Shown piece after piece: positions 1 to 44,862 of a stretch of 44,862 nucleotides of DNA; the first letter of the stretch is position 1, and each line of letters begins with the position of its first letter. Source of the DNA: Candidatus Tepidiaquacellales bacterium OLB5 (GTDB lineage Bacteria; Bacteroidota; Ignavibacteria; Tepidaquicellales; OLB5); contig LLZO01000045.1 of the NCBI GenBank assembly GCA_001567545.1, positions 1-44,862 of the forward strand, given 5' to 3'. The translations under genes were made by a program, and so were the position numbers. Under the pieces are notes generated by a model. That model searched no databases and was not told the origin of the DNA. It was given only the letters and a program-made list of their open reading frames with translations.

Positions 1-433
1 TAAGGTGATACCAGTATACATGTCCAACGCCGGTACCATCAGGTCCCATAACCGGTGTTACACCCTGCGGAAGAGTATTTTGCACCTGGTTCAGTTTTTC
101 CAATACCCGGCTTCTTGCCCAGTAAATTTCTGCATTATCCTCAAATATCACATAAATAAAGCTCATGCCAAACATAGATTGAGACCGTACTGCCTTAACT
201 TTTGGAATTCCCTGAAGGTTTTGCGTTAAAGGGTATGTTATCTGGTCTTCAATAATTTGCGGACTTCTTCCCATCCACTCTGTAAATACTATAACCTGAT
301 TTTCGGATAAGTCAGGAATAGCATCTACCGGGGTATTGTAGACTGACCATATACCAAAACCTGCAATGGCCAAATACATTACAAGTATCAGGAAACGGTT
401 ACGAGCGGAAAATTCTATTATTTTTTCGATCAT
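1..433 (-). CDS. cusA: CusA-like RND heavy-metal efflux pump, N-terminal part (runs off left edge)
   Basis: Reading from the ATG at 433 leftwards gives 144 open codons that leave the window. The start [15 protein letters not shown], a first membrane helix at about residues 12-31, then [17 protein letters not shown] and [18 protein letters not shown] are the characteristic N-terminus of the CusA/CzcA heavy-metal RND pumps, which are about 1000-1050 residues long. In the family it exports Cu(I)/Ag(I) or divalent metals across the inner membrane using proton-motive force, in complex with the CusB adaptor and a TolC-like channel. It is the last visible gene of the minus-strand operon, 13 nt after the chaperone gene. 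The metal-specific residues lie outside the window, so copper is inferred from the neighbours. Confidence 0.92.
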
Positions 434-446
434 GACATTTTTCTTT

Positions 447-647
447 TCATTGAATTACTTCATATCCGCTTTCTTCAATTGTTTTAATGATCTGCTGTTT
501 TGTTAACTTTGCCTGATCATACTCAACATAAAGTGACCCGATCTTCACTTCATATTTATCAGCAGGAAGCTGCTTAATTGCATCTTCAACTGATTTAACA
601 CAGTGATTACAGGTCATCCCTGTGATCTTTATAGTTTCTGCCTGCAT
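447..647 (-). CDS. Small heavy-metal-associated (HMA) copper chaperone, CopZ-like
   Basis: A 66-residue protein consisting of one HMA domain. The metal-binding motif GMTCNHC places the two cysteines at residues 13 and 16, and the ending IEESGYEV is typical of the ferredoxin-like fold of CopZ/Atx1 proteins. Such proteins carry Cu(I) in the cytosol and hand it to exporters. It has no signal peptide, so it is cytosolic. It lies between the metal-binding membrane peptide and cusA in the same operon, which fits delivery of metal to the efflux system. It could instead be a mercury-type MerP homologue, but the lack of a signal and the Cus context favour copper. Confidence 0.9.
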
Positions 648-668
648 TTTTTTATATTTTAATATTTG

Positions 669-974
669 TTAATGACCCATACAGCCATGGTGCCCCTTGT
701 GATTATTCCCTTCGTCCTTTTTTTCATCTTTTTTGCTCCCATCTTCTTTTAGTTCCAGGTCCATTCCGCACTTTGGGCATTTACCCGGCTTTTCTGAAAT
801 TACTTCAGGATGCATCGGGCATGTATATATTTTTTTATCGGTTGAATCTGAAACTGATTCAAATTTACCCGAATATACTGTTTCATATTCATAATTCGGA
901 GTAAATGCATATATCCCTGCTAACGAAAAGATAAACAATACGATTAAAAATACTGATGTTTTTTTGTTTTTCAT
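669..974 (-). CDS. Membrane-anchored peptide with heavy-metal-binding domain and His-rich tail
   Basis: A 101-residue protein with an N-terminal membrane helix (about residues 7-24), then the heavy-metal-binding domain seen in Cus-type adaptors: YTCPMHPEV with Cys52, followed by PGKCPKCGMDLE with Cys66 and Cys69. The tail is Lys/Glu-rich and ends in a His/Cys cluster (NHKGHHGCMGH). The same Cys-containing domain occurs at the N-terminus of the CusB-like protein in this operon, so this looks like a free-standing copy. Likely role (inferred): binding copper or another soft metal outside the inner membrane and feeding the RND complex. The exact ligand is not shown by sequence. Confidence 0.85.
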   Translation of the reverse strand: MKNKKTSVFLIVLFIFSLAGIYAFTPNYEYETVYSGKFESVSDSTDKKIYTCPMHPEVISEKPGKCPKCGMDLELKEDGSKKDEKKDEGNNHKGHHGCMGH

Positions 975-991
975 TTTAGGTATTATTTAAA

Positions 992-1444
992 TTAATGTGA
1001 TGATTTTTCTTTTTGGTCTTTTGGTAATTTACAGCAGTCATCAAGATTCTGGTACGCAGAAGGGTCTGCTTTCTTATCATTAGCATCATACCCCGCCATT
1101 GTGATTGCATTTTCGATCCTGGATAAATCCGTTTTAGTCTTATCAAAGTTAACGTGAGCCACTTTCCCGTTTTTATCGACTTTAACATCAATAGTTCCCG
1201 GAACTTTATTGACTGCTTTTTCTATATTTTTCTTGCAGATATTACACTGCATAGAGGGAAGTTTTATTTCAACGTGTTCTGCGTTTTTATCATCAGATTT
1301 ATGCATATCGTGCTCATTAGTTTGTGTTGTTTGCTGTTTATCATTCTGGTTACCGGAATTTTCCTTTTTTCCGCATCCAAACATTAAAACGACTGCAAAA
1401 ACTATAAAAGAAATTGATAGTGTTTTAAGAATTGTTTTGTTCAT
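992..1444 (-). CDS. Lipoprotein with HMA domain, probable periplasmic copper-binding protein
   Basis: The start is placed at 1444 rather than 1462 because AAGGAG lies just upstream of this ATG; this gives 150 residues. The N-terminus is a lipoprotein signal ending in MFGC, with the lipidated Cys at about residue 24, then a Gln/Thr/Asn linker and an HMA domain with PSMQCNIC (Cys67, Cys70) and an ending AITMAGYDAND. A further CC pair lies near the C-terminus. HMA domains normally shuttle soft metals; a lipid-anchored version would act in the periplasm. It lies 40 nt after cusB and 18 nt before the next gene, so it is co-transcribed. A periplasmic metallochaperone analogous to CusF is the simplest role, but this is inference. 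Confidence 0.85.
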   Translation of the reverse strand: MNKTILKTLSISFIVFAVVLMFGCGKKENSGNQNDKQQTTQTNEHDMHKSDDKNAEHVEIKLPSMQCNICKKNIEKAVNKVPGTIDVKVDKNGKVAHVNFDKTKTDLSRIENAITMAGYDANDKKADPSAYQNLDDCCKLPKDQKEKSSH

Positions 1445-1483
1445 TTTTAACTCCTTCTGCATATTGCAGATTTTTATTTTAAA

Positions 1484-2857
1484 TTAATGTTTATGTTCTG
1501 TTTCCGTTTTTTTATCTTTCATATCCTTTAGAATATCCTGGTCCGGGTTAATTTTTAATTCTTCTTTATTATCTTGTTCAGGTTTATCCCCATGATTTTC
1601 ATGCCCTGAGGTAAAACCTTTCTGGATCTGAGATTCACTGTCAATTAAAAATCCACCTGAAGTAACAACCAGGTCACCTTCGGTTAAACCTGATGTGACG
1701 GCATAATATCCGTCCTGCTCAAAACCAATATTAACTTCCTTAGGTTCATAAACGCCTTTTTCTTTTTCAATATAAACATAATTATGCTCACCGGTCCTTA
1801 TAACTGCATTTTTAGGAACTCCGATTGACTGGGAGACATAAGTATTGACCTTTACTTTCAAATACATATCAGGTTTCAATTTCAGGTCTTTATTCGATAC
1901 ATCAATCCGGACTTCAAGTGTTCTTGATTCAGGATTAAACACAGGGTTTATAAAATTTATTTTTGCTCTCATCACTTCGTTTGGATATGCAGCTGAATAA
2001 ATTTCTGCTGTTTGCCCGTTCTTTATATATTGCATATCCGCTTCATAAACATTTGCGATTACCCAGACAGATGAAAGATCTGCAACATCATAGATATCTT
2101 CTCCTGCCATTGCCCAATGACCAACATGGACATATTTTTTCGTAATAATTCCAGAGTATTTAGAATACAAAATTGTAGTAGTTTTCACATTTCCGGATTT
2201 TTCCAGATCATCTATTTGCCCATAGGTCATTTCCCAGAGTAAAAGCCTCTCACGGGAAGATGTTACCAGGCTTTGAGCCTGCTCAATTGCAAGTCTGTTG
2301 CCGCTTACTTTAACCTGGTTATAATTATCAAGAGCTAACAGGTATTCCTTTTGAGTTGAAACAAGTTCCGGTGAATAAATTTCAAGGACTTTTTGCCCTT
2401 TCCTTACCATTTCTCCTTCAAAAGAAATGAACATTTTAACAATTTTTCCGGATACAGCTGTTGAAATATGGGCAAACTTGCTTTCATTAATCTTTACATA
2501 GCCGTTAAATGTTTTTTCTCCCTGAAACTGCATGGTTTTAACCCGTTCAGTTTGTACGTTTGCAAGAACCTGCTGTGAAGGGGAAAGCTTTACGGTGCTT
2601 ATATCGGTACCGCCAAGATCGTGATCAGAATGGTCTTCCTGATCCACCTCGTCTTCTTTCACAAGGTCCATTCCGCAAATCGGACACTGACCCGGTCTGT
2701 CCTGTACGATCTGCGGGTGCATCGGGCAAACATAAACTTCTTTACCGGATGTTACGGTATCATTTTTTTGTATAAAAGTAACGTATCCCCAATAAGCTCC
2801 TGCAATTATAACAACTGCAGCAAATACGCCAATTATTATTTTTATAGTTTTATTCAT
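1484..2857 (-). CDS. cusB: CusB-like RND efflux periplasmic adaptor with N-terminal heavy-metal-binding domain
   Basis: 457 residues. One N-terminal membrane helix (about 5-28) is followed by a heavy-metal-binding domain YVCPMHPQI...PGQCPICGMDL (Cys44, Cys58, Cys61). Then come the HlyD/CusB body, including HISTAVSGKIVKMFISFEGEMVRKGQKVLEIYSPEL, typical of the barrel-sandwich hybrid domain, a helical hairpin, and beta-barrel and membrane-proximal domains. The tail is acidic and His-rich (HENHGD...TEHKH). In the family it links the RND pump to the outer-membrane channel and helps load the metal. It lies directly downstream of the TolC-like gene, 17 nt apart. Confidence 0.93.
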   Translation of the reverse strand: MNKTIKIIIGVFAAVVIIAGAYWGYVTFIQKNDTVTSGKEVYVCPMHPQIVQDRPGQCPICGMDLVKEDEVDQEDHSDHDLGGTDISTVKLSPSQQVLANVQTERVKTMQFQGEKTFNGYVKINESKFAHISTAVSGKIVKMFISFEGEMVRKGQKVLEIYSPELVSTQKEYLLALDNYNQVKVSGNRLAIEQAQSLVTSSRERLLLWEMTYGQIDDLEKSGNVKTTTILYSKYSGIITKKYVHVGHWAMAGEDIYDVADLSSVWVIANVYEADMQYIKNGQTAEIYSAAYPNEVMRAKINFINPVFNPESRTLEVRIDVSNKDLKLKPDMYLKVKVNTYVSQSIGVPKNAVIRTGEHNYVYIEKEKGVYEPKEVNIGFEQDGYYAVTSGLTEGDLVVTSGGFLIDSESQIQKGFTSGHENHGDKPEQDNKEELKINPDQDILKDMKDKKTETEHKH

Positions 2858-2874
2858 AACACTTATTTATTGCT

Positions 2875-4284
2875 TTAATTTTTCAGATTCAAACCAGTTG
2901 CTTTTTCAAGCTCTGCTATCATTTTTAAATACATCGCAACAGATTCATAATACATTAATTTTGTTTCCTGGTACATTTTGTATGCATCAAGCAGCTCAAG
3001 GAAACTTCCCATATTTGTTTCATATGAGTATTGAGCTGATTTCATAGTATTTTCAGTTTGCGGCATCTGCACTCCATAGTAAAATTTCATTGTTTCTTTT
3101 AAAGCGGTCATATTATTTACTATAGCTGTAATTTCGTTTCTGATATCATTTTTCTTAATACTTAATTCATCTGTTGTGCTTTTTATCATTATTTCATTTC
3201 TTCTGATTGATTGGTCATACTTACCGCTTGACCATGGAGCAAACGGAATATTTACACCAAACATCAGTGCAAAAGCATTTTTCTCTTCAAACGGCAATAT
3301 TTTATAGCCAAGTTTAATATTAAAATCCGGATAGCGTTCTAATTTTGACATTTCAAGATCAGTTTGGTTCATTAAAATCTTGTTATGTAATGTCTTGATA
3401 TCCGGTCTGTGTTCAAAAGCATATTCAATAAGTTTTTTATTTTTTGAAAAATTAATATTAAAACTGTAATCATTCATCAAATATTCCGTGTCTATATCAG
3501 AAAAACTGATTTTAGTATTTTCATCAACCACAATTTTAGTGAGCCTTGTAAGCTCAGAGAATATATTTTTCCTTTGCTGTATCAGAATAAATTCTTCGTT
3601 ATCCAGACGTGAAATTTCTATTTGCGCTTTGAACACTTCCTGCTGCATTCCTTTTCCTACCGTATACTGCGCCTCCGAGGATGCAAGAAATGTCTGCATC
3701 AGCAGCCTGTTTTCCTTATTTATTTTCAGCTTATAATTCACCAGGTAAAGATCATAATAATTCATTTTTATCATATTCATAATATCAATTGCCATTGTTA
3801 GTCTTTCGCTTTGCATCATAGCTTTAGAATTCAATACAGCTTTTTTTTCAAGTTCCAGCTTGCCGGGAAACGGAAACATCTGCGATACAAAAAAATTTAT
3901 CATGCCAATACGCTTAAAATCACTCATAATATCATCAAGCTCTACCTCGAACATCGGGTCAGGAAGATATGTTTTTCCTTCAGCCTGGTAATCTGAAGCT
4001 TCAATTTTTGTCTGCATTGCAGAAAGTTCCGGGTTGTTGTTCACAGCAGCAAACAGCAGCTGGTTTAGCGTAAAAACTTCGGCCTTCCCGTACGAATTAA
4101 AGAAAGCTGTATCTTTTAAACCGGTTTCTGTTTGTATATTAAAAAGCGAATCCAGGTCTTTTAATGATGAATTGAACCGGTAAGTTGAATCTTTTTTCAG
4201 ATAGTTTTCAAAACCGTTTTGAGAATAGGTTTTGATTTCTGAAAATGCAATAATTACAGTGACTATTAAAATGATTTTAAACAT
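2875..4284 (-). CDS. TolC-family outer-membrane efflux channel (CusC/CzcC-like)
   Basis: 469 residues with an N-terminal export signal (about 1-20, ending near TYSQ). The first TolC repeat contains LNQLLFAAVNNNPELSAMQTKIEASDYQ and the second EYAFEHRPDIKTLHNKILMNQTDLEMSKLERYPDFNIKLGY. These are the usual landmarks of outer-membrane efflux proteins, which form trimeric channels through the outer membrane and periplasm. No lipobox Cys is visible, unlike many CusC proteins. It precedes the cusB adaptor gene in the operon, so it is the exit duct of the metal pump. Confidence 0.92.
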   Translation of the reverse strand: MFKIILIVTVIIAFSEIKTYSQNGFENYLKKDSTYRFNSSLKDLDSLFNIQTETGLKDTAFFNSYGKAEVFTLNQLLFAAVNNNPELSAMQTKIEASDYQAEGKTYLPDPMFEVELDDIMSDFKRIGMINFFVSQMFPFPGKLELEKKAVLNSKAMMQSERLTMAIDIMNMIKMNYYDLYLVNYKLKINKENRLLMQTFLASSEAQYTVGKGMQQEVFKAQIEISRLDNEEFILIQQRKNIFSELTRLTKIVVDENTKISFSDIDTEYLMNDYSFNINFSKNKKLIEYAFEHRPDIKTLHNKILMNQTDLEMSKLERYPDFNIKLGYKILPFEEKNAFALMFGVNIPFAPWSSGKYDQSIRRNEIMIKSTTDELSIKKNDIRNEITAIVNNMTALKETMKFYYGVQMPQTENTMKSAQYSYETNMGSFLELLDAYKMYQETKLMYYESVAMYLKMIAELEKATGLNLKN

Positions 4285-4373
4285 GATCTCATATACACGA
4301 TTAATAAATAATTGTATAAAATAATTCTGGAAAATTATTCTACAGTAAAACCAGTAACCGGAACGAGATTAAT

Positions 4374-4772
4374 TTAAATCAGCAGGGAAGAAGTAAATAC
4401 AGGTATATCCGCCAGGATATTGTAAGTATTTTGAGGAAAATAGCGGAATGTAAAATTGTACATTAGCTCAGGATCAATTTTAGAAATATATAATATTTCC
4501 AAATTTAGAAATGAATCGTTTTCCTGGCTGTTATTGTAGTTTAGAAGTGTATTTGAATTTGAAAGTTCAGTGGTTTTTTCTTCACAGCATTTGGTTTTTT
4601 CCTGTGAAACGCTGATACCCTTAAAATCTGCAGGATTATTGTGGCTGCATTCGCATTTATCGTTATCACCTGCCATTTCGCAAATCATCAATTGGGTTGC
4701 ATAACTGAAATTTGACAAAATCAGCAAAACTGATAATGAAATAATGAAATATTTCCTAAATGCTTTCTTCAC
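4374..4772 (-). CDS. Small secreted Cys-rich protein at the head of the metal-efflux operon
   Basis: 132 residues with an N-terminal signal sequence (about 1-26). It carries Cys31 (ICEMAGD), Cys40 and Cys42 (KCECSH) and a CC pair at 62-63 (KCCEEK). It resembles the small HYC/CC/PP-type secreted proteins that accompany metal-efflux genes in Bacteroidota, but that match is from memory of motif spacing and only moderately sure. It is the first gene of the minus-strand cluster, 89 nt before the TolC-like gene. The cysteines suggest extracytoplasmic metal binding (inference). Confidence 0.65.
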   Translation of the reverse strand: MKKAFRKYFIISLSVLLILSNFSYATQLMICEMAGDNDKCECSHNNPADFKGISVSQEKTKCCEEKTTELSNSNTLLNYNNSQENDSFLNLEILYISKIDPELMYNFTFRYFPQNTYNILADIPVFTSSLLI

Positions 4773-4877
4773 AATATAAAGTTAACAATTTCATTTGGTC
4801 AAAACAAGACTAATATCAATAACCTGTTAAATATATAAATAGTTTCAAAATGCAGGAAATTCGATAAATTAAACACC

Positions 4878-4907
4878 TTGAAAATCACTTAAAAACCCTT
4901 AATTTTG
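4878..4907 (+). promoter_or_regulatory. Candidate promoter for livM
   Basis: TTG at 4878-4880 and TAATTTTG at 4900-4907 are separated by 19 nt, matching the Bacteroidota primary-sigma pattern TTG-N19/21-TAnnTTTG. The predicted transcription start would leave a leader of roughly 35 nt before the GTG start of livM at 4949. Not tested. Confidence 0.5.
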
Positions 4908-4948
4908 TAAGTATGTAAAGTTATTTCATTCATTATTTAAGGGATTAA

Positions 4949-6010
4949 GTGAAAAACACTAAGATACTGTTGCTGATTTCCGTTGCTGTGATTTTCGGAA
5001 TTAACTTGATCTCGGATTCAATAAACTCCTACTACTATCAAATCATTATTTACTGCGGTATTAATATAATTCTGGCTACCAGTCTTAATTTAATAAATGG
5101 ATATACAGGCCAGTTTTCGCTGGGTCATGCCGGATTTATGGCTATTGGTGCTTATGTTGCAGCTGCTATCAGCTCATACTTTGCACCTGCGCTTATTAGT
5201 ATTCTTGGTGACGGAATTTTTGGCAGATCGGTGTGGTTTATTCTGGTTCTGTTCTTTGGAGGAGCAGGCGCAGCAATTGCAGGAATTATTGTCGGAGTAC
5301 CTTCATTAAGGCTAAAAGGAGATTACCTTGCCATTACAACACTGGGATTCAGTGAAATAATCAGGGTTATAATCCAGAACCTGAATATTATCGGCGCATC
5401 ACAGGGATTCCGCGGTGTATATATATATGATAACGGAGTTCGCAGCCTGGAAATGGTCCCCGAGCTAAGCAGCGTTGCATACAGATTTTATGATGTACCC
5501 AAGTATACAGATTTTTTCTGGACTTTTCTGGTAGTTGCCATAATTATTTTCGGGATAACAAACCTTATGAGATCAACTTTCGGCAGAGGATTTATTGCTG
5601 TTAAAGATGATGAAATTGCTGCTGAAGCAATGGGAATTAATACAACTAAATTCAAAGTGACTGCATTTATTATCGGCGCATTTTTTGCCGGAGTTGCCGG
5701 GGGCTTATATGCGCACTTCCTGCAGTATATTAACCCTGAAGATTTCAACTTCCTGCGTTCTGTGGAAATAGTAGCAATGGTTATTCTGGGAGGAATGGGC
5801 AGCACACTTGGAGTTGTTATAGCTGCTATTGTTCTTACAATACTGCCGGAACTGTTAAGAGACGTTCAGCAGTACCGAATGATAGTGTATGCTTTGCTTC
5901 TTATTGTCATGATGCTGATTAGGCCGCAGGGATTGTTCGGCATTAAGCTTGAAAGAAAAAAGAAAAAATCAGAACCCGATAAAAAAACTGAAACGATACC
6001 GGATAAATAA
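4949..6010 (+). CDS. livM: Branched-chain amino-acid ABC transporter permease LivM
   Basis: 353 residues starting with GTG, preceded by AAGGGATT. It is hydrophobic with many predicted membrane helices and has the LivM landmarks NLINGYTGQFSLGHAGFMAIGAY near residues 47-69, the loop GVPSLRLKGDYLAITTLGFSEIIRV, and AIVLTILPELL...IRPQGLFG near the end. The tail is Lys-rich and cytosolic. In the family it forms the membrane channel with LivH for leucine/isoleucine/valine, or related amides or urea. Here it is followed by the two ATPase genes. No livH or substrate-binding protein gene lies in this window. Confidence 0.93.
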   Translation: MKNTKILLLISVAVIFGINLISDSINSYYYQIIIYCGINIILATSLNLINGYTGQFSLGHAGFMAIGAYVAAAISSYFAPALISILGDGIFGRSVWFILVLFFGGAGAAIAGIIVGVPSLRLKGDYLAITTLGFSEIIRVIIQNLNIIGASQGFRGVYIYDNGVRSLEMVPELSSVAYRFYDVPKYTDFFWTFLVVAIIIFGITNLMRSTFGRGFIAVKDDEIAAEAMGINTTKFKVTAFIIGAFFAGVAGGLYAHFLQYINPEDFNFLRSVEIVAMVILGGMGSTLGVVIAAIVLTILPELLRDVQQYRMIVYALLLIVMMLIRPQGLFGIKLERKKKKSEPDKKTETIPDK

Positions 6011-6014
6011 ATAA

Positions 6015-6782
6015 TTGGATATATTAACTCTAAATAACTGTACTATCAGATTCGGCGGCTTAACAGCAGTTGATACGCTTAATGCTGTTGTGGGGCAAAA
6101 TGAGCTGGTTGGGCTTATAGGGCCAAACGGCGCGGGTAAAACTACAGTATTCAACATCATTACCGGGGTATATGACCCTACCGAGGGTGATGTTTTATTC
6201 AATGGCGAAAGTATAGTAAAATTAAAGCCATATGAAGTTACTCATAAAGGTATAGCTAGAACATTTCAGAATATAAGGCTGTGCCAAAGCTTATCAGTTA
6301 TTGATAATGTAAGGGTATCTTATAATAATAAATGTAAATCCAAACTGTTCAGTTCAATATTCCAGTTGAAAAGCTATCATGATGAGGAAAAGTCAATTGA
6401 GACCGAAATACTTGGCCTGCTTGAAATGTTTGACCTGCATGTAGATGCAGATGAATATGCGAAAAACCTGCCGTACGGCGACCAGCGTAAACTGGAAATT
6501 GTAAGAGCGCTGGCTACAAAACCGAAGCTTTTACTGCTTGATGAGCCTGCAGCAGGAATGAATCCGGTGGAAAAAAAGGACCTGATGGCATTGATCCAGA
6601 GGGTTAAGAATGAATTTAATATTTCTATTTTGTTGGTTGAGCATGATATGAATGTTGTGATGGGGATATCAGAAAGAATATATGTAATTGATTACGGTAA
6701 AAAAATAGCCGAAGGCAAACCCGAGGAAATACAAAAAGATCCGAAAGTAATTGAAGCTTATTTAGGAGAACCGGCCAAATGA
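6015..6782 (+). CDS. livG: Branched-chain amino-acid ABC transporter ATP-binding protein LivG
   Basis: 255 residues with a TTG start 4 nt after the livM stop. Walker A GPNGAGKTT lies at residues 36-44, a Q-loop at RTFQNIRL, the LivG-type signature LPYGDQRKLEIVRAL, Walker B LLLLDEPAAGMNP, and the switch His in LLVEHDM. The ending with KIAEGKPEEIQKDPKVIEAYLG is typical of LivG. It is one of the two nucleotide-binding subunits that drive amino-acid import from the cytosolic face of the membrane. In most genomes livF follows directly; here a four-helix-bundle gene intervenes. Confidence 0.94.
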   Translation: MDILTLNNCTIRFGGLTAVDTLNAVVGQNELVGLIGPNGAGKTTVFNIITGVYDPTEGDVLFNGESIVKLKPYEVTHKGIARTFQNIRLCQSLSVIDNVRVSYNNKCKSKLFSSIFQLKSYHDEEKSIETEILGLLEMFDLHVDADEYAKNLPYGDQRKLEIVRALATKPKLLLLDEPAAGMNPVEKKDLMALIQRVKNEFNISILLVEHDMNVVMGISERIYVIDYGKKIAEGKPEEIQKDPKVIEAYLGEPAK

Positions 6783-6818
6783 TTGCGGTTTGCGGAATTT
6801 TGATTTCGGAATTTTAGG
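6783..6818. repeat. GCGG-rich repeat words at left edge of the four-helix-bundle cassette
   Basis: Immediately after the livG stop the sequence runs ATTGCGGTTTGCGG and then ATTTCGGAATTTTAG, a string of near-repeats of TTGCGGATTT/TTTCGG. The first ten bases, together with the stop region (ATGATTGCGG), recur after the stop of the gene ending at 10225. A reverse-oriented version lies at 7184-7215. It probably marks the border of an inserted unit (inference). Confidence 0.5.
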
Positions 6819-7218
6819 TTTTATAAATATTTTGACACCACTGGTATTAAAAAATAAAACAAAAGATTTTGGTTTAAGAATCATTAAAATGGCTGATTCT
6901 TTGCCTAATACACGTTCTGCTAATGTTATAGCTAATCAGATCTTAAGATCAGCAACATCTGTTGGAGCAAATTACAGATCTGCGTGCAGGGCAAGCTCAA
7001 AAGCTGATTTTATTTCTAAAATTACCGTTGTTGAAGAAGAGGCTGATGAAACTTTGTTTTGGTTAGAAATTATTCATGAAGCAGGCTTGATGAAATTTAA
7101 TAGATTAGAATCACTTTTAAAAGAAGCTGATGAACTTGTTGCTATTTTTACGAGCAGCGGCAAAACAGCAAAATTAAATAATCCGAAACCGGCAAACCGA
7201 AATCCGAGATCCCGCTAA
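6790..7218 (+). CDS. Four-helix-bundle protein of the 23S rRNA intervening-sequence (S23/Avd-like) family
   Basis: Up to 142 residues from a TTG at 6790; a TTG at 6832 (128 residues, beginning MTPLVLKNKT) fits the family's usual start better. The core FGLRIIKMADSLPNT...ANVIANQILRSATSVGANYRSACRASSKADFISKI...EEADETLFWLEII is the hallmark of this small all-helical family. It was first seen in intervening sequences of 23S rRNA genes and is related to the diversity-generating-retroelement accessory protein Avd. Function is unknown. It sits between livG and livF, overlaps the livF ATG by one base, and its last dozen codons (NPKPANRNPRSR) are encoded by the bordering repeat. This suggests it arrived as a cassette. 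Confidence 0.87.
   Translation: MRNFDFGILGFINILTPLVLKNKTKDFGLRIIKMADSLPNTRSANVIANQILRSATSVGANYRSACRASSKADFISKITVVEEEADETLFWLEIIHEAGLMKFNRLESLLKEADELVAIFTSSGKTAKLNNPKPANRNPRSR
7184..7215. repeat. Inverted GCGG/CCGAAA repeat words at right edge of the four-helix-bundle cassette
   Basis: The string CCGAAACCGGCAAACCGAAA followed by TCCGAGATCCCGC ends just before the TAATG junction into livF. Its reverse complement is rich in TTTCGG, GCGG and TTTGCCGG words like those at 6783-6818, so the two ends of the cassette are imperfect inverted copies. It also encodes the C-terminus of the four-helix-bundle protein. Confidence 0.45.
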
Positions 7219-7931
7219 TGCTGAAGATAGAAAATCTGGTTGTAAATTACGGAGCAATAAATGCTATCAAAGGAATATCAATCCATGTTCCTGAAAAGTC
7301 AATTGTTACTCTAATTGGAGCTAACGGTGCAGGCAAAACTACTACTCTAAGGGCGGTTTCAAGTATTGTAAAAGCTGCAGAAGGCAGCAAAGTGGTTTAT
7401 GGAGGAAAAGATATTACCAAAGAACCGGCGCATAAAATAGTGGAAATGGGTTTATGCCAGGTTCCCGAAGGCAGGCTAATATTTGCCAACCTGACGGTTA
7501 AAGAAAACCTTGATATGGGCGCTTACTTAAGGAAAGATAAGGAAAACTTCGGGAAAGATCTGGATTTTATATTTGCAATTTTTCCAAGGCTTAAAGAAAG
7601 GCTTAAACAGCCGGGCGGGACGCTTTCAGGCGGCGAGCAGCAAATGCTGGCTATTTCAAGAGCGCTGATGTCAAAACCAAAAATGCTTTTGCTTGATGAA
7701 CCCTCATTAGGGATTGCACCCCTGCTCACAAAAACAATTTTTGAAAAAATTGTTGAGATAAATAAATCATTGGGTGTCACAATATTACTTGTTGAACAGA
7801 ATGCTAACCTGGCACTTTCAATTGCAAATTACGGATACGTTCTTGAAACCGGGAAAATTATTCTTGAAGGTCCGGCAAAAGAGCTGGAATCAAATCCCGA
7901 GGTAAGAAAAGCGTATCTTGGAGAATCATAA
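7218..7931 (+). CDS. livF: Branched-chain amino-acid ABC transporter ATP-binding protein LivF
   Basis: 237 residues. Walker A GANGAGKTT lies at residues 34-42, the LivF-type stretch GLCQVPEGRLIFANLTVKENL, the signature LSGGEQQMLAISRAL, Walker B LLLDEPSLGIAP, and the switch region LLVEQN. It is the second ATPase of the Liv importer, pairing with LivG. Its ATG overlaps the stop of the four-helix-bundle gene (TAATG), so translation may be coupled to that insert. Confidence 0.94.
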   Translation: MLKIENLVVNYGAINAIKGISIHVPEKSIVTLIGANGAGKTTTLRAVSSIVKAAEGSKVVYGGKDITKEPAHKIVEMGLCQVPEGRLIFANLTVKENLDMGAYLRKDKENFGKDLDFIFAIFPRLKERLKQPGGTLSGGEQQMLAISRALMSKPKMLLLDEPSLGIAPLLTKTIFEKIVEINKSLGVTILLVEQNANLALSIANYGYVLETGKIILEGPAKELESNPEVRKAYLGES

Positions 7932-7987
7932 TTATAATTTTTTTATTTAAATCATACCAATTCAAAAACCATTAAACACATAATAAA

Positions 7988-9147
7988 ATGAAATTCGCTG
8001 ACGGAATATCCAGACTGGGAACCGAAACTGCTTTCGAAGTTCTGGCAAAAGCCAAAGCCCTTGAGGCACAGGGAAAAAGTATAATTCACCTGCAGATAGG
8101 TGAACCCGACTTCCCTACTCCAAAGAACATTTGCGATGCAGCAATAAGATCAATTCAGGCAGGTGATACACATTATACCGGCGCAGCCGGCACACCTGAA
8201 ACAAGAAAGGCAATCGCCGATTATGTTACCAGAACAAGAGGAGTTGAATATACACCGGATAATGTTGTAATGACCCCTGGCGCTAAGCCTATCATGTTCT
8301 ATACAATTCTGGCATTATTGCAGCCGGGTGATGAAGCTATGTATCCCAACCCGGGCTTCCCTATATATGAATCAATGATAAATTTTACCGGCGCTAAAGC
8401 GTTCCGATACCTTTAAGGCAGGAAAATAATTTTAATATTGACCTGAAGGAATTTGAAAAGAATGTAACGGATAAAACAAGGCTGGTAATTTTAAATTCCC
8501 CGGGAAACCCGACAGGTAAAACAATTTCCAAACAGGATATTGAAGCAATTGCCGAGATCTTGAAGAACAGGGACTGCATGATACTTTCCGATGAAATTTA
8601 TTCAAGGATATTATATGATGGAGCTGAATGTTTTTCAATTACCAAGCTGCCCGGATATAAGGACAGGACAATAATCCTGGACGGATTTTCTAAAACATAT
8701 GCAATGACAGGCTGGCGCGCAGGTTATGGCGTTATGAATCTGGAACTGGCCCCGATAATTACAAAACTGATGGTTAACAGCAATTCATGCACAAATGCAT
8801 TTGTGCAGAAAGGCTGCATTGAAGCGCTTAACGGACCGCAGGATGAAGTTGATAAAATTGTTGCAGAATTTGACAGGCGCAGAAAAATAATAGTTGAAGG
8901 ATTGAATTCGATAAAAGGATTCAACTGCTCAACACCGGACGGCGCATTCTATGCTTTCCCAAGCATAACCGGTACGGGAATGAAATCCAAAGAACTTGCC
9001 GATAAGCTGCTTTATGAAGCAGGCGTTGCCTGCCTTTCCGGCACCTCCTTCGGTTCATACGGCGAAGGTTATTTAAGGTTCTCATACGCAAATTCGGTTG
9101 AAAATATCAACGAAGCAATTAAGAGAATAAAAACAGTTGTAAATTAA
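7988..9147 (+). CDS. Aspartate-aminotransferase-type PLP enzyme, interrupted by a 1-nt indel
   Basis: Two reading frames (7988-8416 and the in-frame continuation through 9147) together encode a class I/II aminotransferase of about 386 residues, the normal family length. The first piece holds the substrate-side start and GAAGTPETRKAIADY. The second holds NSPGNPTGK, LSDEIYS and the PLP-lysine motif DGFSKTYAMTGWRAGY. The break is at about 8399-8402: adding one G (GCGTTCCG to GCGGTTCCG) restores AKAVPIPLRQE, matching the family. It likely transfers amino groups between aspartate or other amino acids and 2-oxoglutarate. Either a recent pseudogene or, more likely given similar breaks in gyrB and map, a sequencing error. 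A rho-independent terminator follows. Confidence 0.85.
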
Positions 9148-9160
9148 AATTAAATAAAAA

Positions 9161-9185
9161 CCCCTCAGAAACTGAGGGGTTTTTT
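9161..9185 (+). terminator. Rho-independent terminator after the aminotransferase gene
   Basis: Perfect 8-bp stem CCCCTCAG (9161-9168) / CTGAGGGG (9172-9179) with a 3-nt loop, followed by TTTTTT. It lies 13 nt after the stop codon and closes the liv/aminotransferase transcription region. Confidence 0.92.
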
Positions 9186-9277
9186 GTTTACAATTTGTTA
9201 CACAACAGATTTTTTTTAAATATATAATATTTCAAAATTTTCTGTTAATTTACTTCAAAATACCTAACATAAATATC

Positions 9278-10225
9278 ATGAAAAACGCTCTCTTAGCTTT
9301 ATACGTATTTTTATTATTAATTATCACACCGTTTACATTCAGCGGTCAGGTTTATCTTGACCTTATTAAGGAAGTAAAATTTTCAACTGAACCAAGAGAT
9401 ATTATACTTAATGAAAATGCCTATATTATCACAGCAGGTTCGGTTTATTCTGTTTCGATCACAGACCCGTATAATTTAAACAATACAGAAATTAAAGCTG
9501 TCAGCGGAGCTAAAAGTATAGCTTTTATCGGGCATTATGCTTATGTGCTTTACCCCGGTGCCAATATTGTTGTGTATGATTTTTCCAAATCACCTGTACA
9601 GAAAAAAACTGAAATTATTACTAACGGCAGAATTCAGAAAATAGCTATTAACAACGGGTATCTGTATGCTGTAAATGAAGATGCCGGTATGCAGGTTTAT
9701 GATGTAAACATTGCAGATTTTCCGGTGTATAAGAATACACAGGTTATTCCATTTAATGCCAGCGGTATTTTTGTAACAAATACCCGGGCTTTTGTGACAA
9801 GTACAGGCGGGCATTTATCTATTATCGATATTACCGATAAATCAAAGCTTCCTATTGTTGGTTCATATAACTCCGGAACCAGCTTTTTTGAGCCATTTGT
9901 TGACGGCAACATTGCTTACGTTCCGCAGGGCTCAACCGGAGTGCAGGTGCTGGATATCAGCAAACTGCCTACACCGGAATGGCAGTTTAATCTGTTCGGC
10001 AGGAAAAATTCACACCAGGTAGTTGCTTCTAATTTCTATGTTTGGGTAGCTGATGATAAATCTGTTGAAGGATTTTACAACGATGCACCGAAATCATATT
10101 ATTTTGCAGGTAATTTCAAGTTCAAAGATAAGGTTAACCGCATTGCTGTTGTTGACGGTAAGTATATTTACGTCTGCACTAAAGATAAATATTTAAAGAT
10201 ACTGAAGATCAGTTACAGGTATTAG
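9278..10225 (+). CDS. Secreted LVIVD-repeat beta-propeller protein
   Basis: 315 residues with a signal peptide (about 1-23, hydrophobic core ALYVFLLLIITPF). The body consists of recurring units of roughly 40 residues that end in phrases such as NIVVYDFS, GMQVYDVN, HLSIIDITD and GVQVLDIS, alternating with AYV/YAV strands. This is the LVIVD-type propeller repeat found in many Bacteroidota surface proteins. Function unknown; probably an extracytoplasmic binding or scaffold protein. It has no recognisable T9SS tail and no enzyme motif, and stands alone between two terminator/repeat-marked borders. Confidence 0.8.
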   Translation: MKNALLALYVFLLLIITPFTFSGQVYLDLIKEVKFSTEPRDIILNENAYIITAGSVYSVSITDPYNLNNTEIKAVSGAKSIAFIGHYAYVLYPGANIVVYDFSKSPVQKKTEIITNGRIQKIAINNGYLYAVNEDAGMQVYDVNIADFPVYKNTQVIPFNASGIFVTNTRAFVTSTGGHLSIIDITDKSKLPIVGSYNSGTSFFEPFVDGNIAYVPQGSTGVQVLDISKLPTPEWQFNLFGRKNSHQVVASNFYVWVADDKSVEGFYNDAPKSYYFAGNFKFKDKVNRIAVVDGKYIYVCTKDKYLKILKISYRY

Positions 10226-10262
10226 AATGATTGCGGATTTAGGATTGATATTTGCGGATTTA
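10226..10262. repeat. GCGG-rich repeat words, relatives of those flanking the four-helix-bundle gene
   Basis: Right after the stop of the propeller gene come ATGATTGCGGATTTAGG and ATTGATATTTGCGGATTT. The words TTGCGGATTT and ATGATTGCGG are shared with 6779-6818. No four-helix-bundle gene is present here. The site forms the boundary to the AT-rich defence-like gene pair at 10313-12387. Confidence 0.45.
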
Positions 10263-10312
10263 AAATTATTTGTTAAAAATTAAATTTATTTATGAATAAA
10301 TAAAAATTAATT

Positions 10313-11095
10313 TTAGCAATAATATTCGTTTATCGATTTTTTAGAAAGATAGCTATAAAATCCTTTATGTTCTGGTTTAATTAAATTATGAATATTTATA
10401 TCTTTGAATACTTTATATTTATTAAAAAATGGTTTGAATTCTAGGATACCCCAACTTTCACCTAAATAAAATAATAATAATATCTCATCTGTACTTAACT
10501 GAGAAAATAATAAATCAAAATAGAATTGTTTGTTTATATCATTAAGTTCAATATGTTTATCAATATATTTCATGATACTTTTAAAATTATTAAAGAAATC
10601 ATTTATATATTTTCCTTTTTGCTCTGTAAAAATTCTAAATAATTCTTTAATTAATAGAATTTCGGAATTTAAATCATTCGGATTTGTACTGCCATAAGGA
10701 TAGCTATTGTATAATTCAATTCTTAACAATTTTATTGCAAAATAGCCATAATTTTTTTCTGAATTTTTATCAACAACTACCGTATTTTCAATTAATTTTT
10801 GTCGAATGTTCAATAAATTAAAAAATACAGTTTCAAATCTTTGGATTTTTAATTCTTTTCTTGTTAGGTCCAGCTCATCCTTTTGCATTAAATAATTTAA
10901 TATTAAAAGTATAATACCGGAAAAAGCAATAAACACTGCAGAAGTCCCTCCCCACCAATCGCCAATTAATGCTAAATCAGATAGCTGATGTTTACCAATT
11001 AGTATTTTAGGAAGTAATGGACTAAAAATACCAATAATTGCAAGGAGAATAGCGGTATATAAAAGAAAATAATGCAGTTTATTTTTACTTTTCAT
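10313..11095 (-). CDS. Putative phage abortive-infection protein, AbiC family
   Basis: 260 residues. Two N-terminal membrane helices (about 9-30 and 48-68) enclose GDWWGGTSAVFIAFSG. They are followed by a charged helix QKDELDLTRKELKIQRFETVFFNLLNIRQKLIE, and a C-terminal helical part YIDKHIELNDINKQFYFDLLFSQLSTDEILLLFYLG...FKPFFNKYKVF. This order and these motifs are those of the putative AbiC-like abortive-infection family: a two-helix membrane anchor, an RFE-x-FF-x-LL block, then QLS-x-E-LLLFY. Members are linked to phage resistance by cell shutdown; mechanism unknown. Marked AT-richness relative to the neighbours suggests transfer. The preceding gene on the same strand ends 56 nt upstream. 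Confidence 0.82.
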   Translation of the reverse strand: MKSKNKLHYFLLYTAILLAIIGIFSPLLPKILIGKHQLSDLALIGDWWGGTSAVFIAFSGIILLILNYLMQKDELDLTRKELKIQRFETVFFNLLNIRQKLIENTVVVDKNSEKNYGYFAIKLLRIELYNSYPYGSTNPNDLNSEILLIKELFRIFTEQKGKYINDFFNNFKSIMKYIDKHIELNDINKQFYFDLLFSQLSTDEILLLFYLGESWGILEFKPFFNKYKVFKDINIHNLIKPEHKGFYSYLSKKSINEYYC

Positions 11096-11151
11096 AAATC
11101 TTTCTTAACCATTTATTATTCGTATTAATTTTTACGTTATTTACTCAAAAT

Positions 11152-12387
11152 TTATTTTCTTGGAACCCAAGTTAAATGAAAGTCAGAATGAAAATCTTCA
11201 GCTTTAATTTTTTTTCTTTTTCTGAAAGATGTATCAAGTTCAATATTTTTTGCATTAGATCCTGTTTCTATTCCTAAAATAGAACCATCCGTAAAAGTTA
11301 GTATCATAGCTTCACTTTCATGAACTCCTTTGATTGATTTTCTTTGACCAGTTTCCACATTAGCTACTTTTTTTCCGATCATAAATTTAGCTTTATTAAT
11401 AGAATAGTGTGGTTCAGGAGCTTTCACAATAATAGGAAGCCATTTTTTGGCTTCGTTTCTATTAAAAGCCATCTTCCCCTTAATTTTAAATTTTCTTTCT
11501 AAAATCCTCAAAAATTCCTTTAAACCTTTATACAGTAATTCTAAATCTTTACTAAATTTTTCGAATGCTCTAAATGGTAAAGCTTGTTTCCTTATTCCAT
11601 GAGTTGAGCTAACTCTTTGCTTTCTTAAAGTAGTGAAAAAACTATTAAAATTTTTAGATAGTTCTAATTCTGGAAAAACTTTTTTTAACATAAAAATTGT
11701 TTTTTCTTTTTCACCAGGATTTAAAACTAATTTTTGATTTAATTTTTCAGATAAAGCAATTAATGTATTTGAATCGATACCATCACGGAAATAACGGTTT
11801 AATTCTGCAAAAGCATCTTCATACCGGTGCGTATTTTGAGCAGAGGGAAATTTTGTTTCATCTAAATTGCCATATTTATAAATTTGTTTTCCAGTTACCT
11901 CTAATGCTATTCCATTAATATAGCTACATACTTCATAAATTTTACGTGTTATTAAAGAATCACCATGTTTCCATGAACCCTCTAAATAAACTTCTTTCCA
12001 CATATTAAATCTTTTATCTTGCTTAGCACTCCACAATGGTTTATTTATTAAAAAACCTGACCACTGTTTAATATGAGCTGGGGAATCTTTAAACAAATCT
12101 GGTAAAAAAGCCATTATGGCTAATTCACCATCTTGTAAAGCTCTATAACCAAATCTAACTTTAATATAATTATCCGTTTTTTTTTGTTTCTCAAGTTTCT
12201 TATAATATGAATCGGTGACAGTTACCTCTCCAGAAAAATAATCTGTTTTTACTATATATTTATCAGGTTCATCTCTGTAGGATGATAAGACTTGTTGTCT
12301 AAAATATCCTAAAAGTTGGTTTTCGATTTTAGTTTTCTTTTTATTATCCATAATTTCGCAAACTATATTGCTTTTAATGTCCTTCAC
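11152..12387 (-). CDS. Unrecognised 411-residue protein with HEPN-like R-x4-H motif, paired with AbiC-like gene
   Basis: Not assigned to a family. The start given is a GTG at 12387; an ATG at 12351 (MDNKKKTK, 399 residues) is equally possible. No signal or membrane helix is seen. Three blocks stand out. An N-terminal block (about 76-115) has FGYRALQDGELAIMAFLPDL and IKQWSGF. A helical middle (about 240-300) has LRKQRVSSTHG, where Arg258 and His263 form R-x4-H followed by a long charged helix, as in HEPN RNases. A C-terminal block has SEAMILTFTDGSILGIETGS. It has the same strand and AT-rich composition as the AbiC-like gene, suggesting a two-gene unit. A role as nuclease or sensor in phage defence is inference only. 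Confidence 0.6.
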   Translation of the reverse strand: MKDIKSNIVCEIMDNKKKTKIENQLLGYFRQQVLSSYRDEPDKYIVKTDYFSGEVTVTDSYYKKLEKQKKTDNYIKVRFGYRALQDGELAIMAFLPDLFKDSPAHIKQWSGFLINKPLWSAKQDKRFNMWKEVYLEGSWKHGDSLITRKIYEVCSYINGIALEVTGKQIYKYGNLDETKFPSAQNTHRYEDAFAELNRYFRDGIDSNTLIALSEKLNQKLVLNPGEKEKTIFMLKKVFPELELSKNFNSFFTTLRKQRVSSTHGIRKQALPFRAFEKFSKDLELLYKGLKEFLRILERKFKIKGKMAFNRNEAKKWLPIIVKAPEPHYSINKAKFMIGKKVANVETGQRKSIKGVHESEAMILTFTDGSILGIETGSNAKNIELDTSFRKRKKIKAEDFHSDFHLTWVPRK

Positions 12388-12454
12388 ATCTTAAAAAATA
12401 GGTTCAAATAAAATTGGAGCAGAAGTGAGTTAGTATTAAGAAATCCACATTAAA

Positions 12455-13174
12455 CTATACCTCCCCATACATTTTAATCACATTACCGGAATCAGATTTG
12501 CTCTCGTGGCATAAAATCAAACAGGTTTCTGCTATTTCCATTGGAGTTACCCATTTTGAAAAATCCTGGTTCTGCATGCTTTCCCTGTTTGCAGGAGTAT
12601 CAATTATACTCGGGATTATAGTATTAAAAGTAATATTAACATCTTTATACTCAGCTGCCAGCGTTTGCATTAAATTTACTACTCCTGCTTTGCTGAATGA
12701 ATAAGCAAACTTCCCTGCTGTAGTTTCAATAGCCGGCTTTGCGCCGATAGCTACTACCCTGCCGAAGTTATTAGCTTTAAAGAAACCAAGTACATGTTTT
12801 GTAAAATAAAATGTTGTATAAAAATTCAGCAATAGCTGCTTTTCGATCAGCTCTTTATCAGTATCTACAATCAACCTTTTGGGATGATACCCTCCAACAG
12901 TATTTATCAGGAAATCTATCCGTTTTTCCTGTTTAACAACATTTTCGCAGAATTCCTTCACTTCAGCTTCGTTGGAAGCATCACAAGGCAGCCCGTAACG
13001 CTTTGGCAGACCTTTGAATTCGGTTTCATCAGACTGCTCGAAGACCTTCATAAATTCAGGCATTGAACGGACAGGGATGTAAACCTTCATTCCATGTGCC
13101 GCAAAATGGTTGACTATTACCCTGCCTAATGCTCCCGTACCGCCTGTTACAATTGCTACTTTATTGTTGAACAT
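12455..13174 (-). CDS. Short-chain dehydrogenase/reductase (SDR) family oxidoreductase
   Basis: 239 residues from the ATG at 13174 (MFNNKVAIVTGG); an upstream in-frame start at 13201 runs into the palindrome cluster and is less likely. Classical SDR landmarks are present: the NAD(P)-binding TGGTGALGR near residues 9-17, an acidic PCDAS after strand 3, NTVGG (the NNAG position), and the catalytic YSFSK (Tyr-x3-Lys) with Thr/Ser upstream. The substrate cannot be told from sequence. It lies between the AT-rich pair and the repeat cluster, with no obvious operon partner. Confidence 0.88.
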   Translation of the reverse strand: MFNNKVAIVTGGTGALGRVIVNHFAAHGMKVYIPVRSMPEFMKVFEQSDETEFKGLPKRYGLPCDASNEAEVKEFCENVVKQEKRIDFLINTVGGYHPKRLIVDTDKELIEKQLLLNFYTTFYFTKHVLGFFKANNFGRVVAIGAKPAIETTAGKFAYSFSKAGVVNLMQTLAAEYKDVNITFNTIIPSIIDTPANRESMQNQDFSKWVTPMEIAETCLILCHESKSDSGNVIKMYGEV

Positions 13175-13198
13175 AATTAATACTTTTTTATTGTGTTG

Positions 13199-13350
13199 CA
13201 ACGACCTTTAGGTCGTGGAATAAATTACTTTTAAGTAAACGGCTTTAGCCGCTAATCCATTTTCTTTTTAGGGGCTTGCCCTAGGCATTTCTTTGGAGAA
13301 AGCCCCAAATTTATATCGTTTTAGGGTCCACGATCTGAAGGTCGTGGCTA
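13199..13350. repeat. REP/BIME-like cluster of palindromes
   Basis: A 150-nt non-coding stretch made of successive hairpins: ACGACC-TTTA-GGTCGT (13201-13216); TTACTT-TT-AAGTAA (13225-13238); CGGC-TTTA-GCCG (13240-13251); GGGGCTT (13271-13277) pairing with AAGCCCC (13300-13306) around an inner TGCC-CTA-GGCA; and CCACGATC-TGAA-GGTCGTGG (13328-13347). The outer hairpins share CGA(C/T)CT..AGGTCGTGG. This resembles the non-autonomous REP elements mobilised by Y1 (RAYT) transposases. No transposase gene is in the window. It lies in the intergenic space between the SDR gene and anmK. Confidence 0.7.
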
Positions 13351-13418
13351 TTATGAACAATTTTTATAAAGCAAATAAAAAATTGATAAATGAAAATTTC
13401 TGTTAAAATAATTTTTTT

Positions 13419-14600
13419 CTATTGGCAGATTTTCCCTAATATAACATCCTTGGTTGAACCTGTTACCCTGTTCATATTGGCCGGATTGCCGGAAATACAT
13501 TCATTTGCAAGAACGGCAAACAGCACTGCTTCCTTATTCATTGAATTAATTCCATTTTGCTTTACTTCATTTACGCTAACTCCTTTAAAATAATTCTTTA
13601 AAGCTCTCATGATTAAAGGATTTTTCGCTCCCCCGCCGCTAATCAGCAATTCTTCTATTACGCAAACCGGTTTTATAAAATTGTTATAATTATACCAAAC
13701 TGAATACGCTGTAAACTCTGTCACAGTTCTGATAATATCATATTTATTCAGCTTATTAAATTTTGCCAGTAATTTCTTCTGGAATTCAGCTCCGTAATGC
13801 TCTCTGCCGGTTGATTTGGGAGGTGATTTCCTGAACATTTTATCATTCAGCAGGTATCCGAACAGATCAGTATTAACAGCTCCTTTTTTAGCTGAATGGG
13901 CATTCTTATCGAATTTCTTTTTGAATAGGTGATACATCAGGCCGTCAATTATCATATTTCCCGGACCCGTATCAAAAGCAAAAACATCCTTTTTGGAAGC
14001 ATTCTTTTTAAGTATTGTAATATTTGATATTCCGCCGATATTCAGCAATGCCCTGTTTTTGCTTTTATGTGTAAACAGAATATGGTCCAGGAATGGCACC
14101 AGCGGTGCGCCGTCACCGTCAACAGCACAGTCTGCTATCCGGAAATCCCCTATTGTTGTAATACCTGTTAGAATTGCTATCACTGCAGGATCACCGATCT
14201 GTAAAGTTGATTTAACCCTGAATCCAATATAGTTATCCTTATTTGGCAAATGGTGAATTGTCTGCCCGTGCGAGCCAATTAGATCAACAGCAGCTGGATT
14301 TAAATTATTCTTTCTAAGAAGTTTTAATACTGCATCAGCAAATACAGCTCCAAGAATTACATTAAGCCGGGTTATCTCTTCCAGTTCTGCAGTGTTATTC
14401 ACCGAATTTTTAAAAACTGCCATACGAATGTTCTGGGGAACTGGATGTTCAATAAAATCAATAATTTTTATCCTTGAAGAAGTACCGTTTCCGGTTATCT
14501 GCAATAAAACTGCATCTACTGCGTCAACAGAAGTACCGGAAAGCAGCCCGATAATAGTTCTTTTATTTTTTCGGAGTAATGATAATAGTTTTTTGCTCAT
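13419..14600 (-). CDS. anmK: Anhydro-N-acetylmuramic acid kinase AnmK
   Basis: 393 residues from the ATG at 14600 (MSKKLLSLL); a GTG at 14627 is an alternative. The N-terminal IIGLLSGTSVDAVDAVLL matches the ATP-phosphate loop GLMSGTSxDGxD of AnmK. DLIGSHGQTIHHLP, DFRIADCAVDGDGAPLVPFLD, NIGGISNIT, FDTGPGNMIID and LLISGGGAKNP follow in family order. The enzyme hydrolyses the 1,6-anhydro ring and phosphorylates anhydroMurNAc to MurNAc-6-phosphate during peptidoglycan recycling. It is divergent from tig. Confidence 0.95.
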   Translation of the reverse strand: MSKKLLSLLRKNKRTIIGLLSGTSVDAVDAVLLQITGNGTSSRIKIIDFIEHPVPQNIRMAVFKNSVNNTAELEEITRLNVILGAVFADAVLKLLRKNNLNPAAVDLIGSHGQTIHHLPNKDNYIGFRVKSTLQIGDPAVIAILTGITTIGDFRIADCAVDGDGAPLVPFLDHILFTHKSKNRALLNIGGISNITILKKNASKKDVFAFDTGPGNMIIDGLMYHLFKKKFDKNAHSAKKGAVNTDLFGYLLNDKMFRKSPPKSTGREHYGAEFQKKLLAKFNKLNKYDIIRTVTEFTAYSVWYNYNNFIKPVCVIEELLISGGGAKNPLIMRALKNYFKGVSVNEVKQNGINSMNKEAVLFAVLANECISGNPANMNRVTGSTKDVILGKICQ

Positions 14601-14680
14601 ATACACAAATTTATTCAATTTATGCACAATTTGCCATACAATTCAATTTTAATGCAATTTTTACAGAATATTTCAGTGCA

Positions 14681-14711
14681 TTGAACGAAATTTTAATTAA
14701 GGTTATATTTG
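14681..14711 (+). promoter_or_regulatory. Candidate promoter for tig-clpP
   Basis: TTGAAC at 14681-14686 and TATATTTG at 14704-14711. Read as a Bacteroidota promoter it is TTG-N20-TAnnTTTG; read as sigma-70 it is TTGAAC-N17-TATATT. It lies 21 nt upstream of the tig ATG. Confidence 0.6.
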
Positions 14712-14732
14712 CTGATTAATTAATATAAATAT

Positions 14733-16103
14733 ATGGAATTTAAGGTAAATAAAATTGATGCGGTTAAACAGGAAGTGGAATTTGAACTCTCATACTCAGA
14801 TTTGGCTCCTCATTTTGATAAAGCAATAGCAAAATATGCAAAAAAGGCTGAAATCCCCGGTTTCCGAAAGGGAAAAGCTCCGGCTTCGATGATAAAACGC
14901 ATGTACGGTGATATGATAGAGCAGGCTTCACTTGAAGATGTTGCAAATGAAGTGTATAAGCAATACCTGGATGAAAATCATGTACACCCGCTGGGTGAAG
15001 CTCAGATGATAGATATAGATTACGAGCCTAAGCAGCAGTTTAAGTTCAAGATTAAATATGAAATAAAACCAGAATTTGAGCTTGCTGATTATAAAGGTAT
15101 CGAAGTTAACAGAACAGTCCACAAAATTGATGAAAAGATGATTGAGGATGAGATACGTTATATGCAGTCAAAGCATGTTACATATGAAAATGCAGAAAAA
15201 GCCGACGGAGATGAGTTCACTATCACAATGGATGTTCAGAAGCTTGATGAATCTGGGACAGATGTAATCGGTCAGACAGATAAAGATGTCAGATTTTACC
15301 TGAATGACCCGCAGATAAATAAAGAATTCAAAGAACAGCTGGCAGAAATAACAGTTGGAGAAGAAAGGATACTTAACCTTCCGGCTCAGGAAGAAGGTAA
15401 AACCGAAAAATACAGGGTACTCTGCAAAAAGATTGAAAAAGTAATTTTCCCCGAACTTAACGAAGAGTTCTTTAAACACCTGTATAAAGATGAAGAAATA
15501 AAGACTGCTGAAGAATTCAACAATAAAGTAAAAAAAGATCTTGAAGGAATATATAAAAATATCGGTGACCAGGAAGTAAGGAACAATATAGTTAGCGAAC
15601 TTATTAAGCTTAATGATATCACTGTTCCCGATGCTTTGGTTGAAAATGTTCTTAATTCATACATTGAAGATGTTAAGAACCAGAATCCCAAACGCCAGCT
15701 GCCTAAGGAATTTGATGAAGCTGAATACAGGAAACAGAAAAGAGTAGATGCTGTACTGCAGGTTAAATGGTACCTGATAAGGGATAAGATAATAGAAGCA
15801 GAAAAAATGGAAGTTTCTGATGCAGATCTGGATGCAGTAATTGAAACAGATGCAAAAAAATACAACCTTCCGGCAGATAAGCTGAAAGGTATCTATGAAA
15901 AGAACCCCGATATTAAGTACAGAATTCTGGATGATAAACTGATGAATTTTCTTGTGGAAAATTCAAAAATTACAGAGGTAGAAAAAACTGAAGATATACC
16001 GGATGAATCTGACGAAGAAACCGGAAAAAAAGAAACAAAACAGAAAAAAACAAAGAAAAAAGAAAAACTGAAAAATCAGAGTAATACCTGTTGGTTTTCT
16101 TAA
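14733..16103 (+). CDS. tig: Trigger factor (ribosome-associated chaperone)
   Basis: 456 residues as read. The N-terminal domain carries the ribosome-docking loop GFRKGKAP at 43-50. The FKBP-type prolyl isomerase domain follows (about 150-245, with FYLNDPQINKEFKEQLAEITVGEE), then the helical C-terminal chaperone domain ending near LVENSKIT. It binds ribosomes near L23 and shields nascent chains. The tail is a Lys/Glu-rich stretch; the last residues LKNQSNTCWFS look unnatural. One extra A in the run at about 16063-16067 would instead give EKTEKSE and a stop at 16084, so a small indel is possible. clpP follows 25 nt later, a classic pairing. Confidence 0.95.
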   Translation: MEFKVNKIDAVKQEVEFELSYSDLAPHFDKAIAKYAKKAEIPGFRKGKAPASMIKRMYGDMIEQASLEDVANEVYKQYLDENHVHPLGEAQMIDIDYEPKQQFKFKIKYEIKPEFELADYKGIEVNRTVHKIDEKMIEDEIRYMQSKHVTYENAEKADGDEFTITMDVQKLDESGTDVIGQTDKDVRFYLNDPQINKEFKEQLAEITVGEERILNLPAQEEGKTEKYRVLCKKIEKVIFPELNEEFFKHLYKDEEIKTAEEFNNKVKKDLEGIYKNIGDQEVRNNIVSELIKLNDITVPDALVENVLNSYIEDVKNQNPKRQLPKEFDEAEYRKQKRVDAVLQVKWYLIRDKIIEAEKMEVSDADLDAVIETDAKKYNLPADKLKGIYEKNPDIKYRILDDKLMNFLVENSKITEVEKTEDIPDESDEETGKKETKQKKTKKKEKLKNQSNTCWFS

Positions 16104-16128
16104 TATTATAAACTATAAAAGGGTATAA

Positions 16129-16788
16129 ATGAATTATCATAAAATAATTTCCGGGAATAAAGCGGAAATAGAAAAAAACCTCAATGTTACAAACCAGCTT
16201 GTGCCTATGGTAGTTGAACAGACTTCCAGGGGTGAAAGAGGTATGGATATTTATTCAAGGCTGCTGAGGGAAAGGATAATTTTCCTTGGCTTCCCGGTTG
16301 ATGACCACACAGCCAGCCTTGTAATAGCACAGCTGCTGTTCCTTGAATCAGAAGATGCTGATAAAGACGTTATGCTTTATATCAATTCACCCGGCGGCAG
16401 TGTAAGCGCCGGACTGGCAATTTATGATACAATGCAGTACATTAAACCAGATATTGCTACTATTTGTACCGGTATGGCAGCCAGCATGGGCGCTGTACTC
16501 CTAGCAGGCGGTACCAGCGGAAAAAGGACATCGCTTCCGCATTCAAAAATCATGATTCACCAGCCTTTGGGTGGTACACAGGGACAGGCGACAGATATTG
16601 AGATCTATACCAAAGAAATGATAAAAACCCGTGATGCCCTGTATAATATACTTTCAAGGCATACCGGTAAGGATTACGATACTATTAAGAAAGACTGCGA
16701 CAGGGATAACTTTATGACAGCAGAAGAAGCAAAAGATTACGGGCTGATAGATAATATTCTTGAAAAAAGATTAACTGAAAAAAAGTAA
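16129..16788 (+). CDS. clpP: ATP-dependent Clp protease proteolytic subunit ClpP
   Basis: 219 residues. [23 protein letters not shown] is the usual mature N-terminus, so the first 20 or so residues are a propeptide or alternative leader. The oxyanion loop [10 protein letters not shown], the nucleophile Ser119 in GMAASMG and His144 in MIHQPLGG are present, and the acid Asp near residue 193 is likely DRDNFM. It forms the double-heptamer peptidase that works with ClpX/ClpA. It is co-transcribed with tig; clpX is not in the window. A bidirectional terminator follows. Confidence 0.96.
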
Positions 16789-16805
16789 AATAATTCTGTA
16801 TTAAC

Positions 16806-16841
16806 AAAAAAAGGATACTGTTTTAACAGTATCCTTTTTTT
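16806..16841. terminator. Bidirectional rho-independent terminator between clpP and the anti-sigma gene
   Basis: A perfect 10-bp stem GGATACTGTT (16813-16822) / AACAGTATCC (16825-16834), flanked by seven As on the left and seven Ts on the right. It can stop transcription from both converging sides. Confidence 0.92.
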
Positions 16842-16859
16842 ATTTACATTTATAACTTT

Positions 16860-17762
16860 TTACTTTTGCTGAATTGTTTCCTTGTTTTCGTCAGCTTCAG
16901 TTTCGGATTTATTCTTAGTTGAATCCTTTTTTGTTGCCCTGCTAATACGTTTGCTTAAATCATCAACAGGTGCATTTTCCTCTTTCTGCTGTATATCTAT
17001 ATTGCCTTCGGAATTTATTTCGTTTTCATCTTCATTTATATAAATATTCTTCTTTTCGTCACTTTTCTTTTTCATCGGCTCTTTTGAATCTTTTTTCATT
17101 TCACCGTTCTTTGATTCAACTTTCGATTCCTTTTTCATTATTATTCCGTCATCCAGCTTGCGTTCGCTTTTTACATCCACACCTTTATCTTTATCAGAAT
17201 CAACAGTTCTCTGCATTTCAATTTTCTGCTCTTCGCTCACCCTGTCAGGCTTCATTTCAGGCATAACTGTTCTTACCGGGTCAGGTTTGGCAAGGTAGTC
17301 TGTGGAAGTTTCATGCGGTGCAGAATAAAATTCAGTGCTCCTGCTGTCTTCCGGAGAAACCGCGCTGTATTCTCTGGGATAGTTGCTGCCCGGGTCCTCT
17401 TCACTTCCTTCTTTTTTTACATAAATGATAAGATCACCCTGGTTTGTTGATGAAACAAACTGGTTAGATTGCCTGTCAGTTTCATTGTTTATTTTGGAAA
17501 AGTATGCAAAGTAAACAATAACGGCTATAAACAGGACGGCTGTTAAGCCAAGCGCAGGCGCAAAAGCAGGTCTGAATATCAGTTCAAGCCAGCTTTTCTT
17601 TTCCGGAATATGTTTAACCTGGTGCACTGTATTTACAGGCAGCTTTTCAGCTTCCCTTATTCTGTGCATCAGGCGCTGTTCAAAATCAGGCCTGGCTTTT
17701 ACCCTTGGCAAAGCTCTAAGCTGATCTCTTAAGGCTTTATATTTTTCGTCTTCTTGTATCAT
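16860..17762 (-). CDS. Probable anti-sigma factor, single-pass membrane protein with long charged tail
   Basis: 300 residues. A cytosolic N-terminus of about 80 residues (YKALRDQLRALPRVKARPDFEQRLMHRIREAE) precedes one membrane helix (about 88-110, GLTAVLFIAVIVYFAYF). The remaining 190 residues are low-complexity and extracytoplasmic, rich in Lys, Glu, Asp and Ser. It starts 31 nt after an ECF sigma gene on the same strand, the standard arrangement for a sigma/anti-sigma pair, where the N-terminal domain holds the sigma factor at the membrane. No zinc-binding HxxxCxxC motif is visible, so this is inferred from topology and context. Confidence 0.65.
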   Translation of the reverse strand: MIQEDEKYKALRDQLRALPRVKARPDFEQRLMHRIREAEKLPVNTVHQVKHIPEKKSWLELIFRPAFAPALGLTAVLFIAVIVYFAYFSKINNETDRQSNQFVSSTNQGDLIIYVKKEGSEEDPGSNYPREYSAVSPEDSRSTEFYSAPHETSTDYLAKPDPVRTVMPEMKPDRVSEEQKIEMQRTVDSDKDKGVDVKSERKLDDGIIMKKESKVESKNGEMKKDSKEPMKKKSDEKKNIYINEDENEINSEGNIDIQQKEENAPVDDLSKRISRATKKDSTKNKSETEADENKETIQQK

Positions 17763-17793
17763 TTTTCCCTCCTTTAAAAAGGAGATGGTCTTT

Positions 17794-18396
17794 TTATTCT
17801 TCTTTATAAATATCTTTCAGGAGCTCCTGCAGCTTTTCCCTGCCCCTGTTGATCCTAGATTTTACCGTACCCATCGGCAGCCCGGTCATATCAACAATTT
17901 CTTCATATGAAAAGTCTTCTACATCCCTTAATATTACAAGCTCCCTGTAGTTTTCATTAATCTTGTTAAGTGCATCCTGGATATGTGCGCTTAAAAACTT
18001 TGAATTCGCATCAACATCCGGGGTAAAACCTTCATCCGGCAGATCAAAATCCTTGTTCTCATCGTCATATACATCGCTGATGGAAAAAGTTTTGTATTTC
18101 TGCTGCTTCACTAATTTAGTTTTTGCCAGGTTAATTGCAATCGTGTAGATCCATGTAGAGAACTTTGCAATTTCCTTATACAGATGTTTAGATGTATAAA
18201 CTTTTACAAATGTATCCTGAACTATGTCGTCGCAATCATCATAGTTGCCAACATACCTGTAAATATAGTTTGTGAGCCTGTCCTTATATCTTGCAACAAT
18301 TTCATTGTATGCATTTATATCACCTTCCTGAAAGCGGAAGATCAGGTCTTCATCACTTTGTTTCTGTATACTTATTCCTTCTTTCGAAGGCGCCAT
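17794..18396 (-). CDS. ECF-type RNA polymerase sigma-70 family sigma factor
   Basis: 200 residues. Region 2 runs from about 25 to 95 (YNEIVARYKDRLTNYIYRYVGNYDDCDDIVQDTFVKVYTSKHLY, then KFSTWIYTIAINLAKT). Region 4 lies at about 135-195 (YRELVILRDVEDFSYEEIVDMTGLPMGTVKSRINRGREKLQELL), which is the helix-turn-helix recognising the -35 element. The lack of regions 1 and 3 defines the ECF class. It directs RNA polymerase to a stress or envelope regulon and is probably restrained by the downstream membrane protein. Confidence 0.95.
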   Translation of the reverse strand: MAPSKEGISIQKQSDEDLIFRFQEGDINAYNEIVARYKDRLTNYIYRYVGNYDDCDDIVQDTFVKVYTSKHLYKEIAKFSTWIYTIAINLAKTKLVKQQKYKTFSISDVYDDENKDFDLPDEGFTPDVDANSKFLSAHIQDALNKINENYRELVILRDVEDFSYEEIVDMTGLPMGTVKSRINRGREKLQELLKDIYKEE

Positions 18397-18451
18397 CTGT
18401 ATCTATTTAATTTAACTGAAAAATTGTTAATTTGTTCCTGTTAATGCAAAA

Positions 18452-19453
18452 TTAAGCATTTAAAAGCTCATCAACCAGTGATGCCATAAGGATTTTTGGG
18501 TCAAGCATACTGCTTTTTAGCTTTTTATCTGTTTCCAGCAGATTTTCAATACATTTTTCCAAAGAGCTGATATTCAGTGACTTACTGAAATTCTTGCCTA
18601 ATTTTATTCCTTCTCCCCAAATTTTATATTTTTGATAAATCAGCCTGTTATCCATATTTTCCATTCCCGCTGTTTTAAACGAAAGCAGGTCAAGATAATA
18701 TTTGCTTAACACAGAAAGCAGGTAAACTTCATTTACCCCCTTATTATTCAGAAGGTTATTCAGAATTTTAAATGCTTTTGCCCTTTCCCGGGAAAGAATA
18801 GAACTAATCAGCTCTTCAGGAGAATATTCCTTATCATAACCTATAAACTGAAGGACAATTTCCTTTGTCAGCAGTTTTTCACCTGATCCAAAATCGTAAT
18901 TGCTGATTTTTTCAATTTCTGTACTCAACAGGTCAAACGAAAGCGGGATCGAAGTTATAAACAGGTCCAGTGCGTCATTATTGATACTGATTTCCCGGGC
19001 CTGGAATTCACTTCTTACCCAATCATATAATTCCCTCTGCGGTAAGTCAGAAAAATCATAAAAATCAAATTTTGAAGACTCATTAAGCTTTTTTTCAACA
19101 ACAAAATTTGCATCAAAAGCATATAAAACTACTGAATCACTGTCGGCTTTTTTACTTAACTCCATGAATTCACTTAATTTTCTGGAGTATTTTTCACATC
19201 TTTTTACAACTACCAGCTTTTTTGAAGAAAATAATGAAGCAGAACCTCCTGCAAGATCAATTATTTCCTGCATTGGTATTTCATCAGCATACTTAAGGAA
19301 GAAGTTCTCTTTGCTTTCAGCATTTCCAAAGAGCTTCTCCCTTAACATACCTGCAGCTTTCTGAATAAAATAATTATCAATAGCTGCAATATAATATACA
19401 TTTTTAATTTTCCCGGCTGTTATTTCCTTTTGAAAATCTAAAAATGTACGCAT
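18452..19453 (-). CDS. holA: DNA polymerase III delta subunit HolA
   Basis: 333 residues. The start IKNVYYIAAIDNYFIQKAAGMLREKLF is the delta-family N-terminal strand and helix, with degenerate nucleotide-binding features. SLFSSKKLVVVKRCEKYSRKL, a central helical lid domain with INNDALDLFITSIPLSFDLLSTEIEKISNY, and the C-terminal collar domain follow. Delta opens the beta sliding clamp as part of the clamp loader. The gene lies 18 nt downstream of the cyclophilin gene; the beta clamp gene dnaN is about 6 kb away on the same strand. Confidence 0.88.
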   Translation of the reverse strand: MRTFLDFQKEITAGKIKNVYYIAAIDNYFIQKAAGMLREKLFGNAESKENFFLKYADEIPMQEIIDLAGGSASLFSSKKLVVVKRCEKYSRKLSEFMELSKKADSDSVVLYAFDANFVVEKKLNESSKFDFYDFSDLPQRELYDWVRSEFQAREISINNDALDLFITSIPLSFDLLSTEIEKISNYDFGSGEKLLTKEIVLQFIGYDKEYSPEELISSILSRERAKAFKILNNLLNNKGVNEVYLLSVLSKYYLDLLSFKTAGMENMDNRLIYQKYKIWGEGIKLGKNFSKSLNISSLEKCIENLLETDKKLKSSMLDPKILMASLVDELLNA

Positions 19454-19472
19454 TTTTAAAATTTATTAAGTA

Positions 19473-20186
19473 TTATTTAAAAGATACTTTTTGAATTGTA
19501 ACTTTTTCAACCGGGTTATCCATTGCATCTGTTTTTACTTTTTCGATCTTAAATGCAATATCCATACCTTTAATTACTTTTCCGTAAACTGTATACTGTC
19601 CGTCAAGATGAGAAGCTTCACCGGTTACGATATAAAACTGGCTTCCGCTTGATTCTCTTTTAGGGTTAACAGCATCGCCAAGTCTTGCGCCAGCAAGTGA
19701 ACCCTTTTCATGTTTTGCTTTAATTTCAGCCGGGATAGTATATCCGGGTCCGCCCTGTCCGTCGTTCGTTCTGTCAGCATCCTTTGAATTGGGGTCGCCG
19801 CCCTGTATCATAAATCCTGCAATAACTCTGTGGAATGTTGTTCCTTCGTAAAAACCAGATTTAACAAGCTTTTTAAAGTTTGCAACATGCAGGGGAGCAT
19901 CTTTTTCCAATAACTCTATTTCTATTTCACCCATACTGGTTTTCATAACTACAATATTGGATTCTTTTGAATCTTTTTTATCTTTTGTGTCTGTTGAATC
20001 TGTTTTAGTTGTCATACTGTCTGTTTTCTTCTGTGTATTTTGTGTTTGAGTATTTTGCTGCTGTGTTTGTGTGTTCGTTTGATTTTGGTTGGTGTTTGTT
20101 TCGTTTTTGCTGTCTCCGCAAACAAATGCGAAAAAGCTTAAAGTTAATGCGGGTAACAGCATTAATTTTAAAATAGTTAGCTTCAT
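19473..20186 (-). CDS. Lipoprotein cyclophilin-type peptidyl-prolyl isomerase
   Basis: 237 residues. A lipoprotein signal ends at Cys23 (FAFVCGDS), followed by a 50-residue Asn/Gln/Thr-rich linker. The cyclophilin domain (about 78-236) has FHRVIAGFMIQGGDP with the catalytic Arg, then GSQFYIVTGEASHLDGQYTVYGKVIKG. It speeds cis-trans isomerisation at proline in periplasmic or outer-membrane proteins and is probably held by its lipid anchor. It is flanked by uppP and holA on the same strand. Confidence 0.92.
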   Translation of the reverse strand: MKLTILKLMLLPALTLSFFAFVCGDSKNETNTNQNQTNTQTQQQNTQTQNTQKKTDSMTTKTDSTDTKDKKDSKESNIVVMKTSMGEIEIELLEKDAPLHVANFKKLVKSGFYEGTTFHRVIAGFMIQGGDPNSKDADRTNDGQGGPGYTIPAEIKAKHEKGSLAGARLGDAVNPKRESSGSQFYIVTGEASHLDGQYTVYGKVIKGMDIAFKIEKVKTDAMDNPVEKVTIQKVSFK

Positions 20187-20213
20187 TTTGTTAACTTCCT
20201 TTCTTGTATATTT

Positions 20214-21040
20214 TTAATTATGTATTATTCCGGCAGAAAGTAAAATTATTATAAGGATTCCGAATATAATTCTGTAAACTACAAACAGCAGCATCGAATG
20301 TTTTTTGATATAGGACAAAAGGAACCAGATTGACCAGTACCCTACAACACCGCTTACAACTGTGGCAATAATCAGGCTTAAAACTGCATTTTCACCGCTA
20401 AGCAGCGTTGCCCTTTGACTGTAAAGCTCATATACTCCGCTGAGTAAAATAGCCGGAATGCTGAGAAGAAATGAAAATCTGGCTGCATCTTCCCTTGTCA
20501 TATTCCTGAAAAAAGCCCCTGAAATTGTAGAGCCAGACCTCGATGCTCCCGGTATTAGAGCCAGTGCCTGGAAAAAGCCAATGAAAATACCATCAAAATT
20601 TTTTAGATCTTTTATTTCCCGTTGTTTACCGGTAAACCTGTCAGCTAAATAAAGTACGATTGAAAAAAATATCAGGCTGGCAGAAACAATATACATATTC
20701 CTGAATTCATTCCTGATAAGGTCTTTAAGCAGAAACCCAAAAATTACGATAGGAATTGTTCCGAGTATTATCATTATCAGAAGCCTGGTATCCTTACTCC
20801 CAAAATCCCTTGTTTTTAAGCTGGTAAACATAGCTTTTGTCATATTGATAAGGTCACTTCTGAAATAAAGTATGATTGCAATCATAGTACCCACCTGAAT
20901 AACAGCAGTATATGAAGCCCCAATATCACCCCAGCCGAAAAACGAAGGAATAATCCTTAAATGAGCTGTACTGCTTACTGGCAGAAACTCAGTTAATCCC
21001 TGTACAACACCAAGTAAAATCGCTTTTAAAATTTCCTGCA

Positions 21041-21041
<1 letters not shown>
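20214..21041 (-). CDS. uppP: Undecaprenyl-diphosphate phosphatase UppP (BacA)
   Basis: 275 residues with about eight membrane helices. The first motif GVVQGLTEFLPVSSTAHLRI (about 12-31) carries the catalytic Glu and Ser, and the second is IPGASRSGSTISGAFF with the catalytic Arg. It recycles the C55 lipid carrier for peptidoglycan and other envelope polymers by removing a phosphate. Its ATG overlaps the stop of the preceding gene by one base, so the two are co-translated or at least co-transcribed. Confidence 0.96.
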
Positions 21042-23757
<2,716 letters not shown>

Positions 23758-23790
23758 TCGTTTTATAAAACTTTTTATTTTATTCTTAAA

Positions 23791-24090
23791 TTATTTAAAA
23801 ATAATATCTTTTAATTTCCTGCTTTCTTCGAGGTTAAAATTCACTTTTTCAAGTATCTCAGCTTTCATTCTTGTGAGCTCGAACCTGGAGACCGGGTTAA
23901 CTACATTTACATACAATACCCCGTGTTTTTTGAATGATGGCACAGCAATTTTACCTATCTTTTCACCAACTGCATCATACCAGTAACTGAACCTGCTTTT
24001 TTTCTGGCCTTTTAATTCTGCAATTAAGCCGTTTATTTCCTGGTTTAGGCTTGATTGTTTCTTTTTATGCTCCTTATAGTTAATTGACAT
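23791..24090 (-). CDS. DciA-like (DUF721) replicative-helicase-associated protein
   Basis: 99 residues. FSYWYDAVGEKIGKIAVPSFKKHGVLYVNVVNPVSRFELTRMKAEILEKVN matches the compact KH-like core of DUF721/DciA proteins, which load or assist the replicative helicase in bacteria lacking DnaC/DnaI. The N-terminus (about 35 residues) is Lys/Gln-rich. The position between recF and gyrB is the conserved genomic neighbourhood for this family, which supports the assignment. Confidence 0.82.
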   Translation of the reverse strand: MSINYKEHKKKQSSLNQEINGLIAELKGQKKSRFSYWYDAVGEKIGKIAVPSFKKHGVLYVNVVNPVSRFELTRMKAEILEKVNFNLEESRKLKDIIFK

Positions 24091-24098
24091 CGGTTATA

Positions 24099-25277
24099 TC
24101 AATTTACAGACTGTGAGCTGCCGTTTACTATATGAAAAATCCTTGTATCGCTGAAATTATCCTTCAGTGAGTTCAGATGTTCTTTTTCTGTTGTAGTGAT
24201 AAATACCTGGTTAAAACCGGTAATAAGCCCTGAAATTTTATTAATCCTGTTCTTATCAAGCTCGCTGAAGACATCATCCAGCAGAAGCACCGGGGCTCCT
24301 GTATTGCTGTGTTTTAAATATTCGCTGATGTAGCTGAATTCTGAAAGCTTTAAAGCAACTACAAAAGTTTTATGTTCACCCTGTGATGCAAAAGTTCTCA
24401 TTTCAAACATCTCGCCGCTTTTATTCATCAGGAAAATATAATTATCCCTGTGCGGTCCGGCAAGAGATATACCTCTTTTTATTTCGGCATCAAGCTTTGT
24501 TTCCAGCAGGATGTTCAGCTTTTCTTTTATATGATCAACATCTTTAACCTCATCTGTATCAGAGGTTAAAGCTTCGCTTTCATAGTTAATTACAGGTAAA
24601 TATTTATCCCCTACTATTCCCGCAAATGATGCAGCAAGGTAAGTTTTAAATTCTTCAATGAAATCCAGCCTGCGGAGCATAATTTTTACAGCCAGTTCCA
24701 GCAATTCTGAATTCCACACAGTCAGCAGGTCCTTTAATTCGTTGTAGCTGTATCTTTTCTGAATTAAGTTTTCTTTCAGCAGGGCATTTTTCTGCTTAAT
24801 AATTTTGGAATACTTTCTCAGATCATTCAGGTAAACCCTGCTTACCTGCGAAATCAGCAGGTCAAAATTCCGCCTGCGCTCCTGCTGCTGGCCCATTGTA
24901 AGCTTAAGATCGTAAGGAGAAAGAACTACTAGAGGAAACCTGCCCAAAAATTCGTTTGAACGTGTAACTTTATCGTTATCGCAAATTATCTGCTTCTGAG
25001 TTTCATTATTATGATAAATGAACTTAACTGTATTGCTGCCATGCACAGAATTCCTGAACTTTCCCGTGATTTCAAATGCATTTTCGCCGTATTTAACACA
25101 GTCAGCTTCCGCGTTCAACAGGAAACTTTTTGTATAACAAAGCATTGAAACAGCTTCGAGTATATTTGTTTTCCCGTTACCGTTTTCGCCGTATATAAAA
25201 TTAAGCTTCGGGCTGAATGAGAAAGAACATTTATTATAATTTTTAAAATCAGCCAGGTATAGCTCTTCTAATATCAT
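24099..25277 (-). CDS. recF: DNA replication and repair protein RecF
   Basis: 392 residues. Walker A GENGNGKTN lies at about 30-38, preceded by NKCSFSFSPKLNFIY. QQQERRRNFDLLISQV, the SMC-like signature FASQGEHKTFVVALKLSEF and Walker B/D-loop LLLDDVFSELDKNR follow in order. RecF helps load RecA onto gapped DNA. The gene lies 15 nt after dnaN and 8 nt before dciA, in the usual replication cluster. Confidence 0.95.
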   Translation of the reverse strand: MILEELYLADFKNYNKCSFSFSPKLNFIYGENGNGKTNILEAVSMLCYTKSFLLNAEADCVKYGENAFEITGKFRNSVHGSNTVKFIYHNNETQKQIICDNDKVTRSNEFLGRFPLVVLSPYDLKLTMGQQQERRRNFDLLISQVSRVYLNDLRKYSKIIKQKNALLKENLIQKRYSYNELKDLLTVWNSELLELAVKIMLRRLDFIEEFKTYLAASFAGIVGDKYLPVINYESEALTSDTDEVKDVDHIKEKLNILLETKLDAEIKRGISLAGPHRDNYIFLMNKSGEMFEMRTFASQGEHKTFVVALKLSEFSYISEYLKHSNTGAPVLLLDDVFSELDKNRINKISGLITGFNQVFITTTEKEHLNSLKDNFSDTRIFHIVNGSSQSVN

Positions 25278-25292
25278 TGCAGGCTGGTTACC

Positions 25293-26453
25293 TCAGATAT
25301 TCCTTACCGGCATAACAAGCATCATCAGGTCTTCATTTTCTTTCTGTTCAGACGGCCTGATAATTGATGCTTTAAGCGGTGTACTGAAATCGAAAAGAAG
25401 TTCATCAGCTTCAAAATGCTGGATTGCTTCAAGCAGGTATTTACCGTTGAATGCAATTTCAAATTCATCACTTTCGGTAAAGCTGCATTCCATTGATTCA
25501 TCTGCATCAGTGCCGTATTCATTATTTGCAGCCCGTACTTTAAGCTCGCTTTCTGTTATGGTAAACGATGTTTTGTTTGTTACCTGGTCAGAAAGTATTA
25601 TGCTTCTTTTTACAGCGCCTATCAGGTCATTTTTAGCTACTTTCATGATCTTTTCATTATCAGAAGGGATTACCGATTCATAATTGGGGAATGTATCATC
25701 TATTAGTCTTGAATAAATTGTAATATTGCTGAATGAGCATTTCAGGAATTCATTGCTGAAAAATATAAGTACTTTCTGGGATTCGCTGATCTCTTCGCCT
25801 TCGGATTCGCCTTCAGCGGTACCTTTTGACTTGAACAACCTTGTCATTAGCTGGCATGTTTTAATAGGAACAAGCATGTTTGTTTTATCACCATCGTATT
25901 CAAAATTATTGTTCACTATTTTTACAAGCCTGTGGCCGTCAGTTGAAACAACCTTGAATTCCCCTTTTTTAATTTCAAAGTATACCCCGTTCATGCTTCT
26001 GCGAAGCTCATCTGAGCTGGCAGCGTGAATTGCTTTTGGAAGGTATCTTGTAATCAATGCGCCGGAAATATCGATCTCCTTGGAGTCTTCAACTTCAGCA
26101 GGCATTGGAAAATCATTGGGGTCTTCACCGGTAAGCGTCCATTTGCCGCCCTTGGTCTTAATAATGGTCTTAAAGCCATTCTGCAGGTCAAAATTCAGCT
26201 CTTTACCCTGCAGGTTCTGCAGAAGTGTTTCCAGCTTTTTGGCAGGCAAAGCCACCTGTCCGTCACTTTTTCCCTCTACATTAATTTTAATTTCAATATA
26301 TACTTCAAGGTCAGAACCGAGAATTGTAAGTTCTTTTCCTTCCAGATTAAAATATAAATTGCTTAAAATAGGTAATGTGGAGCGTGTTGGTGTGACTGTA
26401 ATAACTTTACTTATAGCACTGATAAGCTCATTGCTTTTTACAGAGAACTTCAT
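25293..26453 (-). CDS. dnaN: DNA polymerase III beta sliding clamp
   Basis: 386 residues. The start is set at 26453 (MKFSVKSNELISAISKVI) because GGGAGG lies 5 nt upstream; an in-frame TTG at 26465 would sit inside that ribosome-binding site. The family's three clamp domains are recognisable: TPTRSTLPILSNLYFNLEG, LPAKKLETLLQNL, FPMPAEVE, and the C-terminal LMMLVMPVRNI. The dimer encircles DNA and tethers the polymerase. dnaA, which often precedes it, is absent here; a serA-like gene lies upstream instead. Confidence 0.96.
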   Translation of the reverse strand: MKFSVKSNELISAISKVITVTPTRSTLPILSNLYFNLEGKELTILGSDLEVYIEIKINVEGKSDGQVALPAKKLETLLQNLQGKELNFDLQNGFKTIIKTKGGKWTLTGEDPNDFPMPAEVEDSKEIDISGALITRYLPKAIHAASSDELRRSMNGVYFEIKKGEFKVVSTDGHRLVKIVNNNFEYDGDKTNMLVPIKTCQLMTRLFKSKGTAEGESEGEEISESQKVLIFFSNEFLKCSFSNITIYSRLIDDTFPNYESVIPSDNEKIMKVAKNDLIGAVKRSIILSDQVTNKTSFTITESELKVRAANNEYGTDADESMECSFTESDEFEIAFNGKYLLEAIQHFEADELLFDFSTPLKASIIRPSEQKENEDLMMLVMPVRNI

Positions 26454-26481
26454 TAAACCTCCCAAAAATTGCTTAATTTAA

Positions 26482-26512
26482 CAAATTTACGGAATTTTCT
26501 GAATTTATTCAA
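26482..26512 (-). promoter_or_regulatory. Candidate promoter for dnaN-recF-dciA-gyrB
   Basis: On the minus strand TTGAAT (26507-26512) and TAAATTTG (26482-26489) are separated as TTG-N20-TAnnTTTG, or TTGAAT-N17-TAAATT. It lies in the 55-nt gap between the serA-like stop and the dnaN start, which gives a short leader of about 20-25 nt. Confidence 0.55.
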
Positions 26513-27486
26513 TTAATTAATTTACTCCTTTTTCCGGGGAATAAAAAATATTCCGCAATTTTTTTTGCCGCTTTTACAGCCATTGCTTCTTTGCTTTCCA
26601 GGGTTTTGCCAGCCAAATGAGGTGTAAGTATGATATTTTTCAGCTTTAATAATTTTTTGTTTACCCGGGGTTCATTTTCAAAAACATCAATTGCAGCATA
26701 ACGAATTCTACCTTTTTTCACCTCATTTATAAGTGCAGATTCCTCAACAATACCGCCCCGCGCACAGTTTATCAGAACAGAGTTATTTTTAATATATTTT
26801 AAATTACTTTTGTTCAGGAGATATCTTGTTGAGCTGTCCAGTGGTGTGTGAACTGTAACAATATCAGAATTTTCCAGCAGCTTTTTAATGCTGCAGAAAT
26901 TAATATACCTGTATTTTTTCTTTACGGCAGGGTTAATATCATTGCCGGCTATTTTCATCCCGAAAGCTTTAGAAATTTCAGCAACCCTGGAGCCTATTCT
27001 GCCTACACCTATAATTCCAATCGTCTTGCCGGCTAATTCTGTATTTCTGAAACCTGATGCATCAAATTCGCCTTTCTTAACGATATGGTCTGCTTTGATT
27101 ATTTCTTTTACCGAAGCAAGTATCATCCCGATGGTAAATTCAGCAGCTGCAATGCAGTTTGCTCCTGCTACATTCATTATGTCTATCCCAAACTTGGCAG
27201 AATTTAAAATATCAATGTTATCATACCCTGTTGATACAGTACATATTAGCTTTAAATTAGATTTTTTTTTGACTTCTGAAAGGAAATTTTTGTCTATTTT
27301 CCTGGTAGAGCGTATTACAAGGGCTGAAGGAATTAAAAGGTTATCAGCGGAAATTAAATTTATTTGTTTTAAGAGCTTATTGTTATTAAGGTCTTTCAGA
27401 TCAAAGACATTAAAATATTTATTCAGGTAAATTATTCCTGCACGGTGAACATCATCTGCAATAAAAATATTTACAGGTTTATTCAA
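26509..27486 (-). CDS. serA: D-3-phosphoglycerate dehydrogenase-type 2-hydroxyacid dehydrogenase (short form)
   Basis: 325 residues. The Rossmann motif GVGRIGSRVAEI is at about 159-170; the catalytic triad positions are Arg in NCARGGIVEE, Glu in FENEPRV and His in TPHLAGKT. The ACT regulatory domain of long SerA forms is missing, so this is the short type. It oxidises 3-phosphoglycerate to 3-phosphohydroxypyruvate, the first step of serine synthesis. Its ATG overlaps the stop of the class V aminotransferase gene (27483-27486), implying coupled translation and a joint pathway. Another 2-hydroxyacid substrate cannot be excluded. Confidence 0.85.
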   Translation of the reverse strand: MNKPVNIFIADDVHRAGIIYLNKYFNVFDLKDLNNNKLLKQINLISADNLLIPSALVIRSTRKIDKNFLSEVKKKSNLKLICTVSTGYDNIDILNSAKFGIDIMNVAGANCIAAAEFTIGMILASVKEIIKADHIVKKGEFDASGFRNTELAGKTIGIIGVGRIGSRVAEISKAFGMKIAGNDINPAVKKKYRYINFCSIKKLLENSDIVTVHTPLDSSTRYLLNKSNLKYIKNNSVLINCARGGIVEESALINEVKKGRIRYAAIDVFENEPRVNKKLLKLKNIILTPHLAGKTLESKEAMAVKAAKKIAEYFLFPGKRSKLIN

Positions 27487-28574
27487 TATTGATAGACCTT
27501 AAGCTTATTTACTTCTTTCAGGAAAAGGTCAGAAAATTCCCGGATATCTTCAATTTCCAGATCTCCCATATGGGAGACTCTTGCAATTTTATCTTTAAGC
27601 TCGGCCTGTCCGTTAGCTATCTGTATGCCGTAATTTTCACGCATTGCTTTGATAATATCACTTGATTTTATCCTGTCCGGGAAAGTGACGGCAGTTAATG
27701 AATCGCTTGGTGATAATGAAAATAATCCCAGGCCGTTTTTAGTAACAAATTTCCTGAAATATTCTGCCATTTTAGCGGTTTTATTCCATCTATTTTCAAT
27801 TCCTTCAGTTAAAATAATATCACAAGCCTTATCAATTCCGTAAAATAACCCTACAGCGGGGGTCCATACCGGAAGTCCGCTTTCAGTCATTGAAACAAAT
27901 TCTTTTCTTAGATCAAAAAAGAACCTGTTCATATTATTATTTTCAGCTTTATTCCTGGCAGTATCATTGTAAGCTATTACAGCAATCCCGGGCTGTGTCA
28001 TTAACCCTTTTTGGGAAGCGGATATTGCAGCATCTATCTTCCAATCATCCATTCTGAATTCAACTGCTCCAATAGATGTAATAGCATCGACAATCACCAG
28101 TGCATCTGAATGCTGTTTTACATATGCTGCCAGTTTTTTAAGATCTGTAAGTGTTGCCGTTGAAGTTTCGGTATGGGTAAACAGAACAGCTGCAATATTT
28201 TCAAGGTTAACATTTTTAAGGTCATCAGTTGAAGCAGATCTGCCGTATTCTATCTGCAGCTCAGCTGCATTTATTCCATGGGCACGGCAAATAGCGCCCC
28301 ATCTTGCGCCAAACCTTCCCTGGTTGATAAACAGGACGTTATCACCCGGTGCGCAGAAATTTACTGCGGCGGCTTCCATTCCGCCGGTACCGGAAGTTGT
28401 TAAAATATTTATATGATATTTGGTCAGGAATATTCTTCTCAGCTTTTCCAGCAAAGAAGAATAAAACGATTTGAATTCAGCGCTTCTGTGGTATGTTGAA
28501 GATGATATAGAAGCATTTAATACATCGGGATGGACCTGGGTGGGTCCCGGGGTGAATATCTTTTTTTTCAGCAA
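27483..28574 (-). CDS. Class V PLP aminotransferase, probable phosphoserine/serine-glyoxylate type
   Basis: 363 residues. It starts KKKIFTPGPTQVHPDVLNA with STYHRSAEF, typical of the alanine-glyoxylate/serine-pyruvate branch of class V. TSGTGGMEAAAVNF (PLP phosphate loop), VDAITSIGAVEFRMDDWKID and the PLP lysine in SASQKGLM follow. Paired with the serA-like gene by a 4-nt overlap, it most likely aminates 3-phosphohydroxypyruvate to phosphoserine. Alternative substrates (glyoxylate, pyruvate) are known for the branch. The classical SerC is a different subfamily, so the gene symbol is left blank. Confidence 0.85.
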   Translation of the reverse strand: MLKKKIFTPGPTQVHPDVLNASISSSTYHRSAEFKSFYSSLLEKLRRIFLTKYHINILTTSGTGGMEAAAVNFCAPGDNVLFINQGRFGARWGAICRAHGINAAELQIEYGRSASTDDLKNVNLENIAAVLFTHTETSTATLTDLKKLAAYVKQHSDALVIVDAITSIGAVEFRMDDWKIDAAISASQKGLMTQPGIAVIAYNDTARNKAENNNMNRFFFDLRKEFVSMTESGLPVWTPAVGLFYGIDKACDIILTEGIENRWNKTAKMAEYFRKFVTKNGLGLFSLSPSDSLTAVTFPDRIKSSDIIKAMRENYGIQIANGQAELKDKIARVSHMGDLEIEDIREFSDLFLKEVNKLKVYQY

Positions 28575-28595
28575 AGATATCTCCGGTTTAATTTA

Positions 28596-29183
28596 TTATT
28601 TCAGGCTTTCTGTTATTAACTTTACTACCGTATCTTTTCCTTCACCCGATATTGCAGAAAAAGGTATATAATCCTTGCAAAGCTCGTCATTGCTGACAAT
28701 TTTGCTGGTCCTGTAGATCTGTCTTTCCATTTTATTGGAAGAGATCTTATCGGCTTTGGTTAGTACGATTGCATAGTTTATTTCGTAATATTCAAGCCAG
28801 TTGACCATTAACTGGTCAAGGTAGGTGGGGTCATGCCTTGAATCCATCAACTCAAAAACAAGCTTTATATTCTTGCGTGTGCTGATGTATTCTTCAACAA
28901 GCTTTCTCCACCCGGTTTTAATCTGTTCGGGTACTTTAGCATAACCGTAACCCGGCAGGTCTACGAAATAAAATTCTTCATTGATAAGATAATAATTCAG
29001 CATCCTGGTTCTGCCCGGAACTGAACTTGTTTTAGCAAGTTTTGATTTATTGCAGATCTTGTTAATAAGGGATGATTTACCTACATTAGATCGCCCTATA
29101 AAGACAATTTCCGGCAAATGGGCTGTTGGTAACTGGCTCAGATCTGAAACGCTATTTACGAACTCAGCTGTTGATATTTTCAT
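28596..29183 (-). CDS. engB: Ribosome-biogenesis GTPase EngB (YsxC/YihA)
   Basis: 195 residues. The G1 motif GRSNVGKSSL is at about 30-39, the G2 region PGRTRMLNYY, G3 DLPGYGYAK, G4 LTKADK and G5 near SAISGEG. It is a small essential GTPase that aids large-subunit maturation. It lies just downstream of rplQ and 21 nt before the aminotransferase gene on the same strand, so it may be read through from the ribosomal operon. Confidence 0.95.
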   Translation of the reverse strand: MKISTAEFVNSVSDLSQLPTAHLPEIVFIGRSNVGKSSLINKICNKSKLAKTSSVPGRTRMLNYYLINEEFYFVDLPGYGYAKVPEQIKTGWRKLVEEYISTRKNIKLVFELMDSRHDPTYLDQLMVNWLEYYEINYAIVLTKADKISSNKMERQIYRTSKIVSNDELCKDYIPFSAISGEGKDTVVKLITESLK

Positions 29184-29262
29184 TAATCTGAAAGATTGGC
29201 ATAAATATTAAAATTATTCAGCCGCTTCTTTTTTCTTTTTGCCTTTTGCGGTTTTTTTAGTT

Positions 29263-29769
29263 TCAGCAGCTTTTTTTGTATCCTTTTTTACTGCCGACTT
29301 TTTTTGTTTTTGCTGTTTTTGCTTTGCCTTTGGATGTTTCTGTTGTCTCTTTTTCTGATGTTTCGGTTTTCTCAGGAGCCTGTTCCATGTTGTAATCAAC
29401 CAGCTCAATTAAGGCAAGTTCTGCTCCATCGCCAATTCTTCTGCCCATTTTTAAAACGCGGGTATAGCCGCCGTTCCTGCTGTTAACTTTCGGAGCAATT
29501 TCTTCGAACAATGTTTTAACAGCGCCTCTATCCTGAAGAAAACTGTTTACTTCTCTTCTTAAATGCACACCATACTCAGCCCTGTCTGAATTCAGCGCTT
29601 TTTTGGATTTAGTTATTATTGGTTCTATATAAGTTCTTAACTCTTTGGCTTTAGCCAGAGTTGTTTTTATCTTTTTATGTTTGATTAATGAAACAGAAAG
29701 ATTTGAAAGCAAAGCTTTTTTATGAGAAGCTGTTCTTTTTAATTTTCTGCCTTTTCTTCTGTGTATCAT
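29263..29769 (-). CDS. rplQ: 50S ribosomal protein L17 (tail probably frameshifted)
   Basis: 168 residues as read. The conserved core is MIHRRKGRKLKRTASHKKALLSNLSVSLI, KIKTTLAKAKELRTYIEPIITKSK, and GGYTRVLKMGRRIGDGAELALIELV, ending at about residue 125. The tail is Lys/Thr-rich. The frame ends SKKGYKKSC, but removing one A from the A7 run (T7 at 29299-29305) continues it as KSAVKKDTKKAAETKK and on to EAAE with a stop at 29214, a more natural Ala/Lys tail of about 184 residues in total. It is the last ribosomal gene of the operon, following rpoA. Confidence 0.95.
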   Translation of the reverse strand: MIHRRKGRKLKRTASHKKALLSNLSVSLIKHKKIKTTLAKAKELRTYIEPIITKSKKALNSDRAEYGVHLRREVNSFLQDRGAVKTLFEEIAPKVNSRNGGYTRVLKMGRRIGDGAELALIELVDYNMEQAPEKTETSEKETTETSKGKAKTAKTKKVGSKKGYKKSC

Positions 29770-29793
29770 ATCAGTCTGGTTCCGGCTTAAATT

Positions 29794-30783
29794 TTAATTT
29801 TCTTCTTTAATATATTTATCTACATCCATGCCAAAGGAAAGTCCGTTTTCCTGGAGAATTTCACCAAGCTCTGCAAGTGATTTTCTTCCGAAATTCCTGA
29901 ACTGCAGCATTTCAACTTCCTGGTGTCTTACAAGATCACCCAGCGTTTTAATATTAGCAGAGCGCAGACAGTTCTGTGCTCGCACAGAAAGCTTCAGCTC
30001 GTCAACATTTGTCAGCAGCATTTTACGGATCCTTGCAAATTCTGTTTCTTCGTCCTTAACAGGCGCCTTCTTTTCTTCAGTCACTTTACCGAAGTTTTCA
30101 AACATTGCTACATGTTCATTCAGAATAGCTGCTGACTGTGTTAATGCATCTACCGGTGCAATTGTTCCGTCTGTTGTAATTTCAAGGACCAGCTTTTCAT
30201 AATCAGTTTTCTGTCCAACCCTGGTATTTAGAACTTCGTACTTAACATTTTTGATAGGTGTAAAAATTGAATCTATCGGCAGCATAAGCAGATCCTGTTC
30301 AGGGTCTTTATTCTCTTCTGAAGGTACGTACCCGATACCTGAACCTATCTTTAACGTGATACTCACATCAGCATTCTTATTTAATGTTGCAATGTGATGA
30401 TTAGGATTTAAAATCTCAAAGTCTTCAGTAGCCTCCTGTATATGGCGTGCAATAAAATCAAGCGGACCTTTAAGCCTTAATTCTACTTTATTTGCACCTT
30501 TGATATTCTGTTTAAATCTTACTTCCTTTAGATTAAGAATTATTTCAGAAACATCTTCAACAACATCCTTAATTGTTGTGAATTCATGAGGTACATTATT
30601 TACCTTAATACCTGTTATGGCAGTTCCGGGAAGCGAAGAGATAAGAACTCTCCTCAAAGCGTTACCCAGTGTAATTCCATAACCTTTATCCAGCGGTTGT
30701 ATGGTAAACCTGCCGAAATATCTGGTATTGGTTTCTTTTTCTAATTCTAATTTTTCGGGATATTGAATATATTGATTTGTCAT
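29794..30783 (-). CDS. rpoA: DNA-directed RNA polymerase alpha subunit
   Basis: 329 residues. The N-terminal dimerisation and assembly domain includes RFTIQPLDKGYGITLGNALRRVLISSLPGTAITGIK. A linker with VTEEKKAPVKDEE follows, then the C-terminal domain (about 255-325) with LSVRAQNCLRSANIKTLGDLVRHQEVEMLQFRNFGRKSLAELGEIL. The CTD contacts UP elements and activators. The order rpsM-rpsK-rpsD-rpoA-rplQ is the standard alpha operon. Confidence 0.97.
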   Translation of the reverse strand: MTNQYIQYPEKLELEKETNTRYFGRFTIQPLDKGYGITLGNALRRVLISSLPGTAITGIKVNNVPHEFTTIKDVVEDVSEIILNLKEVRFKQNIKGANKVELRLKGPLDFIARHIQEATEDFEILNPNHHIATLNKNADVSITLKIGSGIGYVPSEENKDPEQDLLMLPIDSIFTPIKNVKYEVLNTRVGQKTDYEKLVLEITTDGTIAPVDALTQSAAILNEHVAMFENFGKVTEEKKAPVKDEETEFARIRKMLLTNVDELKLSVRAQNCLRSANIKTLGDLVRHQEVEMLQFRNFGRKSLAELGEILQENGLSFGMDVDKYIKEEN

Positions 30784-30791
30784 TTTTATTT

Positions 30792-31421
30792 CTATTTTGA
30801 ATATAATTCAACTATTAATTGTTCGTTGGCGTTAAACGGTATATCAATTCTTTCCGGAATAGCCAGCAGAGTTCCTTTTAAGGCAGATTTATCCACTGAT
30901 ATCCAGCCAGGAAGCATATCATCTTTAACGCGTTTCATTGATTCATGGAATACCTTTACCTGTTTACTGTTATCTTTAACCTGAATAGAATCTCCGGCTT
31001 TAAGCAGAAATGACGGTATATTAACTAAATTCCCGTTAATTTTAAAATGTTTATGAAGTATTAACTGTCTTGCAGCTTTCCTGGAAGGAGCCAGACCGGA
31101 GCGGTAAACAATATTATCCAGTCTTCTTTCCAGAAGTTTTACCAGATTTTCACCGGTTCTTCCTTTTTGTTTCGAAGCAAGCTCAAAATAATTTCTGAAC
31201 TGTGTTTCAAGTACTCCGTATGTTCTTTTAACTTTCTGCTTTTCCCTTAACTGCACTGAATAATCAGAGACTTTTGACCTTCTGGATAAGCCATGCTGAC
31301 CCGGCGCATAGTTTTTTCTTTCAAGTGGACATTTTTCTGTAAAGCACTTTGTCCCTTTTAAGAATAATTTGTTTTTTTCTCTCCTGCAAAGTTTGCAGCT
31401 TGGTCCTGTGTATCTTGCCAT
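30792..31421 (-). CDS. rpsD: 30S ribosomal protein S4
   Basis: 209 residues. The N-terminal zinc ribbon has CKLCRREK and a second Cys pair in KCFTEKCPLERK, so it is the Cys-containing form. The S4 RNA-binding fold (ERRLDNIVYRSGLAPSRKAARQLILHKHFKINGNLVNIPSFLLKAGD) and the YSK ending follow. It is a primary 16S-binding assembly protein and, in other bacteria, the translational repressor of its own operon. It lies between rpsK and rpoA. Confidence 0.97.
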   Translation of the reverse strand: MARYTGPSCKLCRREKNKLFLKGTKCFTEKCPLERKNYAPGQHGLSRRSKVSDYSVQLREKQKVKRTYGVLETQFRNYFELASKQKGRTGENLVKLLERRLDNIVYRSGLAPSRKAARQLILHKHFKINGNLVNIPSFLLKAGDSIQVKDNSKQVKVFHESMKRVKDDMLPGWISVDKSALKGTLLAIPERIDIPFNANEQLIVELYSK

Positions 31422-31444
31422 TTATAATTAATTAATTTTATCTA

Positions 31445-31828
31445 TTATACTCTTCTTCTTTTAGGCGGTCTGCAGCCGTTATGCGGAATAGGGGTGATAT
31501 CTTTAATACTTAAAATTTCAAGCCCTGCTGTTTGTAATGATCTTATTGCCGCTTCGCGTCCAGAGCCCGGTCCTTTAATGAATACATCTACTTTCCTTAA
31601 GCCTGAATCAAGAGCAGTTTTAGCTGCGCTTTCTGCTGCCACCTGAGCTGCAAATGGTGTATTCTTTTTTGAACCTTTGAATCCCATTTTTCCTGAAGAT
31701 GCCCACGAAATTGTGTTACCCTGAACATCTGTTAAAGTTACAATAACATTGTTAAAAGTAGCTTTAATATGCGCCACACCGGTTGATTCAACGGTTTTTT
31801 TCTTGGTTTTCTTTACCTGTTGTGTCAT
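31445..31828 (-). CDS. rpsK: 30S ribosomal protein S11
   Basis: 127 residues. The core [50 protein letters not shown] and the C-terminal [16 protein letters not shown] are diagnostic. Only the N-terminal 17 residues (Lys/Thr-rich) vary. It sits on the small-subunit platform and contacts mRNA near the exit site. Second-to-third gene of the alpha operon. Confidence 0.97.
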
Positions 31829-31872
31829 TATAAATTATTTAACTTTTTCTCTTATTTGAATTAGGCTGAAAA

Positions 31873-32256
31873 TTACTTCTTGGCTGCAGCTTTCTTTTTG
31901 CCTGCAACTGTTTTTCTCTTGCCTTTTCTGGTCCTGGCATTTGTTTTTGTTCTCTGACCCCTAACTGGCAGACCTCTTCTGTGCCTTTTGCCCCTGTTAG
32001 ACCCGATATCCATAAGACGCTTAATATTTGCCTGTACTTCAGATTTTAATGCACCTTCAACTTTTATTTCTGATGTAATTATATTACGGATCTGGTTCAC
32101 TTCATCATCAGTCAGGTCAGCAACTTTTTTATCGTGGCTTATACCTGTTCTGTTGAGAATACTTTCTGAAGTAGTCCTGCCTATTCCGAAAATAGAAGTT
32201 AAGCCTATTACTACTCTTTTATTTTTTGGAAGATCTATTCCTGCTATTCTAGCCAA
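31873..32256 (-). CDS. rpsM: 30S ribosomal protein S13 (TTG start)
   Basis: 127 residues. [33 protein letters not shown] at the start and [19 protein letters not shown] near the end are diagnostic; the tail is Ala/Lys-rich ([10 protein letters not shown]). The start codon is TTG at 32256, supported by AGGAG about 7 nt upstream and by the protein starting exactly at the family's usual Met-Ala-Arg-Ile. It lies in the small-subunit head and contacts the P-site tRNA. Confidence 0.96.
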
Positions 32257-32282
32257 TTGATATTACTCCTGGTAAAATTAAA

Positions 32283-32396
32283 TTATCCCTGTCTTTGTTT
32301 ATGTTTTGGATTTTTGCAAATAACCCTGATAACACCTTTTCTTTTTATAATCTTGCAATGTTCACACATTTTCTTAACCGAGCTTCTTACTTTCAT
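32283..32396 (-). CDS. rpmJ: 50S ribosomal protein L36
   Basis: A 37-residue protein read from ATG at 32396 to TAA at 32283. It begins [20 protein letters not shown] and ends [12 protein letters not shown]. Cys11, Cys14 and Cys27 with the His in NPKHKQ form the zinc site of the Cys-containing L36 form. It lies between infA and rpsM, the usual position. Confidence 0.95.
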
Positions 32397-32445
32397 TTTG
32401 GTAACCTCTTTTTGATATCTATTATACTTTATGTAACTATTTAAA

Positions 32446-32664
32446 TTATTTATACCTGTATGTTATTCTGCCCCTGGTCAGGTCATACGGAGAAAGCTCA
32501 ACTGAAACTTTGTCCCCTTCGAGAATTTTAATAAAATTCATTCTCATTTTGCCTGAAATATGAGCTATTATTTCATGCCCGTTTTCCAGCTTTACCTTAA
32601 AAGCAGCATTAGGCAGTGTGTCGGTAATAATTCCATCAACTTTTATTGTTCCCTGCTTAGACAT
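32446..32664 (-). CDS. infA: Translation initiation factor IF-1
   Basis: 72 residues, the full length of IF-1. It is a single OB-fold with [70 protein letters not shown]. It binds the A site of the small subunit during initiation. It lies 3 nt after map and upstream of rpmJ, the common secY-map-infA-rpmJ order. Confidence 0.97.
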
Positions 32665-32667
32665 TTT

Positions 32668-33422
32668 TTAATTAACTGAAGTTAAAATTTCGGGCTGCCC
32701 TTTTGTAATTAAAACTGAATGTTCAAAATGCGCACTTGGTTTTCCGTCTGCAGTTACATAAGTCCATTTATCCTTTAACACTTTCACTTTATAAGTTCCG
32801 TAATTAACCATAGGTTCTATAGCAACTGTCATTCCTTCCTTAAACTTTGCACTGTATCCGCTGTGATAATAATTAGGTATCGGCGGGTCTTCATGAAGCT
32901 CGCTGCCGATTCCGTGTCCAACAAGATCCCTGACAATAGAAAAACCTGCTGATTCAACGTGTTCCTGAATGGCAAGGGCTACATCATTAATATAATTTCC
33001 GTCAGATGCATTCTGCAATCCAAGATAAAGGCTTTCTTCAGTAATCTTTAACAGTTTTTTTTTGGCTGGAGAAACTTCTCCTATTGCAAATGTTTTAGCC
33101 CCATCCCCATAAAATTATTTTTTTTAACACCAACATCAATACTTACAATATCACCTTCAAGCAGTTTTCTGCTGCCTGGAATACCATGAACAACCTCTTC
33201 ATTAACAGATATACAGGAACTGGCCGGAAATGTATTTTTGTGAACTTTGTAACCTTTAAAAGCCGGGTAAGCACCTTTAGAAATGATATATTCCTCTACC
33301 AAATTATCAACTTCCAATGTCGTTATCCCAGGTTTAAGGAATTTTTCTATATATGAAAGAACACCTGCAACAATCGAACAGCTTTCCCTGATGGCTTTGA
33401 TTTCATCAGCGGTTTTAATCAA
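32668..33422 (-). CDS. map: Methionine aminopeptidase type I, broken by a 1-nt deletion
   Basis: Two frames (33422-33081 and 33018-32668 plus the bridge between them) encode one type I enzyme of about 251 residues. The first part has KTADEIKAIRESC, a pocket His in EEVVHGIPG and the metal ligand Asp in SIDVGVKKN. The second has the metal ligand His in DLVGHGIG, Glu in VAIEPMV and Glu in HFEHSVLI. The break is in a T-run: AATTTTATGGGG (A4 at 33111-33114 on the plus strand) needs one more T to read NNFYGDGAKTFAIGE. It removes the initiator Met from new proteins and is essential, so a sequencing error is likely. It lies 10 nt after secY. Confidence 0.92.
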
Positions 33423-33432
33423 CCCCAGAGCC

Positions 33433-34770
33433 CTATCCTCTTCTGCCTTTAATTTTGCCGCTTTTCATAAATCCATCGTAATGTCTCATTACCAAATGAG
33501 ATTCAATTTGCTGGAGTGTATCCAAAGCGACACCTACCACTATAAGCAGACTTGTTCCGCCAAAAAACTGGGCAAGACCCTGCGTAACACCTGCCTGAGC
33601 AATGAATGCGGGCAATATTGCAATAATTGCTAAAAATATTGAACCCGGCAGGGTTATTTTTGTTAAAATATTATCAATAAAATCAGATGTAGCTTTTCCC
33701 GGTCTTACACCCGGAACAAAACCACCCTGTTTTTTCATATTATCAGAAACATCTTTAGGATTAAAAGCAATTGCTGTATAAAAATATGTAAAGAACACAA
33801 TCAGAGTTCCGTACATAAACGCATATACCAGGCTTGTATGGTCAAAATATTTTGCAATATCCTGCATAAACTGGCTGTCAGGGAAAAATGTCAAGATTGT
33901 ATTCGGGACGAACATTATTGACTGCGCAAAAATTATAGGCATTACACCTGCCTGGTTAACTCTGAGCGGAATATATTGCGTTACGCCGCCATAAATTTTT
34001 CTTCCTACTACCCTTTTAGCATATTGCACCGGAATCCTTCGCATTGCCTGGGTGACCATAACAACACCGGCTATTATAAATACAAGACCTGCAATAATAA
34101 TTAATTCTACAATTATACTTCTTGCACCTGAAGCTACTACCTGGTATTCATCAAGAAATGCATATGGAAGCCTGTCGATAATACCGACAAAAATTATTAA
34201 TGAAATACCGTTGCCTATTCCTCTTTCAGTTATCTGTTCACCAAGCCACATCATAAAAATTGTGCCGGCAGTCATTAATATGATGCACGATATTGTAAAA
34301 AGAACAGGTGATATATCAGGAGAAATAATACTTACACCGGCTACATTTCTGCTTTTCAGCTGAACACTTACACCCCATGCCTGCATCAAAGCAACCGGAA
34401 CTGTACCGTACCTGGTAATCTGTGTAATTTTTTTTCTTCCCGCTTCTCCTTCTTTCTGAAGTTTCTGGAAGTAAGGCACTACCGCTCCGAGAAGCTGAAT
34501 AATAATTGATGAACTGATATAAGGCATAATTCCCAGAGCAAAAATTGCAGCATTGGAAAATGCACCGCCTACAAAAAGATCATACAATCCAAACAAAGTA
34601 TTATCTGCCTGGTTTTTAGTTGCTTCTGCCAGTAAACCGGCATCAATACCCGGCAGAGTAATATGTGCACCTATTCTAACGACAATAAGGAGTAATACGG
34701 TAAATATTATCCTTTGTCTTAACTCCTGAATCTTGAATATATTTCTGAAACTATCTACAAAACCGCTCAT
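33433..34770 (-). CDS. secY: Protein translocase subunit SecY
   Basis: 445 residues with ten predicted membrane helices. Diagnostic stretches are LRQRIIFTVLLLIVVRIGAHITLPGID near the start, LGIMPYISSSIIIQLLG (helix 2), WLGEQITERGIGNGISLIIF, and YFYTAIAFNPKDVSDNMKKQGGFVPGVRPGK near the end. It forms the protein-conducting channel for Sec export and membrane insertion. Its ATG overlaps the rplO stop (ATGA at 34767-34770), indicating translational coupling. Confidence 0.97.
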   Translation of the reverse strand: MSGFVDSFRNIFKIQELRQRIIFTVLLLIVVRIGAHITLPGIDAGLLAEATKNQADNTLFGLYDLFVGGAFSNAAIFALGIMPYISSSIIIQLLGAVVPYFQKLQKEGEAGRKKITQITRYGTVPVALMQAWGVSVQLKSRNVAGVSIISPDISPVLFTISCIILMTAGTIFMMWLGEQITERGIGNGISLIIFVGIIDRLPYAFLDEYQVVASGARSIIVELIIIAGLVFIIAGVVMVTQAMRRIPVQYAKRVVGRKIYGGVTQYIPLRVNQAGVMPIIFAQSIMFVPNTILTFFPDSQFMQDIAKYFDHTSLVYAFMYGTLIVFFTYFYTAIAFNPKDVSDNMKKQGGFVPGVRPGKATSDFIDNILTKITLPGSIFLAIIAILPAFIAQAGVTQGLAQFFGGTSLLIVVGVALDTLQQIESHLVMRHYDGFMKSGKIKGRRG

Positions 34771-35225
34771 AAAGTAATTGCCTTGCCCCCGCTTTTTTCA
34801 ATTTTTTCGAGCGCAGTTTTACTGAACTTATGAGCGCTTATTTCTAGTTTTTGTTTAAATTCACCTTCACCAAGGATCTTTAACGGTAATTTGCCGTTGG
34901 AAATAATTCCTAATTTATATAGTATTTCAGGATTTAAATTCTGTTCATTCAGTTTTCCTTTATCAAAAAAGCCCTGAAGTTTACCAAGATTTAAAACTTG
35001 AAATTCAACTCTTCCCGGATTTGTAAATCCGAACTTAGGGAGCCTTCTCTGAAGCGGCATCTGACCGCCTTCAAAGAATGCAGGCCATTTATTTCCGGAA
35101 CGAGAGCCTGCTCCGTTCATACCCCTTGTAGAAGTTTTGCCGTGTCCTGAACCGACTCCTCTACCAATCCTTTTTCTCTTTTTCTTTGAACCTTCTGCGT
35201 ATTTTAAATTGCTTAAAACGTCCAT
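34767..35225 (-). CDS. rplO: 50S ribosomal protein L15
   Basis: 152 residues. KRKRIGRGVGSGHGKTSTRGMNGAGSRSGNKWPAFFEGGQMPLQRRLPKFGFTN is the conserved Gly/Arg-rich N-terminal extension that penetrates the large subunit. The C-terminal globular part includes LGEGEFKQKLEISAHKFSKTALEKIEKSGG. It is separated from the upstream rpmD by an inserted outer-membrane protein gene and a terminator, so it probably has its own promoter or depends on read-through. Confidence 0.96.
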   Translation of the reverse strand: MDVLSNLKYAEGSKKKRKRIGRGVGSGHGKTSTRGMNGAGSRSGNKWPAFFEGGQMPLQRRLPKFGFTNPGRVEFQVLNLGKLQGFFDKGKLNEQNLNPEILYKLGIISNGKLPLKILGEGEFKQKLEISAHKFSKTALEKIEKSGGKAITL

Positions 35226-35251
35226 TATCTTTTCCTGAAGTCTTACAATAA

Positions 35252-35279
35252 AGACCCCTCGTATTTCTACGAGGGGTCT
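35252..35279 (-). terminator. Strong hairpin after the outer-membrane protein gene, inside the spc operon
   Basis: A perfect 12-bp stem AGACCCCTCGTA (35252-35263) / TACGAGGGGTCT (35268-35279) with a TTTC loop. On the minus strand it is followed only by TTTATT rather than a long T-run. It lies 23 nt after the outer-membrane protein stop and 27 nt before rplO. It may stop most transcription or protect mRNA ends while allowing read-through to rplO. Confidence 0.75.
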
Positions 35280-35301
35280 AAGTTAATATAAAAATATTTG
35301 C

Positions 35302-36519
35302 TTACTTAGCGAAGTTGTATGATGCTGAAATAACACCGAACATATCTTCGTTGTCTCCGCCGCTTAAGAAGTTAAAGCCATGTCTGAACCATCTTTCAGA
35401 AACTGTAGCATCAATGCTAAATCTTCCGAAGTGGAAACCTGCACCAAGACTGATTGATGATGAGTTATGAGCTAATAATTCAGATACTTCACCAGTTAAT
35501 GAACCTGCTGTGAATTCATTCTTTTCAGAATTTATACCTTTCTGGAATCCGAGTCTTCCGGTTAACCAGTCAGCAATCCTTGTTTCAACAGCCATGTGGA
35601 ATACAGGAGCTATTAAATCTGTGCTCTTTATTTCAACATTTCCTGAATCAGCTTTTGCAGTGTTATAAAAAGCTGTAACACCACCAGCGATCTGGATATC
35701 ATCCATTATTGGCCAGTTTAAACCAACACCGCCGTTAATGCTCATCCAGCTGTAGTTTAAGCCGGTAACAGTTGTTGAACCTGATGTGCTTTTTGGCTGG
35801 AAGCTCATTGTATTGAAACCTAAAACTGGAACCAATGCAACTTTGCTGCCTTTTGAAGGATAAATCCATCCTCTGAAATTAGCGCCAAACTGAATTCCGC
35901 CATCGTTTTCAAGTGTTGATGTAACACTGCCGGTTGTTGATTCGCTTTTGTATTTGTTCATTCTGAAAGTAAAGTTACCTTCAACCCAACCTTTTTTGAT
36001 CATATAGATGAAACCTAAATTTGCACCCATAGAGTTTGAGCTGGCATCAGTGTTAGTAGCTGTAGTATCTGATGAGGTACCTTTTCTGCTCCACATAGCA
36101 ACATATGGTGCTAAGCCGATATGGAAGTTTTTGTTAACAGATGTACCGATAAGTCCCATAAAAGGAACGATTGGTGAACTGTTACCGGGGAAAAGATTGT
36201 TTGAAGTATCTCTGAAGTTTTCCCACATATCGCTTCTTCTGTTAACGATGAAACCGAGATTCCATTTTTTGCCAACGCCAAATGTTACACCAGCGTGTCC
36301 ATCAAATCCAGCACCTGTTTCGGGTGTAAGATCTGCAAATGCATAATCTCTGTACATATTGTTCCAAGCCGGGTTGTTCAGCATATCAACATGAGCATCC
36401 AAAATGAATGGTGAACTGCCTAAAGCTGTGTATCTACCAGTTCCGCTCGGGATGGACTGTGAAAATGTGCTCACACCCAACACAAACAGTAACATAACTG
36501 CTAGAAAATGTTTTAACAT
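35302..36519 (-). CDS. Outer-membrane beta-barrel protein inserted in the ribosomal spc operon
   Basis: 405 residues with a clear signal peptide (MLKHFLAVMLLFVLGVSTFS). The body is made of alternating strands rich in Gly, Phe and Trp (VTFGVGKKWNLGFIVN, GANLGFIYMIKKGWVEGNFTF, SISLGAGFHFGRFSIDATVSERW), ending SASYNFAK with the typical aromatic end of a barrel. It is porin-like; function unknown. GGAGG lies about 10 nt before its ATG. It sits between rpmD and rplO, normally neighbours, and has a hairpin after it, so it is a private transcription unit or a highly expressed passenger of the operon. Confidence 0.8.
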   Translation of the reverse strand: MLKHFLAVMLLFVLGVSTFSQSIPSGTGRYTALGSSPFILDAHVDMLNNPAWNNMYRDYAFADLTPETGAGFDGHAGVTFGVGKKWNLGFIVNRRSDMWENFRDTSNNLFPGNSSPIVPFMGLIGTSVNKNFHIGLAPYVAMWSRKGTSSDTTATNTDASSNSMGANLGFIYMIKKGWVEGNFTFRMNKYKSESTTGSVTSTLENDGGIQFGANFRGWIYPSKGSKVALVPVLGFNTMSFQPKSTSGSTTVTGLNYSWMSINGGVGLNWPIMDDIQIAGGVTAFYNTAKADSGNVEIKSTDLIAPVFHMAVETRIADWLTGRLGFQKGINSEKNEFTAGSLTGEVSELLAHNSSSISLGAGFHFGRFSIDATVSERWFRHGFNFLSGGDNEDMFGVISASYNFAK

Positions 36520-36626
36520 TACTTTTTTTCCTCCTATAATGTTTTTTAATGTTGTTTATTTCATTCAATCTCTTAATTAGCCACGATGACGTCTTTCATG
36601 ACTAGTTTGATCCTGAATGTAAAATT

Positions 36627-36803
36627 TTATTCTGTTACTTTAACTAAATGTTTAACTTTATTGATCATCCCTCTTATCTGGGGAGTATCATTATGTTCTC
36701 TTACTTTTGATATTTTTCCCAGCCCCAGCGCTTTAATAACCAATTTCTGGTTTTTGGGTCTGTCAATTGTGCTTGCAATCTGCTTTACTTTTATCTTTGC
36801 CAT
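36627..36803 (-). CDS. rpmD: 50S ribosomal protein L30
   Basis: 58 residues from ATG at 36803 (AKIKVKQIASTIDRPKNQKLVIKALGLGKISKVREHNDTPQIRGMINKVKHLVKV). An upstream TTG at 36809 has the GGGGA site at better spacing, so the start is uncertain by two codons. The stretch LGLGKISKVREHNDTPQIRGMI is diagnostic. It follows rpsE closely as usual; the next gene, however, is the outer-membrane protein rather than rplO. Confidence 0.93.
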   Translation of the reverse strand: MAKIKVKQIASTIDRPKNQKLVIKALGLGKISKVREHNDTPQIRGMINKVKHLVKVTE

Positions 36804-36820
36804 TTTCAACTATTCCCCTG

Positions 36821-37327
36821 TTAATTCATTATAACTGTTTGAATATCAACACCTCTTCTTGAAGCCATAGCTTTTGCATCGAAAATATTCCTTAAAGCAT
36901 TCATTGTAGCTTTAACAGCATTATGCGGATTTGAAGAACCTAAAGATTTGGTTAATACGTCCTGCACTCCGGCAGCTTCAAGTACTGCCCTCACACCGCC
37001 ACCTGCTATTAATCCGGTACCCGGAGTAGCCGGTTTTAACATAACTTTACCAGCTCCGTATTTGCCAATAACTTCGTGAGGAAGTGTACCTTTCCTTAAA
37101 GGCACATAAACAAGGTTTTTCCTGGCATCTTCTGACCCTTTGGCAATTGCTGCTGAAACTTCATTTGCTTTACCCAAGCCTATACCAACATGCCCGTTAC
37201 CATCACCTACAACAATAACTGATGTAAAACTGAATCTTCTTCCGCCTTTTACAACTTTTGCAACCCTGCCAATATACACAAGTTTATCTTTTAACTGTAA
37301 TTCGCCTGCTTTTACTTTTTTTGCCAT
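36821..37327 (-). CDS. rpsE: 30S ribosomal protein S5
   Basis: 168 residues. The double-stranded RNA-binding N-terminus ([52 protein letters not shown]) and the C-terminal [39 protein letters not shown] are diagnostic. It acts in decoding fidelity with S4. The gene is separated from rplR upstream by a tRNA-Gln gene. Confidence 0.97.
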
Positions 37328-37417
37328 TAAATTAAAAATTTCCTAACCGATTCTAATTACAAATATATATAAAAAAATATAAAAATCCACAATATCGAAT
37401 ATTTTTAAAGATTTCAG

Positions 37418-37488
37418 TTCTCAGGGGAGGATTCGAACCTCCACTAACGGCTCCAAAGGCCGCTGTCCTGCCATTAGACGACCCGAGA
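37418..37488 (-). tRNA. tRNA-Gln (anticodon TTG) inside the ribosomal-protein operon
   Basis: On the minus strand a 71-nt cloverleaf begins TCTCGGG and ends CCTGAGA plus discriminator A. The anticodon stem GCGGC/GCCGT (one wobble) carries the loop CTTTGGA with anticodon TTG, and the T-arm has GGAGG-TTCGAAT-CCTCC. The acceptor stem pairs with one G-T wobble. CCA is not encoded. It lies between rplR and rpsE on the same strand and so would be cut out of the ribosomal mRNA. Confidence 0.93.
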
Positions 37489-37538
37489 ATTTATTTATTT
37501 AATTCATTTTAAGACAGGGCCGTTTAACAGAACAGATA

Positions 37539-37904
37539 TCAGAACTTTAACCCTGCTTCACGAGCTGCATCAGCAATAGCCTTTACTCTGCCGTGATAAA
37601 GGTAGCCGTTTCTGTCAAATACTACTTTGATGATATTTTTTTCTGATGCTTTTTCAGCAATTTTTTTGCCGATTACTTTACTTTTCTCTGTTTTGGAGAT
37701 CTTACCGGCTTCACTTTTAACATCTTTTGCTATTGAAGATACTGAACACAGTGTTTTACCGTTAATATCATCAATTAACTGGGCATAAATATTATTCAAG
37801 CTCCTGAAAATAACAAACCTTGGAACATCAGGAGTTCCGATTATTCTTTTTCTTATCCTTAATTTTATTTTCTGACGAGGTTCTAATCTGGTTTTAGTCG
37901 GCAT
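37539..37904 (-). CDS. rplR: 50S ribosomal protein L18
   Basis: 121 residues. [40 protein letters not shown] and the ending [26 protein letters not shown] are diagnostic. It binds 5S rRNA together with L5. It lies 44 nt after rplF; the 211-nt gap to rpsE downstream holds the tRNA-Gln gene and an AT-rich stretch. Confidence 0.96.
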
Positions 37905-37948
37905 TATCTTTAAAAATTATTTACTTGCTTAAATATTAATTTGAAAAA

Positions 37949-38488
37949 TTATTTAGCTGCGGCTTTTCCTGCTTTTCTTCTTATGAATTCACCTTCATAT
38001 TTTATACCTTTGCCTTTATACGGTTCAGGTTTCTTTAATGACCTGATTTTTGCGGCAACAAGGCCAACAAGCTGTTTATCAATTCCGGAAATCTGAATGG
38101 AAGTATCTGTTAATACGTCTATTTTAATGCCTTCTGGCGGCGTAAATATCACAGGATGTGAAAAACCAAGACTGAGATACAGCAATCCCTGTTTAATTTC
38201 TGCGCGGTAACCAATTCCAACAAGCTCAAGCTTCTTTGCAAATCCTTCAGAAACACCATTTATCATATTCTTTACAAGCACAGCATATAATCCGTGAAGC
38301 GCTTTTTCTCTTTTCAGGTCAGACCCGCGGGTAAATTCAATTTCTTCACCTTTAATTTCCGATTTAATAACCGGGTTTACATAAAGACTTAACGATCCTT
38401 TGGGACCATTAACATTAATATTATCCCCTGATTTTTCTACTTTTACGCCTTTTAAAATTTTAACAGGCTTTTTTCCTATTCTGGACAT
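37949..38488 (-). CDS. rplF: 50S ribosomal protein L6
   Basis: 179 residues. MSRIGKKPVKI at the start, GVSEGFAKKLELVGIGYRA in the middle, and the C-terminal signature KKPEPYKGKGIKYEGEFIRRKAGKAA are diagnostic of the two-domain L6 fold near the GTPase centre. It is in standard order between rpsH and rplR. Confidence 0.97.
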   Translation of the reverse strand: MSRIGKKPVKILKGVKVEKSGDNINVNGPKGSLSLYVNPVIKSEIKGEEIEFTRGSDLKREKALHGLYAVLVKNMINGVSEGFAKKLELVGIGYRAEIKQGLLYLSLGFSHPVIFTPPEGIKIDVLTDTSIQISGIDKQLVGLVAAKIRSLKKPEPYKGKGIKYEGEFIRRKAGKAAAK

Positions 38489-38523
38489 TTATTTCTGATT
38501 ATTATCTTTAAACTTTTTATAAA

Positions 38524-38922
38524 TTACCAAATGCTGCAAACAACTTCTCCGCCAACACCATGTTTCCTTGCTTCCTTATCTGTCATCAATCCTTTTGAGG
38601 TAGATATAATATTTATCCCGAGTCCATTAAGAACTCTCGGAATAGAATTGCTTTCAACATATTTACGTATACCGGGACGGCTAACTCTTTCCAAACCCAG
38701 AATCACACCATCAGTATTATTATTATATTTAAGTTTAATTACAATACTACCCTGTTTGTTCTTTGTTTCAGTAACATTAAAATCACCAATAAAGCCGTTT
38801 TTGTTAAGTATTTCGGTAATTCTCAGCTTCATTTTTGAAGCCGGGATCTCTACTGTTTTTTTCTTGGCTTTTTGAGCGTTTCTGATTCTTGTCAAATAAT
38901 CTGATATTGGATCGGTGTACAT
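38524..38922 (-). CDS. rpsH: 30S ribosomal protein S8
   Basis: 132 residues. It begins [32 protein letters not shown] and ends [11 protein letters not shown], both diagnostic; the [14 protein letters not shown] stretch precedes the end. It binds helix 21 of 16S rRNA and, in E. coli, represses the spc operon. It lies between rpsN and rplF. Confidence 0.97.
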
Positions 38923-39001
38923 GTATATACTTTAATTTTACTTTTTTTTGATATTATTATAAATTATTTCCGCTGTTTACGGAAATCTATAACTGTATTG
39001 A

Positions 39002-39271
39002 TTACCAGCTTGCTTTTTTTACGCCGGGGATCATGCCTTCAAGAGCCATCTTTCTGAAAGTAAGCCTGGATATACCGAATTTCCTGTAAAATCCTCTGGC
39101 CCTGCCTGTAACAGCGCACCTGTTATGCAGCCTGATTGGATTACTGTTCCTTGGAAGTTCCATTAATCCTTCGTAATCGCCGGCTGCTTTTAAAGCTTTT
39201 CTTTTTTCAGCGTATTTTTCAGCTAATTTTTTTCTTTTGTTTTCTCTGGCTACCTGTGATGTTTTTGCCAA
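39002..39271 (-). CDS. rpsN: 30S ribosomal protein S14, long zinc-free form
   Basis: 89 residues. The ending [43 protein letters not shown] is diagnostic. The length and lack of CxxC pairs make it the long form that needs no zinc, in contrast to the Cys-containing L36 and S4 in the same operon. It lies between rplE and rpsH. Confidence 0.97.
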
Positions 39272-39294
39272 TATTTACTCCTGTAAAATGATTT

Positions 39295-39969
39295 TTAATT
39301 TACTGATGCTTCACGTTTTACGAACGGCATACCAAAAGCCCTTAATAGCTCTCTTGCTTCATCATCAGAATTTGCTGATGTAACAAATGTGATATCCATT
39401 CCAAAATGCTTCTGAACTGCATCAATGTTAATTTCAGGGAAAATTACATGCTCTTTTACTCCAAGAGTATAATTTCCGTTACCGTCAAATGATTTATCCG
39501 GTACACCGCGAAAATCTCTTATTCTGGGGATAGCAATATTTATCAGCTTATCAAGAAACTCGTACATTCTTGCTTTCCTTAATGTAACTTTAGCGCCTAT
39601 CTTCATTCCTTCTCTAAGCTTAAAGTTAGAAACAGATTTCTTGGCTTTTGTAACAACTGGTTTTTGTCCGGCAATATTTTCAAGCTCTTTTACTATCACT
39701 TCAACAATTTTAGGATCCTGTGTTGCTGCGCCAACTCCGACATTAATTGATATCTTTTGAAGTTTTGGCACCTGGAACGGATTTTTATACCCGAATTTTC
39801 CTGATAAACCTTTAACAATATCGCTCTTGTAATAATCGCGAAGCCTGACAGGAACTTTTTCTTCAACAAAATCTTCCTTTGGTTCTGATTTTTTAGTTGA
39901 TTTTTTACCTTTCAGCTCTTCTGTTTTTTCAGTTTTGGGAGCTTTCTTTTCTTTTTTCTCGTTAGCCAT
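39295..39969 (-). CDS. rplE: 50S ribosomal protein L5 with extended N-terminus
   Basis: 224 residues against about 180 in most bacteria. The first 40 or so residues are a Lys/Glu-rich extension ([20 protein letters not shown]). The conserved body follows: [53 protein letters not shown] and [35 protein letters not shown]. It binds 5S rRNA and contacts S13 across the subunit bridge. Whether the extension is made or the true start lies further in is unresolved, but MANEKKEK is the only strong start. Confidence 0.95.
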
Positions 39970-39992
39970 CTGTATGAATAAATTATACTTTT

Positions 39993-40322
39993 TTAACTTA
40001 CAATAATTTCGCCGCTTTTTTTACCGTATCTCATTCTTTTCTTTTTGCCTTCACCTTCATCCAATACCTGCATACCAAGTCTTGTAGGCTCTCCTGCTTT
40101 TGGATCTATCAGCATCACATTTGATAAATTTATCGGCGCTTCTTTTTGTGTAATTCCGCCCTGCGGATTCTTCTGGTTTGGCCTGGTATGACGTTTTATA
40201 ATATTAACACCTTCAACAATCACCCTGTTTTTAGTACGGTAGATCTTTAGGATCTTCCCTTCCTTGCCTTTATTGTTTCCGGATATAACCTTTACCTTAT
40301 CGTTCTTTTTTAATTTTGACAT
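39993..40322 (-). CDS. rplX: 50S ribosomal protein L24
   Basis: 109 residues. The KOW motif near the start ([53 protein letters not shown]) is diagnostic. It is an early assembly protein at the 5' end of 23S rRNA. It lies 3 nt after rplN. Confidence 0.97.
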
Positions 40323-40325
40323 TTA

Positions 40326-40694
40326 TTATAATACCTCCGGTGCTAATGAAATGATCTTCATAAACTGTTTTTCCCTGAGCTCTCTTGCTACCGGTCCGAA
40401 AATACGTGTACCACGGGGCTCATTTTCTGCATTTACCAGAACTGCAGCATTTTCATCGAACCTGATATACGAACCGTCTTTCCTTCTGGTTTCTTTTTTA
40501 GTACGTACTATAACAGCTTTGGATACTTCTCCCTTTTTTACATTACCTCCGGGGATAGCAGATTTTACAGATACTACTATCAGGTCTCCAACGCCGGCAT
40601 ATCTTCTGTCTGAACCGCCTAAAACCCTGATGCATCTTACCTTTTTGGCACCTGAATTATCAGCAACTACCAGATTTGTTTCTTCCTGAACCAT
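40326..40694 (-). CDS. rplN: 50S ribosomal protein L14
   Basis: 122 residues. [60 protein letters not shown] and the ending [19 protein letters not shown] cover the whole conserved L14 sequence. It sits at the subunit interface. It lies between rpsQ and rplX. Confidence 0.97.
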
Positions 40695-40711
40695 TTTATA
40701 ATCCTATATAA

Positions 40712-41050
40712 TTATTTTACTTTTTCAATTACTTCAACAAGTCTCCATCTTTTCCTGGCACTTAAAGGCCTGGTTTCCATGATCTTGACTATATCACCTA
40801 TATTAGCAACGTTATTCTGGTCATGAGCCATAAACTTTGTTGTCTTCTTGAAATATTTCTTGTAGATAGGATGAATGATCCTTCTTTCAATGGCAACAAT
40901 AATGCTTTTATCCATCTTATTGCTTACAACTTTGCCAATACGCGTCTTCCTTCTTCCTCTTTTTACAGCATCGCCGTTAACAATATTATTTACTGTAACT
41001 GCCGAAGAAGTATCCGGTGAATTATTAACTTGTTCTAAATTTTCGCTCAT
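40712..41050 (-). CDS. rpsQ: 30S ribosomal protein S17 with extended N-terminus
   Basis: 112 residues, about 25-30 more than usual. The extension is Asn/Ser/Val-rich ([20 protein letters not shown]). The S17 body begins at about residue 32: [45 protein letters not shown] and [19 protein letters not shown]. It is an OB-fold 16S-binding protein. It lies 7 nt after rpmC. Confidence 0.95.
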
Positions 41051-41057
41051 TAGTTAA

Positions 41058-41264
41058 TTATTTATCCTTTTTATCTGATAATTCTCTTTCTTTAAGAACT
41101 GTGTGAATCCTGGCAATTAGTTTTTTAGTGTTTTGTATGCCTTTAAAGTTCTCAAGCTGACCAATAGATTTCTGAAACCGTAAATTTTCAAGGCCTTCGC
41201 TTTCTTCCTTAAGCCTGTTTTTCAGATCATCTGTAGTTAGTGTTTTTATTTCGTAGTATTTCAT
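41058..41264 (-). CDS. rpmC: 50S ribosomal protein L29
   Basis: 68 residues with the two-helix L29 pattern: LTTDDLKNRLKEESEGLENLRFQKSIGQLENFKGIQNTKKLIARIHTVLKERE. It lies near the exit tunnel, a docking site for trigger factor and SRP. It lies between rplP and rpsQ. Confidence 0.96.
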   Translation of the reverse strand: MKYYEIKTLTTDDLKNRLKEESEGLENLRFQKSIGQLENFKGIQNTKKLIARIHTVLKERELSDKKDK

Positions 41265-41296
41265 TATTAATTTTCTTTAAACCTGTTTAATTCTGT

Positions 41297-41719
41297 TTAT
41301 TCAGAATAGTCGTGCCTTACAACAAATTTTGTTTTAATAGGCAGCTTATGCGCTGCAAGCCTGATAGCTTCTTCTGCCACTGCTTTAGTAACTCCGCCAA
41401 CTTCAAACATTATTGTTCCCGGTTTAACAACAGCAACCCAGTATTCCGGTGCGCCTTTTCCTTTACCCATCCTTGTTTCAAGCGGTTTTTTAGTGAACGG
41501 TTTATCGGGAAATATCCTTATCCAAACTTTACCGTCACGTTTCATCTGCCTAGTGATTGCAACCCTGGCAGCTTCTATCTGTCTCTGCGTTATCCAGGCA
41601 GGTTCCATAGCCTTAAGACCGAAATTACCGAACGATACTGTAAATCCGCGCGTTGCCTTCCCGGCTCTTCTGCCTCTGTGCGCTTTTCTGAACTTAACTC
41701 TTTTTGGCATCAAAGCCAT
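41297..41719 (-). CDS. rplP: 50S ribosomal protein L16
   Basis: 140 residues. It begins [20 protein letters not shown] and carries [68 protein letters not shown], diagnostic of L16. It helps shape the A-site tRNA region. It lies between rpsC and rpmC. Confidence 0.97.
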
Positions 41720-41766
41720 AAAAACACTCTCCTAAACAGAAAAATTCTAAAATATACTTAATTAAT

Positions 41767-42399
41767 TTATTTCCTGATAAGCTTATCGCCTACACAGATC
41801 CAAACTTTTACGCCAATCTTGCCGTAAATTGTATGAGCTGCAAGACTTGCATAATCAATATTTGCCCTTAAAGTCTGAAGCGGAATCCTTCCTTCTTTGA
41901 ACTGTTCAGCCCTTGCAATTTCAGCGCCGTTCAGTCTTCCGCCAACATAAACCTTAATCCCTTCAGCACCCATTCTCATGCTTGAAGCCATAGCGGTTTT
42001 TATTGCCCTGCGGTATGATACCCTGTTGGATATCTGGTGCGCAATAGTCTCGGCAACAAGATATGCATCAAGCTCAGGTTTTTTAATTTCGGTAACAAGT
42101 ACCTTAATATCTTTATTTGTAACTTTTTTCAATTCGCCTTCAAGATGTGTGATTTCCTTGCCGCTTTTTCCTATCACATAACCCGGACGTGAAGTATGAA
42201 TGGTAAGAGTTATCTTTTTGGGAGTTCTTTCAACCTCAATCTTTGATATTCCGGCATTATCAAACCTTTTGCGGATATAGCCGCGTATCATATTATCTTC
42301 CATCAGCTTTGCTGCAAAGCTTTTGTCGTCATACCAGCTTGAATCCCAGCCATTTATGACGCCAACCCTGAAACCTACCGGATGTGTCTTTTGTCCCAA
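41767..42399 (-). CDS. rpsC: 30S ribosomal protein S3
   Basis: 210 residues. MGQKTHPVGFRVGVINGWDSSWY at the start, the KH domain with SRPGYVIGKSGKEI, and the C-terminal RISYRRAIKTAM-like NRVSYRRAIKTAMASSMRMGAEGIKVYVGGRLNGAEIARAEQFKEGRIPLQTLRANIDY and GVKVWI are diagnostic. It lies at the mRNA entry tunnel. Confidence 0.97.
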   Translation of the reverse strand: MGQKTHPVGFRVGVINGWDSSWYDDKSFAAKLMEDNMIRGYIRKRFDNAGISKIEVERTPKKITLTIHTSRPGYVIGKSGKEITHLEGELKKVTNKDIKVLVTEIKKPELDAYLVAETIAHQISNRVSYRRAIKTAMASSMRMGAEGIKVYVGGRLNGAEIARAEQFKEGRIPLQTLRANIDYASLAAHTIYGKIGVKVWICVGDKLIRK

Positions 42400-42440
42400 A
42401 TAAATCTCCCTTTAATTATATAAATAATTTTGGTTTAATT

Positions 42441-42791
42441 TTAATTTTTTTCTTTTTCTGCAACTATTATAGTAAGGTGATTTGAACGCTTGCGAACCCT
42501 GTAAGCCCTTCCCTGAGGTGCCGGAAGCATTCTTTTTAATACAGGACCGCCGTTAACATAAACAGTTTTTACGATCAGTTCTTTTTCATCAACTCTGCCA
42601 GACTCAAGCTTATTTGAAAGATTAGAAACTGCTGACCTTAAAGTCATTTCTACAACCTTTGAGCCATGCTTAGGAGAAAAATGAAGTATATTCAGCGCTT
42701 CGCTGACTGCTTTGCCTCTTATCAAATCGACAACCAGTCTCATTTTTCTTGGTGAACTCTGTATATATCTTTTAATTGCTCTTGCTTCCAT
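42441..42791 (-). CDS. rplV: 50S ribosomal protein L22
   Basis: 116 residues. [39 protein letters not shown] and [34 protein letters not shown], with the exit-tunnel hairpin, are diagnostic. It lies between rpsS and rpsC; the 82-nt gap to rpsS is AT-rich with no gene. Confidence 0.97.
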
Positions 42792-42873
42792 TATACTTTT
42801 ATCCTGATGTATATAAACTTAATTTTAATTTATGTGCCTTTAAATTACTAACTTTGTAAAAATGACAAAATGT

Positions 42874-43149
42874 TTACTTTTCATCTTTCCTGTTGCCTGA
42901 GTGCGCTCTGAATATCCTTGTAGGTGAAAACTCACCAAGCTTATGCCCAACCATATTTTCTGATACAAACACAGGCACAAATTTATTGCCGTTATGAACG
43001 GCAAACGTATGGCCTACAAAATCAGGCGTTATTGTTGTTGACCTTGACCAGGTCTTTAATACTTTTTTCTGATTGGCTTTATTAAGCTCTTCAACTCTTT
43101 TTAAGAGCTTCGGATCTATGAACGGTCCTTTTTTAAGTGATCTTGGCAT
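42874..43149 (-). CDS. rpsS: 30S ribosomal protein S19
   Basis: 91 residues. [84 protein letters not shown] covers the full family. It lies in the small-subunit head with S13. It lies 13 nt after rplB. Confidence 0.97.
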
Positions 43150-43162
43150 TTATATAATAATA

Positions 43163-43987
43163 TTACTTTCTTCTCTTAACTATGAATTTGTTTGACTGAT
43201 TTTTCTTCTTCCTGGTTTTGTATCCTTTTGCAGGTATGCCCCACGGACTAACCGGGTGGCCGCCGCCTGAAGTTTTTCCCTCACCGCCTCCCATAGGGTG
43301 ATCTACCGGATTCATTGCAACACCTCTAACTTTCGGCCTTCTTCCAAGCCATCTTGACCTTCCCGCTTTTCCAAGCGAAATATTTTCATGTTCAAGATTG
43401 CTTACAACACCGATGGTTGCTTTACAGGTATTAAGCACCATTCTTACTTCACCTGAAGGCAGCTTAACCTGTGTATATTTTTCATCCTTAGCAACTACAA
43501 TGCATGAGCTGCCAGCACTGCGTGCAAGCTGTCCGCCCTTGCCGGGCTTTAATTCAAGATTATGTATGAACGTTCCGAGAGGTATATTTGCAAGAGGCAG
43601 TGTGTTTCCAACAGTAATATCAGCATCAATTCCTGAAACTATTGTTGTGCCGACCTTTAAGTTATCTGGAGCAATAATATATGTAATATCGCCGTCTGAA
43701 TATCTTACGAGAGCGATCCTTGCTGAACGGTTCGGATCATATTCAATAGCTTCTACCTTTCCTTCAATTCCGGTTTTCTCTCTCTTAAAATCTACAACGC
43801 GGTACATTCTTTTATGTCCGCCGCCCCTGCGTCTTGAAGTTATCCTTCCGGTATTATTTCTTCCGCCTGATTTCTTTAATGGTTTCAATAAAGATTTTTC
43901 AGGTGTGGTTTTGGTAATTTCTTCAAAAGAAGAAATTGTGTAATACCTTGTTGCCGGTGTTATTGGTTTTAACTTTTTTAATGCCAT
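43163..43987 (-). CDS. rplB: 50S ribosomal protein L2
   Basis: 274 residues. [28 protein letters not shown] near the start, the SH3-like middle with [25 protein letters not shown], and the C-terminal [41 protein letters not shown] with the conserved His near the peptidyl-transferase centre are diagnostic. Here it is the first gene of the ribosomal superoperon, driven by a strong promoter about 90 nt upstream. rpsJ, rplC, rplD and rplW, normally ahead of it, are not adjacent. Confidence 0.97.
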
Positions 43988-44075
43988 TACAATATAATCC
44001 TAGTCAGATTGTAGTCTAATTTTTAAAAATTACTGAAATTTGCAAAAAACGATTAAATTTTATCGGTACAGAAGA

Positions 44076-44106
44076 CAAATATAGCGGTTTTGGAAATAAA
44101 TGTCAA
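44076..44106 (-). promoter_or_regulatory. Near-consensus promoter of the rplB ribosomal superoperon
   Basis: On the minus strand TTGACA (44101-44106) and TATATT (44078-44083) are 17 nt apart, a near-perfect sigma-70 promoter. The same bases also read TTG-N20-TATATTTG (to 44076), the Bacteroidota form. It implies a leader of about 80 nt before the rplB ATG at 43987. Confidence 0.75.
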
Positions 44107-44181
44107 TGCAGCAAAAGACGGCAAACCGTAAAGTTAATTGTTTTATTATAAAGCCGTTAGCCAGTATAAATCTTAACAAAA

Positions 44182-44209
44182 AAGCGCCCCTGTTTACACA
44201 GGGACGCTT
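44182..44209 (-). terminator. Rho-independent terminator of the T9SS-tailed protein gene
   Basis: Hairpin AAGCG-c-CCCTGT (44182-44193) / ACAGGG-a-CGCTT (44198-44209) with one internal mismatch, followed on the minus strand by a T-run (TTTTTT). It closes the gene ending at 44238 and separates it from the rplB promoter. Confidence 0.88.
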
Positions 44210-44237
44210 AATTCTTTCTAATTTTGAGCCTTTTTCT

Positions 44238-44862
44238 CTATTTTAGCAGCACCATCTTCTTCGTATCCTTATATCCAGTCGTTTCCAATGAATAAAAATA
44301 CATCCCTGATGCCAGATTACTCCCGTCAAACTTCACTTCATAACTCCCCGCCAGTTTGTATTCGTTGTAGCTGAATACCTCTTTGCCAAGTATATCATAT
44401 ACCTTTATTGTTACCTGTGAACTTTTGGGAATGTCATATTTTATACTGGTTGTCGGATTAAACGGATTCGGGTAATTCTGATGAAGTCTGAACTGGTTTG
44501 GCTGATTGTTTATTGCTGTACTGTTATTCTTTAAGTCTTTTCCTGTTATTAATGAAAGTATTCCAAGCTTATGCTCTGTATATTTTAGGGTGCTGCCGTT
44601 CGGAGCGTCTCCTGATGCAATTCTTTGCAGGCTAAACTTGTTTATAAGTGCATGAATACCCTTTGCATTGTTCTGGTTGTTCTGGTATATTGTTTCATAG
44701 TCGCTGATTGCTTCTTCTATATTAAACTGTTTTACCTTTGATTTTATCTTAAAATCTTCTGAAAGCTCTCTGGTAGTATTGGGATATGCTGAATTATTTT
44801 GTATGTTTGTATAATAGCCCTGTAATGTATAATATTGAGATAAATTTGCCCTTGATTTTTCA
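44238..44862 (-). CDS. C-terminal part of a secreted protein with type IX secretion sorting domain (runs off right edge)
   Basis: 208 open codons enter from the right edge and end at TAG (44238). The last 85 or so residues form a type A T9SS sorting domain: FRLHQNYPNPFNPTTSIKYD, then VTIKVYDILGKEV and ASGMYFYSLETTGYKDTKKMVLLK. Such tails direct export across the outer membrane, where they are cut off. The part ahead of it (LSQYYTLQGYYTNIQNN...) is helical and not recognised, so the protein's own role is unknown. It lies on the same strand as rplB and upstream of it, but is separated by a terminator. Confidence 0.92.
   Translation of the reverse strand, partial: EKSRANLSQYYTLQGYYTNIQNNSAYPNTTRELSEDFKIKSKVKQFNIEEAISDYETIYQNNQNNAKGIHALINKFSLQRIASGDAPNGSTLKYTEHKLGILSLITGKDLKNNSTAINNQPNQFRLHQNYPNPFNPTTSIKYDIPKSSQVTIKVYDILGKEVFSYNEYKLAGSYEVKFDGSNLASGMYFYSLETTGYKDTKKMVLLK

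Follow-up and report, generated by a model that had tools for sequence, protein, structure and literature searches.

Pfam labels the putAbiC family (PF16872) as putative abortive infection proteins, and a literature search found no tested member of it. The AbiC of PMC8649781 belongs to pfam14355 (Abi_C), which is a different family from PF16872. In HEPN proteins, the active-site motif has been described between helices 3 and 4, where helix 3 ends, and a polar N, D or H after its R is typical, not obligatory; fusions of AbiTii domains with HEPN domains occur in other proteins (PMC3710099). Hma-embedded candidates (HECs) were collected by guilt-by-embedding, and several of them were antiviral in assays (2026 survey, PMC12988326).

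Here we describe two adjacent genes in the window, the whole 44,862-nt stretch of DNA that was analysed. The pair is a real, defence-like combination of an AbiC-type gene and a HEPN-like gene, and its putative function is most likely anti-phage defence. Our preferred reading, to which we give a probability of roughly 0.5, is a horizontally acquired two-gene cassette of the abortive-infection type, consisting of a HEPN-type RNase and an AbiC protein with two transmembrane (TM) helices.

The gene pair and its chromosomal site

The pair and its surroundings comprise the following features.

9278-10225, plus strand: right backbone gene, LVIVD-repeat propeller (PF08309), edge of the insertion site
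10231-10262, no strand: two TTGCGGATTTA words, copies starting at 10231 and 10252, native, beside the propeller gene
10313-11095, minus strand: AbiC-family (PF16872) membrane protein gene, 260 aa, ATG start
11096-11151, minus strand: intergenic gap of 56 nt, within one likely transcription unit
11152-12387, minus strand: partner gene, 411 aa, GTG start
12455-13201, minus strand: left backbone gene, SDR family (PF00106), edge of the insertion site

The preliminary description had reported two same-strand genes 56 nt apart, and the reading frames and gap are as described. The 411-aa gene comes first in the direction of transcription and the AbiC gene second, and from this layout they are likely to form one transcription unit. 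An in-frame ATG at codon 14 of the 411-aa frame (12348) is an alternative start that would give a 398-aa form; no obvious Shine-Dalgarno sequence was seen at the GTG or the ATG start of this gene, and the 56-nt gap contains no minus-strand terminator-like site. The pair is clearly richer in AT than the flanking genes, as had been noted (GC 0.24 and 0.28 against 0.37-0.39). The GC content was 0.235 in the AbiC gene and 0.283 in the partner gene, and 0.366, 0.386, 0.371 and 0.363 in the propeller gene, the SDR gene, AnmK and the whole window, respectively.

The same chromosomal site was compared in sister species. The SDR and propeller genes adjoin each other convergently at nine loci of sister species, in the same surrounding gene order, and a tenth contig stops just beyond the SDR gene. 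Seven of these loci have 31-141 nt between the two genes, and the 411-aa gene was found in none of 12 sister genomes. The gap measures 1909 nt in G307, where it contains an AAA ATPase gene followed by a gene for a DUF4276 protein (L062:6768-8583). The ATPase matched AAA_21 in Pfam and, in PADLOC, HEC-01A (105 bits) and AriA (103 bits), and the DUF4276 protein matched HEC-01B (29 bits). The defence-type context proposed earlier is borne out by this HEC-01-like pair. One small site therefore holds the AbiC pair here, another candidate defence pair in G307, and little or nothing in most sister species. Because most sister species have nothing at this site and one has a HEC-01-like pair there, we regard the AbiC pair as a swapped-in payload, probably a horizontally acquired anti-phage cassette. 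No integrase was found between the SDR and propeller genes of the window, and no target-site repeat stood out at the insertion.

We also observed a gap of 587 nt in G272. An ORF in the same intergenic spot (L061:7449-7840) resembles by eye a DUF559-type (Vsr-like) protein and is flanked by inverted CCCCTCCT repeats. As a side observation on G307, the SDR-propeller site is a small payload-swapping hotspot between convergent genes.

The GCGG-type words on the propeller side had been taken as a boundary of the unit. They are present, but ATCCGCAA-type words also adjoin the propeller gene of sister species in which the site is empty or otherwise filled (L060, L061, L066). Because of these counterparts at sites without the pair, the words were assigned to the backbone edge, outside the cassette, and were rejected as its boundary.

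The rarity of the pair, its AT-rich composition and its absence from sister species would also be expected of a non-defence accessory or of decaying DNA without a current function. We consider this improbable, as both reading frames are intact, conserved motifs are retained, and the families and the site have a defence-like context.

The AbiC-family protein and its HEPN-like partner

Two features were located within the 260-aa protein.

10880-11083, minus strand: two predicted transmembrane stretches, residues ~5-35 and ~47-72, from hydropathy
10385-10612, minus strand: putAbiC domain match, residues 162-237, including QLSTDEILLLFY, from hmmscan against Pfam

The assignment to the AbiC family was confirmed, with a hmmscan score of 35.5 bits for PF16872 against a cut-off of 22. 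The two membrane helices and the motifs quoted earlier (e.g. RFETVFFNLL) were likewise found; transmembrane stretches were called at a hydropathy above 1.4 over 19-residue windows. The protein thus has two N-terminal TM helices followed by a cytosolic helical domain, and a SQLS..E.LLLFY block is conserved in the alignment of AbiC homologues. It matched phrog_8999 with an E-value of 9e-25. An AF2 model built with 12 homologues was all-helical with a mean pLDDT of 81, and no PDB fold matched it at E<=0.001. Of 66 class genomes, 12 had AbiC genes by the family profile, a count that includes the genome of the window.

Three features were located within the 411-aa protein.

11488-12309, minus strand: HEPN-like family core, residues ~27-300, from a profile of five homologues
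11599-11616, minus strand: RVSSTH (R258-x4-H263), putative RNase active site of HEPN type, with both R and H invariant in six members
11167-11415, minus strand: accessory domain at the C-terminus, residues 325-407, with homologues that are stand-alone proteins of ~97 aa

The 411-aa protein had no match above cut-off in Pfam, PADLOC or NCBIfam; L32e, Gp30.7 and dihydropteroate synthase were dropped as identities, their matches being sub-threshold. A search of 396 phylum and 119 related genomes returned the window only. The N-terminal 322 residues gave only chance matches over 391 class genomes, and the ones that were inspected proved to be GTPases or other proteins of housekeeping function. A match in G843 was rejected as chance, the protein being AnmK. 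The N-terminal 322 residues had one weak tblastn match on Paraburkholderia plasmids (E 6e-3), in a collinear alignment that was extended by an Acinetobacter homologue. A profile from the Paraburkholderia and Acinetobacter homologues then detected further members in genomes of the window's phylum. When the window protein was left out, the profile of five homologues gave it a score of 75 bits (E 2e-22, residues 27-268); L097, a sixth homologue, scored 48 bits, and the best unrelated ORF or shuffle no more than 7.3 bits. By these profile matches, residues ~27-300 belong to a small uncharacterised family, of which six other members were found. In the 134 Enterobacter-class genomes searched, the core profile had no match.

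The six-member alignment contains only nine invariant columns, two of which are R258 and H263. L097, which lies outside this alignment, reads by eye LQRLRTKLVAH in the corresponding region, just past its profile match. Since Rx4-5H sits at the HEPN active-site position in all seven family members (RTKLVAH in the seventh), the 411-aa protein is probably a HEPN-type RNase. The residue after the motif R is V in the window protein, which thus lacks the polar N, D or H, and is I, T, Q, Q, S and T in its relatives. We describe the protein as HEPN-like and not as a HEPN member, because it has no significant HEPN profile match in Pfam and two relatives have only sub-threshold Pfam matches over the motif region (HEPN_Cthe2314 at 14.4 bits and HEPN at 11.7 bits). 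The structure model, of low confidence with a mean pLDDT of 38.7, places a helix at residues 243-259, the motif at 258-263 and another helix at 272-300. HEPN membership is suggested by the motif, the predicted helices and the sub-threshold matches. The earlier view of the AbiC partner as a soluble protein was supported, and this partner is nuclease-like. We also observed two divergent members of this family in G254 (L137:6560-8179 and L099:7698-9014), which have different N-termini and no AbiC.

The last 83 residues of the 411-aa protein match a stand-alone "hypothetical protein" of ~97 aa on 12 enterobacterial plasmids, with 40-47% identity and E-values of ~1e-11 for the better matches. An alignment search with this domain detected a stand-alone homologue in an Enterobacter prophage as well. 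A DpnII/MboI-type nuclease gene lies within 5 kb of the stand-alone homologue in L002, L003, L005, L007 and L035 (PF18742 was tested for L003 and L035; L034 is the same prophage). Nucleases of this type occur in 366 of 72,556 plasmids. Because several of the plasmids are related, we treat this proximity as a lead and not as a statistic. The nuclease genes at these five loci are often annotated "malate dehydrogenase", or as hypothetical. The domain was not found in 28 AbiC loci or in the six other loci of the partner family. As the HEPN-like core is joined to a domain found elsewhere in the company of a DNase, the 411-aa protein looks like a fusion of this core with an imported C-terminal domain, which may act as a sensor, a regulator or a targeting module. 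If the preferred reading is right, a mobile accessory domain of ~85 aa would be common to RNase-type and DNase-type contexts across phyla.

Neighbours of AbiC-family genes and the pairing

The preliminary description had proposed a fixed pairing of the two proteins as a sensor/effector defence unit. When 28 other AbiC loci (342 kb) were searched by profile, no 411-family protein came up, nor did AbiC at the other six loci of the 411 family (76 kb). Viral and genome contigs were also scanned for peptide patterns of AbiC, its relatives and the 411-aa protein, without a match; the alignment of the C-terminal domain alone gave one, in the Enterobacter prophage. No clear defence context was seen for the six other members of the partner family. 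The exact pairing was seen once, in the window, and a demonstrated fixed two-component system is not supported. Of the proposed unit, acquisition and a defence-type context were upheld, and the fixed pairing was not. What recurs is AbiC with a HEPN-type or other defence partner; the exact pair does not.

On an Exiguobacterium plasmid, a gene annotated as HEPN (motif RSSVYH) lies 29 nt upstream of an AbiC gene; this AbiC is a family member at 83 bits by profile, and Pfam matched neither of the two proteins. A Swt1-like HEPN gene (RNNLAH; 26.4 bits against the Pfam cut-off of 27.5) lies 253 nt upstream of AbiC in G078. HEPN-type neighbours in G019 and G039 were recognised by motif only, by eye; neighbour calls by eye are sequence readings. 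Of the 28 AbiC loci, a minority have such a HEPN neighbour: two on the basis of annotation or a near-threshold Pfam match, and two more as read by eye. Other AbiC-family genes are preceded by AbiTii at 34 nt (G108, L029:7220-9017, 138.6 bits) or by a Fic gene at 25 nt (G379), or directly followed by a KAP NTPase gene, on a Paenibacillus plasmid (Pfam, L106:4935-7448) and in G453 (by eye, L129:5313-8217). AbiC also lies within or beside restriction operons in G258 and G046 (Pfam) and in G466, G436, G101 and G397 (by eye). AbiC-family genes thus sit beside other defence genes. The view of AbiC as a single-gene system is too simple, because many homologues directly adjoin HEPN, AbiTii, Fic, KAP-NTPase or restriction genes.

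Some of these loci deserve a separate remark. AbiTii and AbiC of G108 are a possible two-gene Abi unit, and the direct succession of AbiC and a KAP-type P-loop NTPase, seen in two bacteria unrelated to each other, may be a recurrent AbiC-KAP pair. G397 is from the window's genus; its AbiC gene, with a GC content of 0.27 within a region of 0.38, ends an operon that by eye resembles an adenine methylase and a type II restriction endonuclease (L131:4864-8693).

The distribution bears on a second explanation, in which two independent, stand-alone defence genes, one of the AbiC type and one of the HEPN type, were captured at the same spot of integration. The two families do not retain each other as partners (0/28 and 0/6), each occurs without the other in the same phylum, and the site takes unrelated payloads. 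The 56-nt spacing on one strand, the matching unusual AT content and the HEPN-type genes directly upstream of AbiC in unrelated bacteria argue against independent capture. We consider it rather unlikely, though close behind the preferred reading because the exact pair is unique in our sample.

The arrangement could also be toxin-antitoxin-like, with the HEPN RNase as a toxin that the membrane AbiC restrains until infection disturbs the membrane. HEPN toxins are commonly encoded by two-gene systems (PMC3710099), and the toxin-first order and short gap would suit such a pair. However, AbiC genes occur alone or with non-HEPN partners. HEPN antitoxins are usually small soluble proteins, and to our knowledge no AbiC relative neutralises a toxin; both points count against this explanation, to which we give little credence.

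Proposed function and comparison with known systems

If the pair is an abortive-infection-type cassette, the two proteins may be physical partners. The sensor of infection would be AbiC at the membrane, the 411-aa protein through its non-HEPN parts, or both. RNA of the cell or of the phage would then be cut by the HEPN-type RNase (R258-x4-H263), with AbiC serving to anchor the RNase, to regulate or trigger it, or to add a membrane effect as a second effector. The 411-aa protein would consist of an N-terminal alpha/beta portion, the HEPN-type RNase and the imported C-terminal accessory domain. More tentatively, AbiC two-TM proteins may be an interchangeable membrane module for defence nucleases (HEPN, AbiTii, Fic, KAP-linked and restriction). 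The window would then hold one combination, with an unrecognised HEPN-like family and a captured C-terminal domain that also occurs near DpnII/MboI-type DNases. If the cassette reading is right, it would define an uncharacterised HEPN-like family whose candidate active site is clear, point to a small chromosomal site at which candidate defence genes are exchanged as payloads, and give the membrane family known only as "putative abortive infection" a role that can be tested.

The 260-aa protein resembles putAbiC (PF16872) in its score above the curated cut-off, its two N-terminal TM helices and its SQLS/LLFY block, and differs in being paired with a HEPN-like protein. AbiP of PADLOC is a weak match (21.4 bits, E 5e-5), partial in coverage at residues 60-210 only, and putAbiC and phrog_8999 match better. 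The 411-aa protein may resemble the HEPN superfamily RNases (PMC3710099) in that, by the low-confidence model, Rx4-5H would end a long helix, with another helix after it and variable N-terminal domains before it, but has no HEPN Pfam match, a V after the R and an extra C-terminal domain that is elsewhere a separate protein. The AbiTii (PF18864) arrangement of G108 has the same layout as the window, whereas the 411-aa partner does not match the AbiTii domain. The two-gene PADLOC candidate HEC-01 is comparable in that a HEC-01A/B-like pair fills the identical chromosomal spot in G307 (L062), although its AAA ATPase and DUF4276 protein are unrelated in sequence to the window pair.
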